From NCBI GenBank assembly GCA_003212315.1, contig QCQB01000003.1, positions 62,001-126,000 on the forward strand: a stretch of 64,000 nucleotides of DNA, in the 5' to 3' direction. The notes under the pieces were generated by a model. That model searched no databases, was not told the DNA's origin, and saw only the letters and a list, made by a program, of their open reading frames with translations. Source of the stretch: SAR116 cluster bacterium AG-447-C21 (GTDB lineage: Bacteria; Pseudomonadota; Alphaproteobacteria; Thalassobaculales; Thalassobaculaceae). The position numbers were made by a program, and so were the translations under genes. Positions 1 to 64,000 of this stretch are shown one piece after another. Position 1 is the first letter of the stretch, and the number at the start of each line of letters is the position of its first letter.

Positions 1-115
1 CGATTGTACAGAAGGGATAGTTTGCTGCTTCCGCTGCAGCAGTTGATGTCAGAGCATTGAATAAGGTTGATTTTCCAACGTTTGGTAACCCTACAATACC
101 GCAGTTAAAACCCAT
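1..115 (-). CDS. ychF: Redox-regulated ATPase/GTPase YchF, N-terminal fragment
   Basis: Only the first 38 codons lie in the window; the gene continues beyond base 1. It is not in the ORF track. The minus strand from the ATG at 115 reads [16 protein letters not shown] and then TLFNALT. This is the Walker A (G1) loop and following helix of the Obg-related YchF family, with the family-typical [13 protein letters not shown] start. YchF is a ribosome-associated P-loop NTPase, usually preferring ATP, linked to translation and stress responses. It starts 7 bases after the pth stop, and pth-ychF is a common pairing in proteobacteria, so co-transcription is likely. Confidence 0.93.
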
Positions 116-122
116 TTGTTAG

Positions 123-761
123 TCACTCCAAATTATTTTGGTCTGTTGGTTCATTTTCTGGAATGTTTTTCGATAAAACCTTTTCATCTCCAGGAAATAC
201 AGCGAGCGCTAATTTACTCATCAGCGTATTCTCATTACTCTCGATCAGAAGTTGGATATTGTCCGCTAAGCTTTCAAGCAGAATAGTAAGCCATGTATTC
301 CGCTCCTTTTTTGCGAAGTCTTGAAGAACATATCGTAGCACTCTGTCTTTGTGTCCTGGGTGCCCGATGCCGAGACGAACTCTCCAATATTCGTTCCCTA
401 TTTGATTATCTAGACTCTTCAGACCATTGTGCCCCCCGGCTCCACCCCCCAATTTGATGCGGCATTTCCCCGGAACGAGATCAAGGTCGTCATAAAAGAC
501 AAAAACCTTATCGCTTGAAAGCTTAAAGAATTTTATCGTTTCGCCTACTGATCGTCCTGACTCATTCATAAAGGTTGTTGGTTTGAGTATCCTGACAGAA
601 TTGTTGCCTATTTTTCCTTCGCTTATTAAACCTTGAAAACGGCGGCGATAGGGAGAAAAGTCATATGTCTCCCTTATCTTGTCCGCAGCCATGAACCCTA
701 TATTGTGCCGGTTATTATGATGTTTTTCCCCTGGGTTTCCTAGGCCAACTAAAAGGCGCAT
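123..761 (-). CDS. pth: Peptidyl-tRNA hydrolase
   Basis: Cytosolic enzyme that cleaves the ester bond of peptidyl-tRNAs dropped from stalled ribosomes. The protein opens with the family motif VGLGNPG, and the NRHNIGF segment carries the catalytic histidine (about residue 19). The TTFMNESG segment and the YDDLDL segment with the conserved aspartate follow. The tail after about residue 185 is polar and poorly conserved. The ORF track starts at a TTG two codons earlier. I prefer the ATG at 761, which begins MRLLVGLG and has GGGA at suitable spacing upstream. The 212 aa length is slightly longer than the usual 185-200 because of the tail. It sits 46 bases after rplY and 7 before ychF, consistent with one operon. 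Confidence 0.96.
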   Translation of the reverse strand: MRLLVGLGNPGEKHHNNRHNIGFMAADKIRETYDFSPYRRRFQGLISEGKIGNNSVRILKPTTFMNESGRSVGETIKFFKLSSDKVFVFYDDLDLVPGKCRIKLGGGAGGHNGLKSLDNQIGNEYWRVRLGIGHPGHKDRVLRYVLQDFAKKERNTWLTILLESLADNIQLLIESNENTLMSKLALAVFPGDEKVLSKNIPENEPTDQNNLE

Positions 762-807
762 AATCAATTTCCCAATTCTTATTCAGATAAGGAAAGATCT
801 AAAAAAG

Positions 808-1482
808 CTACTCTTCGGAACCGGCCTCACTATTTTCTTCAGTGCTTTCGGCTGTAGCTTCTGTCTCAGTATCTTCATTATCACTTTCATCATCGCTAGT
901 TGCCTCATCGCGAACGACGGTTGGAGCTACTATGGTAGCAATAGTAAAATCACGATCACTTATTGTTGGTGTTACACCCTCTGGAAGGTTCACGGCACTA
1001 ATATGCAAGCTATCGCCAATTTCCGCACTGCTTAAGTCTAACAATAGAGTATTCGGTATTAAATCAGGTGTGCATGAAACCTCAACAGTATATCTCACAA
1101 CGTTCAACACTCCACCGCTCTTAATTCCAGGTGATACATCATCGCCAATAAATTCTACTGGGACCTCAACGGATACTTTTGTAGTTTCGCTTACTCGTAA
1201 AAAATCAACATGCTCTGGAACATCGGTTACAGGATGCAACTGCACATCTCTAGGAAGAACGCGATTTAATTCTCCATTAACATCTATATCAAAAAGCGTG
1301 TTAAAAAATCCACCAGTACCTAAGTGCCTCACCAATATTTTTTGTTCCACAACGATTGGAATAGGTGATTTTTTATCACCATAAATGACTGCTGGGATGT
1401 TTCCCTGACGCCTAGCCTCGCGGGCGGACCCCTTACCTACCTTTTCGCGAGCGTTGGCGGTTAAAACTGTTATATCGGCCAT
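808..1482 (-). CDS. rplY: 50S ribosomal protein L25/general stress protein Ctc
   Basis: Large-subunit protein that binds 5S rRNA. This is the long TL5/Ctc form (224 aa). It has an N-terminal L25 beta-barrel (about 1-95, with the GKGSAREARRQGNIPAVIYG region), a C-terminal TL5-type domain (about 100-190), and an acidic tail (about 195-224) rich in Glu, Asp and Ser. The ATG at 1482 has AAGGAG upstream. Long L25 proteins next to pth are standard in alphaproteobacteria. A plus-strand ORF of 180 aa over the same bases is a shadow of this gene. Gap to prs is 154 bases. Confidence 0.96.
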   Translation of the reverse strand: MADITVLTANAREKVGKGSAREARRQGNIPAVIYGDKKSPIPIVVEQKILVRHLGTGGFFNTLFDIDVNGELNRVLPRDVQLHPVTDVPEHVDFLRVSETTKVSVEVPVEFIGDDVSPGIKSGGVLNVVRYTVEVSCTPDLIPNTLLLDLSSAEIGDSLHISAVNLPEGVTPTISDRDFTIATIVAPTVVRDEATSDDESDNEDTETEATAESTEENSEAGSEE

Positions 1483-1636
1483 CGATATCTCCTTGTTTCA
1501 AAAATCCAGTTTGTTAAAAGACCGACCTCCAGGGGTGCCAGAAATTTCTATCTTTTAACTCTAACAGGCAGGTTCTAGTGGTTTTTTGGACTAATAGCCA
1601 GTCAAAAATTTTTATCATTTAGAATGGAATGTAGCT

Positions 1637-2590
1637 TTAATCAGAATTGTTATAATTAAACAAACTTGATACCGATCTAGATTCAGCGATTCTTAATATC
1701 GCTTCTCCTAATAAGGGAGCTATGCTTATCTGGCGCATATTTTTTGCTTCAAGCATAGCTTCAGTGGCTTTTATGCTATCTGTGGTTACCAGCTCTTTTA
1801 GTGGAGAGTTCTTTACTCTTGCTACGGCTCCCCCAGAAAGCACCCCGTGACTTATATAAGCAGATACGGATAGACCTCCTGCGGCCATTAACGCTTCTGC
1901 CGCATTACAGAGTGTTCCACCCGAATCAACTATATCGTCGACGAGTATGCAGTGCCGGTTACTCACATCCCCTATAATATTCATAACTTCAGATACTCCA
2001 GCGCGTTCTCGGCGCTTATCAATTATAGCAAGATCTGCATCAAGACTTTTTGCCAACGCACGGGCTCTGACCACACCTCCTACATCGGGCGATACTATAA
2101 CTAATGATGCATTTCCATATTTCTCTTTGATATCCGCTTGAAAGACTGGTGCCGCAAACAAATTATCCGTGGGGATATCGAAAAACCCTTGTATTTGGCC
2201 AGCGTGCAAGTCAAGTGTCACGACCCGATGCGCACCAGCTGCTGTTATAAGGTTGGCAACCAACTTTGCTGATATAGGAGTTCGGGGGCCAGATTTTCGA
2301 TCTTGACGCGCATAACCATAATATGGAACGACTGCGGTGATTCTATTGGCGGAGCCTCTTTTTAAAGCATCCAGTGCGACCAATAGTTCCATTAGATTGT
2401 CATTTGTCGGGGAGGATGTTGATTGTATTACAAAAACATCTTCACCACGGACATTTTCCTGGATCTCGACAAATACCTCCATATCGGAAAACCTGCGAAC
2501 ATCTGCGTTTGTAAGCGGGAGATTCATATAAGAAGATATCGCTTCAGCGAGAGGACGATTGCTATTACAAGACATAATTTTAGTTGACAT
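1637..2590 (-). CDS. prs: Ribose-phosphate pyrophosphokinase (PRPP synthase)
   Basis: Makes 5-phosphoribosyl-1-pyrophosphate from ribose 5-phosphate and ATP, feeding purine, pyrimidine, histidine, tryptophan and NAD synthesis. The 317 aa length is typical of class I enzymes. Visible signatures are the ATP-binding YGYARQDRK loop (about residue 95), the [11 protein letters not shown] metal/regulatory segment, [14 protein letters not shown], and the PRPP-binding loop [13 protein letters not shown] (about 215-228). It is the fifth gene of the minus-strand run that starts at hldD. The 154-base gap to rplY could hold a separate promoter for the translation genes; I saw no clear -35/-10 pair there. 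Confidence 0.97.
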
Positions 2591-2669
2591 GCTGCTATCG
2601 TATCCAATCTAGAGAATTATAGATTCTCGCAGTTATCTCTCTTTAACTTCGAATAGTCTCGTGCAAGAC

Positions 2670-3557
2670 TTATTGCATTCCTTGTTTCACATCAACCGAT
2701 AATGTCGCTCTATATTGATTTATTAATTGAAATAAACCTTCTGACGCTGCAATCGCGATATCTGTGGCAAGGCTTTCCCATGCATCATGTAATATCTTTG
2801 TTTCTACAATATTTTCTTGTGAGACGACCCCTATTTTTTTTGTATTGGCCCTCATTTTCCAATCAAGTTTAATTCTTTGCATTTTAGCATCTATCAATTC
2901 AGTTTCAATTTTGAGTTCTAAGATTAGATCACTCGGCTCTTCTTTTTGGACTTTTATACCTCGTCGTGCCATTGCAGTTTGTATTGCAGAAAATAAAGAT
3001 ACCGCATCATCGCTCGATATATTCATTATTTTGATCATCCTTACCGTTGGATAAGAATTGGTTTTGGTGGATTGAGGCGGTGGACTTAACCAATTGGATA
3101 TCTGGTCTGCGTTGGTATCAGCAACAACTTCAAACATCTCTGGAGATGGGTTGTGCCAAAAATCGTGGGGAGGTGTTGATCGCGTTTCCCTCAGGCCTTT
3201 AATTTCACCATTATTGTCAACGAGTAACCATGAGATAACTAGTTCAGAAGGTTTATCAAAATATAGTTGTTGGTAACCATTAGCTGTAAGAGAGAGGGAT
3301 AGTCTATTTGACGATCTAGAGCTAGCCACCATGCCGCGACGCCTCAAAGAGCTTGCTATAGCTTCTGCAAAAGCATCGCCCACCCATTCTACCGGGCCCT
3401 CGATGCCTTTTATTAATATGCCGGCGCTATTGGATGCGATTGGAAAGTTCGCTACTCCATTATTAATAGTTCTTTTCTGAAAGGGTTGAGGAATTGATCC
3501 ACAGCTACTAACCAGCGAGTGAAGTAGTATGATGCATGCGGTTAAGCTAAAACGCAT
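2670..3557 (-). CDS. Predicted lipoprotein with an internal two-fold repeat, function unknown
   Basis: I do not recognise a named family. The N-terminus is a lipoprotein signal peptide: a hydrophobic stretch followed by the lipobox-like LVSSC, with the acylated cysteine near residue 19. The mature part appears to be two copies of one domain. Copy 1 (about 45-165) has an acidic turn, a helix ending SLRRRGM, a beta segment LSLSLTA, a WLLVDNN strand, and a last helix ending QISNWL. Copy 2 (about 170-285) has a matching SSDDAV turn, a helix ending AMARRGI, LILELKIE, a WKMRANT strand, and a last helix ending EGLFQLI. The predicted location is the periplasmic face of a membrane. It lies 70 bases after pgeF and 79 before prs. 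Confidence 0.7.
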   Translation of the reverse strand: MRFSLTACIILLHSLVSSCGSIPQPFQKRTINNGVANFPIASNSAGILIKGIEGPVEWVGDAFAEAIASSLRRRGMVASSRSSNRLSLSLTANGYQQLYFDKPSELVISWLLVDNNGEIKGLRETRSTPPHDFWHNPSPEMFEVVADTNADQISNWLSPPPQSTKTNSYPTVRMIKIMNISSDDAVSLFSAIQTAMARRGIKVQKEEPSDLILELKIETELIDAKMQRIKLDWKMRANTKKIGVVSQENIVETKILHDAWESLATDIAIAASEGLFQLINQYRATLSVDVKQGMQ

Positions 3558-3627
3558 GTAGCAAGTCCCAGAATGATAAAGGCAAGAATGAGAATATATA
3601 AATGGGGCACTTATGTTCGATCTTTTA

Positions 3628-4389
3628 TCATAATATTACAATGGTTGAGAGTAAGCGACCGTAATCTTCCTCATGTTTGTGACAGCTTCGCCGATAGCTG
3701 TAGAAGTTTTTTGTGTCTTGATAAGTATCGCGTTCTAATTGAAATATTTTTTCTATACCAATTTTAGATAACCTAGACCTTATAAAACTCGGTAAATCAA
3801 ACATGAAATGATGTTTTTGTTTACTTGCCCGGAAATACTTTGCGTTGCCGGGATCCGAGTCTAGGAAGGCTTTTGGAAATTCAGGCCCCACTTCGTATGA
3901 TAGGGGGCCTATTGTAGGACCTATTGCACAAGATATCTCATCAATTTGTGCTCCCTGTCGCGTCATTCCAGAGACTGTCGATTCAAGAATGCCGCCAATC
4001 GCCCCTTTCCAACCTGCGTGCGCGGCCCCAATAATATTATTTTTTCTATCAGAAAATAAAACGGGGCTGCAATCAGCAGTTAAAATACCGAGGGCCACTT
4101 TGGGAATTTTTGTAATAAGGCCATCTCCAACATAAACATTCTGATTTCTATTTTCATTGGTGATCGTAATAGCTTCCGATGAATGTGTTTGATGGCAAGT
4201 AATTAATGCCTCACTCGGTAGAGAAAGAGCTGCCATCGCTTTAGCTCTATTATTTAAAACGGTTTCTTTATTGTCTTTAGAGCCGATTCCGCAGTTGAGT
4301 GATTGGTAAATACCGGAGCTCATCCCTCCCTGGCGAGTAAAGAAAGCGTGCTTTATACCCACTCCAGAAAATTGTTCTATTTGAAACAA
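3628..4389 (-). CDS. pgeF: YfiH/PgeF family purine nucleoside phosphorylase (former 'polyphenol oxidase')
   Basis: Family enzymes are zinc-dependent purine nucleoside phosphorylases/adenosine deaminases; in E. coli the protein also helps edit the peptidoglycan precursor pool. Conserved features are HAFFTRQGG near the start, CHQTHSS with a metal-ligand histidine, TADCSPVLFSD with the cysteine ligand, and GAAHAGWKGA with the second histidine. The ORF track begins at an ATG at 4443, overlapping lgt by 53 bases and adding residues not typical of the family. A TTG at 4389, directly after the lgt stop and preceded by AGAGAG, gives a start (22 residues before RQGG's end) that matches homologues better. 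The start choice is uncertain. Confidence 0.88.
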   Translation of the reverse strand: MFQIEQFSGVGIKHAFFTRQGGMSSGIYQSLNCGIGSKDNKETVLNNRAKAMAALSLPSEALITCHQTHSSEAITITNENRNQNVYVGDGLITKIPKVALGILTADCSPVLFSDRKNNIIGAAHAGWKGAIGGILESTVSGMTRQGAQIDEISCAIGPTIGPLSYEVGPEFPKAFLDSDPGNAKYFRASKQKHHFMFDLPSFIRSRLSKIGIEKIFQLERDTYQDTKNFYSYRRSCHKHEEDYGRLLSTIVIL

Positions 4390-4390
4390 C

Positions 4391-5197
4391 TCAAAACTCT
4401 CTATTCTTGTAGTTAAACGCCATATACAGAAATAATATTCCAATAAAAATCATTGGAACAGAGAGGATTTGTCCCATGGTTATATTGTTGAATATAAACC
4501 CTATATGTGAGTCAGGCTCTCTAAATAACTCCACAAAGGAGCGGAATATTCCATAGCCCAATAGAAATAAGCCTAATAATGTACCAGGAAAAAATCTTGC
4601 CCTGGTCATATAATTTGCAGTGATTAAAACTATAAATAAAACTAAACCTTCCAGAAAGGCCTCATAGAGTTGACTTGGATGTCGTGGCAAAGAGCCTCCG
4701 TTAGGGAAAATAATTCCCCAAGGGGCATCTGTGACGCGACCGTATAATTCACTATTGATGAAATTAGCTATTCGGCCAAAAAAGAGGCCAATTGGTGCAA
4801 CGCAAGCTAATATATCTGCCAAGTAAAGGGTTTGAATATTGTTACGTGATGCGAATACAAAAGCAGCAACGATCACCCCAAGAAAACCACCGTGGAATGA
4901 CATTCCGCCACGCCATATCATAAAAATTTCCATGGGGTTTTGGAGAAAAAAACTGGGAGAATAGAAAAAAACATAGCCTAAACGTCCACCCAATATAATA
5001 CCCGCTGTCACATACACCAAAAGGTCTTCGAATTTTTTTGGATCCACGTCGATGGGCCCTCTTTTTGCCAGAATTATGCAAAAACGCCATCCTAATAATA
5101 AACCCGCGATATATGCCAGCGCGTACCAGCGAACTATCATAGGGCCTATTTGAAATGCGATTGGATCTATAGTAGGGAAGCTGAGCCCAGTTAACAT
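4391..5197 (-). CDS. lgt: Prolipoprotein diacylglyceryl transferase
   Basis: Inner-membrane enzyme that transfers diacylglycerol from phosphatidylglycerol to the lipobox cysteine of prolipoproteins, the first step of lipoprotein maturation. It is 268 aa with about seven hydrophobic segments. It has the SFHGGFLG segment (about 105) and the Lgt signature region GRIANFINSELYGR (about 145-158), including the conserved R, N and E residues. The start ATG has AGG upstream. It follows hldD by 5 bases and is probably translationally linked to pgeF. A lipoprotein substrate (2670-3557) is encoded two genes downstream. Confidence 0.97.
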   Translation of the reverse strand: MLTGLSFPTIDPIAFQIGPMIVRWYALAYIAGLLLGWRFCIILAKRGPIDVDPKKFEDLLVYVTAGIILGGRLGYVFFYSPSFFLQNPMEIFMIWRGGMSFHGGFLGVIVAAFVFASRNNIQTLYLADILACVAPIGLFFGRIANFINSELYGRVTDAPWGIIFPNGGSLPRHPSQLYEAFLEGLVLFIVLITANYMTRARFFPGTLLGLFLLGYGIFRSFVELFREPDSHIGFIFNNITMGQILSVPMIFIGILFLYMAFNYKNREF

Positions 5198-5202
5198 AGA
5201 AT

Positions 5203-6192
5203 TTACCTATATGGGTTATCTGTTGATAAAAAATCCCGGACGTATTTTTGGACGCCGTCTTCTAACGATGTAAACGACTTTTTATAACCCGCAGATTTAA
5301 GTTTCGTCATAGAAGCTTGAGTGAAGTATTGATATTGATCACGCAAATGAAGTGGGGTGTCTATAAAGTCAATTTTGGGTTCGCGTTTTAACGAATGGTA
5401 AATGGCTTCTGTAAGGTTTTTGAAGCTCCGCGCCTGCCCCGTTCCAATGTTAAAGAGGCCAGAGATATCTCGGTTTTCATAAAGCCATATCATTATGTCT
5501 ACACAATCTTCTATCCAGATAAAATCGCGACTTTGCTCACCATCATTTATTCCTTCTTTATGGGACTTGAATAGTTTAGCTGGCTCATTTCGTATTATGC
5601 GTGGATAGATTTGTGCAATCAAACTACTTTGTGCTCCTTTATGAAACTCATTCGGGCCAAAAACATTAAAAAACTTCAAACCTGCCCATTGGGGTGGATG
5701 AGATGATCCATTTAAAACATCATAGTTGACCAGTTTATCAAAAAGGTGTTTGCTCCAGCCATAAGGGTTTAGAGGCTTAAGTTTTGACAGCTCTATTGGA
5801 TCAAAATGATCATTAAATCCATTTTTACCATCGCCATAAGTAGCGGCAGAAGAGGCATATATAAAAGGGATACTGTTGTTAGTACACCAGTTCCATAAGC
5901 TGAGAGAAAGATTAAAATTGTTTCGTAATATAAGGTCTACATCTTTTTCTGTTGTGGATGATATTGCTCCAAGGTGAAAAACATATTCTATTGATTCACC
6001 GTTTTCTGAGAGGTATCTATCCAAGTTTTCAGGCTCAATAATTTGATGAACCAAGTGGTTAGATAAATTTTTCCATTTGTCATCTATACCCAATCGATCA
6101 ACAACTGTTATTTTTGGGGCTCCAGTCTTTTTAGACAAGGTTGCTACGAGGTTTGAGCCTATAAAGCCTGCTCCGCCTGTAATTAAAATCAT
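5203..6192 (-). CDS. hldD: ADP-L-glycero-D-manno-heptose 6-epimerase
   Basis: Last step of ADP-heptose synthesis for the LPS inner core. It is an extended short-chain dehydrogenase: the N-terminal NAD(P)-binding ITGGAGFIGSN, ASSAATYGDG in the active-site region, YGWSKHLFD containing the catalytic YxxxK, and KFFNVFGPNEFHKG, which is characteristic of HldD rather than GalE. It is 329 aa, normal for the family. It is the first gene of the minus-strand run reading to the window edge, and it diverges from ubiK across 161 bases. It implies that the cell makes heptose-containing LPS. Confidence 0.94.
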   Translation of the reverse strand: MILITGGAGFIGSNLVATLSKKTGAPKITVVDRLGIDDKWKNLSNHLVHQIIEPENLDRYLSENGESIEYVFHLGAISSTTEKDVDLILRNNFNLSLSLWNWCTNNSIPFIYASSAATYGDGKNGFNDHFDPIELSKLKPLNPYGWSKHLFDKLVNYDVLNGSSHPPQWAGLKFFNVFGPNEFHKGAQSSLIAQIYPRIIRNEPAKLFKSHKEGINDGEQSRDFIWIEDCVDIMIWLYENRDISGLFNIGTGQARSFKNLTEAIYHSLKREPKIDFIDTPLHLRDQYQYFTQASMTKLKSAGYKKSFTSLEDGVQKYVRDFLSTDNPYR

Positions 6193-6309
6193 CCGACCTC
6201 TCAGATTACTTCTTCCTAAATTACCGAACTGTGCAATGTTCCTCCTGCTTTAGAAAGAAAACAAAAATTTCTGGTATATTTTTACATAAATTTTTTAGAA
6301 ATAATTCTA

Positions 6310-6315
6310 TATAAT
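6310..6315 (+). promoter_or_regulatory. Possible -10 box upstream of ubiK
   Basis: A perfect TATAAT lies 38 bases before the ubiK start in the AT-rich hldD/ubiK divergent region. No good -35 is seen at 16-18 bases upstream. TTTACA at 6281 is too far (23-base spacer). The call rests on the -10 alone. Confidence 0.25.
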
Positions 6316-6353
6316 AATTTATGAGACATGAAAACTGTTGAGGGATAACAATT

Positions 6354-6665
6354 ATGCAATCTAACAATCGGATTTTGGGTGACTTAGCTCGTTTAGCAAG
6401 TGGGGCTATGTCCGCTGCTGCAGGAGCTCGCGATGAAATGGAGCAAATGCTCCAGTATCGTTTCGAACGTTTTCTAAATGATCGTGGCTGGATCAGTCGT
6501 GAAGAGTTTGACGCTACTACCGAAATGGCTCAAAAAGCCAGAGAAAAGCAAGAGTTAGTGATGGAACGATTGATCCAGCTCGAAGAGAGACTGATACTAT
6601 TGGAAAAGGCGAAAAAGCCGTTGACCCGTAAGCCTAAAACACGTGCTAAAAAAGAAAATAATTAA
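6354..6665 (+). CDS. ubiK: UbiK-like accessory factor (BMFP family, YqiC)
   Basis: Small coiled-coil protein of the BMFP/DUF526 family. The E. coli member UbiK helps aerobic ubiquinone biosynthesis, and other members bind and fuse membranes. The 103 aa sequence has the family pattern of an N-terminal helix (ILGDLARLASGAMS), a central YRFERFLNDRGWISREEFD segment, a C-terminal coiled coil (about 62-90), and a Lys/Arg-rich tail. The start is supported by GAGGGATAACAATT before the ATG. It may connect functionally to the COQ9-like gene at 8190, since both families relate to ubiquinone; that link is inference. Confidence 0.87.
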   Translation: MQSNNRILGDLARLASGAMSAAAGARDEMEQMLQYRFERFLNDRGWISREEFDATTEMAQKAREKQELVMERLIQLEERLILLEKAKKPLTRKPKTRAKKENN

Positions 6666-6720
6666 AGTATTTTTTTGTAATAGAATTTATAAAATTGCGC
6701 TAAATAATGTGTGTTTGGGG

Positions 6721-6749
6721 TTGACACACCCAATACTTATGAGATTACT
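6721..6749 (+). promoter_or_regulatory. Possible sigma-70 promoter upstream of ybjN-proC
   Basis: A perfect -35 TTGACA at 6721-6726 is followed after 17 bases by ATTACT, a weak -10. It would give a leader of about 100 bases before the YbjN-like gene. The consensus -35 is clear; the -10 is poor. Confidence 0.35.
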
Positions 6750-6854
6750 ACTATATGTTGTATGCTGCTGTACAAGGAGCGCTACCAAGCTATAAAAATG
6801 CAAAAACTTTCGGGTACAGTTAGTATTGTGTGGGTGCCGAAAAGGAGCTGACCA

Positions 6855-7358
6855 ATGTCTCTGAGTTATGTAGATGAAAAAACCTCATCCGATAATCCCT
6901 TAGAGTTGCTTATCGAAATAGTTGGCGCGAATGATTGGACGTATGAACGTTCTGGTTCTGACGAGTTAGCCGTTGAAATTAACGGACGTTGGTGCAATTA
7001 CCGCCTTTTTTTTATTTGGCAAGCTGAAATAGGTGCATTGCATTTTTCGTGCGTATTTGAAACTAGGATTCATCAGGAAAGTTTCAAGCCTATCTATGCT
7101 CTCCTGGCAGCTATCAATGAGAAGCTTTGGCTGGGGCATTTTGATTTGTCTTCTGAAGATGGGATGCCCATGTTTAGGCACACCCTCTTGTTGAGAGGAG
7201 CAGGTCCTGCCAGTGTTGAACAACTAGAAGATTTAGTAGATATTTCTGTTAGCGAGTCGGATCGATATTATCCTGCATTCCAATTCGTAATCTGGGGAGG
7301 TAAGACACCCAAAGAGGCGCTTGATGCGGCATTAATTGAGGTTGTTGGAGAAGCTTAA
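6855..7358 (+). CDS. YbjN domain-containing protein
   Basis: Member of the bacterial YbjN/DUF1790 family, which resembles type III secretion chaperones in fold. The biochemical role is not firmly known; E. coli YbjN affects motility and stress. At 167 aa it has the usual alphaproteobacterial features: NDWTYERSGSDELAVEINGRW at the N-terminus, LHFSCVFETRI in the middle, and FQFVIWGGKTPKEALDAALIEVVGEA at the C-terminus (quoted in parts of the conserved end). A strong AAAGGAG precedes the ATG. It ends 2 bases before proC, the usual neighbour in alphaproteobacteria, so the two are likely co-translated. Confidence 0.85.
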   Translation: MSLSYVDEKTSSDNPLELLIEIVGANDWTYERSGSDELAVEINGRWCNYRLFFIWQAEIGALHFSCVFETRIHQESFKPIYALLAAINEKLWLGHFDLSSEDGMPMFRHTLLLRGAGPASVEQLEDLVDISVSESDRYYPAFQFVIWGGKTPKEALDAALIEVVGEA

Positions 7359-7360
7359 AA

Positions 7361-8173
7361 ATGACATCACTGATTTTGGTGGGTTGCGGTAAAATGGGTG
7401 GCGCTATGCTGGCTGGCTGGCTAGAGACTGGCTTTGTAGATGAAGCTATATACGTCGTCGAACCTAACGCGACGGTGATAGAACAGTTTGCGAGTGCGGA
7501 TGGTATAATAATTGTTAAAACTGCTAATGATATCCCCGAAGGTGTTAATCCCTCGGTTGTGGTATTGGCTGTTAAACCACAAACTATGGATGAGGCAATT
7601 ATACCTCTCCAACGTTTCGTGAGGCCAAATACGGTTTTTCTGTCCATCGCCGCAGGTAAAACAATAAGATATTTTGAGGATAAATTAGGTCAAAAAGCAT
7701 CTATAGTTCGTGCGATGCCTAACACGCCTGCTTCAGTTGGAAGAGGAGTTACCGTATTTGTTCCGAATAGTAATGTATCGGAGGAAACGACGTTACTTTG
7801 TGGGGATTTACTATCGGCCGTAGGAGAGGTGATATCGATAGATGATGAAGCCTTATTAGACCCGGTTACGGCTGTTTCTGGCAGTGGACCGGCATATGTA
7901 TTTTTTCTAATAGAAGCCATGGCAGCCGCTGGTGAAAAAGCAGGCCTCCCAATGGATTTAGCATATCGTTTAGCCAAGACCACCGTTGCAGGAGCAGGGG
8001 AGTTAGCGCGTCAATCAGAGGACCCAGCAAGTCAGTTGAGAATAAATGTTACAAGCCCGGGAGGGACTACTGCGGCGGCGTTGGAGGTATTAATGGATAA
8101 GGATGGTATCCAGCCGATTGTCGATAGAGCAATTGAGGCTGCAAGTCGACGGTCTAAAGAGCTTGCAGGCTAA
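7361..8173 (+). CDS. proC: Pyrroline-5-carboxylate reductase
   Basis: Last step of proline synthesis: reduces 1-pyrroline-5-carboxylate with NAD(P)H in the cytosol. The 270 aa protein starts with the Rossmann motif LVGCGKMGGAMLAGW. It has the AVKPQ segment, VRAMPNTPASVGRG (about 112-125), the VSGSGPAYVFFLIEAM substrate region, and the family signature near the C-terminus, VTSPGGTTAAAL. All key segments are intact. It begins 2 bases after the YbjN-like stop. Confidence 0.97.
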   Translation: MTSLILVGCGKMGGAMLAGWLETGFVDEAIYVVEPNATVIEQFASADGIIIVKTANDIPEGVNPSVVVLAVKPQTMDEAIIPLQRFVRPNTVFLSIAAGKTIRYFEDKLGQKASIVRAMPNTPASVGRGVTVFVPNSNVSEETTLLCGDLLSAVGEVISIDDEALLDPVTAVSGSGPAYVFFLIEAMAAAGEKAGLPMDLAYRLAKTTVAGAGELARQSEDPASQLRINVTSPGGTTAAALEVLMDKDGIQPIVDRAIEAASRRSKELAG

Positions 8174-8189
8174 CTAAATATATCTTGAA

Positions 8190-8783
8190 ATGGCTAAAAT
8201 TAATCAAGAAGATCTCATTTTTAAAGATATATTTGGAAAAATAGCTTCAGACGGTTGGCAGTCGATAGACCTAGAGAAGTTGTCTCACGAATGTGACTTT
8301 GATGTTTTAAATGTAACTGGTGGAATTAGAAATAAAATAGACCTGCTGGTCGCGTTTTCTGCGTTCATAGATACGACGGTTAACCAATCAATTGATGCTG
8401 ATTTAAAAGATGACCAAATTCCTATAAGAGAACGGCTCTTGGAGGCCCTTTTGATAAGGTTTGAAGCACTCGCGCCCTATAAAGCGGGTGTTATTAAATT
8501 GATGAAGACCTTTCCTCCTAACCCGACCTTTGTTGTGATAGGATCGAAATCATTAAAACTATCAATGGAAGCAACACTTACAGCGGTTGGATTGGAAGCG
8601 AAAGGAATACAAGGTGCTATTCGAGTAAAAGGTCTATGTATGATCTTTATGAGTGGTGTTTGTGCCTGGGCAAAGGATAACAGTGAGGACTTATCAGCTA
8701 CTACTAGAATTTTGGACGAGCGATTGAAGCAAACGGAGAATATAATATCAAATCTTGGGTTAATAGATCTAAAAATAGTCTGA
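8190..8783 (+). CDS. COQ9-like / TetR-like protein
   Basis: A 197 aa all-helical protein. The N-terminal 60 residues could form a TetR-type helix-turn-helix (DLEKLSHECDFDVLNVTGG). The C-terminal pattern, with AWAKDNSEDLSATTRILDERLKQTE, matches the alphaproteobacterial COQ9 family. COQ9 is itself a TetR-fold lipid-binding protein that supports ubiquinone hydroxylation, so sequence alone cannot separate a DNA-binding regulator from a COQ9 homologue. It lies between proC and csaA, a common position for this gene in Rhodospirillales-like genomes. I lean to COQ9-like, with moderate confidence. Confidence 0.6.
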   Translation: MAKINQEDLIFKDIFGKIASDGWQSIDLEKLSHECDFDVLNVTGGIRNKIDLLVAFSAFIDTTVNQSIDADLKDDQIPIRERLLEALLIRFEALAPYKAGVIKLMKTFPPNPTFVVIGSKSLKLSMEATLTAVGLEAKGIQGAIRVKGLCMIFMSGVCAWAKDNSEDLSATTRILDERLKQTENIISNLGLIDLKIV

Positions 8784-8822
8784 TATTTCAACTAGCAATG
8801 TTTAACTGGGAATATTAGGAAA

Positions 8823-9185
8823 ATGAGTATGACGGAAGAAACTGGCTCAAATATGATAGAGTATGCGGATTTCGCCAAAATAGATATTCGCGTGGGAACT
8901 ATTATTGACGCAAAACCCTTTCCTGAAGCACGTCATCCAGCATTCCAACTTTGGGTGGATTTTGGCAAAATACTAGGAATTAAAAAGACCTCAGCTCAAG
9001 TAACAAATTATTATACTATAGAAAGCTTAAAGGGACGGCAGGTAGCAGCTGTTATCAACTTCCCCCCTAAACAAATTGGGAAATTCATGAGCGAGATACT
9101 AGTTTTGGGTTTTCCAGATAAAACAGGTGAAGTTGTTCTGGTGTCTATTGACCAAAATGTGCCTAACGGCGGAAAACTATTTTAG
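8823..9185 (+). CDS. csaA: CsaA-type tRNA-binding protein
   Basis: A small EMAP-II/OB-fold tRNA-binding domain protein; Bacillus CsaA acts as a chaperone-like protein and binds tRNA. The 120 aa sequence covers one domain: FAKIDIRVGTI at the start, GIKKTSAQVTNYY in the middle, and GRQVAAVINFPPKQIGKFMSEILVLG, of which the NFPP segment is highly family-specific. The ATG at 8829 (two codons in) sits at better spacing from AGGA than the ATG at 8823. Translation could start at either. Confidence 0.92.
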   Translation: MSMTEETGSNMIEYADFAKIDIRVGTIIDAKPFPEARHPAFQLWVDFGKILGIKKTSAQVTNYYTIESLKGRQVAAVINFPPKQIGKFMSEILVLGFPDKTGEVVLVSIDQNVPNGGKLF

Positions 9186-9281
9186 ATCTTCCATTAGAAC
9201 TAAATAACCGAAAAGAATGAGGACGAATAACGGAATAAAACTGCACAGAGGAATTAGACGGAAAGCGTTAGGAGGATAACG

Positions 9282-10280
9282 ATGCCTAAAAATCTTGAGT
9301 TTGGTATTCAAACCAACGGTATCAAGCACGCTCACGCAGATCCTATGCCAGATATCCATACACGCTTTCATATGGTCAAAGAAACGGGGCTCTTTGATTA
9401 TGTCGATAAGACACCTGCCGCAAATGAGGTGGAACAATTTTTATTAGCCAGTAAAAAATGTCATCTTCCAATTCGCTGTGGAGGTTGGTTTTATATGCTT
9501 GGGCGTGATGAGACTTTGCTGATCGAAAACCTAAAAATAGCAAATGCACTTGGCTCCGAGATCCACAATATTCAACTTTTTTCTCACAATATTTCAGGGG
9601 AACTTATAACCAATCAAGATGTAGCTGATTTTTATGAATTTGCATTGAAGGAGGGTGACAAGTTGAGTGTTGACCCATGTTTAGAAGTGCATGTCAATAT
9701 GTGGTCAGAGGATTTCTTGCGGGTCTCGGAAGTTGGGCAAATAGTCGAATCCATGGGATTACCTTTTCAGATAACGCTCGACCATAGCCATATAATTTTT
9801 AAAATTGACAATCCCATTGAACAAAAAGTTTTTGATATCGATGAGGATATTAAAAGAGGAGATCTGATCCTAGATCCATTTACAGCGGGCCATATCTGTG
9901 GCGACTGGATTTCAAAGGGTTGGGTTCGGCATTGTCATGCGCGCTCTGCTGTCCCAAATAACCCGAAGAATATAGTTGCCACTGATGATGAAGGGAATGT
10001 TGGAAGAGGTATTCAATATCCTTTCTGTGATCCTGGGACTGGGAATTATCATGAACTATGGAATGAGCAATTATTAGAGCCCTGGAAAGAAGTAGTGCGC
10101 CAATTAATGAAGTACCATGCAAATAATGCTGATAGTCGACTGGGGCAAATAAGTACCGAGTTCATATCTAATTTTGACTATGGAGAGGGTTGTAAGTACT
10201 CGCTTTTTGACCAGGCCCAAGCCTGCACGTCATGGATGCGGAGTACCTGGGACAACATTCTAGCGGAAGCTGAAAAATAA
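9282..10280 (+). CDS. Xylose isomerase-like TIM-barrel protein (sugar phosphate isomerase/epimerase superfamily)
   Basis: A 332 aa single-domain protein with AP-endonuclease-2/xylose-isomerase-type features. It has short beta-strand-like segments alternating with helices, and metal-binding candidates EVHVNMW, ITLDHSHI and RHCHARSA. Exact substrate unknown. A near-perfect ribosome-binding site (TTAGGAGGATAACG) supports the start. It stands alone between csaA and the convergent histidine kinase, with only 10 bases to the latter, so context gives no pathway. A role in sugar or polyol catabolism is likely from the superfamily. Confidence 0.7.
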   Translation: MPKNLEFGIQTNGIKHAHADPMPDIHTRFHMVKETGLFDYVDKTPAANEVEQFLLASKKCHLPIRCGGWFYMLGRDETLLIENLKIANALGSEIHNIQLFSHNISGELITNQDVADFYEFALKEGDKLSVDPCLEVHVNMWSEDFLRVSEVGQIVESMGLPFQITLDHSHIIFKIDNPIEQKVFDIDEDIKRGDLILDPFTAGHICGDWISKGWVRHCHARSAVPNNPKNIVATDDEGNVGRGIQYPFCDPGTGNYHELWNEQLLEPWKEVVRQLMKYHANNADSRLGQISTEFISNFDYGEGCKYSLFDQAQACTSWMRSTWDNILAEAEK

Positions 10281-10290
10281 ACAATCAATC

Positions 10291-11619
10291 CTATATAGGA
10301 ATATTGATAATAGCTCTCAATCCACCAGTTGGCGCTTCTTCCAGCTCTAATTCCCCACCATGACTGCGCGCAATGTCCCTAGCGATAGTAAGACCTAGGC
10401 CAGTTCCGCCAGTCTCAGGATTCCGGGATGGTTCCACACGAAAAAAAGCTTTGAAAACATCCTCGCGTGACTCGATTGGTATACCTGGGCCGTCGTCATC
10501 AACCATTATGATTATTGAATTTCTGTTTTGTAACAAATTGACATCCAAATTTTTTCCGTATCTTTTAGAATTTGATATCAAATTAGTTAAGGCTCTTTTT
10601 ATCGCTTGGGGTCGAACCTCCAATTTTGGAAGGTTTTGAACCTTTAGTGTCAAATTGATTTTAGATCCATCACGCTTTTCTGCTGTAACTACTTCATCGA
10701 TTAAGTTTTCCAAATCAGTAGCGATGGGGGTTTCAGTTCCTTCTCCTCTCGCAAAGGCCAGATAACCCTCTACCATTTTTTGCATATCCTGAACGTCATC
10801 TTCCAGTTCTTTTATAGCTGGACTTTTGTCCAACATAGCCAGTTGCAATTTCATCCGCGTTAATGGAGTTCGAAGGTCATGCGAGACGCCGGCAAGCATT
10901 TCGGTCCGTTGTGAGATTTGTCTCAAAATTCTCTGCCGCATCTGACCGAATGCAAGGGCAGCTTGTCTAACCTCTGTTGCCCCACCAGGTTTTAAATCTC
11001 CTGGATCTCGACCCATCCCAAAGCTACGAGCAGCCAAAGCTAATCGACGTATAGGCCGGATCTGATTACGCATGAATACTATTGCGATGGCAAAAAGCAC
11101 CAGTGAGCTTCCAATCATCCACATCAAAAATATATAAGGCGTTGAGCTGTAAAGGCGTTTGCGATGTACATCAATGGTAAGGACTCCCTTAGCTAATTGA
11201 ATATAAACTAAGACCCGCCGATCAAGTTTCTCCGAATCTATCAAAAATGGACGTTTCACTCTCTCGGTCATCGCCTTGGAAAGGGTCTTCTGTACTCTAT
11301 CACCATCTGTTTTGGCTGAATTTAATAAAATTTTATCAGGACTATAAGATAGCTTTATATGAAGAATTTTTTCTGCTCGGTTTTTGACATTATCAAGTTT
11401 TTCTTCACTCCCGATTGGGGTTATTGCATCAATTATAAAAGCTATATCTCCTGCGAGCGTATGGGAAAGTCGCCTGGTCATGGTATCCCAGTGACGATCA
11501 AAAAAGACAAAAGTGGATATCGCTTGCATTAAAATTAATGGAGTAACAATAATTACCAATGAACGACCAAATAGTGTTTTGGGCAGGAGGTATTTGATTA
11601 TTGGTTCTATTTTCTTCAT
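10291..11619 (-). CDS. EnvZ-like HAMP sensor histidine kinase
   Basis: Inner-membrane sensor kinase, 442 aa. TM1 spans about 20-40, a periplasmic domain of about 120 residues follows, and TM2 spans about 162-184. HAMP covers about 185-237. The dimerisation helix carries the phospho-accepting His247 in the H-box motif SHDLRTPLTRMK. The ATP-binding domain has the N-box (LTNLISNSKRYG), G1 (DDDGPGIP) and G2 (GGTGLGLTIA). It starts 25 bases after the response regulator, its probable partner. The pair divergent from ilvE resembles the alphaproteobacterial OmpR/EnvZ locus, but the signal and regulon are not visible here. Confidence 0.9.
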   Translation of the reverse strand: MKKIEPIIKYLLPKTLFGRSLVIIVTPLILMQAISTFVFFDRHWDTMTRRLSHTLAGDIAFIIDAITPIGSEEKLDNVKNRAEKILHIKLSYSPDKILLNSAKTDGDRVQKTLSKAMTERVKRPFLIDSEKLDRRVLVYIQLAKGVLTIDVHRKRLYSSTPYIFLMWMIGSSLVLFAIAIVFMRNQIRPIRRLALAARSFGMGRDPGDLKPGGATEVRQAALAFGQMRQRILRQISQRTEMLAGVSHDLRTPLTRMKLQLAMLDKSPAIKELEDDVQDMQKMVEGYLAFARGEGTETPIATDLENLIDEVVTAEKRDGSKINLTLKVQNLPKLEVRPQAIKRALTNLISNSKRYGKNLDVNLLQNRNSIIIMVDDDGPGIPIESREDVFKAFFRVEPSRNPETGGTGLGLTIARDIARSHGGELELEEAPTGGLRAIINIPI

Positions 11620-11644
11620 TCAAAATGCCGCTTAATATTATTCT

Positions 11645-12352
11645 TTATGTTGTTTTTAGTATATATCCCTGGCCTCGTATTGTTTTGAGATAGCGAGGAA
11701 ATTTTGGGTTTTCCTCAATTTTCCGCCTCAATCTAGTTATTTGGACATCAACAGTCCGAGTGTTCCCAAGTTCTTCATCAACCTCAATTAATTTTTCTCG
11801 GCTTAAGATAACCCCAGGTGAGTTTGAAAATGCTCTTAATATTCGCGTTTCGGATTCTGTTAATCCGGTTATTTCGTTCCCTTTGTATAATATGTCCTGT
11901 TTTAGATCATATTGGAAAGGTCCGAACTGAACGCGGTGTTCATCGGATTTATTGATTGCTGGTTGTTGAATACGATGGAGAATCTTTTGAATCCTTAATA
12001 CCAGTTCCCGTGGTTCGAACGGCTTTGATAAATAATCATCCGCACCGGACTCCAAACCCAATATACGATCATCTGGCTCGTTCATCGCGGTCAAAAGTAA
12101 TATGGGTACATCTAAATTTTTGCGGAGATCATTTATAAGTTCGATACCTGTTTCTCCAGGCATCATTACGTCGATAATTAGCAAATCAAACTCAAAAAAC
12201 TCGAGTTGTTGGCGGGCTTCTCTCCCATCGGATGCACATGTGACACGGAATTTATTTTGATGGAGATACCGATCTAATAAACTAAGTAAACGACTGTCAT
12301 CGTCCACAATTAATATGTGAGAGAGTTCCATATTGATTTCTTGATCTTCCAT
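11645..12352 (-). CDS. OmpR-family response regulator
   Basis: Two-domain DNA-binding regulator, 235 aa. The receiver domain (about 10-125) has the acidic pocket VDDDS, the phospho-acceptor Asp61 in IIDVMMPGE, a switch LLTAMNE and the conserved SKPFEPREL lysine. A C-terminal winged helix (about 140-232) contains LTESETRILRAF, RTVDVQITRLRRKIE and IRGQGY. The first ATG has AGGACGATAA upstream. A second ATG seven codons later is also possible. It is transcribed first in the pair with the kinase at 10291. Confidence 0.92.
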   Translation of the reverse strand: MEDQEINMELSHILIVDDDSRLLSLLDRYLHQNKFRVTCASDGREARQQLEFFEFDLLIIDVMMPGETGIELINDLRKNLDVPILLLTAMNEPDDRILGLESGADDYLSKPFEPRELVLRIQKILHRIQQPAINKSDEHRVQFGPFQYDLKQDILYKGNEITGLTESETRILRAFSNSPGVILSREKLIEVDEELGNTRTVDVQITRLRRKIEENPKFPRYLKTIRGQGYILKTT

Positions 12353-12522
12353 TTATCGTCCTTGGTGAGGATATTTCAGTTCTCAAACTTTTTATCGTAA
12401 GAAAACATAAACGGTAAAATAGGCTTTTAGTGCACCTTAATATGCTGTTAATTCCTTTGGTTACTGCATTCTTGTATTTGAAGAAATATTTTTACCTCTT
12501 TCTAGTTTTTATATTAGCGATA

Positions 12523-12550
12523 TTGACATATTTTCCTAAAATATTATCTT
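12523..12550 (+). promoter_or_regulatory. ilvE: Sigma-70-type promoter for ilvE
   Basis: TTGACA (12523-12528) and TATCTT (12545-12550) with a 16-base spacer. The predicted start is about 85 bases before the ilvE ATG in the 289-base divergent region. No other strong structure was seen in that region; it is otherwise AT-rich. Confidence 0.5.
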
Positions 12551-12641
12551 TCGCTGCTAGATATTGAAACAATATATCAATAAAGTGTTTTATGGCAGGT
12601 TTTAATAATAACTTGCTTAATCCGGGATAGGAATAAAAGCT

Positions 12642-13541
12642 ATGTCTGCAGCCCCATTCGACGATCGAGACGGTTCTATTTGGTTAGACGGGTCTCTCAT
12701 TGACTATCGTGATGCTAAATTACATGTTTTGTCGCATGGACTGCACTATGCAAGTGCAGTTTTTGAGGGGGAGAGATTATACAACGGTTCTATCTTCAAA
12801 TCGCAAGAACATACTGAACGATTGCTTAACTCGGCAAATGTAGTCGGTTATGAAATTCCATTTAAAGCTGAGGAAATAGAAAAGGCTAAGTTGCAGGTCA
12901 TTGAAGCGATGGGACTTGTTGATGGCTATATACGACCAATAGCATGGCGGGGCACGGAAATGATGGGAGTTTCCGCTCAACAAAATACAATCCATTTAGC
13001 CATTACTGCTTGGGATTGGCCGTCTTATTTTGATCCGGATGCAAAGACAAAAGGAATAAATCTTGCCCTTTCGAAATGGCGCCGTCCTGCTCCTGACACA
13101 GCGCCAACAAACAGTAAGGCATCTGGTTTATACCAGATTTGCACTATGGCAAAACATGAAGCCGAGCAAGCTGGTCTTCATGATGCCCTGATGCTTGATT
13201 ACAGGGGTTTAGTTGCCGAGGCAACTGGAGCAAATATTTTCTTTGTGATGGAGGATGGTAAGCTTCACACTCCAACTCCGGATTGCTTCCTTGATGGAAT
13301 AACACGCAGAACTGTTATTGATCTTGCGAAACAACGCGGATATGAAATTATTGAGAGGCAAATCAAGCCAGAGGAAATGGCTAATGCCAGTGAATGCTTT
13401 TTAACCGGAACAGCGGTCGAGGTGACACCTGTTGGAACGATTGGAGAGTATAAATTCACACCTGGGAAAATTTGCAATACGCTGGCCGAAGATTATAGTT
13501 CATTAGTTAGAACCGGCAGTGTGGCGGCAGCAGCCGAGTAA
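12642..13541 (+). CDS. ilvE: Branched-chain amino acid aminotransferase
   Basis: PLP fold-type IV transaminase for the last step of valine, leucine and isoleucine synthesis and their first catabolic step. The 299 aa sequence shows HVLSHGLHYASAVFEGER at the N-terminus, IRPIAWRG, the PLP lysine K159 in TNSKASGLY, and GITRRTVIDLA near the C-terminal phosphate-binding region, followed by FLTGTAVEVTPV. The start is supported by GATAGGAATAAAAGCT. It is transcribed away from the two-component pair and has its own promoter. Confidence 0.95.
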   Translation: MSAAPFDDRDGSIWLDGSLIDYRDAKLHVLSHGLHYASAVFEGERLYNGSIFKSQEHTERLLNSANVVGYEIPFKAEEIEKAKLQVIEAMGLVDGYIRPIAWRGTEMMGVSAQQNTIHLAITAWDWPSYFDPDAKTKGINLALSKWRRPAPDTAPTNSKASGLYQICTMAKHEAEQAGLHDALMLDYRGLVAEATGANIFFVMEDGKLHTPTPDCFLDGITRRTVIDLAKQRGYEIIERQIKPEEMANASECFLTGTAVEVTPVGTIGEYKFTPGKICNTLAEDYSSLVRTGSVAAAAE

Positions 13542-13569
13542 ATGCTGTATTGAAGAGATCCCTCTAAGT

Positions 13570-14934
13570 TTAGGAACTTATCAGTGTTTCTATATTGGTA
13601 TCTATAAATCTTGTGTTGATATTGCCGCTCAGAAAATTGGCGTTACCGAGTATTTCAATTAGAAACTCCAAGTTTGTTGAAATACCCTCAACCTCTACCT
13701 GATTTAAGGTCGTTGTCATTAGTCTGACCGCCTCATCACGGTTTGCAGCTACCACTACTAATTTAGCAATCATTGGGTCATAGAATGGTGTTATTATATC
13801 GCCCTCTTTGAAGCCGGTATCGATTCGAATATTTTGTGTCGGAGTAGGAAAATGGAACCTAGTAAGTGGGCCTGGGGAGGGCAAAAATCTTCTTCTGGGC
13901 TTTTCTGCGTAAAGACGGCATTCTAGCGAGTGTCCGTTGTATTCAAAATCATGGTCGATAAGATGACTTAGGTCTTGCTTCTCAGAGAGAGAAAGTTGAA
14001 GAGCGACAATATCCTGATTGCTGATCATTTCTGTTACCGGATGCTCCACTTGAATTCGCGTATTCATTTCTAGAAAAAAAAATTCATTGGTATTCCTGTC
14101 TAAAACAAATTCAACCGTGCCTGCTCCGGCATAATGCTGACTTTTTGCCAATTTACACGCAGCCTGAACCATCATACTACCTGTATCCGTCGCAAGGTTT
14201 GGAGCTGGGGCTTCTTCTATAATTTTTTGGAATCTTCTTTGGATAGAGCACTCCCTATGGAGTAGGTGAAATACATTTCCGTCCCCAAGTCCGAAAACTT
14301 GTACTTCTATGTGCCGAGCATTGGCGATATATCGTTCGAGAAAAATTTCATTGTTACCAAATGTTCGCTCAGCCAAAGAAGATACAGATTTCGCAATTTT
14401 AGGCAAATCTTCGAGCGATTCAGCAACCTGCATCCCAATACCTCCACCCCCACCCGTAGCTTTTACTAACAGTGGTAAACCAACGTTAGTCGCACTCTCT
14501 AATAATAGAGACGTGTCGTTAGGATCTATCGGCAACGACCCCGGTAATACTGGAACTCCAGCCTCAATTGCAACCCTGCGGGCTTTACCTTTATCGGCCA
14601 TCAATTCAATAGTTGCAGAAGAGGGACCAACCCATAATAAACCTGCCGCTTCAACTTTTTGGGCAAATAAAGCATTTTCGGATAGAAGACCGTAACCTGG
14701 GTGAATTAAGTGTGCTTCCGATAGAATAGCCTTTTCTATGATCATATCGGAATTTAAATAACTTTGATTAACTGGTGGAGGTCCTATCAGATAGGATTCA
14801 TCGGCCATTTGAACATGGAGTGCCGATTCGTCGGCTTCTGAATATACAGCGACAGTTGAATACCCCAGCGCCTTGCAGGTTCGTATAATACGACATGCAA
14901 TTTCGCCTCTATTTGCAATTAAAACTTTTTTCAT
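13570..14934 (-). CDS. Biotin carboxylase subunit of an acyl-CoA/acetyl-CoA carboxylase
   Basis: ATP-dependent carboxylation of biotin on a separate carrier protein. The 454 aa AccC-type architecture has an N-terminal biotin-carboxylase domain (KKVLIANRGEIACRII), an ATP-grasp with the glycine-rich loop KATGGGGGIGMQ (about 160), and the catalytic EMNTRIQVEHPVTE (about 285). A C-terminal domain containing SLECRLYAEKP follows. No fused carrier domain is present; the carrier is the next gene upstream (14966-15187). Probably not the housekeeping AccC, because the carrier and carboxyltransferase here resemble catabolic acyl-CoA carboxylases (propionyl-CoA or methylcrotonyl-CoA-like). The substrate is undetermined. 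Confidence 0.88.
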   Translation of the reverse strand: MKKVLIANRGEIACRIIRTCKALGYSTVAVYSEADESALHVQMADESYLIGPPPVNQSYLNSDMIIEKAILSEAHLIHPGYGLLSENALFAQKVEAAGLLWVGPSSATIELMADKGKARRVAIEAGVPVLPGSLPIDPNDTSLLLESATNVGLPLLVKATGGGGGIGMQVAESLEDLPKIAKSVSSLAERTFGNNEIFLERYIANARHIEVQVFGLGDGNVFHLLHRECSIQRRFQKIIEEAPAPNLATDTGSMMVQAACKLAKSQHYAGAGTVEFVLDRNTNEFFFLEMNTRIQVEHPVTEMISNQDIVALQLSLSEKQDLSHLIDHDFEYNGHSLECRLYAEKPRRRFLPSPGPLTRFHFPTPTQNIRIDTGFKEGDIITPFYDPMIAKLVVVAANRDEAVRLMTTTLNQVEVEGISTNLEFLIEILGNANFLSGNINTRFIDTNIETLISS

Positions 14935-14965
14935 AAACGGTTTTCTATACAGAAGAATTGATCAA

Positions 14966-15187
14966 TCACGTTTCTATAATGAATAGAAGGTCATCCTCGG
15001 AAATAGAGTCCCCTTCTTCTATACAGATTTTTTTTACAGTACCTGATTCTGGAGCAACGTGAGGTATTTCCATTTTCATGGCCTCTGCGATTATAAGCTC
15101 ATCGCCCTCTTCTACCATCTGTCCTTCTGAAACAACAATCTTCCACGCTGTCCCTGTTACATCACTGTGGACTTTTACCTCAGCCAT
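14966..15187 (-). CDS. Minimal biotin carboxyl carrier protein
   Basis: A stand-alone biotinyl domain of only 73 aa, with the canonical AEAMKME motif; Lys38 is the predicted biotin attachment site. The flanking lipoyl/biotinyl beta-hammerhead is complete, from KVHSDVTGTAWKI to the C-terminal ISEDDLLFIIE. It lacks the Ala/Pro-rich linker of AccB. It starts the carrier-carboxylase operon and is preceded by GGAG. The carboxyltransferase gene diverges from it across 233 bases. Confidence 0.9.
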   Translation of the reverse strand: MAEVKVHSDVTGTAWKIVVSEGQMVEEGDELIIAEAMKMEIPHVAPESGTVKKICIEEGDSISEDDLLFIIET

Positions 15188-15250
15188 ATCAGTCTCCTTT
15201 CTTAAAGTGCGGTGCTATTAAACAAGCATGGGGTTCTGTAAACGAGAAAA

Positions 15251-15278
15251 TTGTATAGGCCAAGCTTTTATCTATAAT
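15251..15278 (+). promoter_or_regulatory. Promoter-like sequence for the carboxyltransferase gene
   Basis: TTGTAT (15251-15256), a 16-base spacer and a perfect TATAAT (15273-15278) in the 233-base divergent region. It would give a leader of about 135 bases. The -10 is consensus; the -35 matches at four of six positions. Confidence 0.42.
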
Positions 15279-15420
15279 AATAACGTAGATGAGATATATC
15301 TATAAATTCAAAAAAAATAGAACTATCAAACATTTTTATACTAAGAACGATGTTGTCGGTAGTTAGCTTATCTGCGACTAATTATCCTTATAAAAAACAA
15401 TCAATAAATAGGAAGATATT

Positions 15421-16968
15421 ATGTCGTGGCAAAACGAACTTGAAGAACTCCGAACGAGAGAGGCCTTTGCCGAAGAACTTGGTGGTGCTGAGCGGGTAAA
15501 ACGACAAAAAGATGGCGGCCGTTACACAATAAGGGAACGAGTTGGATTGATGGCTGATCCTGGGACATTTCATGAAACCGGGAAGATTGGGGGGATGGCT
15601 GAGTATGATGAAAATAATGACCTCAAAAAGCTGACACCATCTAATTTTGTTTTTGGAAAGGCAAAAGTATCCGGCAGACCTGTCATCATTGGTGGAGATG
15701 ATTTTACCGTGCGTGGTGGTTCAGCTGATGCCACAATCAAAGAGAAGCATAATCGATGTGAGGAAATGGCGAATGCATTACGTCTACCGCTTATCCGGAT
15801 GGTTGAGGGCTCTGGTGGTGGTGGTTCTGTAAAAACCATAGAAACAACAGGGAGAGCGAATGTTCCAGGCGTTGCAGGCTGGGAAACCGTTGTTGAGAAT
15901 ATGGGCACTATTCCTCGTGTTGCACTTGGCCTCGGTTCTGTGGCAGGTCTTGGTGCGGCTCATCTTGCAGCCTCGCATTATTCGGTAATGATTAAGGACA
16001 AATCTGCTGTTTTTGTGGCGGGGCCGCCAGTAGTGGCTCGGACTGGGGAAGATTTGAGTAAAAACGAACTTGGTGGCTATCAAATCCAGTTGAAAGCTGG
16101 CGCAGTTGATCATGCGGTAGATACTGAGGAGGAAGCATTTGAATGTGCCCGAAAGTTTTTATCTTATCTTCCCAATTCGGTTTATGAGTTACCGCCTCGT
16201 GGCCCTCAGATAGATGACCCCAATCGGCGTGTTGAGTCGCTCATAGATTCTGTGCCAAGGGATATTCGTAAAGTATATAAAATGCGTCCAATAGTAGAAT
16301 CAGTTGTTGATGAAGGTTCGTTTTTTGAAATGGGGAAGCAGTTTGGAAAATCAGTTATAACTGGATTTGCCCGTCTGGATGGATGGCCTGTAGCGGTCAT
16401 GGCCAGCGACCCCTACTCTTATGGTGGCTGTTGGACGGCTGCAACCTGCAAGAAAGTTATAAAGTTTGTAGATTTAGCCGAGACATTTCATTTGCCTGTT
16501 GTTTATCTAGTTGATTGCCCTGGATTCCAGATAGGGCTTCAATCAGAACAGGCAGGTACCATAAAGGAGGGTGTGCGTGCTATGAGCGCTATGTGGCAAA
16601 CCACTACGCCCTGGTGCTCTGTCATCATTAGGAATGCGTTTGGTGTGGCCGGTGCAGCTCATAAAAGTGGCGGACGTTATTGCACACGTTACGCATGGCC
16701 ATCAGGACGATGGGGTTCATTACCATTAGAGGGTGGAATTGAAGCAGCTTATCGCGCAGATATTGATGCGGCTGAAAACCCCGAAGAAAAACTTTCAGAA
16801 ATCGAAGATAGGTTAAACAAGTTACGCTCTCCTTTTAGATCAGCGGAAACCTTCTGGATTGAAGAAATAGTAGACCCTCGTGATACGAGAGCACTTCTTT
16901 GTGATTTTGCAGAAACAGCAGCTCCCTTACGAGAGGCTGGTTTAACAGCATTCAAAATGAGACCATAA
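15421..16968 (+). CDS. Acyl-CoA carboxylase carboxyltransferase subunit
   Basis: Transfers CO2 from carboxybiotin to an acyl-CoA. The 515 aa protein has two crotonase-like halves. The N-terminal half contains GKAKVSGRPVIIGGDDFTV and EGSGGGGSV. The C-terminal half contains VYLVDCPGFQIG, IIRNAFGVAGAAHKSG and YAWPSGRWGSLPLEGG. It resembles propionyl-/methylcrotonyl-CoA carboxylase beta chains, not split AccA/AccD. With the divergent carboxylase and carrier it completes a three-part enzyme. The AGGAAG site before the ATG is strong. The stop overlaps the next start by one base. Confidence 0.88.
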   Translation: MSWQNELEELRTREAFAEELGGAERVKRQKDGGRYTIRERVGLMADPGTFHETGKIGGMAEYDENNDLKKLTPSNFVFGKAKVSGRPVIIGGDDFTVRGGSADATIKEKHNRCEEMANALRLPLIRMVEGSGGGGSVKTIETTGRANVPGVAGWETVVENMGTIPRVALGLGSVAGLGAAHLAASHYSVMIKDKSAVFVAGPPVVARTGEDLSKNELGGYQIQLKAGAVDHAVDTEEEAFECARKFLSYLPNSVYELPPRGPQIDDPNRRVESLIDSVPRDIRKVYKMRPIVESVVDEGSFFEMGKQFGKSVITGFARLDGWPVAVMASDPYSYGGCWTAATCKKVIKFVDLAETFHLPVVYLVDCPGFQIGLQSEQAGTIKEGVRAMSAMWQTTTPWCSVIIRNAFGVAGAAHKSGGRYCTRYAWPSGRWGSLPLEGGIEAAYRADIDAAENPEEKLSEIEDRLNKLRSPFRSAETFWIEEIVDPRDTRALLCDFAETAAPLREAGLTAFKMRP

Positions 16969-17639
16969 TGATATCCGAGTTTATAAAAGGTGATGCTCGC
17001 CGAGCCTTTGATGTACTCAAGGGAGGTGGGATTGCAATAATACCCATGGATGTTGGTTACACATGTGCTGGTGGATCGAGAGAGGCCTTAAAAAAAATAT
17101 TTAATACAAAAAAACGCGCCGCTTCCAAAAGAAATGCCATGGTAGGTGATATGGCCATTGCTGAGGAACTTTATGACCTAAGTGCAAAGGCCTGGGACGT
17201 TATAAAGGTAATTACAGAAGACTATGATCTTCCTCTTGGAGCAGTTGGACCATGTAAAATAGACCATCCATTATTGCAAGTTCTCGATGAAGAATCGATT
17301 GAAGCCAGCACGAAGGACGGAACCTTGGTGATGCTGATCAACGCTGGACCGTTCCATTCCGAAATTTGTCGTTTATCGCTTAAGGAATTGCATCCTATTT
17401 TTGGATCGTCGGCAAATATTTCTCTTACTGGAACCAAGTTTCGGGTGGAGGATATTGATAAGGAAATTATTGATATAGCAGATATCGTTATTGATCATGG
17501 TTTGCGAAAATACCATTTTTACCAGCAGTCTTCGACCTTATTGAATGTTGAAACATTTGAGGTTGTTCGAAAAGGCTCCAATTATGAAATTATCGCAGAT
17601 ATTTGTTCTCGCCGTTTTGGTGTGCAGTTAACGGATTAA
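16968..17639 (+). CDS. YrdC/Sua5/YciO-family protein
   Basis: A 223 aa single-domain member of the family that includes threonylcarbamoyl-AMP synthase (TsaC/Sua5). Matching features are GGGIAIIPMDVGYTCAG at the N-terminus, a NTKKRAASK region corresponding to the basic nucleotide-binding segment, and PIFGSSANIS for the conserved SSAN motif. It is divergent from canonical TsaC. Its TAATG overlap with the carboxyltransferase suggests a role tied to that enzyme rather than tRNA t6A synthesis. That interpretation is inference; a second, canonical TsaC elsewhere would support it. Confidence 0.7.
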   Translation: MISEFIKGDARRAFDVLKGGGIAIIPMDVGYTCAGGSREALKKIFNTKKRAASKRNAMVGDMAIAEELYDLSAKAWDVIKVITEDYDLPLGAVGPCKIDHPLLQVLDEESIEASTKDGTLVMLINAGPFHSEICRLSLKELHPIFGSSANISLTGTKFRVEDIDKEIIDIADIVIDHGLRKYHFYQQSSTLLNVETFEVVRKGSNYEIIADICSRRFGVQLTD

Positions 17640-18781
17640 GAAGGCTGATGCCACCAAGAGCCGTTTAATACGATACCCTTTAAAGTAAATTTTTTATCTC
17701 CTACCCGAGTTTCTCCAAGTGAATCAACATAGGTTGTCTTTGCATTCTCAATTTCTATTATTGTTGCATCGCCAATACTTCCTGGGGATAAGGTTCCCAG
17801 GTCTGTACGTTGGATCGCCTTTGCGGGACCTGTGGTGCTTGCTGCTATTATATCTTTCAATTCCATTCCAAGATGCATGAATTTTGAGAGGGTTACCAAT
17901 TGATCATATGCGGGACCTTTAATGCTCAAGGAATGAACATCACTCGAAATCGCGTCTGGTAAGAAGCCAACATCCAGCATTGTTTCCGCTGTCGCAAAAC
18001 CGAAAGAACCCACGCCATGTCCAATGTCAAATATAACTCCGCGCTCGCGTGCTTCCATTATTTCTTCTTTTATTTTTCCATTACCTTGAGTAGGAGCGCC
18101 AGGAAAAGGTCTAAAGCAATGAGTTAGTATATCCCCAGGTCTAAGACGATTTACCACATCTTTCGTATTGGGAGGAGGCCAGTCGAGGTGACACATGACG
18201 GGTAAATCAGCTTCTTCAGCAACTTCAAGTGCAATATCTAATGGGGCATGTCCCATCGAACCGCTTGCTTTAGCCCCAACCCTTACTTTGATCCCAACAA
18301 GAAAATCTTTATGAAGTTTAGCGACGTTGAGGCAGGCGCGGGGGTGGAGCAATCTAAGGTCTTCTGATTCTCCAACCATCACTGTATCACTAAAAGCAAA
18401 GATTCCGGCAAACGATATATTTAAATATGCTAATATTCTTGGCTCACATGGTTCGATTATATGTGCTCTAAAGCCTGCAAAGTTTCCGGCACCTGCTGTT
18501 CCAGCATCAACCATTGTTGTCGTTCCACAACGTTGCGCATAGTCTGTTGGATCTACCCCTATTGAGGTTCCTCCCCAATAAATGTGGGTGTGTAAATCGA
18601 TTAATCCGGGTGTCACTAGGTTTCCTGATACGTCCCGAATATGGGTTGCCTGCTTTTTATCTAATGTTTCGGAGATTTCCAGCACTCTGCCATTTTTGAA
18701 AGCTATATCTGCAACGGAATCAATATTCTGAGAGGGGTCCAGTATACGGCCTTTAGTTAATAAGAGGTCATATTTGGCCAC
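17636..18781 (-). CDS. Amidohydrolase/deacetylase-family metallohydrolase
   Basis: Predicted metal-dependent hydrolase of the dihydroorotase-like amidohydrolase superfamily (COG3964-type), 381 aa. Visible features are the metal-binding DLHTHIYWGG (about 61), a GIKVRVGAKA segment with a lysine that could be carbamylated, PVMCHLDWPP, LTHCFRPF and the late SSDVHSLSIKGPAYDQ aspartate/histidine region. It ends in the beta-barrel part (GSIGDATIIEIE). The substrate is unknown; relatives act on N-acetylated or cyclic amides. The stop overlaps the convergent YrdC-family stop by four bases. Confidence 0.85.
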   Translation of the reverse strand: MAKYDLLLTKGRILDPSQNIDSVADIAFKNGRVLEISETLDKKQATHIRDVSGNLVTPGLIDLHTHIYWGGTSIGVDPTDYAQRCGTTTMVDAGTAGAGNFAGFRAHIIEPCEPRILAYLNISFAGIFAFSDTVMVGESEDLRLLHPRACLNVAKLHKDFLVGIKVRVGAKASGSMGHAPLDIALEVAEEADLPVMCHLDWPPPNTKDVVNRLRPGDILTHCFRPFPGAPTQGNGKIKEEIMEARERGVIFDIGHGVGSFGFATAETMLDVGFLPDAISSDVHSLSIKGPAYDQLVTLSKFMHLGMELKDIIAASTTGPAKAIQRTDLGTLSPGSIGDATIIEIENAKTTYVDSLGETRVGDKKFTLKGIVLNGSWWHQPS

Positions 18782-18912
18782 ACTAATCTCCTTAAACTAT
18801 ATTGGACAGCATATTTAATTCATAATGTTATTAATTGCTTTGGTAGTGTGTTTAGATAATAGGCGCATTGCAAAGAAAATATGATCGAAAAATATATTTT
18901 GGAAATAAGATA

Positions 18913-20052
18913 ATGACTTTTAAATCATTTGATCTTGAAAGATTACTTTCTGATTGGGAGCAAACGGTAGAGTTTAATTTTGCTGAGAGCGGGGTTCATC
19001 CAGTACCGTTGAAGAAATTACTAGAGTTCGCGGATGCTGATCTGAATGAGTTTCTGAATATACCGTTGAACTATCCTGAGGTAAATGGGGACCTTAAGTT
19101 AAGACAGCGCATTCAAGCACTTTATAATGGTGCTGGACTGGATAACGTCATCGTAACAGTGGGGGCATCTGAAGCTAATTATATACTCGCAAATACGCTT
19201 CTCGTGGAGGGTGATGAAGTAGCTGTAATGAGGCCGACTTACATGCAATTCAGTGGTGCCGCTTCTAATTTAGGGGCCAAGGTTAGAACATTTTCCCTGA
19301 ACGAAAATAAAGCTTGGGCATTGGATATTGAAGAATTGCAAGAAGCAGTTACTCCCAATACGAAAGTCATAGCAGTGGTAAACCCAAACAATCCGACTGG
19401 TAAGATATTATCCGAAAAAGAAATGGATGTCCTGATAGCTGCAGCCGAGAAGGTAAATGCATGGTTGATTGCAGACGAAGTTTATGGCGGGGCTGAAAGA
19501 GAGAAAACCCAACCGACGAGTTCATTTTATGGAAAATATAATAAGGTAATTATAGTAAACGGATTGAGCAAAGCGTATGGACTTCCCGGTCTTAGAATCG
19601 GATGGATTGTGGCGCCTGTTAATTTGATACAGGAATTGTGGAAGCGTCATGAGTATACCACAGTCAGTAGCTCTATGCTCGGAAATAGGCTTGGTGAAAT
19701 GGCGCTACGACCTCATGTTAGAAGACAGTTGCTAGATCGAACCCGAAAATTGGTTGGGCAAGGATTTGATGTGCTGCAGCAAATTTTAGATGAGTATCCG
19801 GACGTTTATTCAGTTGTTCCTCCTGGGGCCTCTGCGCTCTCATTTGTTCGATACAATCTTCCAGTAAACTCCACCGAGTTAATCCATAGATTTAGAGAGG
19901 AAGAAAATATTCTGGTTGTACCCGGGGACTGCTTTGATTTTGACCACCATCTTCGTATCAGCTCGGCTTTACCCAAAGAATATGTTCATGAGGGTTTAAG
20001 CAGGATGAATGATGTTATAAAAAAATATTATCTCGATAAAGACATTTATTAG
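18913..20052 (+). CDS. Class I/II PLP-dependent aminotransferase
   Basis: Fold-type I aminotransferase, 379 aa from the chosen ATG. The cofactor-binding sequence is NPNNPTGK and the PLP lysine lies in VNGLSKAYGLPGLRIGW. The substrate is unknown; the sequence is not close to any family I can name. The ORF track begins at a TTG 15 codons upstream. I prefer the ATG at 18913, with GGAAATAAG just before it and a family-like N-terminus. It diverges from the amidohydrolase across 131 bases, and the pair may act on the same N-substituted amino compound. Confidence 0.82.
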   Translation: MTFKSFDLERLLSDWEQTVEFNFAESGVHPVPLKKLLEFADADLNEFLNIPLNYPEVNGDLKLRQRIQALYNGAGLDNVIVTVGASEANYILANTLLVEGDEVAVMRPTYMQFSGAASNLGAKVRTFSLNENKAWALDIEELQEAVTPNTKVIAVVNPNNPTGKILSEKEMDVLIAAAEKVNAWLIADEVYGGAEREKTQPTSSFYGKYNKVIIVNGLSKAYGLPGLRIGWIVAPVNLIQELWKRHEYTTVSSSMLGNRLGEMALRPHVRRQLLDRTRKLVGQGFDVLQQILDEYPDVYSVVPPGASALSFVRYNLPVNSTELIHRFREEENILVVPGDCFDFDHHLRISSALPKEYVHEGLSRMNDVIKKYYLDKDIY

Positions 20053-20083
20053 AGCGTCGTTTTAAGTTGGGTCGCTTGCTAAA

Positions 20084-20761
20084 TCAAATGAGATCCGCTG
20101 GAGCTTGCAATGGTTTACAGTCTGAAGCTAATGAAATTTCGGCCTCCGTTCGAGTATTTAACTCTTCGGCAGTTATCGATTCGAGCAATTCTATTGCAAT
20201 AAACCCCTGATTAGTGACGTCTACCACGGCTATATCGGTATAGATTCGATTTACACACTTTCGTGCTGTTAACGGGAGGTTGCAATAGTTTAGCAATCGG
20301 GGGCTGCCATCTTTTGTATTGTATTGCATCATCGTCCATGTTGATTTTGCTCCAACTGCAAGATCCATGGCGCCGCCTACTAATGGTCCTTTATCTGGAA
20401 TTTTTGAATCCCAGTTGGCAAGATCACCTGAGATGCTAACCTCGAAGGCTCCTAATATTGTGATATCAATATGACCTCCTCTTATCATTGCAAAAGAATT
20501 TGCTGAATCAAAAAGACTGGCGCCATCTCTAAGAGTAACTTTTCGACTCCCTGCGTCCACGAGGTTTGGATTGATGTTAAGTTCACTGGCTTCTGGTCCA
20601 ACACCTAAGATTCCATTTTCGGATTGCAGAAAAACATCGCGATCGGAAGGAATATAATTGGAAACCAGCACGGGCATTCCCAGCCCTAAATTTACAACAT
20701 TACCATCAGGAATATCCTGTGCTGCTCTCCATGCTATTTGATTTCGATTAAGCGGTTTCAA
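20084..20761 (-). CDS. 3-oxoacid CoA-transferase subunit B
   Basis: Beta subunit of a family I CoA-transferase (SCOT/PcaJ type), 225 aa. It carries the catalytic glutamate E48 in LQSENGILGVGP, the NLGLGMP segment near residue 24, and MIRGGHIDITILGAFEVS. It transfers CoA between a short-chain oxoacid and a donor such as succinyl-CoA. Its start overlaps the subunit A stop by four bases, ensuring coupled synthesis. It lies downstream of the LLM oxidoreductase in the same minus-strand unit. Confidence 0.88.
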   Translation of the reverse strand: MKPLNRNQIAWRAAQDIPDGNVVNLGLGMPVLVSNYIPSDRDVFLQSENGILGVGPEASELNINPNLVDAGSRKVTLRDGASLFDSANSFAMIRGGHIDITILGAFEVSISGDLANWDSKIPDKGPLVGGAMDLAVGAKSTWTMMQYNTKDGSPRLLNYCNLPLTARKCVNRIYTDIAVVDVTNQGFIAIELLESITAEELNTRTEAEISLASDCKPLQAPADLI

Positions 20762-21435
20762 ACTTCTCTTCCAGTGGCTATTACATGATTGACATAGACG
20801 CTGGGTAGGTGCACGTCTGTTGTAGGAAGAGCTTCATCGATTGCTTCGCGAACTTCGGCGATAGTAACTTCGCAAGCGGTTGCCATAGCAGGCGCAAAAT
20901 TCATTTGTGTGGTATTGAAATTTATGTTTCCAAATCTGTCAGCTCGATCGCCACGTATCAAAGCAAAATCACCAGTGATTGCCTCTTCAAGAACGCAATT
21001 TTTGCCGTTTATTTTACGGGTTTCTTTTCCTGTGGCTAAATCTGTTCCATATCCTGTAGGTGAATAAAAAGCGGGTATTCCGGCGCCGCCTGCACGAATT
21101 CGTTCTGCAAAATTTCCCTGCGGCACGCATTCAAGTTCAATTGACCCGTCTCTCCATTGTTCTTCGAAAGGTGATAATTCTTTTCCACGGCCTCTTGCTG
21201 CGGTGACTATTACTTTTCTTACCATTTTGGCTTCTATCAACGAATGAGTCAGCGAGTACGGATGGGTGGCGGAATTAGCCACAAGTGTAAGCTCTTTTGG
21301 TTCGGCATCTCTTAATATTTCTAATAAAAAATTTGGAAAACCTGCACCGCCAAACCCGGATACCATAATAACAGCACCATCAAATATTTTAGATATTACC
21401 TCTTTCGCAGTTTCTATTCGTTTATCGATCGCCAT
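20758..21435 (-). CDS. 3-oxoacid CoA-transferase subunit A
   Basis: Alpha subunit partner of the previous gene, 225 aa. It shows the glycine-rich SGFGGAGFPNFLLEIL motif near residue 25, a VPQGNFAERIRAGGAGIPAFYSPTG substrate region (quoted in part) and RADRFGNINFN. The pairing and 4-base overlap with subunit B are standard for this enzyme. The likely substrates are acetoacetate, 3-oxoadipate or a related oxoacid; sequence alone does not decide. The LLM oxidoreductase ends 6 bases upstream, so the three genes form one unit. Confidence 0.88.
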   Translation of the reverse strand: MAIDKRIETAKEVISKIFDGAVIMVSGFGGAGFPNFLLEILRDAEPKELTLVANSATHPYSLTHSLIEAKMVRKVIVTAARGRGKELSPFEEQWRDGSIELECVPQGNFAERIRAGGAGIPAFYSPTGYGTDLATGKETRKINGKNCVLEEAITGDFALIRGDRADRFGNINFNTTQMNFAPAMATACEVTIAEVREAIDEALPTTDVHLPSVYVNHVIATGREV

Positions 21436-21441
21436 TATTTG

Positions 21442-22437
21442 TCAATCTTCAGCGCAAGCTTTAATTGCGTCCATAAATACTTTTTGAGCCCCAGGGCCGC
21501 GTGCAAATGGGCTTATAATAGGGAGTTGTATGCCGGAGTCGCGGTAGGCTTCTATTTTGTCCCTACATTGTGATGGTGTTCCAGCTACCCCAGTCGCATC
21601 GACGATAGCGTCCGTGACACCTTTGTTTGCTGCTTCCATATCTCCCCTTTTGAAGGCAGCTGCAATATCTGCCGCTTCTTGTTCGAAACCATGCGATGCT
21701 ATCAATCTATTATAACGTGGGAAAAAGCCAATATACATAGCGAGCCCAGGACGCATGAGATCCATTGCTTCGGCACGCGTCGCGGCAACAGCTGTTGGTA
21801 ATAGCGAGGTGATTTCAACGTCCGATGAGTTTCTTCCTGCAACAGCGGCACCCACAGCAAGATTTTCACGAATATCCGCAGCGGTTTTTAAAGTGCTTCG
21901 CGTCAGAATAATACCATCTGCAATTTCTCCACATATTGCTGTCATTTTTGGAAATAATCCAGCGAGATAAATTGGTAGCTTCTTTCTATTAGGTTCAAAC
22001 CACAAATCAAAATTCTCAATTTTTATTGTTTCCCCATTAAAATTAACAGAGCCTTTTTCCAGTAATTCCCGTATCACATGAACTGTTTCTCTGACACGGA
22101 GCATCGGTTTTCCAAATTCAATTCCATGTTCAGGTACGACCTGCACTCGGTGACTGGATCCTAACCCAAGTATAAAACGACCTCCCGACAACTGGTCCAC
22201 GGTCGCTGCTGCCATGGCGATTGTTGGAGGCGATCTCACAAAAACACTGCTGATAGCGGTTCCTAACTTTATCGTGGAGGTAGTGACAGCGCATCCCGAT
22301 AAAACCGAGAACTGATCTCCACCATGCCCTTCAGCAACCCATGCGGATTCATAACCCAGTTCTTCCGCCAGTTTCACACATTCGACTATTTGGGAAGCGT
22401 TTGGCCCACCAGAAAAACCCACAGCAATTCGTTTCAT
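21442..22437 (-). CDS. LLM-class flavin-dependent oxidoreductase
   Basis: A luciferase-like TIM-barrel protein (331 aa) of the F420/FMN-dependent group. Typical features are ESAWVAEGHGGDQF near the start, LGTAISSVFVRSPPTIAMAAATVDQLSGGRFILGLGSS (in segments) and the C-terminal GTPSQCRDKIEAYRDSG. It resembles the MER/F420-like branch more than the two-component monooxygenase branch. The reaction is unknown; context suggests a catabolic oxidoreduction feeding the CoA-transferase. Confidence 0.85.
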   Translation of the reverse strand: MKRIAVGFSGGPNASQIVECVKLAEELGYESAWVAEGHGGDQFSVLSGCAVTTSTIKLGTAISSVFVRSPPTIAMAAATVDQLSGGRFILGLGSSHRVQVVPEHGIEFGKPMLRVRETVHVIRELLEKGSVNFNGETIKIENFDLWFEPNRKKLPIYLAGLFPKMTAICGEIADGIILTRSTLKTAADIRENLAVGAAVAGRNSSDVEITSLLPTAVAATRAEAMDLMRPGLAMYIGFFPRYNRLIASHGFEQEAADIAAAFKRGDMEAANKGVTDAIVDATGVAGTPSQCRDKIEAYRDSGIQLPIISPFARGPGAQKVFMDAIKACAED

Positions 22438-22527
22438 TTAATGCCTTCCGTAAGATAGTACTTATTATACAAGTTAATTATAGTTATTATATTTCTTCTT
22501 TTCAGAATAGATAAACCCTAAAACTAT

Positions 22528-23253
22528 CTAACTAAGTATAGTTTCTAACTCGGTAAAATCTTTTACGATTAGGTCTGGTTGGTGAGGACTTTCCCCAAAT
22601 GGCCGCTTCCTTCTATCTATGAAAACAGTTCTGAAACCCCACGCTTTTGCCCCTATACAATCAAAGGCATGATTAGCTACAAAAAGTATGTTAGACCGTT
22701 CTATATCTTCAAATTTGGTTGCTATTATCTCCTCTGCTTTAGCATAGGTTCTTTTATCAGGCTTGAAGGCTCCAGCCTCTTGTACCGAGATTGTCAGGTC
22801 AAATTTAAAACCAATATATTGTTTTGCTCGTTCCAACATGTCTCTGTCACCGTTTGAGAGTATTGATAACCGGTAATGTTTATGAAGTTGTTGCAGACTT
22901 TTTAAGACATCAGGAAATGGTTTTAGTTCTTCAATTCCTGAGACAAGCCATTCTACTTCGGATTGAGAGTAAGGAATATTTGCTCTGGTAAGAACTTGGC
23001 TCACTGCTCTGTGCCCAATTTGTCTGTATGGAGTATGTCCTCTATCGACGAGGGCATCAATCATAGAGTCTTCAAAATGAGTGCGCCGCCACCAGGTCAC
23101 AAACTGATGAGGATTTCCAGTCCATCCTTTATCTTTAAGAAATGGTGTCACTAATTCAGTAAGTCCTGTCTGCATATCAACAATTGTGCCATATTGATCG
23201 AACGTTAAAATCTTTATTTCACGTTTCAAAATTTCGGTAATTGAAGTAGGCAT
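22528..23253 (-). CDS. HAD-superfamily hydrolase, haloacid dehalogenase type II-like
   Basis: A 241 aa HAD phosphatase-fold protein. Motif I is LTFDQYGTIVD with the nucleophile aspartate, motif II is SILSNGDRD, motif III is the lysine in AFKPDKRTY, and motif IV region is FVANHAFDCIGAKAWGF, like (S)-2-haloacid dehalogenases. The TWWRRTHFED segment supplies the arginine that binds the substrate carboxylate in that family. Motif I (DQYGTI) deviates from the usual DAYGTL. Dehalogenation is possible but not proven; phosphatase activity is the alternative. Confidence 0.78.
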   Translation of the reverse strand: MPTSITEILKREIKILTFDQYGTIVDMQTGLTELVTPFLKDKGWTGNPHQFVTWWRRTHFEDSMIDALVDRGHTPYRQIGHRAVSQVLTRANIPYSQSEVEWLVSGIEELKPFPDVLKSLQQLHKHYRLSILSNGDRDMLERAKQYIGFKFDLTISVQEAGAFKPDKRTYAKAEEIIATKFEDIERSNILFVANHAFDCIGAKAWGFRTVFIDRRKRPFGESPHQPDLIVKDFTELETILS

Positions 23254-23295
23254 CTTCAGTCCTTTGTGAATACAGGTAACATTAAAATAATAGAT

Positions 23296-24459
23296 TTATT
23301 TGGCGTTGGTCTTATCGAAAAACCTAAGCAATAATTTGGAGGTTTCATCAGGTTGTTCCTGCTGTACCCAATGTCCTGCTCCTGGGATAAGATGAAAATC
23401 ATTCATATCGGTAAAAACCTTATCTTGCATACGTTCCGCGGCACCAGGTCGTTGAAAAACTCCCCAGTCGCTGCTGCCAGAGATAAAGCAAGATGGTATA
23501 TCTATTGTTTTACCCGAAAATATTTCAAGCTCTTTAGTATCGAAACCGGTTGTGCCACGCCGATACCAGTTTAACCCACCTTGAAAACCATTTCTCGTAT
23601 ACTCGTCTACGTAAATAGCTAGTTCATGATCTGTCAACCAGGAGTTCGCATCTATCTCAGCATGACTTGGCATTTCCTTTCCGACTGCTTGCGGCATCGT
23701 ATCGTCAAGGTCCATTATGTAATAAGTAGGCATCTTCTCTAGTTCGCTGGCGACCCAAGCTTGTAGTTTATGTGGTTTATTAGCCTTCCAGTCGGCACTT
23801 TTGTGATGATAATATGCCCTGAGAAATTTATGGATACCCTGTGGACATTGCGTCATGTCGGAATTAGCTGGTTCTGTCGAATAATACCAATGATAGTGTT
23901 TTCGGGGGCGAGCGAGTTCTCGCATCGATTGATGGATGTCAATGTGGTTTTTTGAGTTAGGCACTTCAGTATCTTTTTCTGAAGATATTTTAGGTGGTCC
24001 ATCAAAAGGTGCACTCATTAGAACGCACCGATTAAAAATATCAGGGCGAACAAGCGCACACCATGCTGCAACCGATGCGCCATAATCATGCCCCACAACG
24101 CCCGTAATTTTTTCGTATCCCAATGCATTGATCAAGCCTATGGCGTCTCGAACCGTATTCAACAAATTGAATGGAGTAAGATCACTGTCATAACCAACTG
24201 GACCCCAACCTAGTGTTCGTCCGTATCCCCTCAGGTCAGGGGCTATGACGTGGAAACCTGCTGCGGCGAGTGTCGGTATTATCTTCCGCCAGCTGTAGGC
24301 TAATTCAGGAAAACCGTGAAGCAGTAATATGACAGGTTTATTTGAGCCCTCGTATCCTGCCTCTAACACATGCATTAAAAGTCCATTGGTATTATCTATG
24401 AATCGTGATCGCACACCAACTGGAAGCACTGAGGTGTCATATGAGATTTGTAAGGTCAT
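23296..24459 (-). CDS. Alpha/beta hydrolase, epoxide-hydrolase-like
   Basis: A 387 aa alpha/beta-hydrolase with the oxyanion motif HGFPE and the nucleophile aspartate D125 in VVGHDYGASVAAW, typical of epoxide hydrolases and haloalkane dehalogenases. The C-terminal catalytic histidine is in PGAGHWVQQEQP. A long cap domain spans about 150-290. Soluble epoxide hydrolase is the closest guess; dehalogenase and fluoroacetate-type hydrolase are alternatives. It follows the DegT gene at 24475 by 15 bases, so it may belong to the end of the glycan operon or begin the catabolic set. Confidence 0.82.
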   Translation of the reverse strand: MTLQISYDTSVLPVGVRSRFIDNTNGLLMHVLEAGYEGSNKPVILLLHGFPELAYSWRKIIPTLAAAGFHVIAPDLRGYGRTLGWGPVGYDSDLTPFNLLNTVRDAIGLINALGYEKITGVVGHDYGASVAAWCALVRPDIFNRCVLMSAPFDGPPKISSEKDTEVPNSKNHIDIHQSMRELARPRKHYHWYYSTEPANSDMTQCPQGIHKFLRAYYHHKSADWKANKPHKLQAWVASELEKMPTYYIMDLDDTMPQAVGKEMPSHAEIDANSWLTDHELAIYVDEYTRNGFQGGLNWYRRGTTGFDTKELEIFSGKTIDIPSCFISGSSDWGVFQRPGAAERMQDKVFTDMNDFHLIPGAGHWVQQEQPDETSKLLLRFFDKTNAK

Positions 24460-24474
24460 AGATATTCCAACTCA

Positions 24475-25635
24475 CTAATTTTTTTTTCGTATTTTATGAA
24501 TAGCATTTTTAATGGCATCAGCAATTCTAATTTCAAAGCCATCTGGCACATGTGGTGCAACTGGAAGCGAAATAGTTTGAGCAGATAGCCATTCTGCAAC
24601 AGGGAATTGTCCAGGCTTATAATCATATTTTTCCCTATAATAAGTCATTAATGGAACTGGGCCAGGATAATGAACTGAGGTGCCGATGTTTTGGGCGTTC
24701 AACTCTGCTACAATATTATCTCGATTTAAACTGCCATCTCGAGGCAATATCGCATTTAGGCAATAGCAAGAAGAACGAGCTTTGCCCTGTACCGGATCAA
24801 AAACGGTTATCTCGTCAATTTCCGATAAGGTATTTTTAAGGGCATTATAATTTGTTTCTCGGATCTTTAATTTATGGTCGAGTTTTGCTAGCTGGCAGAG
24901 ACCGACGGCTGCCTCAACTTCATTCATTCGGTAGTTATACCCCAGTACTGGGACATCATAAATACCCGGTTTTTTGCGCATTTGATGACTGTGATCGTAG
25001 CCGAATGCTTTTCTTTTTCTTACCGATTCTGCAAGCTCGGGATCGTTAGTTGTTACCATCCCGCCCTCAATGGTAGTCATATGTTTAATAGGGTAAAACG
25101 AGAAACAACCTACGTTACCAAGAGCGCCCGCTTTTGTTTCTCCATATAATGCATCTACAGCTAACGCTGCATCTTCTATTACGAACAGCTGATGTTTTTC
25201 TGCATCGGCATTTATTTTATCCATGTCACAAGGTAACCCTAGAAAATGGACCGCCATTATACTTTTAGTATTCTCGGTTATTTGGGTAGGGATTACGTCA
25301 GATGCAATATTGCCACTTTTAGGATCAACATCTACAAATATGGGTTTTGCTGAACAATATTCTACGGCATGAGCTGTCGCCACGTGCGTCATTGCGGGCA
25401 CTATCACTTCATCTCCCAGTCCAATTTGGCGCGAAAATAAGGATAAATGAAGACCGGATGTACCCGAAGAAACAGAAATAGCGTGATCAACTCCTATATG
25501 TTTTGCAAAGGCTTCTTCAAACTCGAGACACACAGACCCGTGGGCTAAAATTGGGCCTTTTAATACTTTGGTGACAGCATCAATCTCGTCTTGATCAAGC
25601 ATCGGTTGGCCAAAGGGTATGTTATGCGTTGGCAT
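24475..25635 (-). CDS. DegT/DnrJ/EryC1/StrS sugar aminotransferase
   Basis: PLP-dependent sugar aminotransferase (386 aa), usually acting on a keto-sugar nucleotide. It starts with the family IPFGQPMLDQDEIDAV and has SVSSGTSGLHLSL for cofactor phosphate binding. IEDAALAVDA follows, and the PLP lysine K184 lies in FSFYPIKHMTTIEGG. The C-terminal LPVAPHV region is typical. It is downstream of the Gfo/Idh oxidoreductase and the WecD-like acetyltransferase, which fits the oxidise-aminate-acetylate order seen for diamino or 4-amino sugars. Confidence 0.88.
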   Translation of the reverse strand: MPTHNIPFGQPMLDQDEIDAVTKVLKGPILAHGSVCLEFEEAFAKHIGVDHAISVSSGTSGLHLSLFSRQIGLGDEVIVPAMTHVATAHAVEYCSAKPIFVDVDPKSGNIASDVIPTQITENTKSIMAVHFLGLPCDMDKINADAEKHQLFVIEDAALAVDALYGETKAGALGNVGCFSFYPIKHMTTIEGGMVTTNDPELAESVRKRKAFGYDHSHQMRKKPGIYDVPVLGYNYRMNEVEAAVGLCQLAKLDHKLKIRETNYNALKNTLSEIDEITVFDPVQGKARSSCYCLNAILPRDGSLNRDNIVAELNAQNIGTSVHYPGPVPLMTYYREKYDYKPGQFPVAEWLSAQTISLPVAPHVPDGFEIRIADAIKNAIHKIRKKN

Positions 25636-25655
25636 ATTTATCTCTTATATAAATT

Positions 25656-26660
25656 TCAAATAAGGTAGGTCACTGGAACCGTTTTCTGGGCATCTAAAGA
25701 ATCGTAACATGCAAAACAGATATCCATTACTCGAAAAATATCGGTTACGGATATCGCGGGTTGTCTATCTTCTCGGATAGCGGACACAAAATCCGGTATC
25801 AGGTCAAATTTTTCAATTCCCGGATACGCTGTTGTGACAGTGGTTTCTTGATGCGGCTGATCTCCATTATATAATCTGGCATGTGGAATATCGTTAATGA
25901 AGGTTTGTTTGGTACCATATACATTTAACGCATGAATTTTCGGACGTTGTGGACCAAGATTTGACATAGATCTCCCTAAAGTTCCATTTTCAAATCTAAG
26001 TAAATTCATGATAATATCATCAAACTTGTATGATGTATCTCTAGTGAGCAGTTTATTTCCCATTCCGTTCACTTCAATGACTTCTTGACCTATCAGCCAG
26101 CGCATCAGATCGATCATGTGGATTCCTCCACCATAGGTTACACAATAGAAATCCATTTTACCCCGCCAACCTTCGGTTAATTTCCAAAGTATTTGGTGGA
26201 TGTAATCACCTTCTATAGCAACTATGTCTCCAAAATAGCCGTCATCAATCCAGGATTTGAGCTCTTTGAACCGGGGAGCCTGCCTCAAAATTAGATTGGA
26301 AGTTATTAAGCGTCCGCTATCTTGTTGAGCTCTCAGAAGTCGCTCAGAATCTGCTCTATTCAATGCTATTGGTTTTTCTATCATCACGTGTTTACCATGA
26401 TTAAAAGCGCTTATAGCTTGCTCAACATGATGGTCGTCGTAACTTGCAATGCTGACAATATCGATCTCAGGATTCTCTGTTATCATTCGATAATCAGAGT
26501 GTCGGCCAAAAATTTTATTCCTATCTCCTACATCTTTTAAAACCCTTGGATTAATATCGCATATATCGGTTACACTGATGGCGTCTAGTTGTTGATAACC
26601 TACGACATGCTGTTCCCCAACTCCTAGTCCAACGACGCCTACATTCAGGTTCTTCTTCAT
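25656..26660 (-). CDS. Gfo/Idh/MocA-family oxidoreductase
   Basis: NAD(P)-dependent sugar oxidoreductase of 334 aa from the chosen start. It has an N-terminal Rossmann domain (VGVVGLGVGEQH), the conserved EKP motif in HVMIEKPIAL (about 95), and a C-terminal beta-sheet domain with YGGGIHMIDLMRW containing the catalytic-type histidine/aspartate. WbpB and related enzymes of nucleotide-sugar pathways belong here. The ORF track starts ten codons earlier; the ATG at 26660 forms a TAATG overlap with the acetyltransferase stop, a strong sign of translational coupling. Confidence 0.85.
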   Translation of the reverse strand: MKKNLNVGVVGLGVGEQHVVGYQQLDAISVTDICDINPRVLKDVGDRNKIFGRHSDYRMITENPEIDIVSIASYDDHHVEQAISAFNHGKHVMIEKPIALNRADSERLLRAQQDSGRLITSNLILRQAPRFKELKSWIDDGYFGDIVAIEGDYIHQILWKLTEGWRGKMDFYCVTYGGGIHMIDLMRWLIGQEVIEVNGMGNKLLTRDTSYKFDDIIMNLLRFENGTLGRSMSNLGPQRPKIHALNVYGTKQTFINDIPHARLYNGDQPHQETTVTTAYPGIEKFDLIPDFVSAIREDRQPAISVTDIFRVMDICFACYDSLDAQKTVPVTYLI

Positions 26661-27373
26661 TAAATGGCTTCTATATTTTTTGGGGTCCAATGAAAAGTGA
26701 TTGCTTCATCTACTTTTTTAAACCCAGTTGATTTGTATAGCCTAATTGAGGCCTCGTTATTTAATTGGGTTCCTACTCTTATCGCTGAAACGCTGTTGGT
26801 ATAATGGGAAATAACAGCGTTTATCAATATTGTTCCTATTCCTTTTCCCTGAGCTTCAGTTGAGACCCCAACTAAATCAATGGTAGCTAAATTATCTTCT
26901 TGGAGACACGAAATAAATCCAACAATTTGATCCTCTAGTTGAATGACAAAATTTAAATCACTCCGCCCCAAAATATTATTTTGAGCCCATGCATATTTGC
27001 TTTGATCAGCGATTTTGTTATCAAGATATTGATCGGTATGATACCGGTCGTGGGTAAAACAGTTTTGAGCTATATTTGAGCAAGTGTATGCATCGTATGT
27101 CGAGGCTAGGCGAACGTTGGAGGGTACCTCCATCTCTTCATTTCCTCTAAAGGAGCGCTCAAAATAAATAAGATTTTCTATTTTACGGAATTGAGTATGC
27201 CGCATCGCATTCTCCCATTCCCGTGGGACACGAATTGCGACAAGCCCTGCATCTTTTGGTATGGAGTTGTCGAGTGCAGAGATATCTGAGTATTTTTCCA
27301 GATTAGCCCTGTAGACGGAAAAACCGAAAAGATCTGTATCGAACGTTTGTAAGGTCATGTTTACACTATTCAT
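26660..27373 (-). CDS. GNAT acetyltransferase, WecD-like
   Basis: A 237 aa N-acetyltransferase. The N-terminal part begins TFDTDLFGFSVYRANL, like the WecD/TDP-fucosamine acetyltransferase group. The C-terminal GNAT domain includes the acetyl-CoA binding segment EAQGKGIGTILI (motif A) and NEASIRLYKSTGFKKV (motif B). I infer that it acetylates the amino group installed by the DegT protein, since WecE/WecD pair this way. A second in-frame ATG at codon 6 is possible. Its stop overlaps the Gfo/Idh start. Confidence 0.8.
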   Translation of the reverse strand: MNSVNMTLQTFDTDLFGFSVYRANLEKYSDISALDNSIPKDAGLVAIRVPREWENAMRHTQFRKIENLIYFERSFRGNEEMEVPSNVRLASTYDAYTCSNIAQNCFTHDRYHTDQYLDNKIADQSKYAWAQNNILGRSDLNFVIQLEDQIVGFISCLQEDNLATIDLVGVSTEAQGKGIGTILINAVISHYTNSVSAIRVGTQLNNEASIRLYKSTGFKKVDEAITFHWTPKNIEAI

Positions 27374-27385
27374 ATCATTGCCTGC

Positions 27386-28195
27386 TCATAGCGGCATCGC
27401 AAAAGCACGGAGTGTGAACTTTCCGCTAGGCTCACAAACTTGATCGATTTTAAGAAGTTTAAATTTTACCGAGTTCAATAAAAACTTCAAAGATTTTCGA
27501 GAATATGCGTCAAAATGTTCAATAAAGAATTCTTCTCGGTCGGGTCCAGATTCCTCTAATGCTGTTTCGCCGTCAGGTAGTTCAATATATATAAGCCCTC
27601 CAGATTTTAGATTTAAGGTAGATTGCAAGAGCATCTCCTTTGGATTTTGTATGTGCTCTAGAACTTTATTGAAACTAATTAAATTAAATTCCCCAATTTT
27701 ATGACACTCAATCAGGTCTCCCGACAAAACTTCAATACCAATCTGCTCGCGAATTATTTCGCAGGCCTCTGGATCCGGCTCAATGGCTACGCAGTCCCAG
27801 TTTAATTCTTTAAGAACAGCTGGGAATACTCCTAAACCACTTCCTACATCGAGACATGATTTTTCTTTATCTGGTTGAGTGTCGTTCCAGAAATTGTCAA
27901 TGAAATTCACCCGTTGCCGATTATCTGATTGTTCCCTCGGCAAAGACATCAAATCGGCAAAACGAGAACGGGCTTTTTCTTTATAGGTCGTCCGTTGATA
28001 TGTTTTTTTATAAAAGTTTGTATCGATATTGAAGTTGTGTTTATTTGTAATATGCTGACATCCGATGCACTGCCATAATGATCGATTGTAGGGCAAAAAC
28101 CCAAAGTTAGTTTCGCCTTTTGGCGGCCGATTGAATTGTTTAATTAACACTTTATTACTTTTACAGAACCGGCATAATTCTTCATCTAAGTTCAT
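27386..28195 (-). CDS. SAM-dependent methyltransferase with N-terminal zinc-ribbon-like cysteines
   Basis: Class I methyltransferase, 269 aa from the chosen start. Near the N-terminus CRFC and CIGC pairs (about residues 8-11 and 45-48) suggest zinc binding. The SAM-binding domain starts at CLDVGSGLGVFPAVL and continues with VAIEPDPEACE and NLISFNKVLEHIQNP. The ORF track begins at 28243; the ATG at 28195 overlaps the amidotransferase stop by four bases (ATGA) and is preferred. In glycan clusters such enzymes O- or N-methylate sugars. The target is not known. Confidence 0.8.
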   Translation of the reverse strand: MNLDEELCRFCKSNKVLIKQFNRPPKGETNFGFLPYNRSLWQCIGCQHITNKHNFNIDTNFYKKTYQRTTYKEKARSRFADLMSLPREQSDNRQRVNFIDNFWNDTQPDKEKSCLDVGSGLGVFPAVLKELNWDCVAIEPDPEACEIIREQIGIEVLSGDLIECHKIGEFNLISFNKVLEHIQNPKEMLLQSTLNLKSGGLIYIELPDGETALEESGPDREEFFIEHFDAYSRKSLKFLLNSVKFKLLKIDQVCEPSGKFTLRAFAMPL

Positions 28196-29325
28196 GCCTT
28201 CTCCCAATCCCATTCTTGGGTTATGAAACCGGGTATTTTCCAAGTATTTTTCTCTTTAATCCAGATTTCCTTGTTTCGAAACCGCTCAGTTGTGCTCCAG
28301 AACCAATCAACTGGTTTTTCCATGAAATCACAGAACCGCTCAATATCTTCGCAGGGTTTTTGGAGGCCCGTTTTTTCTAAATTTTGTATAGCCTCTTTTC
28401 GACTGATCCTGCCATATCGAATTTCAACTGACAAATTATCAAAAATTCTTAAAAACCCGAACTTATGCCATTTTAAAAAATGGTGCAGTGAAATAAAATG
28501 ACAGTCTATATCGGCAAATTCCCAGCTGCCTGTTTTCTTATTTGAACTATGGCTAGAAAACCCGTACTTCGTCGCGGCTTCAAAATTTTTAAAAGAGTCC
28601 CACCTGAAAAAGGAACCCAGGAAAATAGACTTAGGATGGAAGGTTTTCAAATCTGCCGTGGTAGGCAGAGCATATGGGGATAGATCAGCATCAGTTAGTT
28701 CGTTAACCCCAATCCAGTCCTCTCTCTTTGTTTGATTGGTAACACCATAGTTTGTAATCCAGTTGACGTCTAATTCAGTACTCAACCTATCTGCTTCTGG
28801 CCCCCCAAATTCTAGTTGGGGATTTTCGCCCCAAATTATAAGAGGCACGCGTAATTGTGTGGCAAGCCTATATGGAATTGCAAAGATAGCCATATGCATG
28901 GGAATGCCTGTTGCTCCCTTTTTCTCAAAACTCGCCATCATAAATCTTTTTTCAACGTTTGGATTAATCGAAAAATCAATGTGATCCACTCCAAGCTTTT
29001 TAATCAGTTGGTCTAAATTTTCTTGTCCAACCGCCGTCCTTTGGGGTGTACGCCAACTAACGCAGAGAATTTTCAAACCATGAAGTTGGCTCTTAATAAC
29101 CTGATACCAGCTATCTTTTCCGCCACTCACTGGTATTATACAATCGTAGTCACGCGACGTTTCTTTTGTCCGCTTTACTATACTATCAAACATTTTGGAA
29201 CGCGCGCTCCAATCAATGCTTCGCTCTTTATCTTCGTGGCCACGGCAAGCCGAACAAACTCCCTTGTTATCTATTACTAACCCGGGCCGTGTTTCTGGAA
29301 GAATACACTGGATACAATAGTTCAT
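28192..29325 (-). CDS. N-acetyl sugar amidotransferase (WbpG/PseA family)
   Basis: ATP-pyrophosphatase-type amidotransferase of 377 aa. The N-terminus has two CxxC pairs (C4/C7 and C24/C27). The PP-loop motif is PVSGGKDSWYQ (about 66). KILCVSWRTPQRTAVGQENLDQLI follows (in part), then the conserved IIWGENPQLEFGG. WbpG (Pseudomonas O-antigen) and PseA (Campylobacter) convert an N-acetyl to an acetamidino group on uronic or nonulosonic sugars. WbpG normally partners with HisH/HisF homologues. None is adjacent here; the neighbour upstream is an AsnB-type enzyme with a 4-base overlap, which may supply ammonia (inference). Confidence 0.86.
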   Translation of the reverse strand: MNYCIQCILPETRPGLVIDNKGVCSACRGHEDKERSIDWSARSKMFDSIVKRTKETSRDYDCIIPVSGGKDSWYQVIKSQLHGLKILCVSWRTPQRTAVGQENLDQLIKKLGVDHIDFSINPNVEKRFMMASFEKKGATGIPMHMAIFAIPYRLATQLRVPLIIWGENPQLEFGGPEADRLSTELDVNWITNYGVTNQTKREDWIGVNELTDADLSPYALPTTADLKTFHPKSIFLGSFFRWDSFKNFEAATKYGFSSHSSNKKTGSWEFADIDCHFISLHHFLKWHKFGFLRIFDNLSVEIRYGRISRKEAIQNLEKTGLQKPCEDIERFCDFMEKPVDWFWSTTERFRNKEIWIKEKNTWKIPGFITQEWDWEKA

Positions 29326-31154
29326 GGGTTCCAGTCCTGGTAGTGTTCTAAAAATAATTTGGCTGATATAAAGCTAAATAGATTTTTAGAGAAGCTATTA
29401 TCGGTCAGGTCAGAATTAAGATACGACTCTATTTTATCTTTTCTTACTATATCAAAAATAGGTCCATCTGCCATTAAGTGCTCCCGCGTGACTTTATCTT
29501 TCCTGTCGACCAAATGATCGATTGGGGCGTTGAAACCTCTTTTACGTTTATCCCATAGTACATTATCGGAAACAAAACCGGTCCCAGCAGCGCGTAAAAG
29601 ATATTTGACATATCCATTTTTGATTAAAAGCTCTGGGGGAATTTGGAAAAGGAATTCTGCTAAATCTCTATCGAGATATGGCGAACGATTTTCTACAGAA
29701 TAGTACATAGAGTTTCTATCGTCCTCATGTAAGATCACGGGTATAGTTTCATGACGGATCTCATTTAACATTCGGTTTCTCAGCAGGTTATTTGAATATT
29801 CGGATTCCTCAAAAGTTTCCTCGAACGGATCATGCAACCACGCATTGAAAGTTTCCGAATTTAAAAATATGTGACCTCTCTCAAGTGGGTTTTTAAAAAA
29901 AACCAGAGGGTCTTGAAGTACAGGGTTTTGCACGTAAGCACCGTAACTCTTTTGCCAATCTGATTGAAGATCAGTAAAAGAATTTTTATTTTTCATCTCA
30001 GCCAACCAAAAGGAATAATGGTCGTAGTAGCCAGTGAATAATTCATCAGCGCCATTCCCTGAAATGGCTACGCGGCAACCTGCTTCGGATATGGCTTCAG
30101 ACATGAAAGAATGCAGATAGTATGTGAGCGTTGCTACTGGCATATCGTGATATGCAACAAGGTCTTTTAACCTCTCAAAAAAACCTTTCGTACTCGTCTG
30201 TGTTCGATGATTAGAGCACCCTAGGAACTCTATTTGGGATTCAATATTGGTACGTTCATTATAGCGTTCGTCATCATCTATTATTGAAAAAGTCTTGATA
30301 TCAGGGCCAAATTCTTTTGTTGCTATACCTGCTATTGTTGAGGAATCTATTCCGCCAGAAAGGCAGAACGCTATGGGCATATCGGAACGCATTCTTATTT
30401 TTACAGAATTGATAAGACGTTCCTTAACACCATGGATGGCCTCGACCTCAGTAATTTGCGATGGGTCATAACTTAATGACCAATAACATATAGTTTGTAT
30501 CTTCTGAGTTGCTGTAATTCTAATAAAATGAGCTGCGGGTACTTCATTTATATTTTCAAAATATGTTGCAGGTTTTTTGTATAACGATTTATAGCCGTTC
30601 ACTAGATACCGCTTGATTTGTCTCTCATTAATTTGTGGTTTACGCCCTGCTAAAGTGGCTAAAAATTTTGGTTCTGAACCAAAGTACAGGGTGTTGTCAT
30701 GGGTCCAGGTATAAAGTGGTTTTTCTCCAAATCTATCGCGACATAATATCAATTGCTCTCTGGCTGTATCGACGAGAGCGAAAGCCCACATCCCTTCCAT
30801 TTTATTGAGGGAGGCTTCTCCCCACTGTTGCCAGGCGGCTAACATTACTTCGGTATCAGATTTTGTGGAGAATGTATGTCCAAAAGATATCAGGGTTCTT
30901 CTAAGTTCAACATAATTATATAATTCACCATTAGTTATGATTGTTAAATTGCCTCTGGTGAATGGCTGCATTGATTGCGGTGTTGGATCTACAATTCCGA
31001 GGCGGGAGAAAAGCAAAGTTACAATTTTCCCACCAAAAGAAATCGGTTTAAATGCCGCGCCATCGGGGCCTCTTTTTCTCATAAGGTCCAGACAGAGGTT
31101 AATTTTATTCTTATCAAGTCCTTTGAGGCTAATTGCTCCAGCTATCCCACACAT
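29322..31154 (-). CDS. Asparagine synthase-like amidotransferase (AsnB type)
   Basis: A 610 aa two-domain enzyme. The N-terminal class II glutaminase uses Cys2 (MCGIAGAIS) and has the NGELYNYVELR and DRFGEKPLYTW segments. The C-terminal synthetase domain has the PP-loop FCLSGGIDSSTIAG (about 260) and GNGADELFTGYYDH. It could make asparagine, but such enzymes in surface-polysaccharide clusters (WbpS-type) often amidate uronic acids or other carboxylates. Its 4-base overlap with the sugar amidotransferase argues for a glycan role. An alternative is a plain metabolic AsnB that was recruited by position. Confidence 0.87.
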   Translation of the reverse strand: MCGIAGAISLKGLDKNKINLCLDLMRKRGPDGAAFKPISFGGKIVTLLFSRLGIVDPTPQSMQPFTRGNLTIITNGELYNYVELRRTLISFGHTFSTKSDTEVMLAAWQQWGEASLNKMEGMWAFALVDTAREQLILCRDRFGEKPLYTWTHDNTLYFGSEPKFLATLAGRKPQINERQIKRYLVNGYKSLYKKPATYFENINEVPAAHFIRITATQKIQTICYWSLSYDPSQITEVEAIHGVKERLINSVKIRMRSDMPIAFCLSGGIDSSTIAGIATKEFGPDIKTFSIIDDDERYNERTNIESQIEFLGCSNHRTQTSTKGFFERLKDLVAYHDMPVATLTYYLHSFMSEAISEAGCRVAISGNGADELFTGYYDHYSFWLAEMKNKNSFTDLQSDWQKSYGAYVQNPVLQDPLVFFKNPLERGHIFLNSETFNAWLHDPFEETFEESEYSNNLLRNRMLNEIRHETIPVILHEDDRNSMYYSVENRSPYLDRDLAEFLFQIPPELLIKNGYVKYLLRAAGTGFVSDNVLWDKRKRGFNAPIDHLVDRKDKVTREHLMADGPIFDIVRKDKIESYLNSDLTDNSFSKNLFSFISAKLFLEHYQDWNP

Positions 31155-31178
31155 ATCTTTATGTTCTCATCAACTAGT

Positions 31179-32192
31179 CTACGAGAAATGCTCATTGGAG
31201 AAGAGCTCACCAATTTGGATTGAGTTTTTTAATGTTTTTCCCAAAACTTGATGCTCCAAGCCTGGACGAAATCCGTTCCCGGGTCGAATCCACATAATGT
31301 CGTTATACACTATAGTATCACCCGCTTCGATATTTCTGGCCGCAGCAATTGATCGTCGAACAGGAGGTTCGGTATTGCGCTCTATTTCACAAGGGTCCAG
31401 AGACCCAGTTCCCAAAAGTATTTCAGTATCTCTTATTTTTGTTACTAATTCCGCCATCGAGGTTGGATCTGCTGATAACTGGTGGTCTCTAAATTCTGAG
31501 TAATTTCTATCGATTGTGAAGTGCTTTTCAATAATTCTTGCTCCGGCTGCGACAGCGAGAATAGCCGCCTCGTTTCCTATGGTATGGTCCGAATATCCAA
31601 TTGTGGTTGATGGAAATTTTTCAGCAAGTGTCCTGATGGCTGATAGATTAGCATCAGAGGGGTTAACAGGGTAAGCCGAGACGCAATGCAGCAAAGCTAA
31701 GCCGGAGTAGGAGGTTCTCATGGGTCTATTGTTCTTAATCAAAGAGGCAGAAAATTTGATTTGTTCTTCATCAGCAAAACCGGTGGATAAAATTATTGGT
31801 TTATCGCTTTTTGATACCAACTCTATTAAGGGGTAAAATGTATTATCACCAGAAGCAATTTTCAATGCATCTACTATTTTAATCAAAAAGGTTGCACTAG
31901 GCATGTCAAGCGGCGTCGATATAAATAGCAAACCATTATTTCTAGCCCGAACAGCAAGTTCTTCGAAGTTTTCCGTAGTTAGTTCAAAACCTTTCATGCG
32001 ATTGAACCTATCGACGTCACCAGGAGACACGAATGTTTCGGTTTTAAAAGTTTGAAACTTTACAGCGTCCACGCCCGCATCAGCGGCTTTGTCTACAAGT
32101 TGTCGGCCAAGTTCAACGGACCCCTCGTGATTATTCCCAATTTCAGCGACAATCATTACCTTGTCACGGGTATCCAAATTCCCAATTTTCAC
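31179..32192 (-). CDS. NeuB-family nonulosonate (sialic acid-like) synthase
   Basis: Condenses phosphoenolpyruvate with an N-acetyl-hexosamine derivative to form a nine-carbon sugar. The 337 aa protein has the TIM-barrel NeuB domain (MIVAEIGNNHEGS, AVKFQTFKTE, STPLDMPSA, IGYSDHTIG, IIEKHFTIDR) and a C-terminal SAF/antifreeze-like domain (about 275-335, RRSIAAARNIEAGDTI). It could be NeuB, PseI, LegI or a spore-coat SpsE-type protein. GTG start with GGGGG upstream. No dehydratase, epimerase/hydrolase or CMP-transferase gene is in the window. Confidence 0.9.
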   Translation of the reverse strand: MKIGNLDTRDKVMIVAEIGNNHEGSVELGRQLVDKAADAGVDAVKFQTFKTETFVSPGDVDRFNRMKGFELTTENFEELAVRARNNGLLFISTPLDMPSATFLIKIVDALKIASGDNTFYPLIELVSKSDKPIILSTGFADEEQIKFSASLIKNNRPMRTSYSGLALLHCVSAYPVNPSDANLSAIRTLAEKFPSTTIGYSDHTIGNEAAILAVAAGARIIEKHFTIDRNYSEFRDHQLSADPTSMAELVTKIRDTEILLGTGSLDPCEIERNTEPPVRRSIAAARNIEAGDTIVYNDIMWIRPGNGFRPGLEHQVLGKTLKNSIQIGELFSNEHFS

Positions 32193-32287
32193 ACGACCCC
32201 CTATCTTTAATTTAATATTCCGATAATCACTTTAAATCTTATTATTGTCGCTGTCATCGGGGCATGTAAAAATGAGATTATGATTTC

Positions 32288-32316
32288 ATTGACTTTTATT
32301 GTGTCAATCAACACAA
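32288..32316. promoter_or_regulatory. Overlapping dyads in the divergent glycan promoter region
   Basis: In the 160 bases between the NeuB-type and TviB-type genes are two overlapping inverted repeats: ATTGAC-9-GTCAAT (32288-32308) and TTGTGT-6-ACACAA (32299-32316), both perfect 6-bp arms. They could be operator sites controlling both divergent units. No regulator gene is adjacent. Confidence 0.4.
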
Positions 32317-32352
32317 GATTAAACAATTAATGAATTTAAAGTAGGGTATACT

Positions 32353-33636
32353 GTGTCAGAAAGTGCAATTGCTATTGTTGGGGTTGGCTATGTGGGTTTG
32401 CCTTTGGCTGTTGGCCTAGCGAATCATCATGATGACGTCATTGCTTTTGATGTAAATGGAAAGCGAATAATGGATTTAATTGCGGGAGTTGATAAAAACG
32501 ATCCGACGAGCTGTAAAACAATCTTTCCAACATCACTAGAATTCACATCTGATGTAGGCAATATTAATAGAGCAAGTGTTTACATTATCACTGTTCCAAC
32601 CCCAATAGATAGTAACAGACTTCCAGATTTAACGCTCCTCAAAAATAGCTGTACAATGATAGCCTCAGTAATATCAAAGGGTGACCTTGTTATTGTCGAA
32701 TCGACCGTTTATCCCGGGGTCACAGAGGAAATCTGCGGCCCATTGATCCAAGAAGTATCCGGTTTGCTTATGGGGGAGGAGTTTTATCTTGGCTATTCCC
32801 CAGAGCGTATAAATCCTGGAGACATCGATAATAATTTAGAATCGGTAGTAAAAATTATTGCGGCCCAGGATCCAGAAACCCTAGAAAGAATTGAAGCCAT
32901 TTATGCTCCGGTCATTACTGCAGGTCTTCATCTAGCTGAAACTATACAGGTTGCTGAAGCTGCAAAGATTGTCGAAAATGTGCAACGAGATCTAAATATA
33001 GCGTTGATGAATGAACTCGCAATGATATTTGATCGAATGGGGATACGGACGGCAGATGTATTAAATGCTGCAGCAACCAAATGGAACTTTCAAAAGTTCA
33101 CTCCTGGACTTGTTGGCGGGCATTGCATAGGGGTTGATCCTTATTACTTAATCTCGAAAGCCGAAGGACTGGGCTACTATCCAGAGCTAATTAGGGCAGC
33201 GAGGCGATTGAATAATGGATTGGCAGGCCATGTCAGCCAAAAAACGGTTGAGTTGATAGTGAGTTCTGGTCGTTCAATGAATGATTGTAGTATTGGTGTC
33301 CTTGGGCTTACTTTTAAAGAAAACGTTTCTGATGTAAGAAATAGTCAGTCTCCGATAATAGTGCATGAACTGGGTCGATATGGTGCGACTGTTGTTTGCC
33401 ATGATCCTTATGCGGATCATAAAAGTTTGCTTGATAACTATAGTATCCAGGTAGGCCCTCTAGAGATGCTCAGCGAATTAGATGCTTTAATTGTCATCGT
33501 CCCTCATTCGACTTATTTAGAAATGCCAATAAACCAGTTGACCTCCATGCTAAAAAAAGATGGAGTTTTTATTGATGTCAAATCGGCATTTGATCCAAAA
33601 ATGATATCGGAATCAGTTCGATATTGGAGTCTTTAG
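32353..33636 (+). CDS. Nucleotide sugar dehydrogenase (TviB/WbpA type)
   Basis: NAD-dependent oxidation of a UDP-N-acetylhexosamine to the uronic acid. The 427 aa sequence has VGVGYVGLPLAVGLA at the N-terminus, STVYPGVTEEICGP, YSPERINPGD, the catalytic cysteine in GGHCIGVDPYYL, and LGLTFKENVSDVRNSQ, which favours the UDP-GlcNAc/GalNAc dehydrogenase branch over UDP-glucose dehydrogenase. The start is GTG. It is the first gene of the plus-strand glycan unit. It would supply the uronic acid that a WbpG-type amidotransferase acts on. Confidence 0.9.
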   Translation: MSESAIAIVGVGYVGLPLAVGLANHHDDVIAFDVNGKRIMDLIAGVDKNDPTSCKTIFPTSLEFTSDVGNINRASVYIITVPTPIDSNRLPDLTLLKNSCTMIASVISKGDLVIVESTVYPGVTEEICGPLIQEVSGLLMGEEFYLGYSPERINPGDIDNNLESVVKIIAAQDPETLERIEAIYAPVITAGLHLAETIQVAEAAKIVENVQRDLNIALMNELAMIFDRMGIRTADVLNAAATKWNFQKFTPGLVGGHCIGVDPYYLISKAEGLGYYPELIRAARRLNNGLAGHVSQKTVELIVSSGRSMNDCSIGVLGLTFKENVSDVRNSQSPIIVHELGRYGATVVCHDPYADHKSLLDNYSIQVGPLEMLSELDALIVIVPHSTYLEMPINQLTSMLKKDGVFIDVKSAFDPKMISESVRYWSL

Positions 33637-33695
33637 AACGTGGTTAAAAATAAAAATTTAAGATAAAAGAAATCTACATCGTAAGGCTAACGACC

Positions 33696-34295
33696 ATGTC
33701 ACATACAAAAAACTATCTCGATCAGGTGATTGAGATAGCCAACAGTTTAGATTGTGTTGAAATTGAGCGTATGGCTAACATTATTGCCGATGTTCGCAAT
33801 CGTGGAGGACGTTTATTTTTTCTTGGAGTTGGCGGTAGCGCGGCTAATTGCAGCCATGCAGTGAATGATTTTAGAAAGTTATGTGGGATAGAAGCCTACT
33901 CGCCTGTTGATAATGTTGCGGAGCTCACGGCAAGGACAAATGACGAAGGTTGGGATACAGTATTCGCCGAATGGCTGCGGACTAGCAACGCTAATGCAAA
34001 TGATGCTGTTTGCGTTTTTTCTGTGGGTGGTGGCGACGTGGTCCGAAACATCAGTCCAAATATTGTCGTTGCTCTGGACGAAGCAAAAGCTCGTAATTTA
34101 ACAATTATTGGGATAGTTGGACGTGATGGGGGTTATACCAAAAAAGTAGGTGATGTGGTTATAGTAGTTCCTGTAGTTGATGAAAACTTGATAACGCCAC
34201 ATAGTGAGGCTTTTCAAGCTGTGATATGGCATGCTTTAGCGAGCCACCCCGTCTTGATGATGGAGAAGAATAAGTGGGAAGGTGTAGAGAGCTAA
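33696..34295 (+). CDS. SIS-domain sugar isomerase-like protein (GmhA-related)
   Basis: A 199 aa single SIS domain. FLGVGGSAANCSHAVNDF resembles the GmhA GNGGSAADAQH motif, and TPHSEAFQAVIWHALASH aligns with the C-terminal GmhA metal/catalytic region. By alignment to GmhA, two metal ligands appear changed (Glu to Asp after the first histidine, Gln to Glu before the second), so sedoheptulose-7-phosphate isomerase activity is uncertain. It follows the dehydrogenase by 59 bases and probably works on a phosphosugar for the surface glycan. Confidence 0.78.
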   Translation: MSHTKNYLDQVIEIANSLDCVEIERMANIIADVRNRGGRLFFLGVGGSAANCSHAVNDFRKLCGIEAYSPVDNVAELTARTNDEGWDTVFAEWLRTSNANANDAVCVFSVGGGDVVRNISPNIVVALDEAKARNLTIIGIVGRDGGYTKKVGDVVIVVPVVDENLITPHSEAFQAVIWHALASHPVLMMEKNKWEGVES

Positions 34296-34349
34296 CAGTA
34301 TCCTCTCTCTGGTATGTGAATCTTTTTTTAAAAGGATATTGTCCAGATC

Positions 34350-35330
34350 ATGGATGTTTACCAAGTTCCCAAACGGTCGATTATTTTGATAAAAGTTTTT
34401 ATAAGTTTAGCTATTTTAGCGATACTTTTTGCACTAACGGACGTGACTAAAATGTTATCTGTGATGATGGATATTAACCCATTAATCATTTTGTTCTCAG
34501 TTTTTTTGTGTTTTTCTCAGATGGTATTAGCAGGGGTTCGATGGCATACCATTGGGGTCAGAACTGGTGATTTTTTTGACTTTTTTACCACAATAAAAAT
34601 CAATTCTGCAGCAATGTTTTCCAATCAGATTTTACCCACTTCGATCGGTGGTGACCTGGTCAAAACTGCTTTGGCTCGACAAGGAGGATTAGCTTTAGGA
34701 AGAGCCATAAGAACTGTGCTATTAGATCGTATTACTGGTCTAATATCTTTAATATTCCTTTTAGCCGCTACTTGCTTTTTTTCTGAAAACTATGTTCCAA
34801 AAGAATGGGGCTTAAATGGGATTCAATTTATAATTGTACCAATTTTGAGTTTCCTTTTGGTTGTCCTTTATAATGGTGCGAAGATCTCAACATTATGTCA
34901 AAGATTTAACTATTTAAAGTGGAGTATAAAGTTTTTAAATGATGCGAGTGCTTTATTTAGGTCGGGATGGACGGCCGTTTACACGGTTTGCATTAGTGTT
35001 TTTATTCACTCTATAGGTGCACTATGTGTGTGGATTTTGGCTTTAGAACTTGGTTTGAATATTAATTATATCATCGTTTTAGCTTTTTTACCCCTCATTA
35101 GCCTTGCACAACTTATACCTGTATCCATCGCTGGGTGGGGAGTAAGAGAGGGCGCCGTCGTTTCTCTCTTTGCTCTTATGGGCGTGGATCCCTCTATTTC
35201 GTTAGTTGTATCATTACTCTGGGGAACCTCAATTGTTCTAGCAGCACTTCTTTCCGGTTTAATTTGGATCTTTATGCGGTCTGGGAACGAGAACTTGAGG
35301 GATATACGAACTAGTGAATTTTATAATTGA
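34350..35330 (+). CDS. YbhN/UPF0104-family integral membrane protein
   Basis: A 326 aa membrane protein with about eight to nine hydrophobic segments. It belongs to the lysylphosphatidylglycerol-synthase transmembrane-region group, recognised by ILPTSIGGDLVKTALARQ, AIRTVLLDRITGLISL and IPVSIAGWGVREGAVVSLF. Members often accompany glycosyltransferases and may move or bind lipid-linked intermediates. That role is inference. The ribosome-binding site is weak. It overlaps the convergent aminotransferase by 10 bases. Confidence 0.8.
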   Translation: MDVYQVPKRSIILIKVFISLAILAILFALTDVTKMLSVMMDINPLIILFSVFLCFSQMVLAGVRWHTIGVRTGDFFDFFTTIKINSAAMFSNQILPTSIGGDLVKTALARQGGLALGRAIRTVLLDRITGLISLIFLLAATCFFSENYVPKEWGLNGIQFIIVPILSFLLVVLYNGAKISTLCQRFNYLKWSIKFLNDASALFRSGWTAVYTVCISVFIHSIGALCVWILALELGLNINYIIVLAFLPLISLAQLIPVSIAGWGVREGAVVSLFALMGVDPSISLVVSLLWGTSIVLAALLSGLIWIFMRSGNENLRDIRTSEFYN

Positions 35331-36430
35331 TAAAACTCATTAATCGACTCTGATACAAATTTTATCTGACCATTGGTCAGGTACTGATGGTGCGGCAGTG
35401 CCAAAACTTCGTCTGCTTGCTTTTCTGCAACAGGAAAATCACCCCGTTTATAATTATACTGTTTTGCCGCTGGTTGAAGATGAAGGGCTTTGGCGTAATA
35501 AACAAGTGTTTGTATTCCACGTCCATCAAGGAATTCTTTCAACTTATCTCGCCTTTTCGCTTGAATTATGAACATCACAAAAGCATTTTGCTCGTGCGGT
35601 TTGCATGTTGGTATAAATACTTCTTTAGCTTGAATTAACTCTCTGTAAAGGTTGACATTATTTCTTCGCTTATCGATTACACCGCAGAGTTTTTCCATTC
35701 GGTAGAGTAAAACTGCGGCATGTAATACATCGAGTCGGGAATTTACCCCATATTCGACACACGTATCTCTGTCTATTAAACCATGGTTCCTATAAACTCT
35801 GACTTTATCGGCTATTTCTTTGTCGTCGGTAATTAGGAAACCTGCATCTCCAACAGCATTCATTGCTTTTAGAGGGTGGCCAGAAAAGGTGCCCACCTTC
35901 CCAAATGTTCCCGCATGTTGTCCGTAATAATAAGCGCCCATACACTGGCATGAGTCCTCTATAACCATAAGGTTATTCTGTTTGGCAATTTTATTAATTT
36001 CGTGCATATCGGAAATTCGGCCTGTCCAATGAACGGGCATAATAGCTTTAGTTCTACTTGTTATTTTTTTATTGATTTTGAGTGGATCAATATTCTGATC
36101 TTTCCCAACGTCAACATATACAGGAGTTGCTCCAACATGTGCTATGGCTGCCGTTGTCGCTATGAAGGATATTGGAGACGTTATAACTTCATCTCCTTTC
36201 CCTATTCCCATTGCGTGCAATCCGATCATTAATGCGTCTGTGCCGGAGTTTAGTCCTATGCAATGTTTACTCTTCGTATATTGAGCTACACGTTCCTCGA
36301 AATCTGCAAGTTCTGGTGTCAGGACGAGGTTTCCACTTTCCAGCACCCTTTCCACGCAGGATAAAAGCTCGTCCTTTTCCTCCTGATAGCGTTCTTTTAG
36401 GTCAATAAGAGGTACCTTGAACTCAGCCAT
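35321..36430 (-). CDS. DegT/DnrJ/EryC1/StrS aminotransferase, second copy
   Basis: PLP-dependent sugar aminotransferase (369 aa) with LNSGTDALMIGL for phosphate binding, VIEDSCQCMGAYY, and the PLP lysine K188 in FSGHPLKAMNAVGDAG. It is a close relative of the gene directly upstream (36423-37583). They share the HPLKxxNxxGDAG pattern and overlap by 8 bases, which suggests tandem duplication and a shared transcript. Likely substrate: a keto-sugar nucleotide. It may form heteromers with its paralogue (speculation). Confidence 0.87.
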   Translation of the reverse strand: MAEFKVPLIDLKERYQEEKDELLSCVERVLESGNLVLTPELADFEERVAQYTKSKHCIGLNSGTDALMIGLHAMGIGKGDEVITSPISFIATTAAIAHVGATPVYVDVGKDQNIDPLKINKKITSRTKAIMPVHWTGRISDMHEINKIAKQNNLMVIEDSCQCMGAYYYGQHAGTFGKVGTFSGHPLKAMNAVGDAGFLITDDKEIADKVRVYRNHGLIDRDTCVEYGVNSRLDVLHAAVLLYRMEKLCGVIDKRRNNVNLYRELIQAKEVFIPTCKPHEQNAFVMFIIQAKRRDKLKEFLDGRGIQTLVYYAKALHLQPAAKQYNYKRGDFPVAEKQADEVLALPHHQYLTNGQIKFVSESINEFYQL

Positions 36431-37583
36431 AATTATTATCTCTATAAAAAGACCTAACTGTTTCGATCACATAATTTTGCTCTACGTCGCTAATGTGTTG
36501 ATCCACTGGGAAGCTTATACACTCGTTGGCATGTCTGTCGGTTACAGGGAAATCACCTTTTTTGTACTCTAAATGTGCAAGCGCGGGCTGCTGATACAGA
36601 GGAATAGGGTAATGTATTTTGGCCTCTATTCCCTTTTTTAAGCAATAATCAAGTAATCCATCTCTGTTTTGGGCGAATACCATATAAAGTAGAAAAACAT
36701 TTTTAGTGTTTGGTTGTCGGGGTGGTAACTGTACTTCAGGGATATTTGAAAAGCCATCATCGTAAATTTTTGCTTTTTGGGCGCGGACACTGACTATGGA
36801 CTCCACTTGTCTAACCATCCATTTTCCAACAATAGCTTGAACCGAATCTAATCGGGAATTGTATCCAAAAACCTGCATTTCATCACGGTTCTTCAGTCCA
36901 TGGTTCCGGAGAAGCCTAGCCTGCGTATTCATTTCATCATCATTTGTCACAATGATACCTGCATCCCCCCATACATTGATTATTTTTAGAGGATGCATGG
37001 AAAACCCAGTGGCTACGCCCCAAGAACTTACCTGTTTCCCATCTCGTTCACCAAGCAAACTTTGACAACCATCTTCGATCACCGGTATTTGATGACAATC
37101 TGCTATCTCCATAATCTTTGGCATATCCGCTACGTCGCCAGTTAGATGAATGGGCATAATTGCCTTAGTTTTTTTTGTTATTTTTTCTTCTAGTTGTTGT
37201 ACGTCCAGACAAAATGTATCGTCACAGTCAATAAAACTTGGCGTTGCACCGACCTCTGAAATTGCTCCAACCGAAGCGTAAAATGTGTTAGCTGCTGTTA
37301 AGACTTCATCACCTGGACCGACTCCTAAAGCCTTAAGGGGTATTTTTAACGAATCAGTACCAGATCCAACTCCAATAGCATACTTGGCACCAACGGCCTC
37401 TGCAAATAACAATTCAAATTCTTCGACAGGCTTTCCAAGGGTATAATCACCACTTTTTACCAATTCTCTCAATTCTTCAAATATCGAATCTACTTCTGCA
37501 AACTGCTGCTTTAGCGGAGAGAACCTAACTTTTATGACAGGTTTTTTAGGGTTTTTTTCTTCTGCTGCGTTAATGTGAGTCAT
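36423..37583 (-). CDS. DegT/DnrJ/EryC1/StrS aminotransferase, third copy
   Basis: 386 aa from the ATG at 37583. The ORF track extends to a TTG at 37625, overlapping the PAP2 gene. Key segments are VGSGTDSLKIPL, VIEDGCQSLLGE and the PLP-lysine region FSMHPLKIINVWGDAG. A Lys-rich segment precedes the conserved VRFSPLKQQF. Compared with its paralogue downstream it has the same order of motifs and similar spacing, with differences around the active site (WGDAG versus VGDAG). Gap to the PAP2 stop is 13 bases. Confidence 0.86.
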   Translation of the reverse strand: MTHINAAEEKNPKKPVIKVRFSPLKQQFAEVDSIFEELRELVKSGDYTLGKPVEEFELLFAEAVGAKYAIGVGSGTDSLKIPLKALGVGPGDEVLTAANTFYASVGAISEVGATPSFIDCDDTFCLDVQQLEEKITKKTKAIMPIHLTGDVADMPKIMEIADCHQIPVIEDGCQSLLGERDGKQVSSWGVATGFSMHPLKIINVWGDAGIIVTNDDEMNTQARLLRNHGLKNRDEMQVFGYNSRLDSVQAIVGKWMVRQVESIVSVRAQKAKIYDDGFSNIPEVQLPPRQPNTKNVFLLYMVFAQNRDGLLDYCLKKGIEAKIHYPIPLYQQPALAHLEYKKGDFPVTDRHANECISFPVDQHISDVEQNYVIETVRSFYRDNNYG

Positions 37584-37596
37584 CGAGGCCCAACGT

Positions 37597-38280
37597 TCAG
37601 TTTCTTGATGATGGTTTTTCAACAATGATTATATAACAAAAAAGTGCAGTAATGACAGATAACAATCCTGCTAAAATAGTGTCGCTAAGGAAGTGAGCCC
37701 CTGTTCCTAATCGATAAAAAGCGATACTCGTTCCAAATATCATAGAAATGATTATTCCAATTTTTCTCTGCATACCAGATAACAGGAGTGGAAAGGCGAT
37801 GGTCGCAAATGCAAACGCAACATCACCAGAAACAAAAGAACAATTTTGGGCGCATTGGTCGCTTGGAAAGTAGGCAGGAGAAAAAATTTTGTCGCCACCG
37901 AATTCGATTATATTCTTTGGCCGTGCTCGGCCAATAAATTCCTTTAGAAGACCGTTTACAATTAATCCTGGACCTAATGAAAAAGTTAAAGCAATAAAAA
38001 TTACATTCCTTATTGACCAGCCTATGTATTGGCCGTTCGAAAGAATGCTCAGGGCAGTAAGGGCTGCTAGTATCATGACTAAGTATTTTATCGATGGCCT
38101 CACCCAAGCATCCATAAAACTATGAATTAGGGAATTACGCAGTAGAAAACTATTCTCGCCTTCAAAAAATAATGATGCAAACAGTAAATCTATTTCTGGT
38201 AATGTAATAAATAGAATTGAACAACCGATCGTTATGATAAGTGCCAATTTCAAACTGAAATGATGGGATGAATATAGCAA
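37597..38280 (-). CDS. PAP2-family membrane phosphatase (lipid A/undecaprenyl-type)
   Basis: A 227 aa protein with about five to six membrane segments. PAP2 motif 1 is KEFIGRARP, motif 2 is SFVSGDVA and motif 3 is RLGTGAHFLSD. In motif 2 the usual PSGH histidine is replaced by aspartate. Motifs 1 and 3 are intact. Related proteins dephosphorylate lipid A or polyprenyl pyrophosphates in the periplasm. The start is TTG with AAGGAC upstream. It follows the GT39-like gene by 7 bases. Confidence 0.82.
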   Translation of the reverse strand: MLYSSHHFSLKLALIITIGCSILFITLPEIDLLFASLFFEGENSFLLRNSLIHSFMDAWVRPSIKYLVMILAALTALSILSNGQYIGWSIRNVIFIALTFSLGPGLIVNGLLKEFIGRARPKNIIEFGGDKIFSPAYFPSDQCAQNCSFVSGDVAFAFATIAFPLLLSGMQRKIGIIISMIFGTSIAFYRLGTGAHFLSDTILAGLLSVITALFCYIIIVEKPSSRN

Positions 38281-38287
38281 AATGTTA

Positions 38288-39769
38288 TCAGTCCTTGCGA
38301 TAGTTTCTTAATTCAAATAAATGCAGCGTCCGATATGTATTTTTACCTATATCCACCTGCAAGGGTTCTAATCTTTTAACAAAAGCGAAATTAGTTAAAA
38401 TAGGATGAGGTGTTTCCCATTTGGAGGCTAAAATCACCTTGTCTTTTTCCTGGGGCAGATATTTGGCGGTTAGTTCATAATGATGGTCTGGTTGACCATC
38501 ATAGTCCCAAATTTGAATCGGATATGACTGCGCTCTAAGACCATAAAGCAGGGATGCTGTTGTCTTTCTATCTTCAGTTAGAAGGATATGTTGAGGGTAA
38601 TTGGCCATAGTATCAGAGAGGCTTTGGGATAGTTCGGACCAGCCTCGTAATTTCCTTAAAGGATCACTTTTTAAAGGAGGATAATAACCAGGGATACTTA
38701 AAAAATAAAAAATGATTATGGCCATGGTTAGCGCATGGAGACTGAATGAAACCTTAAGTATCCATCTGTGGTAATTAGCCGAGAGCCAGCCACTTACTAA
38801 GATTGTTGCCCCAATATAAGCGGGGGCAGCCCAATTAGCATTCGCCCGTGATATGAAAGACTGTACTGTCACTATAATAAGAATGGGCAGTATAAAGCAT
38901 AAAAGCCAAGCGTCTCTTTTTTCAATCTGGCCCCGTAAAAATAAAATAACTAAAAATATCAATGCCAAAAATAGCATAGGGCCGAAAACTCCAAATTGCT
39001 CTCCTAGGAAGCTAACCAAATTCTGGACATTAAAGAGTTGCGCTTTCAGATTAACGTTATCTCCAACATGTGTAACGGTGACCCACTGACGATCGATATT
39101 CCAAATGATATTGGGGGTAAGGATTAGGCCTGCTATTGCGATTGAAACTAGACCGTTCCAAGATTTCAAAAACCATCTGTAATCTTTGAAAAAGATACAT
39201 GAGATAAAGGCGCATATAAGGAAATATGCCATTGCATATTTACTAAGTAATCCAAGACCTAAAGTAGCGCCAAGTAATAACGAACAACTAAGGGATCTCT
39301 TCTGAATATTTCTGACCAAGAGATATAAAGAGATCGACCAGAAAAAAAGTAGTGGGACGTCGGTTGAAATAATGCAGCTGGAAAAAGATACCGCCGGTAG
39401 TGTTAAGAATGTGATGCCAGCCCATAAGGCCGCGTTTTTACCATATAGTTTATCTGCGGTTAAGGCGCAAAAAAAACTGGTGCCCGCATGCAATAGAGGA
39501 GAACTTATACGGGTGGCCCATTCGGCATCACCCAAGACCCACGTAGTGGAATGAATAATCCACGCGATCATTGGCGGCTTTGTATAGTATCCCCAATCCA
39601 GTGCCTGGCTCCAGGTCCAGTACTGAGCCTCATCACCGTGAAAATTTAATTCAGACGATAGAAGGGCAATTACGCGAACAGACGTTACAACCAAAATGAT
39701 ACTGATGAGTTTAGTCAGATAAGAATTATCAGCAAGACTATCACCAACGGTTGAAATTGGGGTCTTCAA
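38288..39769 (-). CDS. GT39-family (ArnT/PMT-like) glycosyltransferase
   Basis: Integral membrane glycosyltransferase, 493 aa, with about ten to twelve hydrophobic segments. The first loop has FHGDEAQYWTW, the acidic catalytic motif of the ArnT/PMT (GT-C) superfamily, followed by YYTKPPMIAW. A periplasmic C-terminal part follows residue 370. Such enzymes transfer a sugar from a polyprenyl-phosphate carrier to lipid A or protein. The start is TTG; no ATG fits. Together with PAP2 and YbhN-type genes it points to outer-membrane lipid or LPS decoration. Confidence 0.85.
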   Translation of the reverse strand: MKTPISTVGDSLADNSYLTKLISIILVVTSVRVIALLSSELNFHGDEAQYWTWSQALDWGYYTKPPMIAWIIHSTTWVLGDAEWATRISSPLLHAGTSFFCALTADKLYGKNAALWAGITFLTLPAVSFSSCIISTDVPLLFFWSISLYLLVRNIQKRSLSCSLLLGATLGLGLLSKYAMAYFLICAFISCIFFKDYRWFLKSWNGLVSIAIAGLILTPNIIWNIDRQWVTVTHVGDNVNLKAQLFNVQNLVSFLGEQFGVFGPMLFLALIFLVILFLRGQIEKRDAWLLCFILPILIIVTVQSFISRANANWAAPAYIGATILVSGWLSANYHRWILKVSFSLHALTMAIIIFYFLSIPGYYPPLKSDPLRKLRGWSELSQSLSDTMANYPQHILLTEDRKTTASLLYGLRAQSYPIQIWDYDGQPDHHYELTAKYLPQEKDKVILASKWETPHPILTNFAFVKRLEPLQVDIGKNTYRTLHLFELRNYRKD

Positions 39770-39860
39770 TGGATGAGGCCAACGTTCAAAAGCGTATTCC
39801 TTTTTACTGAATCGTCAAGGGATGATATATATATGGTTTTCCAACAGGTCCAGCTGGAGA

Positions 39861-40742
39861 TTATTTTTTCCTATTTTCTACTGCTTTTATGATAGTTGGC
39901 CAATACTCATCCCCATTACCCAAATCAATTGCTTTTTCTAACATTTTACCAGCCAGTTCAGCTCCAGGGACCACGACTCCACCTTCTTCCGCAAGTTGTA
40001 GCGCATATGAAAGGTCTTTTAGCGCATACCGGGCTGGAAATTGTTTGAGTGGAAATTTTCCGGGCACCATAGATTTCATGCCGTGATTCATTCCTACAAA
40101 AGATGCTCCAGAGCTTTTATTTATTATATCGAGCAAGTGGCCGCCATCCATCCCTGCTTCTCTTCCTATCGTTATAGCTTCGGCCAATGCCAGGCCGTTC
40201 TGGAAGACAACCATGTTATTTAAAATTTTAGCAATTTGGCCACACCCAACTGGACCGCAGTGCGTTATATCTGGTCCCATACAGAGCAAAACGTCTTTAT
40301 AACGCTCCAGAATGTCGTGATTGCCACCCACCATTATAGATAGATTCCCATCGATAGCTGCTTGTTGAGTTCTAGCGACGGGAGCATCAAGAAATTGTAT
40401 GCTCATCTGATCAAATTTCTGCGCTATTTCCCGAGTTAATTTCACAGGAGTGGTCGACATATCAATTATTGTTAACCCGCTGAGTTTTGGCGATAAAAGT
40501 GTGTCATTCGCTATGGCTTCTACTTCTGGACCGCCCGGTAAGGAGAGTATTAATACGTCTGATTTGATAGCCGCATCCATCGCACTTTCGGCAATTGTTA
40601 CACCGTGATTTGAAAGCCGGTTTAATGGTGCAGGAGATAAGTCGAAGGCTATAACCGGGTGATCACCATTTTTAACGATATTTCGGCACATGTGTTCACC
40701 CATCGCGCCTGTTCCTATAAACCCAACTGTGATACTCACCAT
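39861..40742 (-). CDS. NAD(P)-dependent beta-hydroxyacid dehydrogenase (3-hydroxyisobutyrate dehydrogenase family)
   Basis: 293 aa. Rossmann motif GFIGTGAMGEHMC at the N-terminus, ILSLPGGPEVE, substrate loop DAPVARTQQAA (where many relatives have DAPVSGG), and the catalytic lysine in GCGQIAKILNN. The ORF track starts at a TTG five codons earlier; the ATG at 40742 has GAGGAG at good spacing. The substrate is unknown (3-hydroxyisobutyrate, tartronate semialdehyde or similar). It diverges from the lactonase-like gene, which could supply a hydroxyacid. Confidence 0.86.
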   Translation of the reverse strand: MVSITVGFIGTGAMGEHMCRNIVKNGDHPVIAFDLSPAPLNRLSNHGVTIAESAMDAAIKSDVLILSLPGGPEVEAIANDTLLSPKLSGLTIIDMSTTPVKLTREIAQKFDQMSIQFLDAPVARTQQAAIDGNLSIMVGGNHDILERYKDVLLCMGPDITHCGPVGCGQIAKILNNMVVFQNGLALAEAITIGREAGMDGGHLLDIINKSSGASFVGMNHGMKSMVPGKFPLKQFPARYALKDLSYALQLAEEGGVVVPGAELAGKMLEKAIDLGNGDEYWPTIIKAVENRKK

Positions 40743-40850
40743 AGATTTTCTCCTCAACAGCAGCTGTCACTTGTACTGAATTGAAACTAGTGTCTAAGTT
40801 TATATTAAATTAAGCTAGTCGGTTAGGATTTGTTTGAAAAGGATGATCAG

Positions 40851-41666
40851 ATGAGCAAATTAGAGGATAGAGAAGTTTTCGAAATCTATGCGGTGAAATA
40901 TGCTCATAACGCCAACAGAACCCGTAATGGAAATATGTTGTATATGGATGAGCATGACGTTCCTATGCCTCTTGATTATTTTGTTTGGGTTATAAAGAAC
41001 GATATGAGGACCTATCTGGTAGACACTGGTTTTGGTGCCGTAGCTTCAAAGAAACGGTCGACCCCGCTGCTTCGTACGCCTGCGGAGGGACTTGCTTTAA
41101 TGGATGTAGATGCGGCTAAAGTCGATAACGTTATCATTAGTCATATGCACTATGACCATGCAGGCGGAATATCTGATTTTCCAAACGCCAAATTTATTCT
41201 TCAAGACACGGAAATGTCATATGCGACGGGAAGATGTATGTGTTTCCAAGCGGTTCAGAGACCTTTTGAGGTTGATGATGTATGCGAGATGGTTAGAAAA
41301 ATATATGGAAACCAGGTTCATTTTGTGGATGGTGATGAGGAGTTAGTCCCGGGGTTATCAGTCCATAAAATTGGAGGTCATTCTGCAGGCTTGATGTGTG
41401 TTCGGGTTTGGACACAACGAGGATGGGTCGTGGTAGCTTCAGATTGTGCTCACTTCTATGAAAATATAAGAGAGAGAAATCCTTTCGTTATTGTTTATAA
41501 TCTTGGCGACATGATGAATGGTTACACTACCATGGAAATGCTTGCTGATTCCCCTGACCATATTATTCCAGGACACGATCCTCTGGTAATGGAATATTAT
41601 CCTGCTGCGTCAAAGGAATTGGAGGGGATCGTTGCGCGTTTGGACCTTGCTCCAAAGGAAATTTAA
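40851..41666 (+). CDS. N-acyl homoserine lactonase-like metallo-beta-lactamase
   Basis: 271 aa, MBL fold. The zinc motif is SHMHYDHAGG (HxHxDH), with later ligands in GGHSAG, ASDCAHFYEN and IIPGHDPLV. The arrangement fits the AHL-lactonase family, although many members act on other lactones. The ORF track uses a TTG seven codons upstream; the ATG at 40851 has AAAGGAT before it. It diverges from a hydroxyacid dehydrogenase. I cannot tell a quorum-quenching role from plain lactone hydrolysis. Confidence 0.84.
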   Translation: MSKLEDREVFEIYAVKYAHNANRTRNGNMLYMDEHDVPMPLDYFVWVIKNDMRTYLVDTGFGAVASKKRSTPLLRTPAEGLALMDVDAAKVDNVIISHMHYDHAGGISDFPNAKFILQDTEMSYATGRCMCFQAVQRPFEVDDVCEMVRKIYGNQVHFVDGDEELVPGLSVHKIGGHSAGLMCVRVWTQRGWVVVASDCAHFYENIRERNPFVIVYNLGDMMNGYTTMEMLADSPDHIIPGHDPLVMEYYPAASKELEGIVARLDLAPKEI

Positions 41667-41735
41667 GTTAAGAAATTTGATCCTTAATTCACCCCATTTA
41701 GTTTTCGCATTGTTCTAAAGAAAGCAGTTGCAGAC

Positions 41736-41764
41736 TTGATTATCTTAAAAGATGTCGTTATAAC
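41736..41764 (+). promoter_or_regulatory. rpmI: Sigma-70 promoter of the rpmI-rplT-pheST operon
   Basis: TTGATT (41736-41741), 17-base spacer, TATAAC (41759-41764). It is well placed before a leader of about 110 bases, and I see no competing promoter in the 184 bases after the lactonase-like gene. Confidence 0.6.
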
Positions 41765-41774
41765 ACCGCAACAA

Positions 41775-41859
41775 CTCTCGGGTTAGAGAGATCGCCACGC
41801 TAAGGCGTAAGGGCATGCCTAGCTGGTCTTTGATAACCAAGTGATTAATCGCACTGGTT
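41775..41859 (+). promoter_or_regulatory. rpmI: Structured 5' leader of rpmI
   Basis: Three hairpins can be drawn: CTCTC/GAGAG (41775-41790), CGCC/GGCG (41793-41807), and AACC(A)AGTG/CACTGGTT (41835-41859, one bulged A, 8-base loop). The last sits just upstream of the GGAG ribosome-binding site at 41873. Ribosomal protein L20 represses rpmI-rplT by binding leader RNA in other bacteria; this region could play the same role. Confidence 0.45.
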
Positions 41860-41882
41860 GAACTCTTATTTTGGAGATGGAA

Positions 41883-42080
41883 ATGCCCAAACTGAAGTCG
41901 AAAAGCGGCGCTAAAAAGCGTTTCCGCGCAACGGGGACTGGTAAGATCCTCCATAATCAAGCATATAAGCGGCATGGAATGAGCAAGCGGCCAAGAGACA
42001 TGTTGCGCAATAGTCGTGGCACAACAACCCTTTGTGCTTCGGACGCTAAAATCGTCCGAAAATTTTTACCGTATTTGTAG
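41883..42080 (+). CDS. rpmI: 50S ribosomal protein L35
   Basis: 65 aa, highly basic. It begins [14 protein letters not shown], the universal L35 start, and has [14 protein letters not shown] and a C-terminal RKFLPYL. The ORF track adds four codons (MEME) upstream. The ATG at 41883 has TTGGAG at correct spacing. rplT follows 12 bases later. There is no infC before it, which is usual for many alphaproteobacteria. Confidence 0.97.
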
Positions 42081-42092
42081 GGGAGGCTTGAT

Positions 42093-42449
42093 ATGGCTCG
42101 TGTTAAACGCGGAACTACGGCGCATGCCCGCCACAAAAAAGTTACAGATAAAGCCAAAGGTTACTACGGACGCAGGAAAAATGTTTTCCGCGTTGCCGTT
42201 CAGGCGGTAGAGAAGGCTGGCCAATATGCTTACCGTGATAGAAAGGTTCGTAAAAGAACATTCAGAGGCCTATGGATTCAGCGCATTAATGCAGGTGTGC
42301 GTGAACATGGATTGACCTACTCTCAGTTTATGAATGGATTGAAAAAAGCAGGTATTGAACTCGATAGGAAAGTTCTATCGGATTTGGCTATAAGTGAACC
42401 AGCTTCTTTCAAAGGATTGGTTGAAAAGGCCCAGGCGGCGTTAGCTTAA
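42093..42449 (+). CDS. rplT: 50S ribosomal protein L20
   Basis: 118 aa, normal length. It binds 23S rRNA early in 50S assembly and in many bacteria represses its own operon. Conserved segments are [44 protein letters not shown] (in parts) and [25 protein letters not shown] precedes the ATG. It is followed by a terminator-like hairpin before pheS. Confidence 0.98.
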
Positions 42450-42506
42450 ACATTCCATAATCCGTACAGGTGGCAAATATGTTGGCTGTCCAGAACAATT
42501 AGAGAG

Positions 42507-42537
42507 AAGGGATCTGCCGTCGCGGGTCCCTTTATTT
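42507..42537 (+). terminator. Terminator or attenuator hairpin between rplT and pheS
   Basis: AAGGGATC pairs with GGTCCCTT (8 bp with one G-T) around a 10-base loop and runs into TTTATTTA. It may end part of the rpmI-rplT transcripts and lower pheST expression. No Phe-rich leader peptide is seen upstream, so classical pheST attenuation is unlikely. Confidence 0.5.
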
Positions 42538-42589
42538 ACTTCGTGACGTTAAAGATGAAACTATTGTCTATGAACAGGTGGTTGGTGAG

Positions 42590-43666
42590 ATGAAAGAGTG
42601 GGAAGATCAAAAAACGAAGTTGGTAGAGTCTATTCACTCGGCTTCCACGCTTGATGAATTGGAAGGTATTCGGATAACGGCCCTTGGAAAGAAAGGGACT
42701 ATTACAGGACTAATGAAAAGTCTTGGATCTCTTGACCCGGAAAAGCGAAAAGAAGCGGGGCAACTGCTTAATGCAATAAAAGAAGAGGTTGCTAGCGCCA
42801 TAGATGCCCGAAAAGTAACAATGGAAGACGCGGCACTAGATGCCCAACTGCACAGAGACCGAGTGGATGTTACACTTCCTGTTCGTCCTGAAAGCAACGG
42901 CAGTATTCATCCAATAACTCAAACAATTGACGAGCTAACGGCAATATTTTGTGAAATGGGTTTTACTGTCGCTGATGGTCCACACATTGAATCCGATTAT
43001 TATAATTTTTCTGCCTTGAATATTCCACCGGAACATCCTGCACGTCAGGAACAAGACACTTTTTATCTTCCCCCCGATGAAACAGGCACGCCTCGTGTGT
43101 TGAGGACGCATACATCCCCGGTTCAAATTAGGACCATGGAAAAAACAACTCCGCCGATCAAAATTATAGTGCCAGGTCGAACATTCAGGTCCGACCATGA
43201 TGCTACTCATTCTCCTATGTTTCATCAGGTTGAAGGATTAGTAATCGATAAAACTTCCCATATGGGACACCTAAAAGGTTGTCTTATAGACTTTTGCAGA
43301 GCGTTTTTCGGCGTCGATGACTTACCCGTTAGATTCAGGCCAAGCTATTTTCCATTCACAGAACCTTCAGCTGAAGTTGATATTGGCTGCACCCGTGCCG
43401 GAGGGGAATTTCGGATAGGAAAGGGTGATGATTGGTTGGAAATTTTAGGATCAGGAATGGTTCACCCAAGAGTTCTCTCGGGTTGTGGAATTAATCCAGA
43501 CGAGTACCAAGGTTTTGCTTTTGGTATGGGAATTGAGCGCATAGCCATGCTTAAATACGGTATACCTGATCTACGGCCTTTTTATGATACCGACATTCGG
43601 TGGCTCAAACATTATGGTTTTGTTCCACTAGATCTGCCTACTATTGCAGGAGGGATAAATCGATGA
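42590..43666 (+). CDS. pheS: Phenylalanine--tRNA ligase alpha subunit
   Basis: 358 aa catalytic subunit of the (alpha-beta)2 enzyme. It has an N-terminal coiled coil (about 1-90) and class II motifs: motif 2 in [11 protein letters not shown] to [20 protein letters not shown], and motif 3 in [14 protein letters not shown]. The ORF track starts at a GTG four codons earlier. The ATG at 42590 is preferred by family alignment. Its stop overlaps the pheT start (ATGA). Confidence 0.96.
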
Positions 43667-46065
43667 AATTTACCCTTTCATGGTTAAAGGATCATCTAGA
43701 GACGCAAGCGTCTCTGAAGCAAATCTGCGAAAAGTTGCCGATGTTAGGCCTTGAAGTAGAAAGCATTCAAGACCGGTCAGATGAACTTTCAGAATTCATA
43801 GTTGGCTATGTTGAAGAAGCATACCAGCATCCAAACGCTGATCGGTTGCGCGTCTGCATTGTAGATACAGGCTCTGAGAAAGTTCAGGTCGTGTGTGGGG
43901 CTCCAAATGCACGAACCGGAATTAAAGGGGTTTTTGCTCCAGCGGGTGCTAGGATACCGTCGACTGGAGACGAGTTGAAGAAGGGGGTAATTCGGGGAGA
44001 GGCGTCTAATGGGATGCTTTGTTCAGAGAGAGAAATGGGAATTTCTGATGAGCATGATGGAATAATTGAACTGCCCAGCGACAGTAAGATTGGAGAAGGG
44101 TTTGCTAAAATAGCAGGCTTTGATGATCCCATTATTGATATTGCTATTACACCAGATCGAGCAGATTGCCTGGGAGTTCGTGGAATTGCCAGAGATTTAG
44201 CAGCAGCAGGTCTTGGCAAACTAAAACCTCTCGATACATCTCCAGTTAAAACCACTTTCAAGAGCCCTATTGATTGGAGAGTAGACTTACCAGATATGGA
44301 TCCCCCCTTGGCACCGCTAGTGGTTGGTCGATATTTCAAAGGGGTAAAAAACGGGTCTAGCCCCAAATGGCTTAAGGAGCGGTTACAAGCAGTGGGTCTT
44401 CGTCCAATCTCTGCACTCGTGGATATAACTAACTATGTTATGATGGACGTTGGTCGTCCACTCCATGCCTACGATGCAGATAAAGTTGAAGGTGATATTT
44501 TTATCCGGTTAGCAAAAGATGGAGAAAAATATACAGCATTAGATGGAAAACAATATGTCTTTGATGAAGAGATGATCGTGATTGGAGACGATAGAGGAGT
44601 TGATGACTTAGCAGGTATAATGGGCGGGGAGAGATCTGGCTGTGGCGAGGGAACGGTTAATATGTTTCTTGAAGCTGCTATCTTCGATCCAATTCGAACT
44701 GCGTCCACAGGACGGAAGCTCAATATAATATCGGATGCAAGATATAGATTTGAGCGAGGACTTGATTCCACCTCCCCGTTTTGGGGGTCAGAATTGGCAG
44801 CTCGACTAGTTCTTGATATTTGTGGAGGAGAAGCTAGTGAGCTGGTTGTTCATGGTGCAGAACCAGATTGGAAAAAAGTCTTCACTTTGAGATATAGTCG
44901 GATAGAAAATTTAACAGGTGTGAAGGTTCCTGAGCCAGATTGTTTAAGAATTCTGAAAACGTTAGGTTTCGAAGTTTCCGGCAAGGGGGAGCGAATTGAA
45001 TGTGCTGTTCCACCGTGGCGTGCTGATATCATAGGGGAGGCGGATCTTGTTGAGGAGATAGTACGGGTATGGGGATTTGATGAAATTCCGATGATTTCTA
45101 TGCTTAATGACAATGTCATCCCTCAACCTGCCCTTAGTATCAGACAGATTAGAGAGGGGCTTGCAAAACGTAGTTTGGCCGTTAGAGGTATGGCAGAAGC
45201 GGTTACATACTCGTTCCTCTCATCGCGGGATGCAATTTTGTTTGGAGGTGGAGCGGAGGAACTTCGGTTAAATAATCCTATCAGTGCAGAATTAGATGCG
45301 ATGCGTCCATCCGTTTTACCTAATTTGATATCGGCAGTTGGGCGTAATTCAAATATGGGTTCAAACGATTTAGCTATTTTTGAGGTTGGACCTCAGTACT
45401 CAGATGCGACACCAGCTGGACAACAAATGGTCGCAGGTGCAATTAGATCAGGTAATACAGGGGCAAGGGATTGGACCAAATCAACACGGCCGGTAGACCT
45501 TTTTGACATAAAAGCCGATGCTCTATTTGTTTTGGAAAGCCTAAGCGCTCCAACTAATAATCTTCAAGTGGACCCATCTGGTGCGCCTGGTTGGTACCAC
45601 CCTGGACGTTCAGGTGCTTTTCGATTAGGACCAAAAGTTCTGGGATATTTTGGGGATATTCACCCAAAAGTACTTGCAACTATGAATGTTGAAGGCCCTA
45701 TCGTGGGTTTTGAAGTGTTCATAGAAAATATACCGACCACTCGGTCTAAGGGCCCCGCTCGATCTCTTTTAAAGCTAGATGCTTTACAATCTGTTAACCG
45801 GGACTTTGCCTTTATAGTAGACCATGAGTTGCAGGCCGAGAAATTAATTAGAGCAGCGCAAGGAGCGGATAAAGCCTTGGTAACTGCCGTTCAGTTATTT
45901 GACGAATATGCAGGTAAAGGTATTCCAGAAGGGAAAAAGTCACTTGCTATTGCGGTCACCATTCAACCTAAAAATCAAACTCTTACGGACGAAGAATTGG
46001 AAACTATTTCTGATAAAATAATCAGTAAAATCACTAAAGATACCGGTGGCTACCTCAGAGATTAG
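43663..46065 (+). CDS. pheT: Phenylalanine--tRNA ligase beta subunit
   Basis: 800 aa, full length. It starts [12 protein letters not shown], followed by a tRNA-binding OB domain (about 40-150, [10 protein letters not shown]), B3/B4 editing domain (about 210-390, with [19 protein letters not shown]), B5 domain (about 400-470), a catalytic-like core, and a C-terminal anticodon-binding domain (about 705-800, [11 protein letters not shown]). The ORF track starts at 43600, inside pheS; the ATG at 43663 overlaps the pheS stop by four bases, as is standard. No truncation is seen. Confidence 0.97.
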
Positions 46066-46109
46066 GATGAGACAAAACTCTATATGTTTGGGCATATTGT
46101 CTAATATGT

Positions 46110-46895
46110 TCAGTTTGCATCTGCCGGCTTTACCATAACAAAGCGCATTTTCGAGCCCAGAAATTCAACAGCAGTTAATATCTGGGTAGCATAGACACCA
46201 CTATCAATTCCAATTCTATGATTATAAATCTTTGGTTTTTTTGAAAAGTGTTCAATGGAATGGCCGTGAATAATTATCTCATTGAAAGGCCATGTGGTGA
46301 CATTAAGAAACTCATCTCTGATCCAGGTTTTTGCTTCCAATGTTTGGTTCGAAAGTGAATATCTTGGGTCAACACCAGCATGCACAAAAAACAACCCCTC
46401 AATTTGAAAACTCTCACGCATATTTGTGAGCATTTTCCGGACAGTAGAAGGAAGAGTATTTCCAATTTCTCTCTTCAAAGTTTCAATGGGAAGGTCAATA
46501 TTTACACCAAGGCTTAATAACGTTGCCTTCCCTCCATTGCGTCTCCATGCTTGATAGTCACGCTCAGTTAATTGACCATTCACCGCGCGGCATAACCACA
46601 CGTCATGGTTTCCCTTTAAAACGATGTCTTCAACATTCATTTTTGTTGTAAAGGATGTAACTCCTTGTGCTGCAAGCTTCAAAGATTCCTTCGAGTTTGG
46701 TCCCCTATCAATAAGATCTCCAATCAAAATACAAATAGTCTTTTCTGGATCTAGAGTTTCAATATCATCTGCAATTGATTTGTACATCAACTCGAGGTGT
46801 TTCGAACAACCGTGCACATCGCCAATTGCAACAACCATGGTTCCATGGTCGATGGACCGAGGATTATCCTGCCATTCTGTGCGGACAACCAGCAT
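46110..46895 (-). CDS. PPP-family metallophosphoesterase (serine/threonine phosphatase-like)
   Basis: 261 aa. Calcineurin-type metal motifs are all present: AIGDVHG, LIGDLIDRGPNS, LKGNHDVW, HAGVDP and IIHGHS. It could be a protein phosphatase (PrpA-like) or a nucleotidase (ApaH-like). The ORF track begins five codons upstream at 46910; the ATG at 46895 has GGAG nine bases before it and is preferred. It is convergent with pheT (44-base gap) and divergent from the dioxygenase. Confidence 0.85.
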   Translation of the reverse strand: MLVVRTEWQDNPRSIDHGTMVVAIGDVHGCSKHLELMYKSIADDIETLDPEKTICILIGDLIDRGPNSKESLKLAAQGVTSFTTKMNVEDIVLKGNHDVWLCRAVNGQLTERDYQAWRRNGGKATLLSLGVNIDLPIETLKREIGNTLPSTVRKMLTNMRESFQIEGLFFVHAGVDPRYSLSNQTLEAKTWIRDEFLNVTTWPFNEIIIHGHSIEHFSKKPKIYNHRIGIDSGVYATQILTAVEFLGSKMRFVMVKPADAN

Positions 46896-47035
46896 TGATA
46901 AAATCTCCATTCAATAAAGATTATCTACCAACACCTTATCAATCCCTTTAGGGGCTATTCATCACGGAGTAGATTTTAGACGCTTAAATATGCTGCTACT
47001 ATTTCTAAATAGGTCGGGTAGGTCTGGAGACCCTT

Positions 47036-47842
47036 ATGAAACTTACAGCAGAGCAATATGATGCATATATTCGAGATGGGTTTCTCGTATTTCCTGAATT
47101 ATTCGATGAAGCTGAGGTCAACATATTACGGAATGAAGCAGATAGGTTAAGACAAATCGATGCCGAGGGTATTTTTCGTGAAGGCAATGACGGAATGGCC
47201 AAAACAATGTTCCGCATGCATGAGCCAGATGGACCAACTTATAGTGCTGCCTATAGGGCGCTATCTCGGACGCCGAGATCTCTAGGTATTGCGCAGCAAT
47301 TATTACAAGACGAAAATTTATATATGCATCACTGTAAACTTAATATGAAACCAGCTATCGACGGTACAGTCTGGCATTGGCATCAGGATTTTGGTTCATG
47401 GCAGCGGGATGGAATAAGGAAACCCGAAATGGTAACCGTTATGGTTATGCTTGACGAGGCAACTGAGATAGGAGGTTGCCTTTATATGTTACCGGGGAGT
47501 CATTTAAAGGGTCGCTTTGACCCCTATTTCGAGGACTCCACTGTTTATAAATTTTATGCAACACCATCTATAATGGTAAAAGAACAAATGAAGTATCTTT
47601 CTGATCCAGTGGCAATAACTGGAAAGCCGGGCACAGTTGCAATATTCGATTGTAACACTCTCCATGCGTCTGGGCACAATCTTTCAGCGAAAGATAGATG
47701 GCAAATTTACCTTTGTTATAATCGTTGCACCAATCACCCGATTGACATTGATGATCCGAGGCCAGATTACGTGAGGTCGACAAACTGGGAGCCGATGACT
47801 TTTTTGAATAATGATTCAATTGTCACCAAAGGCCTTTCTTAA
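47036..47842 (+). CDS. Phytanoyl-CoA dioxygenase-family Fe(II)/2-oxoglutarate oxygenase
   Basis: 268 aa double-stranded beta-helix oxygenase. Metal ligands are in HWHQDFGSW (HxD) and the later LHASGHNLS histidine, followed by a conserved arginine (KDRWQIYLCYN region). Family members hydroxylate fatty acyl-CoAs or small molecules. The substrate is unknown. A good ribosome-binding site (TGGAG) precedes the ATG. It seems to be a single-gene unit. Confidence 0.84.
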   Translation: MKLTAEQYDAYIRDGFLVFPELFDEAEVNILRNEADRLRQIDAEGIFREGNDGMAKTMFRMHEPDGPTYSAAYRALSRTPRSLGIAQQLLQDENLYMHHCKLNMKPAIDGTVWHWHQDFGSWQRDGIRKPEMVTVMVMLDEATEIGGCLYMLPGSHLKGRFDPYFEDSTVYKFYATPSIMVKEQMKYLSDPVAITGKPGTVAIFDCNTLHASGHNLSAKDRWQIYLCYNRCTNHPIDIDDPRPDYVRSTNWEPMTFLNNDSIVTKGLS

Positions 47843-48002
47843 CCAAGTAATGACTTAAGACAGGTAACCTTGGTAACACCAGGTATCTCAAGTAGATAAT
47901 AAAAAGGCAGTATTGCCCGAAATAATTTAAAGAAAAGCCTATTTACAAGTATAGCGTGGTCATGTGATGTTCCCTGATCAAATAAAAATCTGGCGAGTCC
48001 GT

Positions 48003-48014
48003 GTAACTAGTTAC
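48003..48014. promoter_or_regulatory. 12-bp perfect palindrome upstream of the MFS gene
   Basis: GTAACTAGTTAC is a perfect 12-bp palindrome flanked by near-symmetric TCCGT and GGA, 46 bases before the exporter start. It could be an operator for a dimeric repressor of the drug-exporter gene. No repressor gene is adjacent. Confidence 0.35.
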
Positions 48015-48059
48015 GGATAGCAGATTACAATGCATCAATTGAAATAATTATCGCAACTT

Positions 48060-49268
48060 TTGTCAGAAAATGGTGACGAATTGAGTAGAAAAACAACTCG
48101 AGGGCTAACACTAATCCTTGGGGGGATAGCAGCTTTAGGTGCAGCTGGAATAGATATGTATTTACCTAGTCTTCCAACAATAGAAATGGAATTGGCTGGG
48201 GAGCCTGGGGCTAGTCAATTAACCCTTAGTGCATTTTTTGTTGGTTTAGCTGTTGGGCAACTGATTTATGGACCCGCTTCAGATGCTTTAGGTAGAAGGA
48301 AAGTACTTATATGGGGCATCATACTTTATTGTTTTGGCGGCCTTGCGTGCCTTTTTGTTGAGACAATAGAACAGCTGATTTTTGCGAGACTGATACAGGC
48401 CTTGGGCGCCGCCGTAGGCGGCGTAATTGCAAGAGCAATTGTAAGAGATCTTTTCAGTCTCGATAAGGCGGCCCAAGCACAATCTTTTATCAATTTAGCC
48501 TTCTCAATAACCCCTTTATTAGCGCCTACCCTTGGTGGTTATCTTCTAATATTGTTTGGCTGGCGCTCTATTTTTTTGGCATTATTGTGTTTTGGTTTGG
48601 TTTGCTTAATAGCACTCTTTTTGCGTGTTCCTGAAACGTTGCCTGTTGAGCGAAGAAAGACCTTTTCGCTAATGTTTTTAATCAATAGCTATCGAAGAAT
48701 ACTTAGTAACCGGCAATCAATTGGCTGTATTTTAACAGGAGTATTTGCCTTCGCTTGCATGTTCACATATTTTGCAGCTTCGCCATATATTTATATAAAA
48801 ATTTTTGGAGTTCCAGAGGAGCATTATGGACTGCTTTTTGGACTGAATGTAACAGGTATCATTATTGGCAATATTATAAATACGCGCTTGGTTCTTCGCA
48901 AAGGCGCTCTCGTAATGTTGCGGGTTGGAAGTTTGATTTCTGCCTTGGGTGGACTTTCTCTTTTTATAGCCGTTTCCAACAATTTATTTGGCATCTATGG
49001 AGTTATTATCCCCCTATTTTTTGTTATCGGCAGCCTTGGCTTTATTGGAGCCAATGCTATAGCAGGAGCGCTAGAGCCTTTTCCCGATTTGGCGGGCACG
49101 ACGGCTTCTCTTTTTGGCTTTTTGCAGATGACATTGGGAGCTTTTGTTGGAGGTTTGGTAAGTGTCTTTCATGATGGTACGGCACTACCAATGGGTATTA
49201 TTATTGTATTACTGAGTTTCATGGGCTTTAGTTCATACCTCGTTTTTCTTTGCTCAAGAAAAGTTTAA
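48060..49268 (+). CDS. Bcr/CflA-family multidrug MFS exporter
   Basis: 402 aa with twelve predicted membrane segments. Signatures are GIDMYLPSLPTI in TM1, the MFS motif A-like GPASDALGRRKVL after TM2, and RLIQALGAAVGGVIARAIVRDL, characteristic of the Bcr/CflA/DHA1 drug efflux family. Start assigned to TTG at 48060, because no ATG fits before TM1; the true start is uncertain. The likely function is proton-driven efflux of drugs or metabolites across the inner membrane. Confidence 0.88.
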   Translation: MSENGDELSRKTTRGLTLILGGIAALGAAGIDMYLPSLPTIEMELAGEPGASQLTLSAFFVGLAVGQLIYGPASDALGRRKVLIWGIILYCFGGLACLFVETIEQLIFARLIQALGAAVGGVIARAIVRDLFSLDKAAQAQSFINLAFSITPLLAPTLGGYLLILFGWRSIFLALLCFGLVCLIALFLRVPETLPVERRKTFSLMFLINSYRRILSNRQSIGCILTGVFAFACMFTYFAASPYIYIKIFGVPEEHYGLLFGLNVTGIIIGNIINTRLVLRKGALVMLRVGSLISALGGLSLFIAVSNNLFGIYGVIIPLFFVIGSLGFIGANAIAGALEPFPDLAGTTASLFGFLQMTLGAFVGGLVSVFHDGTALPMGIIIVLLSFMGFSSYLVFLCSRKV

Positions 49269-49323
49269 ATATACTTAAATTTAAAAAAAATGAATTTATT
49301 GATTTGATCAACGCGGATTTCAA

Positions 49324-50547
49324 ATGCGTAATGAATTGACAAACTCTGACGCCCGCCGGTTGTTTTTATTTCTTCACGGACTTTCTGGTTCCCTGAAGGA
49401 TAATCATAATAAAGAGGCATTGCCTGAAATAATAAAGCGCATTGGCTTTGTACAAATAGATAGTATAAAAACAGCGGAGCGAGCTCACCATCATATATTA
49501 TTTTCCCGTTGTAATTCTTATGATCACACATGGTTAGATTACCATCTTGAAGAAAAGCGCAGTCTTTTCGAAAACTGGACCCATGATGCTTCGATTATTC
49601 CTATGGAATTCTTTCCCTATTGGGGCCATCGATTTTTGCGCACGCGGGACAAACTGGTGGGAAGCCGGTGGTGGAAAAATAGGATGGGTGATGACCCAGA
49701 TGAAATATGTCGACGTGTTCTCCATCATATCGAGCAAAATGGTGCGGCAAAATCACGTGATTTGAGATGGAATAGGGGCGACGAATTCCCAGACAAATCG
49801 AAAAAGTCATCATCTTGGTGGGGCTGGAACCCCTCAAAGGCAGCATTAGTGTTTTTATGGCGAACCGGTAAACTGGCTGTAGCAAAAAGAGAAGGGTTTC
49901 AAAAAGTCTATGACCTGACTGAACGGGTTATTCCGGATGTGTATAGAAAGCTTAAATACTCAGAACAAGAATATATAGATTGGAACTGCACAACCGCTAT
50001 AGAGAATATAGGGTTTGGCTCACATACTGAAATCGCTAAATACTGGGAAGGGGTAATGCCTCAAGAAGCTAAAACCTGGTGTGAAAAATCTCAGCATAAT
50101 TATATAATGGAAATACAGGTTGAGGCTAAAAATGGAGACAAAGTTGTAAGTTGGGCGCATCCAGATATTTTTTCCTGGTTGGAAATGGCACCCGATCCAC
50201 CAAATATTGTTCGTTTTCTATCGCCATTCGATCCTCTCATTAGAGACCGTAAAAGAACTCAGCGATTATTTGGGTTTGATTTTAAAATTGAAATTTATGT
50301 CCCCCAATCAAAAAGAGTTTATGGATATTATGTTTATCCAATGCTCGAAAAAGATAGATTTATTGGCCGAATAGAAATGAAATCAAATAAGAAATCAAAT
50401 AATCTGGTCGTGTGTGGTTTTTGGTTGGAGCCGGGAGTTAGGTTAACCAAAAGACGAAAAAAAATGATCGAGTCGGAGTTACATCGGTGGAGAACTTTAC
50501 TAGGATTATCCCAAATTAAATCTACGGTTAAAGAGCTTAGACTATGA
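49324..50547 (+). CDS. AlkZ/YcaQ-type DNA glycosylase (HTH_42 family)
   Basis: 407 aa winged-helix protein. E. coli YcaQ and Streptomyces AlkZ unhook DNA interstrand crosslinks; the catalytic QxD/QxQ motif is present here as VQIDSIKTAERAHH. Other family segments are LFENWTHDASIIP, RRVLHHIEQNGAAKSRDL and FLSPFDPLIRDRKRTQRLFGFDF (in parts). It starts 55 bases after the drug exporter. AlkZ genes in antibiotic producers act as self-resistance factors together with exporters; here that is only a suggestion. Confidence 0.85.
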   Translation: MRNELTNSDARRLFLFLHGLSGSLKDNHNKEALPEIIKRIGFVQIDSIKTAERAHHHILFSRCNSYDHTWLDYHLEEKRSLFENWTHDASIIPMEFFPYWGHRFLRTRDKLVGSRWWKNRMGDDPDEICRRVLHHIEQNGAAKSRDLRWNRGDEFPDKSKKSSSWWGWNPSKAALVFLWRTGKLAVAKREGFQKVYDLTERVIPDVYRKLKYSEQEYIDWNCTTAIENIGFGSHTEIAKYWEGVMPQEAKTWCEKSQHNYIMEIQVEAKNGDKVVSWAHPDIFSWLEMAPDPPNIVRFLSPFDPLIRDRKRTQRLFGFDFKIEIYVPQSKRVYGYYVYPMLEKDRFIGRIEMKSNKKSNNLVVCGFWLEPGVRLTKRRKKMIESELHRWRTLLGLSQIKSTVKELRL

Positions 50548-50674
50548 TTTTTAAACATCTTATTTTGAAAATATAATTTTTTTTACATTCATTATATAAA
50601 TTTCAGCGATGAAGTTATAAAAATAGGGAGAATTTTTAAGCTATTTACTCTTTGCTGTAATACTGGTTTTTTTA

Positions 50675-52234
50675 GTGAGTCAAAACAAAGCAAAATCAAA
50701 AACAGGCCAGTTGGACGAGCCGGAATTGGCTCCATTGTTGAAGCTATCTGGGATCACAAAGTCCTTTCCCGGAATATTAGCCAACGACGCGATAGACCTA
50801 ACCGTAAAACAAGGAGAAATTCATGCGCTACTTGGCGAGAATGGCGCAGGTAAGTCTACACTTGTCAAAATAATATATGGCTTATTAAAGCCTGATGCCG
50901 GTACTTTTGAATGGGAAGAAGTTGTATTGAGCTTATCGAACCCAGCGCAGGCGAGATCCCTTGGGATCGGAATGGTTTTCCAGCATTTTTCCCTTTTCGA
51001 AGCCCTTACAGTTTGTGAAAATATTGCTATCGCAGATGATCAAAAATTAAATTTAAAAACCATTGCTCTTAGAATTAAAGAAGTTTCAGATAAGTATGGA
51101 CTACCGATTGACCCAGATCGCTATGTGCATTCCCTTTCCGTAGGAGAGAAGCAACGTATCGAGATACTTCGTTGTTTGCTCCAGAAGCCAAAGCTTCTCA
51201 TACTGGATGAACCTACATCAGTACTAACGCCGCAGGAGGCTTTAAACCTTTTTGCTACGCTAGAAAATCTTGCATCATCAGGATGTGCAATTTTGTATAT
51301 CAGCCACAAATTGGCGGAAGTTAAGAGCTTATGTGGGACTGCAACTATTTTACGTAACGGAGCTGTGGTCGCCACTTGCAACCCAAAGTTAGAAACAGCA
51401 AAAACTATGGCAGAACTTATGATTGGGGCTAAATTACATAATATAAAAAGGCCTAAGAAATCAGGAAGTCACGACAATAGAGTTCAAATTAATAAGTTAA
51501 ATTTAAAGTCTAATGACCCCTTTGGGATGGACCTGGAAAACATTTCTTTTGATATTCAAAAGGGTGAAGTTGTAGGTATTGCAGGCGTTGCCGGAAATGG
51601 CCAGACTGAACTAATGGCAGCCTTGTCGGGCGAGGTAATACAAACTGGCTCTCATGAGACTATTTTTTTTGATGGTGTAGGCGTCTCGACAATGAGAGTG
51701 GCCGAGCGTCGTGCTATGGGAGCCGGTTTTGTTCCGGAAGAGAGATATGGCCACGCTGCGATAAAGGAAATGAGTCTCAAAGATAATGCGTTGCTCACAA
51801 CCTCACAAAAATTAAATTTAATCAAAAAAGGGTTTTTACAATCCAATGAAATTTGTGATCTAACTCACAAAATAATTTCGGATTTTGATGTCAGAACTAC
51901 CGGCCTTGAAATGGAGACAGGTAATCTCTCAGGGGGAAACCTACAAAAGTTTATTCTGGGGCGTGAAATTCTTCAAAACCCCCGTATTCTTATTGTATCC
52001 CAGCCGACATGGGGCGTAGATGCAGGAGCTGCCGTATTTTTAAGAAAATCTTTGTTGGATCTTGCTGCACGAGGCTGTGCAATTTTAATTATTTCTCAGG
52101 ATCTAGATGAAATTTTTGAAATTTGTGATCGTATAGCTGTTCTTTATCAGGGCACCTTATCCCCTTTAATAAATACAGAATCGGCGTCTGTTGATCAAAT
52201 AGGCTTATTAATGGGTGGGAAAACTACAGAATGA
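50675..52234 (+). CDS. BMP-type ABC importer, duplicated ATP-binding protein
   Basis: 519 aa with two fused ATPase domains, like RbsA or NupA/YufO. Domain 1 has Walker A GENGAGKST, signature LSVGEKQR and Walker B LLILDEPTS. Domain 2 has a degenerate Walker A (GVAGNGQTE), signature LSGGNLQK and ILIVSQPTWG, with Ser-Gln replacing the usual Asp-Glu of Walker B. This asymmetry is normal in the family. GTG start. Its stop overlaps the first permease start by four bases. Confidence 0.92.
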   Translation: MSQNKAKSKTGQLDEPELAPLLKLSGITKSFPGILANDAIDLTVKQGEIHALLGENGAGKSTLVKIIYGLLKPDAGTFEWEEVVLSLSNPAQARSLGIGMVFQHFSLFEALTVCENIAIADDQKLNLKTIALRIKEVSDKYGLPIDPDRYVHSLSVGEKQRIEILRCLLQKPKLLILDEPTSVLTPQEALNLFATLENLASSGCAILYISHKLAEVKSLCGTATILRNGAVVATCNPKLETAKTMAELMIGAKLHNIKRPKKSGSHDNRVQINKLNLKSNDPFGMDLENISFDIQKGEVVGIAGVAGNGQTELMAALSGEVIQTGSHETIFFDGVGVSTMRVAERRAMGAGFVPEERYGHAAIKEMSLKDNALLTTSQKLNLIKKGFLQSNEICDLTHKIISDFDVRTTGLEMETGNLSGGNLQKFILGREILQNPRILIVSQPTWGVDAGAAVFLRKSLLDLAARGCAILIISQDLDEIFEICDRIAVLYQGTLSPLINTESASVDQIGLLMGGKTTE

Positions 52235-53337
52235 GTCAAATCTTTCAATTTTTTCCAAAATTTGTTTTAGAACCTCGATTAGAGGTATCGGGAAAATGGG
52301 TAATATTGTCGCCTATCATTGCCATCATATTAACGCTTTTCAGTGGTGTGATAATATTTTCATTGCTGGGAAAAGATCCGTTTCTCGCTCTGTATACTTT
52401 TTTCGTCCAACCATTAACCACTATGTTTGGGATCACAGAACTGCTGGTAAAAGCGACACCCCTAGTCTTGATAGGGGTCGGCCTTGCTATAGGCTTTAAA
52501 GCTAATGTCTGGAATATTGGAGCAGAAGGACAGTTTACTATGGGCGCAGTATTTGGTGGCGGGACTGCACTGCTCTGCCAACATACGGAGAGTATACTGG
52601 TACTACCATTAGTGCTTGTACTTGGAACCTTAGGGGGGCTTTTTTGGGGGGCTATTCCAGCATTTTTAAAGACGAGATTTAATGCGAATGAAATTTTAAC
52701 GAGCCTGATGCTCTCGTATGTTGCGGTTCTGTGCCTAAGCTATTTGGTTCATGGGCCTTGGCGTGACCCCGCTGGTTTTAATTTTCCTGAGAGCCAAATT
52801 TTCTCAGATTATGCCATGCTGCCCATTCTTATCGAGAATAGCCGATTAAATTTAGGAACGATGTTTGCAATTTTGGTTGTCTTGGTAGCATGGATATTAA
52901 TGACTCGCACTATTATTGGATTTCAACTAAGGGTCGTAGGTTTGGCTCCAACAGCGGCTCAATATGCTGGTTTCAAACAGTCAGGACTCATATGGTTATC
53001 TTTTCTTATAAGCGGAGGACTTGCGGGACTTGCTGGGATAGCTGAAGTTTCAGGAACGATTGGACAATTACTACCTTCTGTGTCACCGGGCTATGGATTT
53101 ACCGCTATAATTGTTGCTTTCCTTGGTAGATTACACCCAGTTGGCGTTCTCTTTGCTGGGTTAATAATGGCACTTTCTTATATAGGAGGTGAGAATGCTC
53201 AAATAGAAATTGGATTGCCGGCAGCGGTAACGGGTTTATTCCAGGGTATTTTACTTTTCTTTCTATTAGCGTGCGATGTTTTAGTGAGATACAGGCTTTC
53301 ACATAGATCAGTTCTTGCTAGTGAGAGGCGCGAGTAA
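52231..53337 (+). CDS. BMP-type ABC importer, permease 1
   Basis: 368 aa membrane permease of the RbsC/BmpB-like group, with about eight to ten hydrophobic segments. Family motifs are FKANVWNIGAEGQFTMGA and LTSLMLSYVAVLCLSYLV. TIGQLLPSVSPGYGFTAIIVAFLGRL (in parts) lies near the C-terminus. It forms the membrane channel with permease 2. The 4-base overlap upstream and 1-base overlap downstream show tight coupling. Confidence 0.91.
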   Translation: MSQIFQFFPKFVLEPRLEVSGKWVILSPIIAIILTLFSGVIIFSLLGKDPFLALYTFFVQPLTTMFGITELLVKATPLVLIGVGLAIGFKANVWNIGAEGQFTMGAVFGGGTALLCQHTESILVLPLVLVLGTLGGLFWGAIPAFLKTRFNANEILTSLMLSYVAVLCLSYLVHGPWRDPAGFNFPESQIFSDYAMLPILIENSRLNLGTMFAILVVLVAWILMTRTIIGFQLRVVGLAPTAAQYAGFKQSGLIWLSFLISGGLAGLAGIAEVSGTIGQLLPSVSPGYGFTAIIVAFLGRLHPVGVLFAGLIMALSYIGGENAQIEIGLPAAVTGLFQGILLFFLLACDVLVRYRLSHRSVLASERRE

Positions 53338-54254
53338 TGGACGCATTACCTGTCGTATTAACTATCATTACGGCTTCAACCCCCCTTCTGCTAGCCGCTA
53401 CAGGTGAGCTTGTTACAGAAAAGGCAGGTGTCTTGAACCTGGGCGTAGAAGGCATGATGCTGGTCGGAGCAATCGCCGCCTTCGCAACAGCTGTATCTAC
53501 CGGGAGTGGTTTATTGGCAATTTTGGTGGGAGCTTTTTCTGGAGTTGCAGTTGCAGCTATTTTCGCAATCCTAACTCTGACATTTCTTGCAAATCAAGTG
53601 GCGACAGGCTTAGCTCTAACAATCTTTGGGGTAGGACTAAGTGCTTTGATAGGCAGCAGCTTTGTAGGGATCTCTCTAGAGCCGCTACCTCAGCTTAATG
53701 TCGAATTTTTATCAACAATACCAATACTAGGTGAACTTCTATTTGGGCATGACGTATTAGTTTATTTATCTTTCATAATGATCCTCTTGGCCGGCTATTT
53801 TTTATCTAAAACTCGTCCAGGTTTGATATTACGGGCCGTCGGTGAATCACACGATTCGGCCCATGCCCTTGGATATTCAGTGCTTACTGTACGATATTTG
53901 GCAGTATTATTTGGCGGTTTTATGAGCGGTTTAGCAGGTAGTTATCTTTCACTGGTATATACACCTCTTTGGGCAGAGAATATGACAGCTGGTCGAGGCT
54001 GGATCGCATTAGCTCTAGTGGTGTTTGGGACTTGGCGAGCAGGAAGAATCGCTTTTGGAGCTTATTTATTCGGGGCTATTACAATTTTGCAATTGCATGT
54101 TCAAGGATGGGGAATAAATATCGCGTCACAGTTTATGACGATGTTACCATATATTGCCACTGTAGTTGTCTTGGTTCTAATTTCACAAGACAGAACAAAA
54201 ATTAAAATGAATGCACCTCAGAGTATTGGTAAGGCGTTTCGTCCAGCTAAGTAA
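53337..54254 (+). CDS. BMP-type ABC importer, permease 2
   Basis: 305 aa membrane permease with about eight hydrophobic segments. It has GELVTEKAGVLNLGVEGMML near the start, LANQVATGLALTIFGVGLSA, and RAVGESHDSAHALGYSV, the cytoplasmic coupling segment, all typical of the second permease (YufQ/BmpC type). It overlaps permease 1 by one base and precedes the binding protein by 44 bases. Confidence 0.91.
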   Translation: MDALPVVLTIITASTPLLLAATGELVTEKAGVLNLGVEGMMLVGAIAAFATAVSTGSGLLAILVGAFSGVAVAAIFAILTLTFLANQVATGLALTIFGVGLSALIGSSFVGISLEPLPQLNVEFLSTIPILGELLFGHDVLVYLSFIMILLAGYFLSKTRPGLILRAVGESHDSAHALGYSVLTVRYLAVLFGGFMSGLAGSYLSLVYTPLWAENMTAGRGWIALALVVFGTWRAGRIAFGAYLFGAITILQLHVQGWGINIASQFMTMLPYIATVVVLVLISQDRTKIKMNAPQSIGKAFRPAK

Positions 54255-54298
54255 AAAATATAACTTTAACTTTTAATCCTGAGACTAAGGGGCTCAAA

Positions 54299-55411
54299 AT
54301 GAAAACGGAAAAACTATTATTTGGCTTATTAATTCTAGCCGCGGCAATAGCCGCTGCGGTATTCTTTTACAAACAATCTCAGGATGTTTCTAAAAAGACT
54401 ATGTCGACGGCTGAAGATACAAAAGTTGGTTTTGTGTATGTTGGGCCTATAGGAGATCATGGTTGGACATATCAGCATAACGCTGGGAGATTGGCACTTG
54501 AGAAGTCTTTAGGGACTAAGATCAAGACAAGTTATGTAGAAAGCGTTAAAGAAGGACCTGACTCAGAAAGAGTCATACAGCAGCTGGCTTCATCTGGTCA
54601 TAAAGTTATCTTCACAACATCTTTTGGATTTATGAATCCAACACTAAAAGTCGCAAAAAAGTTCCCTAATGTTAAATTCGAACACGCTACAGGGTATAAG
54701 CGGGACGAAAACGTGGGGACCTATAGTGCTCGGTTTTATGAAGGACGTTATATTGCTGGTGTTATTGCTGGGAAAGTATCTAAGACCAATAAGATAGGTT
54801 ATGTCGCGTCGTTTCCGATTCCTGAGGTTGTGCGAGGAATAAATGCGTTTCTTCTTGGAGCCCGTTCAGTAAATCCAGAAATGACAATCAGCGTGGTTTG
54901 GGTGAATAGTTGGTACGACCCTGGTAAAGAGGGCGACGCTGCTAAAGCGCTGATTGACCAGGGAGCTGATATAATCAGCCAGCACACAGACTCTCCAGCG
55001 CCTCTGCAGGTTGCCGAGAATCGTGGGGTAAAAGGCTTTGGTCAGGCATCAGATATGATTAAGTTTGCACCCAAGGCTCAGCTCTCAGCAATCGTTAATA
55101 ACTGGGATAACTATTACGTTGAACGAACAAAAGCTGCGATCGATGGTTCTTGGAAGTCCCAGGATGTTTGGTATGGTTTGAAGGAAGGTATGGTCAAGAT
55201 GGCTCCATACACAAACATGCCCGATGATGTTCAAGCACTGGCGAAAAAAACAGAGGATGCAATCCGCAATGGGGAATTACATCCTTTCTCCGGGCCTATA
55301 AAGGACCAAACAGGTAAGATAGTGGTTGAGGCAGGAAAAGTTGCTGATGCGGGTATGTTGCTTGGCATGAATTTTTATGTTGAGGGGGTTCAAGGATCTT
55401 TGCCTAAATAG
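54299..55411 (+). CDS. BMP-family substrate-binding protein
   Basis: 370 aa periplasmic binding protein of the basic membrane protein (PnrA/Med) family; relatives bind nucleosides and similar ligands. Segments include VGFVYVGPIGDHGWTYQHN and FATSFGFMNP-like TTSFGFMNP. GVIAGKVSKTNKIGYVA and FPIPEVVRGINAFLLG follow. The N-terminus is hydrophobic but I see no lipobox cysteine, so it may be a soluble periplasmic or membrane-anchored form. AGGGG precedes the ATG. It is followed by a strong terminator. Confidence 0.92.
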   Translation: MKTEKLLFGLLILAAAIAAAVFFYKQSQDVSKKTMSTAEDTKVGFVYVGPIGDHGWTYQHNAGRLALEKSLGTKIKTSYVESVKEGPDSERVIQQLASSGHKVIFTTSFGFMNPTLKVAKKFPNVKFEHATGYKRDENVGTYSARFYEGRYIAGVIAGKVSKTNKIGYVASFPIPEVVRGINAFLLGARSVNPEMTISVVWVNSWYDPGKEGDAAKALIDQGADIISQHTDSPAPLQVAENRGVKGFGQASDMIKFAPKAQLSAIVNNWDNYYVERTKAAIDGSWKSQDVWYGLKEGMVKMAPYTNMPDDVQALAKKTEDAIRNGELHPFSGPIKDQTGKIVVEAGKVADAGMLLGMNFYVEGVQGSLPK

Positions 55412-55439
55412 CCATAGCTGTTGTTGACACTTTATTTGG

Positions 55440-55482
55440 GGCACTCTGTTTTTAAGTGTATAACAGAGTGCCTTTTTATTTA
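55440..55482 (+). terminator. Rho-independent terminator of the BMP ABC operon
   Basis: A perfect 11-bp stem (GGCACTCTGTT paired with AACAGAGTGCC) with an 11-base loop is followed directly by TTTTTATTTA. It lies 29 bases after the binding-protein stop and is the best terminator in the window. Confidence 0.9.
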
Positions 55483-55839
55483 CCTAAAAACAAAGTTTCC
55501 AAAAAGTGCTTGAGGCACAAAAAACGTTTTTTTTATTAGGTAAATCAATACTTTCTGGATGATTTATTGCTCTAGCTTAGTATGAATTCACTTAACATAA
55601 AAAGCAGAGGGATCAATTACAACGACTACGGTTTCCATAGGTTTAACCAAAGTTTCGAGCACATTTGATTTAACGGAAATACCTCTCATAGCTATTTTGA
55701 TTTTTCAAAAAAGCTGTCAGCTAAATTATTCATCCGTATGGTGTCATCTGGTGTCGATGCTGTCGACATTTGATGAGTAGTAATTTACTTCTCTTACTAG
55801 TTAACATTGTTCGTTGAAAATAAAAGATGGAGTTTCCCT
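55483..55839. other. Long intergenic region with repeat motifs, no convincing gene
   Basis: About 357 bases between the ABC terminator and the LLM monooxygenase. It contains a palindrome AGCTG-T-CAGCT (55712-55722) and three TGGTGTC-like heptamers at about 10-base spacing (55739, 55749, and TGCTGTC at 55758), near a TGTCGACA palindrome. A 28-codon ATG ORF at 55582 has no family features. The stretch probably holds the promoter and regulatory sites of the downstream catabolic genes. Confidence 0.5.
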
Positions 55840-57204
55840 TTGCGCCAGATGACCTTAGTCGCATTTCTGCAAGCACAGAATTGTACAAATTTCGCTGCCT
55901 CATGGCGTCATCCTGAGTCACGAGTTGATTCTACATCACCAGACTTTTATCGCCATATAGCCAAAGTTTTGGAAGAAGGAAAATTTCATCTTGGCTTCTT
56001 TGACGATCGTTTGGCCATGCCGGATATGTATGGCGGGAACCATGAACATACGGTTGAAGGTGGAATAAGATGTGTAAAAATGGATCCAGTTACCGTTCTG
56101 ATGACTATGGGAATGGCTACAGAAAACCTCGGTCTGGGCTCAACATATTCGACAACTTATTATGAACCTTTTCACGTAGCTCGTGTCTTCTCAACATTAG
56201 ACTTGATGAGTAAAGGGCGAGCCGCCTGGAATATCGTCACATCTTTGAATGATGGTGAGGCAATGAATATGGGGCGGACTGAGGTTATAGAGCATGACAA
56301 ACGGTATGATAGTGCCGACGAATTTATGCAGGTCGTTCTAGGACACTGGAATTCGTGGGAAGAGGGAGCAATTTTAGCGGATAAAGTTAATAATCGATTT
56401 GCGGATCCTAAAAAAATTCATCGAATCGACTTCGAGGGGGAATATTACAAGTCACGGGGGCCATTTACCGTTCCCCGTTCACCACAGGGACATCCGGTAT
56501 TGATTCAGGCAGGACAGAGTGGCCGTGGGCAGAGATTTGCGGCTCGTTGGGCGGAACTAGTTTTTGTTGCATATCCAAATATAGAGGCAGGTAGAAAGGA
56601 ATATGCGGCCTTTAAGGAAAATATAGCCGCTCATGGCAGAGATCCAGATAAAGTGAAAGTGGCTGCTTTAGCGCATTGTGTAAGTGCAGAGACAAGATCA
56701 GAGGCTGAAGATAAAAGAGCGTTAATTGATACTTTGCCAACAGATCTCGATCAATTATCTTTATTGTCGGAAGCTCTAAATTTTGATTTTGGGAGCCGAG
56801 GTATAGATGAACCACTGAGTACTGAAGAGATAGAAGGGATGCAGGGTATACAAGGTATACGAAACCGTGTTCTTGAGGCTAGTGGAAAGACGAACCCGAC
56901 ACCCAGAGAGTTTATGAAATTTAGTGGAAGAGGGCTTTTGCATAGCCCTTGGGTTGGTAGTGGTAAGGATGTAGCCGATATAATGGAAGAATGGTTCACA
57001 ACCGGTGCTTGTGATGGTTTTGTTATTGCAGCCACTCACGTGCCGGGAGCCTATGAAGATTTTGTTAAATTTGTTGTCCCAGAGCTTCAAAGGCGGGGGA
57101 TTTACCATAAGGATTATGCAGGGCCAACGTTACGGGAAAACCTTGGCCTTGATTATCCTACTGCAGCGCACTGGAGTATTCCTATGCCTAGTGGAGGACA
57201 TTAA
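55840..57204 (+). CDS. LLM-class flavin monooxygenase (NtaA/SnaA/DszA family)
   Basis: 454 aa from the chosen start. It belongs to the two-component, FMNH2-dependent monooxygenases, recognised by VAFLQAQNCTNFAASWRHP and GFFDDRLAMPD. STYSTTYYEPFHVARVFSTLD, RAAWNIVTSLNDGEAMNMG and PVLIQAGQSGRGQRFAAR follow (in parts). Such enzymes oxidise nitrilotriacetate, thiophenes, streptogramins and other organics and need a flavin reductase, not seen nearby. The ORF track starts at TTG 55807. A TTG at 55840 has GGAG 7 bases upstream; the first ATG is at 55849. The substrate is unknown. Confidence 0.87.
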   Translation: MRQMTLVAFLQAQNCTNFAASWRHPESRVDSTSPDFYRHIAKVLEEGKFHLGFFDDRLAMPDMYGGNHEHTVEGGIRCVKMDPVTVLMTMGMATENLGLGSTYSTTYYEPFHVARVFSTLDLMSKGRAAWNIVTSLNDGEAMNMGRTEVIEHDKRYDSADEFMQVVLGHWNSWEEGAILADKVNNRFADPKKIHRIDFEGEYYKSRGPFTVPRSPQGHPVLIQAGQSGRGQRFAARWAELVFVAYPNIEAGRKEYAAFKENIAAHGRDPDKVKVAALAHCVSAETRSEAEDKRALIDTLPTDLDQLSLLSEALNFDFGSRGIDEPLSTEEIEGMQGIQGIRNRVLEASGKTNPTPREFMKFSGRGLLHSPWVGSGKDVADIMEEWFTTGACDGFVIAATHVPGAYEDFVKFVVPELQRRGIYHKDYAGPTLRENLGLDYPTAAHWSIPMPSGGH

Positions 57205-57316
57205 TTCAATAATCAAAGTTAAAGCTTTGAACTCAATTTTTGAAACTCACCTCTATGGCTACTCTATAAATAGCTATTGAGTTTTAATAAGATGAAGTAG
57301 TAGGGAGTATTTAAGT

Positions 57317-58366
57317 ATGCCTATTGTTGAAGCCAAAATTTTAGAAGAGATAGCAGATAATTTGTTACAAGGAGCAGGGGCTCCAGAAGAAGAGGCTGCA
57401 ACGGTAGCACGTCATGTGATTGGAGCCAATCTTGCGGGGCATGATAGCCATGGAATTATTCAAATACCTACCTACATCGATCGGGTTGTGAAGAACGAGA
57501 TCGTTCCTGGGGCTGATTGGGAAATCATTCAAGAGTCACCAACAACCACCGTAGTAGATGGGCACTGGGGCTTTGGTTATGTGGCTAACGAACGGGCGAT
57601 GAAATATACAATAGAAAAAGCAAAAACACAGAATGTTGCAGCAGCTACCGTTTTTCGTCAGGGTCATATAGGCCGGCTCGCAAGTTATCCGCTTATGGCA
57701 GCGGAAGAAGGAATGATTGCCATGATAACAGCGGACTCGGGTCGAGGACCAAAGCATGTGGCACCATTTGGAGGAAGGGAAAAGCGTTTGGGAACAAATC
57801 CTATCTCTATCGCGATGCCTTCGAACTTAGATGGCCCTTTCTTTATCGATATGGCTTCGTCAGCGGTGGCAGCAGGCAAGATTAATCTGGCGCTAGCGCG
57901 CGGGGATGATATTCCTGAAGGCTGGATTATAGATAAAGATGGTCAGGCTACAACTAACCCCGCAGCCTTCAAAGAAGGTGGGCCGCTGCTTCCATTGGGT
58001 GGTACTGAAGGATACAAAGGTTATGGATTATCGGCCATGATAGAGATTTTTTCAGGAATATTGACTGGATTGGGTCACGGTGTTGAACCAAGTGGTCGTC
58101 ATAACGATGGCTGCTTTATGGCCGTCTTTAAGGTTGAGGCATTCAGGTCCCTTGAAACCTTTAAAAAAGAAGTTGCTGATTTTGCATACTACCTAAAAAA
58201 TACGTTGCCCGCAGATGGGTTTGATGAGGTACTCTACCCTGGCGAAATTGAGTTTAAAAGAGAGCAGGAGCGAAGTCTTAATGGCATAGAGGTAGAAGAC
58301 GCGACGTGGTCTAAACTTCATGACCTTGCTCAGCAATATGGAATGGAAAAGAAACTGGGGTTTTAA
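57317..58366 (+). CDS. Ldh2-family malate/lactate/ureidoglycolate dehydrogenase
   Basis: 349 aa NAD(P)-dependent 2-hydroxyacid dehydrogenase of the type II malate/L-lactate dehydrogenase family, which includes AllD (ureidoglycolate dehydrogenase). Features are the catalytic histidine region GHDSHGIIQIP, FRQGHIGRLASYP, RLGTNPISIAMPS and GYKGYGLSAMIEIFSG. It follows the monooxygenase by 112 bases on the same strand. Substrate not determined; an AllD-like role would suit purine-type breakdown but is not proven. Confidence 0.87.
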   Translation: MPIVEAKILEEIADNLLQGAGAPEEEAATVARHVIGANLAGHDSHGIIQIPTYIDRVVKNEIVPGADWEIIQESPTTTVVDGHWGFGYVANERAMKYTIEKAKTQNVAAATVFRQGHIGRLASYPLMAAEEGMIAMITADSGRGPKHVAPFGGREKRLGTNPISIAMPSNLDGPFFIDMASSAVAAGKINLALARGDDIPEGWIIDKDGQATTNPAAFKEGGPLLPLGGTEGYKGYGLSAMIEIFSGILTGLGHGVEPSGRHNDGCFMAVFKVEAFRSLETFKKEVADFAYYLKNTLPADGFDEVLYPGEIEFKREQERSLNGIEVEDATWSKLHDLAQQYGMEKKLGF

Positions 58367-58377
58367 CGGACCCCAGT
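58354..58377. terminator. Convergent hairpin between the Ldh2-type gene and the next dehydrogenase
   Basis: ACTGGGG and CCCCAGT (7 bp) flank a 10-base loop that includes the Ldh2 stop codon. Read on the minus strand, the stem runs into TTTCTTTTCC, so it is a better terminator for the minus-strand gene. On the plus strand no T-run follows. Confidence 0.4.
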
Positions 58378-58380
58378 AAG

Positions 58381-59271
58381 TCAATCAGTATTCTTGAAGC
58401 TTACCTTAGCCCACTTTTCCCATAATAATGCTAATGAGGCATAATCTAAGTCGCCCATATCATTTGCCTCTGCTATCTCATAAGGTGTGTGGGCTGCCAA
58501 CGTAGCAAAAAGTGGTACGCCGAGTTGTTGGGCTGTCTCGAGAGCCAGGACAGAATCTTTCCTTGCATTTGTGACCGACATACCTCCCTCATAATTTCCT
58601 TCTTGCATTCTCTCTTGAACTCGATGAACTAGCGGCCTTAGCAACCCTTCTTCTCTATTTAAAATTTCAATCATTGTCTGGCTCGATACGCCGAGCTTAT
58701 TTGACATGCTGAAGGCTTCTATTAGTACTACCATTAATGCATGCATCACGCCGTTATTAACAACCTTTGTACCCATTCCTGCTCCAACGGGTCCTAAATC
58801 ATGGATGCCTGCTGCTATTAAATTGAGTATGTTTGAGGCTAACTTCTTATTCTCATCCGCTCCCCCAAGAAAAAAAGTAATTTCACCGGCTGCCATACTA
58901 GCTACGCCGCCTGCTATAGCTGCATCTACATAAGCAATATCGTTTTGTTTACATAGATCATTACAGGTAATTGCGGTTTGTGGTGTAACTGTGCTTGTTT
59001 CGATAAGAAGCTTTGGTCTTGAAGCACTATCACAGAGAGTTTTTGTAACAGCGATAGAAATTTCTGGTTTGGGGAGAGAAAGAATAATGTGGTCAGTTTT
59101 CTCGGCAAGCTCTTCCGTTGAACTTACGCAGTCGACACCGAGATCTCCGGCACGTAAGCATCTCTCTGGGTCAGGGTCAAAACCGACTACTTTAGTTTTC
59201 CTTGCTAAGGCTCCCGCGACTGCACCCCCGGCATTGCCTAATCCAATAACTCCTATTATTTCTGTAATCAT
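58381..59271 (-). CDS. NAD(P)-dependent beta-hydroxyacid dehydrogenase
   Basis: 296 aa, same superfamily as the gene at 39861 but clearly distinct. It has IGVIGLGNAGGAVAGAL, IILSLPKPEIS, substrate loop VDAAIAGGVASMAAGEITFFLGG (in part) and the catalytic lysine in GMGTKVVNNG. The ORF track starts 11 codons earlier; the ATG at 59271 has AGGAAG at ideal spacing. It is convergent with the Ldh2-type gene and divergent from the amidase. Confidence 0.86.
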   Translation of the reverse strand: MITEIIGVIGLGNAGGAVAGALARKTKVVGFDPDPERCLRAGDLGVDCVSSTEELAEKTDHIILSLPKPEISIAVTKTLCDSASRPKLLIETSTVTPQTAITCNDLCKQNDIAYVDAAIAGGVASMAAGEITFFLGGADENKKLASNILNLIAAGIHDLGPVGAGMGTKVVNNGVMHALMVVLIEAFSMSNKLGVSSQTMIEILNREEGLLRPLVHRVQERMQEGNYEGGMSVTNARKDSVLALETAQQLGVPLFATLAAHTPYEIAEANDMGDLDYASLALLWEKWAKVSFKNTD

Positions 59272-59398
59272 GTTGCTTCCTATATATAAAAATTGTTCAA
59301 TCATTATATCATTTAAACTTTTAATATCCTCTAACCTGACAACTATTTAAGTCCGTGTATTTCAAATTATTCTTATCTCGAAGTGGAGGTTTTTAAAA

Positions 59399-60805
59399 AT
59401 GGAAGAACCGTTACACTATTTATCCATTCTCGACTTATCCAAACTAATTAAAGAAAAAAAAATCTCTCCCGTTGAGGTTACAGAACATCTCCTGGGTCGA
59501 ATTGATGCAGTCGACACCGAATTAAAATCATACGCGACGGTAACGGCAGAGATGGCCATGGATCAAGCACAAATAGCTGAGCAGCAAATCATGTCTGGCG
59601 ATTATCTTGGGTTTCTCCATGGCGTCCCTATTGCCCTAAAGGATCTTTGTTTCACCAAAGGAGTTCGGACTATGGGGGGAACAGCCGTGCTGGAGGATTT
59701 TAAGCCGGCATATGATGCGACTATTGTTGAACGATTCAGAGCAGCTGGGGCCATTCTGTTAGGAAAGCTCAATTTAACAGAAGGCGCTATGGCCGGTTAT
59801 AACCCAAAAAGGGAGGTCCCACAAAACCCGTGGAAAGAGGACCATTGGCCTGGAGCCTCTTCAAGCGGCTCGGGGGTAGCTGCCGCCGCGGGCCTTGCAT
59901 ATGCGACTATAGGGAGTGACACCGGAGGGTCTATTCGTCATCCGGCAGCAGTTTGCGGGACTGTTGGTCTTAAACCAACCTGGGGTAGAGTAAGTAGGTA
60001 TGGCGTGCTCGACCTTGCACAATCGCTTGATCATGTGGGGCCATTAACACGAAGCGCAATAGACGCCGGAATAATAATGCAAACTATTTCAGGTTCAGAT
60101 GTTAATGACCCTACAGCATTACTCGATCCGGTTCCTGATATGTTAATGAATGTAGGATCCGGTATTAAAGGGATACGAATAGGATGGGACTCAGAATATA
60201 GTTCTAGAGATATAGAAGCAGATTTTGCTGTGGCCGTGGTGGATGGTCTAAAGATTATGAGTGAGCTGGGTGCAGAAATAATTGAAGTATCTATGCCAAA
60301 AAAATTAAGAGAATATATGCAAGCCTGGCCAGTATTGTGTAGTTCTGAAGCCGCATTTGCCCATCAAGAGTTTTATCCCGAACGCAGCGAAGACTATGGG
60401 TTGTGGTTCAGAGAATGGCTACGTCAAGGCGCTGGCTATTCCGCAATTGATTACGCTAGAGCTCAAGAAAGCAGGCAGGAGTGCAATGGGGCACTCATGG
60501 GAACAATGGACGGCATTGACCTGCTATTATGTCCGTCAACCCCGCGGGCAGCATATCCATACACAGAAAAAAATGCCTATGGACCAATCCCTCAAAACCG
60601 TGATCCATGGGATTCAAGGTTCACTGTGCCCATGGATTTTTCAGGGTTGCCAACCATAGCCCTGCCGTGTGGACTAAATTCTAACCAATTGCCTTTATCG
60701 CTTCAATTAGTTGGCAATCGTTTATCGGAACCGCTACTTGTGCAAGCAGGAGCAGCTTTCCAGTCCGTGACAAATTTTCACAAACTCCGTCCTCCTCGGT
60801 GGTAG
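59399..60805 (+). CDS. Amidase-signature-family amidase
   Basis: 468 aa. The Ser-cisSer-Lys triad is visible: the lysine in PIALKDLCFTKG (about residue 80), the cis-serine in WPGASSSGSGVAAAAG (about 155), and the nucleophile serine in GSDTGGSIRHPAAVCG (about 180). The sequence is GatA-like in layout, but gene order and lack of gatB/gatC argue for a catabolic amidase. It may hydrolyse an amide produced or imported by the neighbouring BMP-linked genes (inference). It is convergent with the EamA exporter (6-base gap). Confidence 0.9.
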   Translation: MEEPLHYLSILDLSKLIKEKKISPVEVTEHLLGRIDAVDTELKSYATVTAEMAMDQAQIAEQQIMSGDYLGFLHGVPIALKDLCFTKGVRTMGGTAVLEDFKPAYDATIVERFRAAGAILLGKLNLTEGAMAGYNPKREVPQNPWKEDHWPGASSSGSGVAAAAGLAYATIGSDTGGSIRHPAAVCGTVGLKPTWGRVSRYGVLDLAQSLDHVGPLTRSAIDAGIIMQTISGSDVNDPTALLDPVPDMLMNVGSGIKGIRIGWDSEYSSRDIEADFAVAVVDGLKIMSELGAEIIEVSMPKKLREYMQAWPVLCSSEAAFAHQEFYPERSEDYGLWFREWLRQGAGYSAIDYARAQESRQECNGALMGTMDGIDLLLCPSTPRAAYPYTEKNAYGPIPQNRDPWDSRFTVPMDFSGLPTIALPCGLNSNQLPLSLQLVGNRLSEPLLVQAGAAFQSVTNFHKLRPPRW

Positions 60806-60811
60806 CTAATA

Positions 60812-61687
60812 CTAGGAAGAACTAGCTATTAACGCCACTGCAGGCACTACCATAAAAACTGCTAAGACTATACGTTTAGTAATTCGTTCTCTTCTAAAAA
60901 TAGATACACTGAGGATAAGTGTGAAAATGGGCGAAGCTGCAACGATAGGTACAATTTGAACAACCTGTCCTTGGTGTAGGGCAGTATTAAGCGCTATAAC
61001 TGCTATACTAAAACAAGCGCTTGCAGCCATAAACCAGCGCGCTGATGGGCTTCGCCATGGGAGAGGCGGACTTCCGCGCCTTAACTTATTTATACATAAA
61101 GTGATTAATGCCGATACTACAAAGCCCACCAGTCCTGCAAGGTAGGCATCCGGAACTTCCTCCATGCCAATTTTTGTTAGTACATGTGCAAAAGCGCGTA
61201 TGGCCGCTGCGCCTATTGGTAATGCAAGGGCCCAAATAGGCCAGTTAGTAGTAATCCTATCATCCTTCTTTGCTAGGATCATAACTGCAAGAACGATTAC
61301 GATAGTTCCGATTGCTGTGGGTAAGGTTAGAACCTCTCCCAAACACAGAATACCCAACGCTACTCCAAATAATGGGGTGGTTGAAGTCAAAGTAGAAGAA
61401 AGTGTTGGCCCTAAAAAGCGCATCCCTGCTAAGGCTAAATTAGCAGACACTGCCGGTCTAAAACAGCCAACCAGCACAAATATCAATACAACCGGATGCA
61501 TTAAGTGATCGAGGTTCAAAAAAAAAGGTGCGGCCAGTAAGAAGAGAATCGCAGAGGTTGATATTGTGATTGCAGCACCACTTTTAGAGTCAATATGCTG
61601 CAAACCCATACTTTGCAACATCGCTCCCAATGCAAAAAGGAAAGCGGCTAAAAGCGATAGTAAGATGGGGAATAAGTTTTCTAACAC
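60812..61687 (-). CDS. EamA-family DMT transporter
   Basis: 291 aa from a GTG at 61687, with about ten hydrophobic segments in two EamA repeats. The segment FLGPTLSSTLTSTTPLFGVALGILCLGEVL (in part) in the first half and IVPIVAASPIFTLILSVSIFRRERI (in part) in the second are typical. The ORF track begins at a TTG 27 codons earlier, which would add a non-hydrophobic, atypical N-terminus. The start remains uncertain. Probably exports a metabolite or amino-acid-like compound. It is divergent from the TauD-like gene. Confidence 0.82.
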   Translation of the reverse strand: MLENLFPILLSLLAAFLFALGAMLQSMGLQHIDSKSGAAITISTSAILFLLAAPFFLNLDHLMHPVVLIFVLVGCFRPAVSANLALAGMRFLGPTLSSTLTSTTPLFGVALGILCLGEVLTLPTAIGTIVIVLAVMILAKKDDRITTNWPIWALALPIGAAAIRAFAHVLTKIGMEEVPDAYLAGLVGFVVSALITLCINKLRRGSPPLPWRSPSARWFMAASACFSIAVIALNTALHQGQVVQIVPIVAASPIFTLILSVSIFRRERITKRIVLAVFMVVPAVALIASSS

Positions 61688-62002
61688 AAACGGGGCACAG
61701 TTCTCAAAGGGTGGGCTAAACTTCAATAACAAATTCTGAGACGCATCGAAACATTCGACGCAAGGCAAAATAGTGTACCATTGGCTTTACTAGGATCGCA
61801 TTTCTTATTGCCCGCACGTGATCATAATTCATTTTTGACAAATATACGCCATAAAATACAATTATTCTTCTTCTTGGACGCTACTAAACAATATTATTTG
61901 CCCTTAACTGTTCATAATCACACCTGTAGAGACTGGGTGGATTGCAAAAGGTCCACGTTTGTAAGAACTTATGGAAAAGACCAACCTCTGGATATCTATT
62001 CA
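61688..62002. other. Divergent intergenic region before the TauD-like gene
   Basis: 315 bases between the chosen EamA and TauD-like starts. Both ORFs extend into it, but their extensions do not look like protein families. It contains a good plus-strand promoter at 61835-61862, listed separately. No other strong signal was seen. Confidence 0.5.
61835..61862 (+). promoter_or_regulatory. Sigma-70 promoter of the TauD-like gene
   Basis: Perfect TTGACA (61835-61840), 16-base spacer, TACAAT (61857-61862). It gives a leader of about 130 bases before the ATG at 62003 and supports that start over the longer ORF-track start. Confidence 0.6.
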
Positions 62003-62851
62003 ATGCAATATAAGAAAATTACTATAAATCCCCTATCAGGTGCCATGGGAGCTGAGATAGGAGGCGTAGATCTAAGTCAAAGACTAGACAACCAAACATT
62101 TGATGAAATTCATCAAGCATTATTAGAAAATTTAGTTATCATATTTCATGATCAAACTTTAGGCCCAGATGAATGTAAGGCATTTGCAAGGAAGTTTGGC
62201 TCCTTGGAACCATACCCTTTTGTTAAAGGTCTTCCTGAGCACCCTGAAATATTTGAAATCCGCAAAGAACCTGACGAAAAAAGAAATTTTGGGGGAAAGT
62301 GGCATTCAGATATGTCATTCACCAATATGCCACCGATGGGAACGATGTTGTATGCGTTAGAAGTTCCCTCTAAGGGAGGCGATACTATGTTAACTAATTT
62401 GTATTTGGCATATGATAGTCTTTCGGATGGTATGAAAGAATTATTAGAAGGCATGAATGCGGAGTATTCAGCGGCTTTAAAAAACTCGGGCGGCAGGGTT
62501 GCGAGAATGAACTCTACCCGTTTTGATGTGGCGAATTTAGACCGGGCAGAAGAAGCCTCTTTCCATCCAATAATACGAACGCATCCTCAAACCAATAAAA
62601 AGGCGCTTTATATTAGCGGTGCTCATCTAGCACGTTTTGAGGATATGACTGTTGAGGAAAGTAAGCCGCTTCTTGATTTCTTAAGGGAACATGCATCAGA
62701 ACCCGATTTTACATGCCGTGTTCCATACCGGAAAGGAACCCTTGTATTGTGGGATAATAGATGTACGCAGCATCGGGCCTTAAATGACTATCATGGGGAG
62801 CGACGAGTAATGCATCGTCTGACCATAGGTAGCAATGAGGTACCCCAATAA
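62003..62851 (+). CDS. TauD/TfdA-family Fe(II)/2-oxoglutarate dioxygenase
   Basis: 282 aa from the ATG at 62003. The 74 extra N-terminal codons of the ORF track contain the promoter and are atypical. It begins with INPLSGAMGAEIGGVDLS, as in TauD. Iron ligands are in GGKWHSDMSF (HxD) and CTQHRALND, and 2-oxoglutarate binding uses the arginine in VMHRLTIG. Family substrates include taurine, 2,4-D, alkyl sulfates and xanthine. It precedes the ketopantoate-reductase-like gene by 46 bases, probably in one unit. Confidence 0.9.
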   Translation: MQYKKITINPLSGAMGAEIGGVDLSQRLDNQTFDEIHQALLENLVIIFHDQTLGPDECKAFARKFGSLEPYPFVKGLPEHPEIFEIRKEPDEKRNFGGKWHSDMSFTNMPPMGTMLYALEVPSKGGDTMLTNLYLAYDSLSDGMKELLEGMNAEYSAALKNSGGRVARMNSTRFDVANLDRAEEASFHPIIRTHPQTNKKALYISGAHLARFEDMTVEESKPLLDFLREHASEPDFTCRVPYRKGTLVLWDNRCTQHRALNDYHGERRVMHRLTIGSNEVPQ

Positions 62852-62897
62852 ATTTTATTTGATTATTATTAGTAAATATGAGCACAGGAGAATAGAA

Positions 62898-63950
62898 ATG
62901 GGTAAACGGATTTTGATAATGGGAGCAGGAGCCGTTGGTGCATATGTAGGTGGTTATATGGCTCGAATGGGGGAAGATGTCATCTTTGTTGATCCTTGGG
63001 CAGAACATGTCGCTGCAATGAATAATGATGGTTTGACATTGTCAGGTCTCACGGATGCAGAGTGTTTTAATACCCCAGCCAGAGCAATCACGTTAACCGA
63101 TGTTCAGGGTCTGAAACGAGAGAAGCCAATCGATATAGCCTTTATTTGTATGAAGTCGTATGACACGGCTTGGGCAACTATGCTCGTTAAAGATTATCTT
63201 TCTCCTACGGGGTTTTGTGTTTCATTACAGAACTGTATTAATGAAGAGACAATAGCTGATATTGTTGGATGGGGCAGAACGACTGGCTGTATCGCTGCTA
63301 AAATAGCCGTAGAACTCATAGGTCCTGGTAAAGTCAGGCGCGGGGTCCCATTAGGTGGAAAAAAACATACTGTTTTTAGAGCTGGTGAGGTACATGGCCG
63401 TATAACTCCCAGAATTGAGGAAATAGCTAAATTATTATCTTCGGTTGATAGTGCGAAGGTTACAAATAATTTGTGGGGTGAACGCTGGTCCAAATTAGTT
63501 GCGAATGCGATGAGAAATGGTGTCTGCGCGGCTTCAGGTCTAGGAGCCAATGCTTGTGATCAAGAGACAATCACCAGGAGATTGACGATAAGACTAGCTG
63601 GTGAAGCAGTTAAAATTGGGAAAGCATTGGGTTATCAATTAGAAACTATCAACAAGTTTGAACCAGATGACTGGGTTGCTGCGATGGATGGCGATACTGG
63701 TATGATAGCGTCAATGGAAAAAGTAATGGAAGAAAGCGCTATTGGGCGGAGTGATGCCTCCAGACCATCGATGGCACAGGATATTGATAAGAAACGACGT
63801 ACCGAAATCCACGCTATCAATGGCTTTGTTGTCGAAAAAGGGGCAGAAATAGGACTAACGGCGCCAGCTAACGCTGCCCTGGTTGAGGCGGTAACGCAGG
63901 TGGAGACCGGTAAGTCTAAACAAAGTCTTGATCTGGTTAGTTCAATCTAA
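62898..63950 (+). CDS. Ketopantoate reductase (ApbA/PanE) family protein
   Basis: 350 aa from the ATG at 62898, which has CAGGAG before it; the ORF track starts 21 codons earlier. The N-terminal Rossmann motif is LIMGAGAVGAYVGGYMA. The PanE catalytic lysine region is NNLWGERWSKLVANAMRNG. The protein is longer than typical PanE (about 300 aa), and its position after a TauD-like gene suggests a catabolic 2-oxoacid/2-hydroxyacid reductase rather than pantothenate synthesis. Which one cannot be settled here. Confidence 0.87.
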   Translation: MGKRILIMGAGAVGAYVGGYMARMGEDVIFVDPWAEHVAAMNNDGLTLSGLTDAECFNTPARAITLTDVQGLKREKPIDIAFICMKSYDTAWATMLVKDYLSPTGFCVSLQNCINEETIADIVGWGRTTGCIAAKIAVELIGPGKVRRGVPLGGKKHTVFRAGEVHGRITPRIEEIAKLLSSVDSAKVTNNLWGERWSKLVANAMRNGVCAASGLGANACDQETITRRLTIRLAGEAVKIGKALGYQLETINKFEPDDWVAAMDGDTGMIASMEKVMEESAIGRSDASRPSMAQDIDKKRRTEIHAINGFVVEKGAEIGLTAPANAALVEAVTQVETGKSKQSLDLVSSI

Positions 63951-64000
63951 GGATTGGACCTATTTTCCATTATTTGCTTCAGGCACCCTTCCATAGATGT
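63947..64000 (-). CDS. Possible C-terminus of a convergent gene running off the window
   Basis: On the minus strand the last 54 bases read 17 open codons (ending MEGCLKQIMENRSNP) to a TAG that overlaps the ketopantoate-reductase-like stop by four bases. A convergent 4-base stop overlap also occurs at 17636-17639, so the layout is plausible. The fragment is too short to name a family. Confidence 0.25.
   Translation of the reverse strand, partial: TSMEGCLKQIMENRSNP

Follow-up and report, generated by a model that had tools for sequence, protein, structure and literature searches.

Gene content of the locus

The window, the whole stretch of 64,000 nucleotides that was analysed, holds four successive minus-strand genes at the locus studied here. 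A NeuB-family nonulosonate synthase with NeuB and SAF domains (31179-32192; PF03102, 223.5 bits) lies directly upstream of an AsnB-like glutamine-dependent amidotransferase (29322-31154) and an N-acetyl sugar amidotransferase, WbuX (28192-29325), and a SAM-dependent methyltransferase (27386-28243; PF13489) follows directly downstream in the position of a PtmH-like N-methyltransferase. The coordinates and strand given in the initial annotation are correct, as is the four-base overlap (ATGA) between the AsnB and WbuX genes. The true start of the methyltransferase is probably the ATG at 28195, which overlaps the WbuX stop. Next on the minus strand come genes for a WecD-like GNAT N-acyltransferase (26660-27373), a Gfo/Idh/MocA dehydrogenase (25656-26690), whose best NCBIfam match, UDP-GlcNAc 3-dehydrogenase, is below cut-off, and a PseC/LegC-like sugar aminotransferase of the DegT family (24475-25635). 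The operon continues at 20084-24459 with a CoA-transferase pair and luciferase-like monooxygenase, HAD and alpha/beta hydrolase genes, a stretch whose conservation is limited to close relatives. A TviB-like UDP-GlcNAc 6-dehydrogenase (32353-33636, plus strand) is divergent from NeuB.

NeuB scores below the equivalog cut-offs of both NnaB (287 against 400 bits) and PseI (224 against 340 bits), which assigns it to neither the legionaminic nor the pseudaminic acid equivalog. The other two components of a nonulosonic-acid cluster, a cytidylyltransferase and an NDP-sugar dehydratase, are absent from the window and are found on contig C5 of the source genome, beside a second gene of the asparagine synthase family. 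Since many related NeuB-AsnB-WbuX clusters include homologues of both C5 genes, the source genome probably has its pathway divided between two sites, and the combination of NeuB, dehydratase, DegT, GNAT and cytidylyltransferase points to a nonulosonic acid as the product. A described parallel is the Leg5AmNMe7Ac pathway of Legionella and Campylobacter, in which amidination of legionaminic acid (PtmG) is followed by N-methylation (PtmH), so that an N-acetyl sugar amidotransferase (NASAT) and an N-methyltransferase act on a nonulosonic acid as they would here; unlike at the window locus, the portion of that account drawn on here mentions no AsnB partner (PMC3766260).

Features of WbuX and the AsnB-like protein

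WbuX matches TIGR03573 (E=6.6e-93, 311.9 bits; curated cut-off 203.2) and gave no match in a Pfam search. It has the zinc-type CxxC...CxxC tetracysteine (C4, C7, C24, C27) and the SGGxDS PP-loop (S67-S72, SGGKDS). With the WbpG/WbuX/PseA/PtmG family it shares these two motifs and the fold, its model matching the NASAT crystal structure 8WEX, which was published without a demonstrated mechanism, at a TM score of about 0.8 (PMC10607449). What sets it apart from that family is a separate clade, here called A-type, which includes the window protein, takes up 88 of the 151 rows of the joint WbuX tree (SH-aLRT 99-100), extends over about 20 phyla and is without HisH and HisF, the partners that are usual for TIGR03573 proteins, if not formally defining, and that are absent at the window locus. 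A-type and HisHF-type WbuX differ in a compact segment (266-298) and at a few other sites; the HisHF-type has a GFGRAT-D segment where the A-type has TR-FDNLS, together with clade-specific residues at 266-298. These differences would fit a change of partner or of acceptor. Elsewhere in the family, HisF-WbuX fusion proteins adjoin HisH (L064, L078, L080, L084, L114, L116, L131, L137, L138, L161 and L166), which directly supports, for that branch, a complex of HisH, HisF and WbuX; an equivalent AsnB-WbuX gene fusion was found at none of the loci scanned. WbuX homologues are also present on 30 contigs classed as viral (IMG/VR, L172-L201), several with NeuB and HisF-like genes, and these appear to be viral sugar-modification cassettes.

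The AsnB-like protein matches PF00733, GATase_7 and TIGR01536 (372.4 bits; cut-off 267.1). Its N-terminus, MCGIAG, provides the nucleophile of a Cys2 glutaminase, as the initial annotation had it, and Cys1, Arg49, Asn74, Gly75, Glu76 and Asp98 (E. coli AS-B reference), as well as the PP-loop SGGxDS of the synthetase domain, are invariant in its clade except for gaps. Members of the clade are full two-domain proteins and form a sharply delimited group: in a survey selected by AsnB alone they scored above 650 bits and all others below 400, with a clear gap between. The structure model (pLDDT 91.6) has TsnB9 (7ylz) and AS-B (1ct9) as its nearest folds. With E. coli AS-B and human ASNS the clade has in common the two-domain architecture, the Cys1/Arg49/Asn74/Asp98 site and the PP-loop, and the equivalent of Lys449 of AS-B is apparently kept. 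Unlike these enzymes, it forms a clade of its own, sits within nonulosonate clusters and has lost Glu348, a residue present in both the E. coli and the human asparagine synthetase and found in 0 of 79 clade members, nearly all of which have Thr, Asn, Ser or Val; the window protein has Asn, with SGNGADE in place of SGEG[AS]DE.

We take Glu348 to govern acyl-adenylate formation in AS-B, and a literature search on its role returned nothing relevant. Beta-lactam synthetase has Tyr at this position, and other AsnB-like families replace the residue as well (Leu, His), so its loss indicates that the product is not asparagine and does not indicate which substrate is used. TsnB9, a hydroxyamidotransferase and the closest solved structure in both sequence and fold, is likewise a relative that does not make asparagine, but it keeps Glu at position 348 (SGEAADE) and belongs to a different pathway. 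On these residues the AsnB clade probably no longer makes asparagine, and the automated naming as asparagine synthase on a TIGR01536 score above cut-off is probably an over-call. We rejected a plain metabolic AsnB on the lost Glu348, the separate clade and the second asparagine synthase family gene on C5; the window protein is neither the sole member of that family in the genome nor closest to metabolic AsnB.

Two further groups of sequences were noted. A second AsnB-like family, with the motif GLGGDE, lacks the glutaminase residues Cys1, Arg49 and Asn74, keeps the PP-loop and often lies 3-5 kb downstream of A-type WbuX (L091:8063-9883, which is G000:C5, and L061, L073, L084, L111, L121, L127, L131, L135, L144, L145 and L154). 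Extra copies of the AsnB clade itself (L261, L262 and L263, with NGNGADE or NGMGSDE) have neither NeuB nor WbuX nearby.

Conservation of the AsnB-WbuX pair and distribution of HisH and HisF

In a first survey, selected by WbuX alone, 48 of 146 relatives had a TIGR03573 match, 40 of them above cut-off. The tree of these 48 proteins contains one clade of 17 rows (100/100) with an AsnB neighbour in 16; the seventeenth (L083) retains no more than the C-terminal end of AsnB, next to an integrase gene. HisH and HisF are adjacent in none of the 17, whereas most other WbuX genes have them adjacent. A second survey, in which GTDB genomes were scanned with the A-type alignment, yielded 80 loci from many phyla. 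Flanks of at least 2.5 kb on either side are available for 63 A-type loci. In 55 of them an AsnB of the clade is encoded on the WbuX strand no more than 2.5 kb away, and in two it lies on the opposite strand; of the remainder, two have another AsnB-like protein and four no AsnB. The other WbuX genes have HisH/HisF in 28 of 42 cases and AsnB in 4 of 42. AsnB and WbuX are separated by 20 bases or fewer in 55 of 68 pairs, the recurring gene order is Gfo-DegT-dehydratase-GNAT-NeuB-AsnB-WbuX-methyltransferase, and a methyltransferase homologue is found within 2.5 kb of WbuX at 45 of the 63 full-flank loci. The adjacency reported in the initial annotation is thus widely conserved.

That annotation had also reported no HisH or HisF for the amidotransferase, and the wider data agree. 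There is none within the window, and whole-assembly searches found a single WbuX, a single HisH (C6:12864) and a single HisF (C6:14858), the latter two clustered with the single HisA (C6:14107) on one contig and one strand. As the source assembly (2.67 Mb) is 83% complete, absence from this genome alone is weak evidence, and the conclusion is carried by the comparative data. None of the 63 full-flank A-type loci has its own HisH/HisF, a count that rests on HisH as well as on a HisF profile into which HisF-WbuX fusions had strayed; two divergent HisH matches (L138, L166) were assigned by hand to an opposite-strand HisF-WbuX fusion, and for the AsnB-selected survey the HisF profile was rebuilt from short HisF sequences. 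Six genomes that are at least 90% complete and have an A-type protein as their sole WbuX (G003, G007, G011, G116, G126 and G147) each contain exactly one HisH above cut-off, whereas ten genomes with HisHF-type WbuX contain two or three each, which makes a dedicated HisH/HisF pair elsewhere in the A-type genomes unlikely.

Because A-type WbuX is essentially one clade, its association with AsnB amounts to little more than one evolutionary event, and for the same reason an independent-pairs test on the WbuX tree, with AsnB set against HisHF, was without power. The dependence is one-sided, in that A-type WbuX nearly always occurs with AsnB and AsnB not always with A-type WbuX. In one A-type lineage (L163, L164 and L171) an AsnB of the clade is found nowhere in the genomes and HisH/HisF are not nearby, and AsnB may therefore be unnecessary for A-type WbuX. 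At L099 an A-type WbuX without adjoining AsnB occurs in a genome that has an AsnB-HisH-HisF-WbuX operon elsewhere.

Exchange of the amidination module and a model for AsnB

The AsnB clade occurs in two operon types, NeuB-AsnB-WbuX with an A-type WbuX, and NeuB-AsnB-HisH-HisF-WbuX. The latter order is seen at L056, L251, L254, L256 and L260, with reordered versions at L050 and L255, and the WbuX proteins of these operons form one clade of their own (SH-aLRT 100). On the AsnB tree there are about six changes of context between the two types, and the AsnB motif is the same in both, which indicates that AsnB stays while the amidination module is swapped. AsnB is thus the constant part of the nonulosonic-acid pathway and the amidination module the variable part. 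Both modules can also occur together: at L114, L131, L138, L161 and L166 an A-type WbuX with AsnB shares its cluster with HisH and a HisF-WbuX fusion, giving two amidotransferases with different partner arrangements. Since AsnB with the same motif stands beside HisH-HisF-WbuX, it should have a role beyond what HisH and HisF cover, and since AsnB is kept even where the module brings a glutaminase of its own, the comparison of operons suggests that AsnB very likely has a reaction of its own. The initial annotation had offered two roles for AsnB, supplying ammonia or carrying out a second amidation. The latter now appears likely, and a mere replacement of HisH/HisF is disfavoured by the co-occurrence of the same AsnB clade with HisH, HisF and a different WbuX at the seven loci with the HisH-HisF-WbuX module (L050, L056, L251, L254, L255, L256 and L260).

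In the model we propose, the product of the locus is an amidinated and probably N-methylated sugar of the nonulosonic-acid type. AsnB would be a dedicated glutamine-dependent, ATP-using amidotransferase of this pathway; it would no longer make asparagine and would act on a separate acceptor, located on the sugar or on one of its precursors. The A-type clade of WbuX would have lost the need for HisH/HisF, and would use its own PP-loop to turn the N-acetyl group of the sugar into an acetamidino group, with ammonia coming most likely from the glutaminase domain of the translationally coupled AsnB. We infer the acceptor of AsnB, the hand-over of ammonia and the product. A separate AsnB reaction combined with probable ammonia supply to A-type WbuX is the best explanation as a whole, and we give it an even chance of being correct. 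For the supply of ammonia by AsnB, whether alone or beside its own reaction, we put the odds at about one half. In a stricter form of the model, which we think somewhat unlikely, the HisH-HisF ammonia machine would have given way to a bifunctional relative of AsnB, which amidates the nonulosonic acid itself and also supplies WbuX with ammonia.

The module exchange also bears on two readings that assign AsnB a single task. AsnB may only amidate the nonulosonic acid or a precursor, with A-type WbuX using free ammonia or another source and the adjacency reflecting no more than an operon order of NeuB, AsnB and an amidination module. The place of AsnB, unchanged whichever module stands behind it, fits this reading, as do copies of the AsnB clade without WbuX (L261-L263 above, and L268) and the A-type lineage without AsnB. 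It does not account for A-type WbuX being far more dependent on AsnB than the reverse, nor for the A-type being the form of WbuX without any other glutaminase partner, and we consider it somewhat unlikely. If AsnB were instead only the ammonia source, its synthetase domain serving as a non-catalytic scaffold or tunnel, then the missing HisH/HisF, the translational coupling, the intact glutaminase and the lost Glu348 would all be explained. An invariant PP-loop and the retention of an intact AsnB in operons equipped with HisH and HisF speak against such a domain, and make this reading improbable.

Two further readings were considered. AsnB-like enzymes for uronamides are known, and uronamide formation has been proposed for WbpS-type enzymes; as the TviB-like dehydrogenase is a neighbour of NeuB both here and in near relatives, AsnB could make a uronamide from its UDP-HexNAcA, and WbuX would have a different sugar as its substrate. 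The dehydrogenase has homologues at no more than 8 of 87 A-type loci and 1 of 9 B-type loci, which places it outside the conserved core, whereas NeuB, dehydratase and cytidylyltransferase homologues recur; we rejected this reading as very improbable. A plain asparagine synthase whose position next to WbuX is accidental, or a HisH/HisF pair encoded in the 17% of the genome that the assembly lacks, would be in keeping with the TIGR01536 score and the incomplete assembly, and is scarcely credible given conservation over about 20 phyla, the loss of Glu348 and near-complete relatives with a single HisH.

The description of the partner arrangement as new was slightly too strong, as an AsnB-like protein of Tannerella forsythia was proposed in 2018, without a test, as the enzyme that forms the acetamidino group on pseudaminic acid (PMC6120980). 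That protein, Tanf_01265 (putative AsnB), is encoded in a pseudaminic-acid cluster, which differs in also having uronic-acid genes. In a Sphingomonas isolate, insertions in homologues of wbuX, hisF2 and hisH each affected colony form (PMC11340318). Our literature search, made largely outside subscription journals, found no paper that treats the pairing of AsnB with WbuX, the division into clades or the module exchange.

Acetamidino sugars modify flagella and lipopolysaccharide, and to our knowledge the NASAT family is represented by one crystal structure and little biochemistry. Our analysis splits this family into a part that depends on HisH/HisF and a widespread part that is free of them and has a specific AsnB partner, and it identifies a large clade of AsnB proteins that carry the name asparagine synthase in databases, yet lack a key residue. 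The natural swaps between A-type WbuX and HisH-HisF-WbuX in otherwise similar operons make the source of ammonia directly testable. Should the bifunctional form of the model be true, one glutaminase would serve two ATP-dependent amidations within a single sugar pathway.
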